Positions 1 to 8,522 of a stretch of 8,522 nt of DNA are shown piece by piece. The notes under the pieces were generated by a model. The model had not been told where the DNA came from and ran no database searches. It saw nothing but the letters and a program-made list of their open reading frames with translations. Source of the stretch: Clostridia bacterium (GTDB lineage: Bacteria > Bacillota_A > Clostridia > Christensenellales > Aristaeellaceae); NCBI GenBank assembly GCA_017412025.1, contig JAFQOY010000063.1, positions 1 to 8,522 on the forward strand. The letters are read 5' to 3'. Positions within the stretch are counted from its first letter, which is position 1. Every line of letters begins with the position of its first letter. Position numbers and translations under genes: made by a program.

Positions 1-72
1 TACAAAATTTACGGAACATTCTATCCGGACAGGCGGAATGAACCGGAGATTCTGCAGAGGGATGATGAATAA
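1..72 (+). CDS. Possible C-terminal end of an upstream gene (partial)
   Basis: Reading from the first base, 23 codons are open and end in TAA at 70-72; the peptide ends EILQRDDE. It would be the tail of a gene that starts outside the window. I do not recognise it. A second frame is also open from base 2 to a TAG at 179-181, so an open frame here is weak evidence. No intrinsic terminator follows the TAA. It could equally be non-coding. Confidence 0.2.
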   Translation, partial: YKIYGTFYPDRRNEPEILQRDDE

Positions 73-352
73 GCTTTTGACAAAGAGCGCCGCTTTGCAC
101 AAAACCGATCCCGGGCAAGGCGCGAATGAATACGCGGATGATTCATCTGCAGGCGGAAAACGGGGTTTGTTCGGGTTTTAGTGAAAATCTGACGGAGTTT
201 CACCCTCAGAATCATCATTTCCGGTTTGCACGGCGCAGAATAGAATACATTTTTTGTGTTTTATATAAAGGCCGGACCGGGGAAAAGACATGAAAACGGT
301 TATGTAAAGAGGTATGAACAAAAATCATCATTATCAGAAAAATATTCGGTGA
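73..352. other. Leader region upstream of the purine operon, no gene seen
   Basis: This stretch is clearly richer in A and T than the genes that follow, especially after base 240. I see no convincing start codon with a ribosome binding site, no tRNA-like fold and no purine riboswitch signature on the + strand. A TTGACA at 77-82 has no matching -10 box 17 nt downstream. A possible PurBox-like site at 341-353 is listed separately. Open frames here, including one on the minus strand, are short and have biased composition. Confidence 0.5.
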
Positions 353-353
353 T
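341..353 (-). promoter_or_regulatory. PurBox-like sequence upstream of the purE promoter
   Basis: On the minus strand the 13 bases read ATCACCGAATATT. They match the Bacillus PurR PurBox consensus AWWWCCGAACWWT, quoted from memory, at 11 of 13 positions. The site lies just upstream of the -35 box at 362, a plausible place for a repressor. Functional PurBoxes usually come as an inverted pair about 16-17 nt apart. The only partner candidate, around 310-322 with core GAAC, is poor. Whether this organism has a PurR cannot be seen here. Confidence 0.25.
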
Positions 354-376
354 TTTACCGGTTGTCATCCGGAAAA
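354..376. promoter_or_regulatory. Inverted repeat centred on the purE -35 box (possible operator)
   Basis: TTTACCGG (354-361) and CCGGAAAA (369-376) form an inverted repeat with one mismatch around a 7-nt centre. That centre, 362-368, is the -35 hexamer TTGTCA plus one base. A protein bound to this dyad would cover the -35 box, so it is a reasonable operator candidate. CCGG is itself a palindrome, so part of the symmetry could arise by chance. No regulator gene is present to support it. Confidence 0.35.
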
Positions 377-390
377 CAATCGCTTATACT
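362..390 (+). promoter_or_regulatory. Sigma-A-type promoter of the purine operon
   Basis: The -35 box TTGTCA (362-367) and -10 box TATACT (385-390) each differ from consensus at one position (TTGACA, TATAAT) and are separated by exactly 17 nt. The predicted transcription start near 397 gives an untranslated leader of about 48 nt before purE. That is too short for a purine riboswitch, so control is more likely at the promoter. This is the best promoter upstream of the operon. No equally good promoter was noticed between the operon's genes, which suggests one long transcript. Confidence 0.7.
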
Positions 391-444
391 GTTATTGATA
401 TTTCCTTTTATCATCCTGTTGCTGATTTCAATCGGGAGGTATGG

Positions 445-951
445 ATGTTGATGAAAAAGAAAGTGGCCATCATCATGGGCAGCGTCAGCGATCTGCCCGT
501 TGTGGAGAAGGCCATCAAGACCCTGAAGGAATTTGGCGTGCCGCATGAGGTGCACGTCTATTCCGCGCACCGTACGCCGGAGGAGGCGCACGCCTTTTCT
601 TCCTCTGCGCGCGAAAACGGCTTTGGCGTGATCATTGCCGCCGCGGGTATGGCCGCGCATCTGGCTGGCAGCCTTGCCGCCAACACGACCCTGCCGGTCA
701 TCGGTATTCCGATGAAGTCCACTGCCTTTGCAAACGGTATTGACGCCCTGCTTTCCACCGTTCAGATGCCCTCCGGTATTCCGGTTGCCACGGTTGCGGT
801 GGATGGAGCTGTCAATGCCGCTTTGTTGTCTATCGAGATTCTTGCCGTCAGCGACGGAGAACTCGCGGAAAAGCTTGCGGCAAAGCGCGCGGCGGACACG
901 AAGAAAGTGCTGGCCGCCAACGCCGAAGCCGAGGCAAAGTACAACTGCTGA
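445..951 (+). CDS. purE: N5-carboxyaminoimidazole ribonucleotide mutase, class I PurE
   Basis: PurE moves the carboxyl group of N5-CAIR to make CAIR, the substrate of PurC encoded next. The 168-residue length is typical of bacterial PurE. Visible motifs are the N-terminal loop MGSVSD (11-16), SAHRTP (40-45), whose His42 matches the catalytic histidine of E. coli PurE, and GMAAHLAG (68-75), the class I counterpart of [21 protein letters not shown] follows at 107-119. The AHRTP and AAHL motifs argue against class II (AIR carboxylase) PurE. The start at 445 sits 5 nt after GGAGG (435-439). Starting at the second Met, 451, would leave 11 nt and give 166 residues. The frame is open upstream to 256, but the promoter and leader occupy that part. 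No purK is adjacent, so N5-CAIR must come from a gene elsewhere or the enzyme must depend on high CO2. Confidence 0.95.
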
Positions 952-958
952 ACACAGC

Positions 959-974
959 CTGCAGAATTCTGCAG
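959..974. repeat. Perfect 16-bp palindrome in the purE-purC spacer
   Basis: CTGCAGAATTCTGCAG is a perfect palindrome. In RNA it could form a 6-bp CUGCAG stem with an AAUU loop. It starts 8 bases after the purE stop and lies upstream of the purC ribosome binding site (1001-1005). No run of T follows, so it is not an intrinsic terminator. It may be an mRNA processing or stability element, or chance. Confidence 0.5.
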
Positions 975-1013
975 CGCTTTACCCATTCTGTCTATGATAA
1001 AGGAGAATGAAAA

Positions 1014-1703
1014 ATGGAAAACCTCAAGCTCGTATATACCGGCAAGACCAAGAACGTCTATGCGCTTGACAACGGCAACTACCTCCTCAAGTTCAAGGAC
1101 GACTGCACCGGCAAGGACGGCGTGTTCGATCCGGGCGAGAATTCCGTCGGCCTGACCATCGAGGGCGTGGGCGACGTCAACCTGCGCATGTCCATCTACT
1201 ATTTTGAGAAGATCAACGCTGCGGGCATCGCGACCCACTACGTGAGCGCCGACCTCGCCAACACCACCATGGAAGTGCTGCCGGCCAAGCCGTTTGGCAA
1301 GGGCCTTGAGGTCATCTGCCGCCATAAGGCCGTGGGCTCCTTCCTGCGCCGCTACCGCGATTATATCGAAGAGGGCGCGGATCTGCCGGCCTATGTCGAG
1401 ATGACCTTCAAGAACGACGCGCTGGGCGATCCGCTGGTCACCAAGGACGGCCTCGTTGCGTTGGGCGTCATGACCGACAAGCAGTATGACGATATGAAGG
1501 AAATGACCCAGAAGATCACCGGCATCATCGCGGACGATCTCAAGGAGAAGGGCATGGTCCTCTACGATATCAAGTTTGAGTACGGCTATGACAAGGACGG
1601 CAACGTTATCCTGATCGATGAGATTGCCTCCGGCAACATGCGCGTCTATAAGGATGGAAAGTACATCGATCCGATGACCCTTTCCAAGCTGTTCTTCGCT
1701 TAA
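1014..1703 (+). CDS. purC: SAICAR synthetase (phosphoribosylaminoimidazole-succinocarboxamide synthase), short variant
   Basis: PurC joins CAIR and aspartate using ATP to form SAICAR. The 229-residue protein is slightly shorter than usual (about 235-240). Family features are YTGKTKNVY (8-16) in the ATP-binding N-terminal part, [11 protein letters not shown] (99-109) matching the first family signature, and LYDIKFEYG (183-191) matching the second. After that it departs from the common form: where E. coli-type enzymes have DE-[FI]-SPD followed by RLWD, this one has [11 protein letters not shown] (202-212) and soon ends at LFFA. This looks like a distinct clostridial subfamily and not a damaged gene, since the reading frame and core are intact. 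AGGAG at 1001-1005 is 8 nt before the ATG. It follows purE by 62 nt in the order expected for consecutive pathway steps, with purB, needed next, absent from the window. Confidence 0.95.
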
Positions 1704-1711
1704 TATGCATA

Positions 1712-1746
1712 CGAACCGGGACAGGTGATAAATCTGCCCCGGTTCG
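1712..1746 (+). promoter_or_regulatory. Strong intercistronic hairpin between purC and purF
   Basis: The arms CGAACCGGGACAG (1712-1724) and CTGCCCCGGTTCG (1734-1746) pair over 13 positions with a single A-C mismatch, closing a 9-nt loop. The stem starts 8 nt after the purC stop and ends 16 nt before the purF AGGAGG. The sequence after it (CTACTTCAAAAC) lacks a T run, so full termination is unlikely. Roles in mRNA processing, in protecting the upstream purE-purC message, or as an attenuator are inferred. Confidence 0.7.
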
Positions 1747-1778
1747 CTACTTCAAAACCCGCAGGAGGATGTTACTGT

Positions 1779-3203
1779 ATGGGCGGTTTTTTCGGGGTTA
1801 CATCCCGCAGGAACTGTATTCTGGATGTTTTTTTCGGCACGGATTATCACTCTCATCTGGGCACGCGCCGCGGCGGCAAGGCCGCCTATGATCCCGAAGT
1901 CGGGCTTCAGCGCGAGATCCACAACATTGAGAATTCTCCGTTCCGCACCAAGTTTGAACATATTCTCGATCATATGACGGGCACGGCGGCCATCGGCTGC
2001 ATCAGCGACAGCGATCCGCAGCCGCTGCTGATCCGCTCCAATCTGGGTACCTACGCGATTTCCACCATCGGCAGGATCAACAACGCGGATGCGCTGATTG
2101 ATCAGTATCTCGCCTTCAGCGGCGGCCACTTTGACGCCATGACCGGAGGCAGGATCAACAGCAACGAGCTCATCGCTGCGCTGATCAACCAGAAGAGCAG
2201 CTTTGCCGACGGTATCCGCTTTGCGCAGAGCGTCATCGACGGCACGGCGTCCATTCTCATTCTCCGGGATAACGGCCATCTGATTGCCGCGCGCGACAGG
2301 CTGGGCCGCATTCCGGTTGTGCTGGGGAAGGATGAAGAGGGCCACTGTGTGAGCTTTGAGTCCTTTGCCGGCATGAAGCTCGGCTACGAGTATGTGCGCG
2401 AGCTGGGCCCGGGCGAGGTCGTGGAGATCACGCCGCAGGAGATCGTGCAGCTTCAGGCGCCCGGAAAGGAAATGAAGATCTGCGCGTTCCTCTGGTCCTA
2501 TTTCGGCTATCCGACGTCCACGTATGAGGGCTCCAACGTCGAGGTCATGCGCTGCAGGAACGGCGAAATCATGGCGGAGAACGACAGGAAAAAGGGCCTT
2601 GCGCTGGATATTGACTATGTCGGCGGCGTGCCGGATTCGGGCACGCCCCACGCGATCGGCTATGCGAACATGTTCGGCAAGCCGTTTGCGCGTCCGTTCA
2701 TCAAATATACGCCGACCTGGCCGCGCAGCTTCATGCCGGCGACCCAGCGCGAAAGGAACATGGTCGCCAAGATGAAGCAGATTCCCGTTCATGAGCTGAT
2801 TCAGGACAAGAAGCTTCTGTTTGTGGATGACAGCATCGTCCGCGGCACGCAGCTGCGCGAGACGGTCGAGTTCCTGTATGAAAACGGCGCGAAGGAAGTG
2901 CATATCCGCTCTGCCTGTCCGCCGATTCTCTACAGCTGCAAGTACCTCAACTTCTCCCGCTCGACCTCTCCGATGGATCTGCTGGCGCGCGCCACGATCA
3001 TGGAGCTGGAGGGCGAAGAGGGCTTTGAGCACATGGACGAGTACTGCGACGGCGAGAGCGAGCGCGGACGCAGGATGCGCGAGGCCATCTGCCAGAAGAT
3101 GCACTTTGCCTCGCTTGAGTACCAGTCTCTGGAAGGCATCTACAAGGCGATCGGCCTTGAACCCTGCAAGGTTTGCACATACTGCTGGAACGGAAAAGAA
3201 TAA
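1779..3203 (+). CDS. purF: Amidophosphoribosyltransferase-like protein (PurF family) with degenerate glutaminase domain
   Basis: PurF makes phosphoribosylamine from PRPP with nitrogen from glutamine, the first committed step. This 474-residue protein starts MGGFFG, 10 nt after AGGAGG (1763-1768). Aligned by eye to Bacillus PurF (CGVFG), the catalytic N-terminal cysteine is glycine and there is no propeptide. The glutamine-site motif HVRY is replaced by CISD (74-77), HNG by TIG (96-98), and the SSD motif by INS. The phosphoribosyltransferase half looks sound: VPDSG, then the PRPP loop VDDSIVRGT (349-357). Cys235, Cys387, Cys466 and Cys469 align with the four [4Fe-4S] ligands of Bacillus PurF. 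Likely function is therefore ammonia-dependent or partner-dependent phosphoribosylamine synthesis; an alternative is a paralogue with another role while a normal PurF lies elsewhere. Its place in the operon, 15 nt before purM, favours a purine role. Starting at the GTG at 1725 would put the start in the hairpin loop with no ribosome binding site. Confidence 0.85.
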   Translation: MGGFFGVTSRRNCILDVFFGTDYHSHLGTRRGGKAAYDPEVGLQREIHNIENSPFRTKFEHILDHMTGTAAIGCISDSDPQPLLIRSNLGTYAISTIGRINNADALIDQYLAFSGGHFDAMTGGRINSNELIAALINQKSSFADGIRFAQSVIDGTASILILRDNGHLIAARDRLGRIPVVLGKDEEGHCVSFESFAGMKLGYEYVRELGPGEVVEITPQEIVQLQAPGKEMKICAFLWSYFGYPTSTYEGSNVEVMRCRNGEIMAENDRKKGLALDIDYVGGVPDSGTPHAIGYANMFGKPFARPFIKYTPTWPRSFMPATQRERNMVAKMKQIPVHELIQDKKLLFVDDSIVRGTQLRETVEFLYENGAKEVHIRSACPPILYSCKYLNFSRSTSPMDLLARATIMELEGEEGFEHMDEYCDGESERGRRMREAICQKMHFASLEYQSLEGIYKAIGLEPCKVCTYCWNGKE

Positions 3204-3218
3204 GAGAGGGATACGACA

Positions 3219-4271
3219 ATGGCACACGAGAATTCGAGCTCTGCGTCCTACGCCGCCGCCGGCGTGGACATCACTGCGGGTTACCGCGCTGTCGAACTGA
3301 TGAAAAAGCATGTGGCCCGGACGAGAAACGAGGGCTGTCTGGACGACGTCGGCGGTTTCGGCGGCTGCTTCGGCCTGCCGGTCGCCGGCATGGAAGAGCC
3401 CGTTCTGGTCTCCGGCACGGACGGCTGCGGCACCAAGGTGAAGATGGCCATCCTGATGGACAAGCATGACACCATCGGCATCGACGCCGTCGCCATGTGC
3501 GTCAACGACATCATCTGCGTGGGCGCGAAGCCGCTGTTCTTCCTGGATTATATCGCGTGCGGCAAGAACGTGCCCGAGAAGATCGCGGCCATCGTCGCCG
3601 GCGTGGCCGAGGGCTGCGTGCAGTCCGGCGCGGCGCTCATCGGCGGAGAAACCGCCGAGCATCCCGGCATGATGCCCGTGGAAGATTACGATCTGGCCGG
3701 CTTTGCCGTGGGTATCGTGGATAAGAAGAAGATCCTTGACAACACCCGCATGGCTGCGGGCGATGTGGTCATCGCGCTGCCCTCTACCGGCATCCACAGC
3801 AACGGCTTCTCCCTGTGCCGCAAGGTGTTTGATATCGACAACAACAACCCGGAGCTCTATGTTCCGCGTGAGGAGCTGGGCGGAAAGACCATCGCCGAGA
3901 CGCTGCTGACCCCGACGAAGATCTACGTCAAGCCCGTTCTGGCTCTGCTTGAAAAGGTGGACGTCAAGGGCATCAGCCATATCACCGGCGGCGGCTTCTA
4001 TGAGAACATTCCGCGCTCCATCCCGGACGGCCTGTGCGCGAAGATCGACAAGAGCGCCGTGAAGGTGCTGCCGATCTTTGATATGATCGCCAAGTGGGGC
4101 AATATCCCGGAGCGCGACATGTTCAACACCTATAACATGGGCGTGGGCATGAGCGTGGTGGTTCCGGCGGCGCAGGTCGAAGAGTCCCTTTCCATCCTCC
4201 GGGACAACGGCATTGACGCCTATGTGATCGGCGAGATCGTGAAGGGCGAAGAAAAGGTGATCCTCGGATGA
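3219..4271 (+). CDS. purM: AIR synthetase (phosphoribosylformylglycinamidine cyclo-ligase)
   Basis: PurM closes the imidazole ring: FGAM plus ATP gives AIR. At 350 residues it has normal length. In order it shows YAAAGVDI (11-18), SGTDGCGTK (65-73), the [20 protein letters not shown] stretch (94-113), [10 protein letters not shown] (142-151), GIHSNGFS (191-198), [13 protein letters not shown] (254-266) and [10 protein letters not shown] (302-311), which are the expected N-terminal ATP-binding and C-terminal AIRS-family signatures. A purine-rich GAGAGGG (3204-3210) lies 8 nt before the ATG. The gene starts 15 nt after purF, and its stop codon overlaps the purN start by 4 nt (ATGA), which suggests translational coupling. 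The enzyme that supplies its substrate, PurL, is not encoded in this window. Nothing looks broken. Confidence 0.97.
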
Positions 4272-4906
4272 AGACGAACATTGCCGTGCTCGTCTCCGGC
4301 GGCGGCACCAACCTGCAGGCGCTCATTGACGCGCAGCAGCGCGGAGAACTGGGCGGCGGAGAAATCACCGCTGTGATCTCCACCAAAGAGGGCGCATACG
4401 CCCTTGAGCGCGCAAAGAAAGCGGGCATTGCCGGATATGTGATTCCGCGCAAGGCATATGCATCCAATCAGGCGATGACGGTTGCGCTGGTTGAGCAGCT
4501 CAGGGCGCTTGATATCCATCTGGTCGTGCTTGCCGGATGCATGGTGATCTTCACGCATGAGCTGGTGGACAGCTATCCCAATGCCATCATGAACGTGCAT
4601 CCTGCGCTGATTCCTTCCTTCTGCGGAAAGGGATTCTACGGCCTGCATGTGCATGAGGCGGCGCTGGCCTACGGCGTGAAGCTCTCCGGCGCGACGGTTC
4701 ACTTTGTCAGCGAGGAATGCGACGGCGGGCCGATCATCGCCCAGAAGGCTGTGGCTGTGATGGAAGACGATACTCCCGAAACGCTGCAGAAGCGCATCAT
4801 GGAGGAAGCGGAATGGAAGCTGCTTCCGGAGGCGGTTTCCCTGTTCTGCCAGGGCCGTCTGTCTGTTGAAGGCCGCAAGGTCGTAATCAGTGAAGGAGAG
4901 CGATAA
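4268..4906 (+). CDS. purN: GAR transformylase, 10-formyltetrahydrofolate dependent (PurN)
   Basis: PurN transfers a formyl group from 10-formyl-THF to GAR, making FGAR. The protein has 212 residues, normal for the family. SGGGTN (10-15) is the phosphate-binding loop. The catalytic triad of the formyltransferase family is visible: Asn109 and His111 in [11 protein letters not shown] (108-118), and Asp152 in [13 protein letters not shown] (145-157). The segment after the NxH motif, [14 protein letters not shown], is the longer Firmicute-type version. The start codon overlaps the purM stop (ATGA), with AAGGTGA (4254-4260) inside purM as a ribosome binding site 7 nt upstream. The next gene begins 2 nt after its stop. 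Folate dependence is shared with the AICAR transformylase further down the operon. Confidence 0.96.
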
Positions 4907-4908
4907 GC

Positions 4909-5622
4909 ATGAACGTTTACGAGATCAAGACCATGGCGGAGCGCCTTGAGGGCAACCGCTATCCGGGCCGCGGCATCGTCATCGGCGTCACGCCGGACGG
5001 AAAGAAGGCCGCTGTCGCCTATTTCATCATGGGCCGCAGCGTCAACAGCCGCAACCGCGTGTTCTGCCTGGAAAAGGACGGCATCCGCACGCAGGCGCAC
5101 GATCCCTCCAAGATGGTCGATCCGCACCTGATCATCTATCATCCGGTCCGCGAGGCCGGCTGCGGCCTGATCGTCACCAACGGCGACCAGACCGACACCA
5201 TCTGGACGTATCTCGCCCGGGGCGAGAGCTGGGAAGCCGCGCTGCGTACCCGCCAGTTTGAGGACGACGGCCCCAACTGGACGCCGCGTATCTCCGGCAT
5301 CCAGGCCGGCGACGGCAGCTATAAGATGTCCATTCTAAAGGCAGCCGACGCGGAAGGCTCTGCCTGCGCCCGCTTCTTCTACGAGTATCCGGCGATCGCG
5401 GGCCTTGGCCACTTCCTGCATACCTATGTCTGCGACGGCAATCCGGTGATTCCGACCTTCCAGGGCGAGCCGGAGCGCGTGGCGATGAAGGACGATATCG
5501 ACGCGTTCACCGATGAAATCTGGAATGCGCTGGATGCGGAAAACAAGATTTCCCTCTATGTCCGCTATACCGATCTTGAGACCGGCGCGGTCGATACCCG
5601 TCTGATCAACAAGAACGCCTGA
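4909..5622 (+). CDS. purO: IMP cyclohydrolase, PurO-like (archaeal type)
   Basis: It is predicted to close the second purine ring, FAICAR to IMP, the last step of the pathway. The 237-residue sequence resembles the PurO family first described in methanogens: YPGRGIVIG (18-26), MGRSVNSRNR (41-50, like the archaeal SSRSFPNR), TNGDQTD (90-96, like SNGxxTD) and NWTPRISGI (123-131, like NTPRI). It is not homologous to the cyclohydrolase domain of bifunctional PurH; the archaeal enzyme has an Ntn-hydrolase-like fold. At about 200 residues archaeal PurO is shorter; the extra part here includes GLGHFLHTY (165-173) and the C-terminal end. It lies 2 nt after purN and 20 nt before a single-domain AICAR transformylase that lacks a cyclohydrolase domain, so the two complete each other. 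AAGGAG (4893-4898) is 10 nt before the ATG. The function rests on motif memory and context, both strong. Confidence 0.85.
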   Translation: MNVYEIKTMAERLEGNRYPGRGIVIGVTPDGKKAAVAYFIMGRSVNSRNRVFCLEKDGIRTQAHDPSKMVDPHLIIYHPVREAGCGLIVTNGDQTDTIWTYLARGESWEAALRTRQFEDDGPNWTPRISGIQAGDGSYKMSILKAADAEGSACARFFYEYPAIAGLGHFLHTYVCDGNPVIPTFQGEPERVAMKDDIDAFTDEIWNALDAENKISLYVRYTDLETGAVDTRLINKNA

Positions 5623-5642
5623 GATGATAAGGAGAAAAGCAG

Positions 5643-6827
5643 ATGAAAGAGTTTGAACTGAAGTACGGCTGCAACCCGAATCAGAAGCCGTCCAGGATCT
5701 ACATGCATGACGGCAGCGAGCTGCCCATCACCATCCTCAACGGCCGTCCGGGCTATATCAACTTCCTGGATGCGCTCAACTCCTGGCAGCTGGTGAAGGA
5801 ACTGAAGGAAGCCACCGGTCTTTGCGCTGTGACCTCCTTCAAGCACGTCTCTCCGACCTCCGCCGCCGTGGGCAAGGTGCTGCCGATGAACCTGAAGAAG
5901 GCCTGCTTCTGTGACGACGTCGAGGGCCTTGACGATTCCCTGCTGGCCTGCGCCTATGCGCGTGCCCGCGGCACGGACCGCATGTGCTCCTTCGGCGACT
6001 GGGTTGCGCTCTCCGACGTGTGCGACGTGACCACGGCGAAGCTCATCTCCCGCGAGGTCAGCGACGGCGTGATCGCGCCGGGCTACGAGCCGGAAGCGCT
6101 GGAGATCCTGAAGAAGAAGCGCAAGGGCGGCTACAACGTCGTCATGATCGACGAAAACTATGTGCCCGCCGCGCAGGAGACCAAGCAGGTCTTCGGCATC
6201 ACCTTTGAGCAGGGCCGCAACAACTTCAAGATCGATGAGGAGCTCCTCTTAAACATCGTGACGGAGAATAAGGAGCTGCCGCAGGAAGCGAAGATCGATC
6301 TGATCGTTGCGCTCATCACGCTCAAGTATACCCAGTCCAATTCCGTCTGCTATGCGTACGACGGTCAGGCCATCGGCGTGGGCGCGGGCCAGCAGTCCCG
6401 TATCCACTGCACCCGTCTGGCCGGCACCAAGGCCGATACCTGGTTCCTGCGCCAGCATCCCAAGACGCTCGCGCTGCCGTTCAGGCCGGGCATGGGCCGC
6501 GCCGACCGCGACAACGTGATCGACTCCTACATCAACGGCAACGAAGAGGACGTCTGCGCCGACGGCATCTGGCAGAACTACTTCACCGCCTGCCCGGATC
6601 GCCTGACGCAGGAGGACAAGGATGCGTTCCTGGCCAGCCAGGAGAACGTGGCGCTTGGCTCCGACGCGTTCTTCCCCTTCTCCGACAACATCAAGCGCGC
6701 GGCGAAGTCCGGCGTCAAGTATATCGCCGAGCCGGGCGGATCCATCCGCGATGACGCCGTCATCGACGAGTGCAACAAGAACGGCATGGTCATGGCCTTC
6801 ACCGGCATGCGCCTGTTCCATCACTAA
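5643..6827 (+). CDS. purH: Stand-alone AICAR transformylase (PurH C-terminal domain homologue)
   Basis: It transfers a formyl group from 10-formyl-THF to AICAR, making FAICAR. The 394-residue protein matches only the transformylase part of bifunctional PurH (about 510-530 residues); the N-terminal MGS-like cyclohydrolase domain is absent. Motifs include LKYGCNPNQK (6-15), the catalytic Lys67-His68 pair in FKHVSPTS (PurH has KHANPCG), VIAPGYEPEALEIL (143-156), LKYTQSNSV (227-235), GAGQQSR (247-253), SDAFFPFSD (340-348), PGGSIRDD (364-371) and FTGMRLFHH at the end. Extra length comes partly from an insertion at roughly 270-335, before SDAFFPF. AAGGAG (5629-5634) is 8 nt before the ATG. The upstream purO supplies the cyclohydrolase, so order (cyclohydrolase, then transformylase) mirrors the PurH fusion. 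It should not be called bifunctional. Confidence 0.93.
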   Translation: MKEFELKYGCNPNQKPSRIYMHDGSELPITILNGRPGYINFLDALNSWQLVKELKEATGLCAVTSFKHVSPTSAAVGKVLPMNLKKACFCDDVEGLDDSLLACAYARARGTDRMCSFGDWVALSDVCDVTTAKLISREVSDGVIAPGYEPEALEILKKKRKGGYNVVMIDENYVPAAQETKQVFGITFEQGRNNFKIDEELLLNIVTENKELPQEAKIDLIVALITLKYTQSNSVCYAYDGQAIGVGAGQQSRIHCTRLAGTKADTWFLRQHPKTLALPFRPGMGRADRDNVIDSYINGNEEDVCADGIWQNYFTACPDRLTQEDKDAFLASQENVALGSDAFFPFSDNIKRAAKSGVKYIAEPGGSIRDDAVIDECNKNGMVMAFTGMRLFHH

Positions 6828-6850
6828 TCAAGTATCAGGAGGCATCCCTT

Positions 6851-8134
6851 ATGAAACTTCTGGTCGTTGGCGGCGGCGGACGCGAGCACGCCATTATCAG
6901 GAAGCTGAAAGAGAATCCGAAGGTGGAGACGATCTACGCGCTGCCGGGCAACGGCGGCATTGCTGCAGACGCCGTCTGCGTGCCGGAAATCGGCGCGAAG
7001 GATATCCCGGCTATTGTGGAATTTGCCAAAGCGCATGCGATCGACTTTGCCGTTGTCGCGCCGGATGATCCGCTGGCGATGGGCTGCGTGGATCGCCTGC
7101 ATGAGGCGGGCATTCCCTGCTTCGGCCCGGACGCGAAGGCGGCGCGCATTGAGGCCAGCAAGGTATTTTCCAAAAACCTGATGAAGAAGTACGGCATTCC
7201 GACTGCGGAATACGAGGTGTTTTCCGACGCCGTGAAGGCGGTCGAGTATCTCTCCGGCTGCGAATACCCCATCGTCATCAAGGCGGACGGCCTGGCGCTT
7301 GGAAAGGGCGTGCTGATTCCGGGCAGCTTTAAGGAGGCGAAGGAGGCTATCCGCTCCATCATGGAGGACAAGGCCTTCGGCGATTCCGGCAACGAGGTCG
7401 TCATCGAGGAATTCCTCACCGGTCCGGAGGTCAGCGTTCTGGCCTTTACCGACGGCACGGCCATCGCGCCGATGATCTCTTCCATGGATCACAAGCGCGC
7501 AGGCGACGGGGATACGGGCCTGAATACCGGCGGCATGGGCACCATCGCGCCGAACCCGTATTACACCGCGGATGTGGCGAAGCGCTGCATGGATGAGATC
7601 TTCCTGCCGACGCTTGCGGCGATGCGCGCGGAGGGCTGTCCCTTTAAGGGCTGCCTGTACTTCGGCCTGATGATCACGCCGAAGGGACCGAAGGTGATCG
7701 AGTACAACTGCCGCTTCGGCGACCCGGAGACGCAGGTTGTGCTCCCGCTGCTTGAAAGCGACCTGCTTGAGATCATGCAGGCGGTGGAGAATGAAACGCT
7801 CGGCCAGATGCAGGTGAAGTGGTCTTCCGGCGCGGCGGCCTGCGTCATCATCGCCTCCGGCGGCTATCCGGGCAGTTATGCCAAGGGCAAGGAGATGACT
7901 TTCCCCGAAGCGTTCCCGGAGAATGTGACCTGCTATCACGCGGGCGACAAGCTCGCGGACGGAAAGCTCTATACAAACGGCGGCCGCGTGCTGGGCATGA
8001 CGGCGACGGCGGATACGCTTGAAAAGGCGCTTGCGGACGCATACGCAGCTGCAAAGCTGGTTCACTTTGAGGGCAGGTATATGCGAAGCGACATTGGCCG
8101 CCGCGCGCTTGCCGTGATGGAGCAGAAGGCGTAA
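6851..8134 (+). CDS. purD: GAR synthetase (phosphoribosylamine-glycine ligase)
   Basis: PurD is the ATP-grasp enzyme that joins phosphoribosylamine, the PurF product, to glycine, giving GAR for PurN. The 427 residues are typical. Seen in order: GGGGREHA (7-14), LPGNGGIAAD (31-40), PDDPLAMG (71-78, in place of the common PExPLxxG), KVFSKNLMKKYGIPT (104-118), IVIKADGLALGKGV (141-154), VVIEEFLTGPEVSVL (183-197), DHKRAGDGDTGLNTGGMG (213-230, usually DTGPNTGGMG) and VIEYNCRFGDPETQ (282-295), the metal and ATP-binding part. The start at 6851 has a perfect AGGAGG (6837-6842) 8 nt upstream. A longer frame from 6770 overlaps the transformylase gene and adds unrelated residues. It is the last gene before a 135-nt spacer, so it probably ends the operon. 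Confidence 0.97.
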   Translation: MKLLVVGGGGREHAIIRKLKENPKVETIYALPGNGGIAADAVCVPEIGAKDIPAIVEFAKAHAIDFAVVAPDDPLAMGCVDRLHEAGIPCFGPDAKAARIEASKVFSKNLMKKYGIPTAEYEVFSDAVKAVEYLSGCEYPIVIKADGLALGKGVLIPGSFKEAKEAIRSIMEDKAFGDSGNEVVIEEFLTGPEVSVLAFTDGTAIAPMISSMDHKRAGDGDTGLNTGGMGTIAPNPYYTADVAKRCMDEIFLPTLAAMRAEGCPFKGCLYFGLMITPKGPKVIEYNCRFGDPETQVVLPLLESDLLEIMQAVENETLGQMQVKWSSGAAACVIIASGGYPGSYAKGKEMTFPEAFPENVTCYHAGDKLADGKLYTNGGRVLGMTATADTLEKALADAYAAAKLVHFEGRYMRSDIGRRALAVMEQKA

Positions 8135-8187
8135 TCACAGAGGCGTCCCGTCAAAAGGCACAGGATTTACGCAATTCCTGCAATAAA

Positions 8188-8201
8188 ATTTATGCATAAA
8201 T
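8188..8201. repeat. 14-bp perfect palindrome upstream of the guaB promoter
   Basis: ATTTATGCATAAAT is a perfect palindrome within an A+T-rich block and ends 5 nt before the -35 box of guaB. It could be a regulator site or simply part of an UP-like A+T-rich element that raises promoter strength. It does not look like a terminator for purD because it has no G+C-rich stem. Confidence 0.4.
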
Positions 8202-8206
8202 AACGC

Positions 8207-8235
8207 TTGCAAAAACCATATGACTATGGTATTAT
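8207..8235 (+). promoter_or_regulatory. Promoter of guaB with extended -10
   Basis: The -35 box TTGCAA (8207-8212) and -10 box TATTAT (8230-8235) are 17 nt apart. The -10 is preceded by TGG, so it has the extended TGn form. Transcription should start near 8242, leaving a leader of about 28 nt before the guaB ATG and no room for a riboswitch. guaB can thus be transcribed independently of the purine operon, though read-through from purD is possible because no clear terminator separates them. Confidence 0.75.
8215..8230. promoter_or_regulatory. Inverted repeat between guaB -35 and -10 (possible operator)
   Basis: ACCATA (8215-8220), TGAC, TATGGT (8225-8230) form a perfect 6-bp inverted repeat inside the promoter spacer and touching the first base of the -10 box. 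That position is typical for a repressor operator or a spacer-binding activator. Part of the right arm is the extended -10 TGn, which promoter function would select anyway. No regulator is encoded in the window. Confidence 0.4.
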
Positions 8236-8269
8236 CTTCGACAATACTCTGAAGAATGAGGTGTTTCTT

Positions 8270-8522
8270 ATGGCGTATTATTTTTCCGAACCGTCTCATA
8301 CGTTCAATGAATACCTGCTGGTTCCGGGTTATTCCTCTGCCGAGTGCATCCCGGATAACGTCTCTCTGGAAACTCCGCTCGTCCGCTATAAGAAGGGCGA
8401 GAAGTCTGCCATCACGATGAAGATCCCGATGGTCTCCGCGATCATGCAGGCCGTTTCCGGCAAGGATCTGGCCATCGCGCTGGCGCAGGAGGGCGGCGTG
8501 TCCTTCATCTACGGTTCCCAGA
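8270..8522 (+). CDS. guaB: IMP dehydrogenase, N-terminal part (cut by window end)
   Basis: IMP dehydrogenase oxidises IMP to XMP, the first step toward GMP, so it uses the product of the operon just upstream. Only 84 codons are visible. They match the IMPDH N-terminus: [13 protein letters not shown] (11-23, like the usual FDDVLLVPxxS), [10 protein letters not shown] (28-37), IPMVSAIM (52-59) and [14 protein letters not shown] (67-80). Differences from the usual form are MQAV where most enzymes have MDTV, and YGSQ where most have HKNM; I associate this with a clostridial subfamily. AGGTG (8259-8263) lies 6 nt before the ATG. The catalytic cysteine loop lies beyond the window, so activity cannot be judged. 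GMP reductase, a related family, is less likely from the N-terminus and context. Confidence 0.85.

What the first reader, a model, noticed from the sequence alone, without database searches (positions are those of the whole stretch)
1779..2160. The only PurF in the operon lacks the glutaminase nucleophile and glutamine-site residues
Where active PurF has Cys1 (CGxxG), this protein has Gly2 in MGGFFG. The HVRY, HNG and SSD motifs that hold glutamine are also replaced (CISD, TIG, INS), while the PRPP loop VDDSIVRGT is intact. Established knowledge: E. coli PurF altered at Cys1 loses glutamine-dependent but keeps ammonia-dependent activity. Inference: the enzyme uses free ammonia, receives it from a separate glutaminase, or has a different role beside a normal PurF encoded elsewhere. 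I believe similar GGFFG proteins occur in other Clostridia and Bacteroidetes, so the family is probably known in databases, but its function looks open.
Basis: partly seen in the sequence, partly recalled or inferred. Interest (0 to 1): 0.7.

Follow-up and report, generated by a model that had tools for sequence, protein, structure and literature searches.

The report
Ammonia-fed PurF replacing glutamine-fed PurF
The enzyme that starts purine synthesis in this bacterium has lost the part that takes nitrogen from glutamine, and related genomes suggest that it runs on free ammonia, while a normal copy, where one is kept, often sits among genes for nitrogen supply.

Summary
Confirmed. The 474-aa PurF-type protein at 1779-3203 has Gly where PurF has its catalytic Cys and lacks the glutamine-site motifs. 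The PRPP loop and four cysteines shared with canonical PurF are intact. It has the PurF fold, both halves are under purifying selection, and 0 of 142 distinct family members read have the Cys.

Among close relatives the gene holds purF's operon slot (purM next downstream in 33 of 40 loci). Where both types occur there, the canonical gene is mostly near nitrogen-assimilation or glutamine-using genes (27 of 33), rarely in the pur operon (1 of 33). Of 48 genomes with only this type, 4 have an ammonium transporter and 7 glutamate synthase, against 28 and 31 of 32 with both. Many carriers also have CarB without CarA, five times directly upstream of this gene.

Against: in a phylum-wide sample the gene is in a pur operon in 3 of 24 carriers, and 23 of 24 have a second PurF match. 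No biochemistry exists here.

Best reading: an ammonia-dependent PRPP aminotransferase. Closest precedent: crenarchaeal PurF'.

The parts
445..951 (+). purE (AIR carboxylase / N5-CAIR mutase)
   Evidence: PF00731 2e-59, TIGR01162 188.6 bits over cut-off
1014..1703 (+). purC, a divergent SAICAR synthetase
   Evidence: PF01259 4e-40; TIGR00081 119 bits, below its 190 cut-off
1763..1768 (+). Shine-Dalgarno-like AGGAGG before ATG 1779
   Evidence: sequence read
1779..3203 (+). GGFFG-type PurF, 474 aa: PRPP aminotransferase without working glutaminase
1782..1784 (+). codon of Gly2, aligned with the catalytic Cys1 of PurF
1998..2009 (+). CISD, where canonical PurF has HVRYxT (Arg/Tyr columns are gaps)
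2064..2072 (+). TIG in place of HNG
2154..2162 (+). INS in place of the SSD motif (Asp lost)
2481..2483 (+). Cys235; with Cys387 (2937-2939), Cys466 (3174-3176) and Cys469 (3183-3185) aligned with four Cys invariant in canonical PurF
   Evidence: 100% in both groups; that they are the [4Fe-4S] ligands of B. subtilis PurF is recalled
2631..2642 (+). PDSG, conserved motif of the phosphoribosyltransferase half
2703..2732 (+). KYTPTWPRSF: flexible-loop region, family-specific where canonical has K-N-(K/R)-Y-(I/V)-G-R-T-F; the loop's role in PRPP binding is recalled
   Evidence: low pLDDT 306-320 in the model
2823..2849 (+). VDDSIVRGT, PRPP-binding loop, intact
3219..4271 (+). purM
   Evidence: TIGR00878 425 bits
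4268..4906 (+). purN
   Evidence: TIGR00639 198 bits
4909..5622 (+). PurO-type IMP cyclohydrolase
   Evidence: PF07826 1.3e-58
5643..6827 (+). stand-alone AICAR formyltransferase
   Evidence: NF005492 665 bits
6848..8134 (+). purD, which uses the phosphoribosylamine that PurF makes
   Evidence: TIGR00877 514 bits

Best explanation
The protein is a PRPP aminotransferase that makes 5-phosphoribosylamine for PurD from PRPP and free ammonia. Its N-terminal Ntn domain keeps the fold and probably serves structure or regulation, but cannot hydrolyse glutamine. In the window's close relatives it has replaced glutamine-dependent PurF in the pur operon. Lineages that also live at low ammonia keep a canonical PurF, often among nitrogen-assimilation genes, much as cells pair glutamate dehydrogenase with GS/GOGAT; elsewhere in the phylum it is an extra isozyme. 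Shown: loss of the site, intact PRPP half, fold, operon slot, clade, genomic associations. Inferred: ammonia as donor, the high/low-ammonia division of labour, the role of the dead domain.
For: Cys lost in 142 of 142 distinct readable members, while PRPP loop, PDSG and four cysteines are conserved. Purifying selection on both halves, dN/dS 0.05-0.15 and 0.03-0.10 against 8 relatives. In the family of relative G012, purM is next downstream in 33 of 40 loci of this type (18 of 22, 15 of 18); in canonical-only genomes canonical PurF has it in 12 of 20. In genomes with both types the canonical gene lies near nitrogen or glutamine-using genes in 27 of 33 (23 of 33 if only Amt, GOGAT, GlnA and AsnB count) and in a pur cluster in 1 of 33. 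Amt in 28 of 32 genomes with both types but 4 of 48 with only this type; GOGAT 31 of 32 and 7 of 48; purD control 32 of 32 and 45 of 48. On a tree, independent pairs: GOGAT follows canonical PurF 8.9 to 0.0 (median p 0.004), Amt 7.9 to 1.0 (median p 0.039). G128 (4.31 Mb, one contig) has this type alone, a full pur operon, PurL and PurD, and no Amt or GOGAT found. PurL keeps its catalytic Cys motif in 29 of 30, so the loss is not general. CarB without CarA in many carriers, five times directly upstream of this gene.
Against: No biochemistry. In the phylum-wide draw the gene lies in a pur cluster in only 3 of 24 carrier genomes (L163, L167, L234), and 23 of 24 have a second PurF match; of eight canonical loci read from that draw (besides the tandem L234), five are in pur operons and three near Amt. 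So replacement is shown only near the window. Some genomes with only this type have Amt (4 of 48) or GOGAT (7 of 48). In 6 of 20 canonical-only genomes the canonical gene also lies near N genes. Most genomes are MAGs, and linked genes can be missing together, though in 12 of 28 genomes with Amt it lies on another contig than canonical purF (hand count). G128 keeps CarA-CarB. How well the enzyme would work at cellular NH3 is unknown.
Confidence: 0.72

Rival explanations
1. The synthase half receives ammonia from a separate glutaminase protein, so the system is still glutamine-driven in trans.
For: Other amidotransferases use separate glutaminase subunits, such as PurQ or CarA (PMC3261824 passages; PMC6245113 passages).
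Against: The window's operon genes include no recognised glutaminase, and the PurL of relatives is the large form with its own glutaminase. Lack of Amt and GOGAT in most genomes that have only this type points to ammonia. The dead domain still occupies the glutaminase position in the model.
Confidence: 0.09
2. It is not the PRPP aminotransferase but a regulator or another phosphoribosyltransferase, and canonical PurF carries the flux.
For: In a phylum-wide sample 23 of 24 carriers have a second PurF match, and the gene mostly stands outside the pur operon (21 of 24 genomes). Tandem canonical plus GGFFG genes occur in L105 and L234.
Against: Many genomes near the window have no other PurF over the cut-off: 36 of 50 (2 more have fragments) and 20 of the 42 carriers counted, including one-contig G128; purD is present in 45 of 48 such genomes tested. 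There it holds purF's slot next to purM.
Confidence: 0.13
3. It uses a nitrogen donor other than ammonia or glutamine, bound in a remodelled N-terminal pocket (DYHSHLGT(R/K)R motif).
For: 64 of 230 N-terminal columns are at least 97% conserved, many of them specific to this family.
Against: The genomic associations point to ammonia metabolism; conserved residues can also serve structure, the oligomer or allostery.
Confidence: 0.05

Closest known systems
Canonical glutamine PRPP amidotransferase PurF (EC 2.4.2.14, TIGR01134), B. subtilis/Clostridia type
   Different: No Cys1, no HVRYxT, HNG or SSD; different flexible loop; scores 166.6 against a cut-off of 350. Canonical neighbours have residues (such as HEE) before the Cys, here only Met precedes Gly2
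Crenarchaeal PurF' (Brown et al. 2011, PMC3261824; section 6 read)
   Same: PurF paralogue without the N-terminal Cys, near purine genes; the authors propose an ammonia-dependent enzyme, untested there
   Different: Archaeal; the Crenarchaeota studied also carry a Cys-bearing PurF. Whether the two families share an origin was not tested. Here many close relatives have no canonical copy
CarB without CarA (the large subunit makes carbamoyl phosphate from ammonia; passages of PMC6245113)
   Same: An amidotransferase whose synthase part is kept and whose glutaminase part is missing; co-occurs with this PurF
   Different: Class I glutaminase subunit absent as a gene, rather than a dead fused Ntn domain

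Membership tests
PurF, TIGR01134 equivalog | score over the curated cut-off of 350 bits | tested here: not met
   166.6 bits
PurF, TIGR01134 equivalog | N-terminal Cys nucleophile | tested here: not met
   Gly2; 0 of 142 distinct readable members have Cys
PurF, TIGR01134 equivalog | glutamine-site motifs HVRYxT, HNG, SSD | tested here: not met
   gap, TIG, INS
PurF, TIGR01134 equivalog | PRPP-binding loop DDSIVRG and PDSG | tested here: met
   conserved in both groups
PurF, TIGR01134 equivalog | two-domain GPATase fold | tested here: met
PurF, TIGR01134 equivalog | glutamine-dependent phosphoribosylamine synthesis | not testable with these tools
   needs an enzyme assay
PurF' (crenarchaeal) | PurF-like, no N-terminal Cys, near purine genes | tested here: met
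   for the window and close relatives; definition from PMC3261824
PurF' (crenarchaeal) | same clade as the archaeal proteins | not tested
   no archaeal sequence was compared
GGFFG-type PurF (as described here) | one clade apart from canonical PurF, with a score gap | tested here: met
   46 against 62 rows, one change on the tree, support 100; 639-951 bits against at most 206

The most novel reading that the evidence does not exclude
Many gut-type Clostridia start both purine and pyrimidine synthesis on free ammonia: PurF with a dead glutaminase domain, plus CarB without CarA (heading the pyr genes, or directly upstream of this purF). Glutamine-using counterparts (PurF, CarA-CarB, PyrG, GlmS, AsnB) are grouped near Amt, GlnA and GOGAT for low ammonia, and lineages that live permanently at high ammonia have lost that set. 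The ammonia-fed enzymes would be catalytically adapted to low NH3, unlike E. coli Cys1 mutants.
Probability: 0.48. Interest if true: 0.85.

Novelty: new variant of a known kind. Interest (0 to 1): 0.73.

Why it matters
PurF is a textbook example of glutamine-derived ammonia channelled inside one enzyme. A family that keeps the synthase half but has dropped glutamine use would be a natural experiment on why channelling exists and what ammonia level makes it dispensable. It would tie ammonia in the gut to nucleotide synthesis. The named hits are called plain amidophosphoribosyltransferase, so metabolic models may assign the wrong nitrogen donor. Glutamine analogues that act on PurF's glutamine site should fail on this enzyme (inference).

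Tried and rejected
A longer N-terminus from GTG 1725 (with Cys residues just before Met) was considered and rejected: the SD lies directly before ATG 1779 and relatives start at M-GGFFG. Rfam gave no hit at gathering thresholds on the window and five context loci, so no riboswitch evidence. The idea that all glutamine amidotransferases had decayed was rejected: PurL keeps the GxCNG motif in 29 of 30 loci; the one miss, L214, is a match that ends at profile position 1085 of 1239. Bacteroidota occurrence could not be tested; a second protein search from a divergent member named Lachnospiraceae, Firmicutes, Clostridia and Eubacterium among the few listed rows with names. I first took the 639-668-bit proteins as one subclade; the tree puts one of them, L216, elsewhere, so I do not treat them as one.

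Literature: ten searches listed no paper whose title or abstract describes this bacterial family; the library holds open-licence PMC papers only, so it may be in print elsewhere. I read section 6 and passages of PMC3261824 and passages of PMC6245113; other papers only as search listings.

Limits of counts: 50 of the 80 loci's genomes were searched. Operon counts use the loci fetched from the draw (40 of this type; 18 of the 20 genomes with only this type, and all 22 with both), plus, for canonical genes, the 12 canonical genomes; the other L001-L080 loci were not scored for neighbours. In some searches, 80 of 87 intended genomes were used; seven (G106, G024, G034, G046, G037, G036, G068) were dropped for the 80-handle limit. 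Classes (22 both, 20 only this type of which two are fragments, 42 canonical only, 17 neither) and CarA/CarB adjacency were tallied by hand from the tables; the match list is capped. GOGAT was counted at over 100 bits, because weaker PF01645 rows look like other flavoproteins. Of 42 canonical-only genomes, 20 were fetched for context and all 42 searched for Amt: 27 of 42 have it.

Full report
What is there. The window is a pur operon on the + strand: purE, purC, the PurF-type gene (1779-3203), purM, purN, a PurO-type IMP cyclohydrolase, a stand-alone AICAR formyltransferase and purD, followed by the start of what reads by eye like guaB. The PurF-type gene starts at ATG 1779 with AGGAGG at 1763-1768 and codes for 474 aa. 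It scores 166.6 bits with TIGR01134, below the 350-bit cut-off. No whole genome is held for the window.

The observation. I aligned 116 sequences of this type, the window's included, with 53 canonical PurFs; two of the 116 are the same gene. Residue 2, Gly, sits on the catalytic Cys1 in all 116. Five further loci of the 80 were left out because they lacked the exact start motif: two Gly, two Ser, one truncated. A second set of 23 from other genomes had 16 Gly and 7 Ser. So 0 of 142 distinct readable proteins have Cys. Arg and Tyr of HVRY and the Thr after it are gaps in all 116; HN becomes mostly T/I/M followed by V/I; the Asp of the SSD motif is mostly Ser, Ala or Thr. By contrast DDSIVRG, PDSG and four cysteines (235, 387, 466, 469) are invariant or nearly so in both groups. 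The cysteines align with the Fe-S ligands of B. subtilis PurF as I recall them. PMC3261824 (section 6) states that E. coli PurF with Cys1 changed to Ala or Ser has no detectable glutamine activity but can still use ammonia.

Family and distribution. In 398 genomes drawn from the phylum of relative G012, 24 genomes carry 25 proteins scoring 639-951 bits; the next match is at 206 bits. In a 108-row tree the family (46 rows) is one side of one branch, support 100, which fits a single loss of the site. The listed hits that carry a name are called amidophosphoribosyltransferase.

Is there a second PurF? In 50 of the 80 nearest genomes searched, 12 also have canonical PurF over the cut-off, two have fragments of it, 36 have none. 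The nearest relatives of the window (88-92% identical) are split, so the window's own state cannot be told. In 101 genomes of G012's family I count by hand 22 with both types, 20 with only this type (two of these as fragments), 42 with only canonical and 17 with neither. G128, whose contig C1 is 4,308,696 bases, has only this type, with a complete set of pur-operon markers around it. Phylum-wide the picture differs: 23 of 24 carriers have a further match, G521 being the exception.

Place in the genome near the window (markers by tblastn over up to 20 kb per locus). This type has purM as the next marker downstream in 18 of 22 genomes with both types and 15 of 18 with only this type. In canonical-only genomes, canonical PurF has purM next in 12 of 20. 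In genomes with both, canonical PurF lies near at least one of Amt, GOGAT parts, GlnA, AsnB, PyrG, GlmS, CarB or NadE in 27 of 33 (23 of 33 for Amt, GOGAT, GlnA or AsnB alone), near at least three pur-operon markers in 1 of 33 (a tandem pair, L105), and near neither in five. So near the window the glutamine-free enzyme stands in purF's slot and the glutamine enzyme, where kept, is mostly with nitrogen genes. Against this: in 6 of 20 canonical-only genomes the canonical gene also lies near such genes.

Place in the genome elsewhere. Of the 24 carriers, the gene lies in a pur cluster in three: L163 (G116), L167 (G012) and L234 (G419, in tandem with canonical purF); in the other 21 it does not, though some contigs are short. 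Of eight canonical loci read from that draw besides L234, five are in pur operons (L235, L236, L237, L239, L242) and three near Amt (L238, L240, L241). There the protein would be a second isozyme, not a replacement.

Co-occurrence. Amt is found in 28 of 32 genomes with both types and 4 of 48 with only this type; GOGAT, counted at over 100 bits, in 31 of 32 and 7 of 48. The control purD is over its cut-off in 32 of 32 and 45 of 48. Fisher p is 3e-13, 2e-14 and 0.27. Canonical-only genomes have Amt in 27 of 42. On the protein tree, with 12 independent supported pairs, GOGAT goes with canonical PurF 8.9 times to 0.0 (median p 0.004) and Amt 7.9 to 1.0 (median p 0.039). Incomplete MAGs can lose linked genes together; by my hand count of contig names, Amt is on another contig than canonical purF in 12 of the 28, and G128, on one contig, lacks all three.

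CarB without CarA. In five loci of four genomes (L217, L218, L219, L223, L227) a carB lies directly upstream of this purF on the same strand, 31-91 bp away, with no carA beside it. Of 19 carriers searched, these four included, 18 have CarB and 16 of those have a copy not next to CarA (hand count). In a three-class comparison, of genomes with any CarB, a CarA-less copy occurs in 22 of 33 with only this type, 10 of 22 with both, and 1 of 16 canonical-only (hand count, some copies partial; Fisher p 6e-5 for the first against the last). In 20 fetched loci no CarA was found beside it, and in 15 of these pyrK follows. The large CPSase subunit makes carbamoyl phosphate from ammonia; the review adds that E. 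coli CPSase needs very high ammonia for this (PMC6245113 passages). This points the same way: the first step of pyrimidine synthesis has also shed its glutaminase in many carriers. G128 is an exception with a CarA-CarB pair.

Reading. The simplest account is an ammonia-dependent PRPP aminotransferase, the only PurF in organisms that live with plenty of ammonium, and an alternative to a glutamine-dependent isozyme in others. It works like PurF without its glutaminase, but fails the defining tests of the glutamine amidotransferase. PurL keeps its glutaminase Cys motif in 29 of 30 loci, so glutamine use is not lost in general.

Known or new. Cys-less PurF is not new as such: Brown et al. 2011 described crenarchaeal PurF' and proposed ammonia dependence, untested in that paper. 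Replacement of canonical PurF in a bacterial pur operon, the placing of the canonical gene with nitrogen genes, and the link with CarA-less CarB were not found in ten searches of an open-licence library (listed under Tried and rejected).

Noticed in passing
window 4909-6827: PurH is split: a PurO-type IMP cyclohydrolase (PF07826) followed by a stand-alone AICAR formyltransferase (NF005492); the same pair is seen in many related pur operons.
   Followed up: partly
window 1014-1703: Divergent PurC (TIGR00081 119 bits, cut-off 190); related operons carry either this or a canonical PurC, and L159 has both.
   Followed up: no
L217, L218, L219, L223, L227: carB without carA directly upstream of the GGFFG purF, same strand, 31-91 bp apart.
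   Followed up: yes
L249-L261, L263, L265: carB followed by pyrK (often with pyrE and pyrB) and no carA beside it.
   Followed up: partly
L105 and L234: Canonical purF and GGFFG purF in tandem inside one pur operon.
   Followed up: partly
G360 (L217, L218): One genome with two GGFFG purF genes, each behind its own CarA-less carB.
   Followed up: no
L103 (G038) around 4.1 kb: A short piece of canonical purF (126-aa open frame with EECGVFG) between carB and pyrG in a nitrogen cluster, in a genome where no full canonical PurF was found: decay or assembly error.
   Followed up: no
L003, L007, L215, L224, L226, L228, L229, L230, L233: Ser instead of Gly at the old Cys1 position.
   Followed up: no
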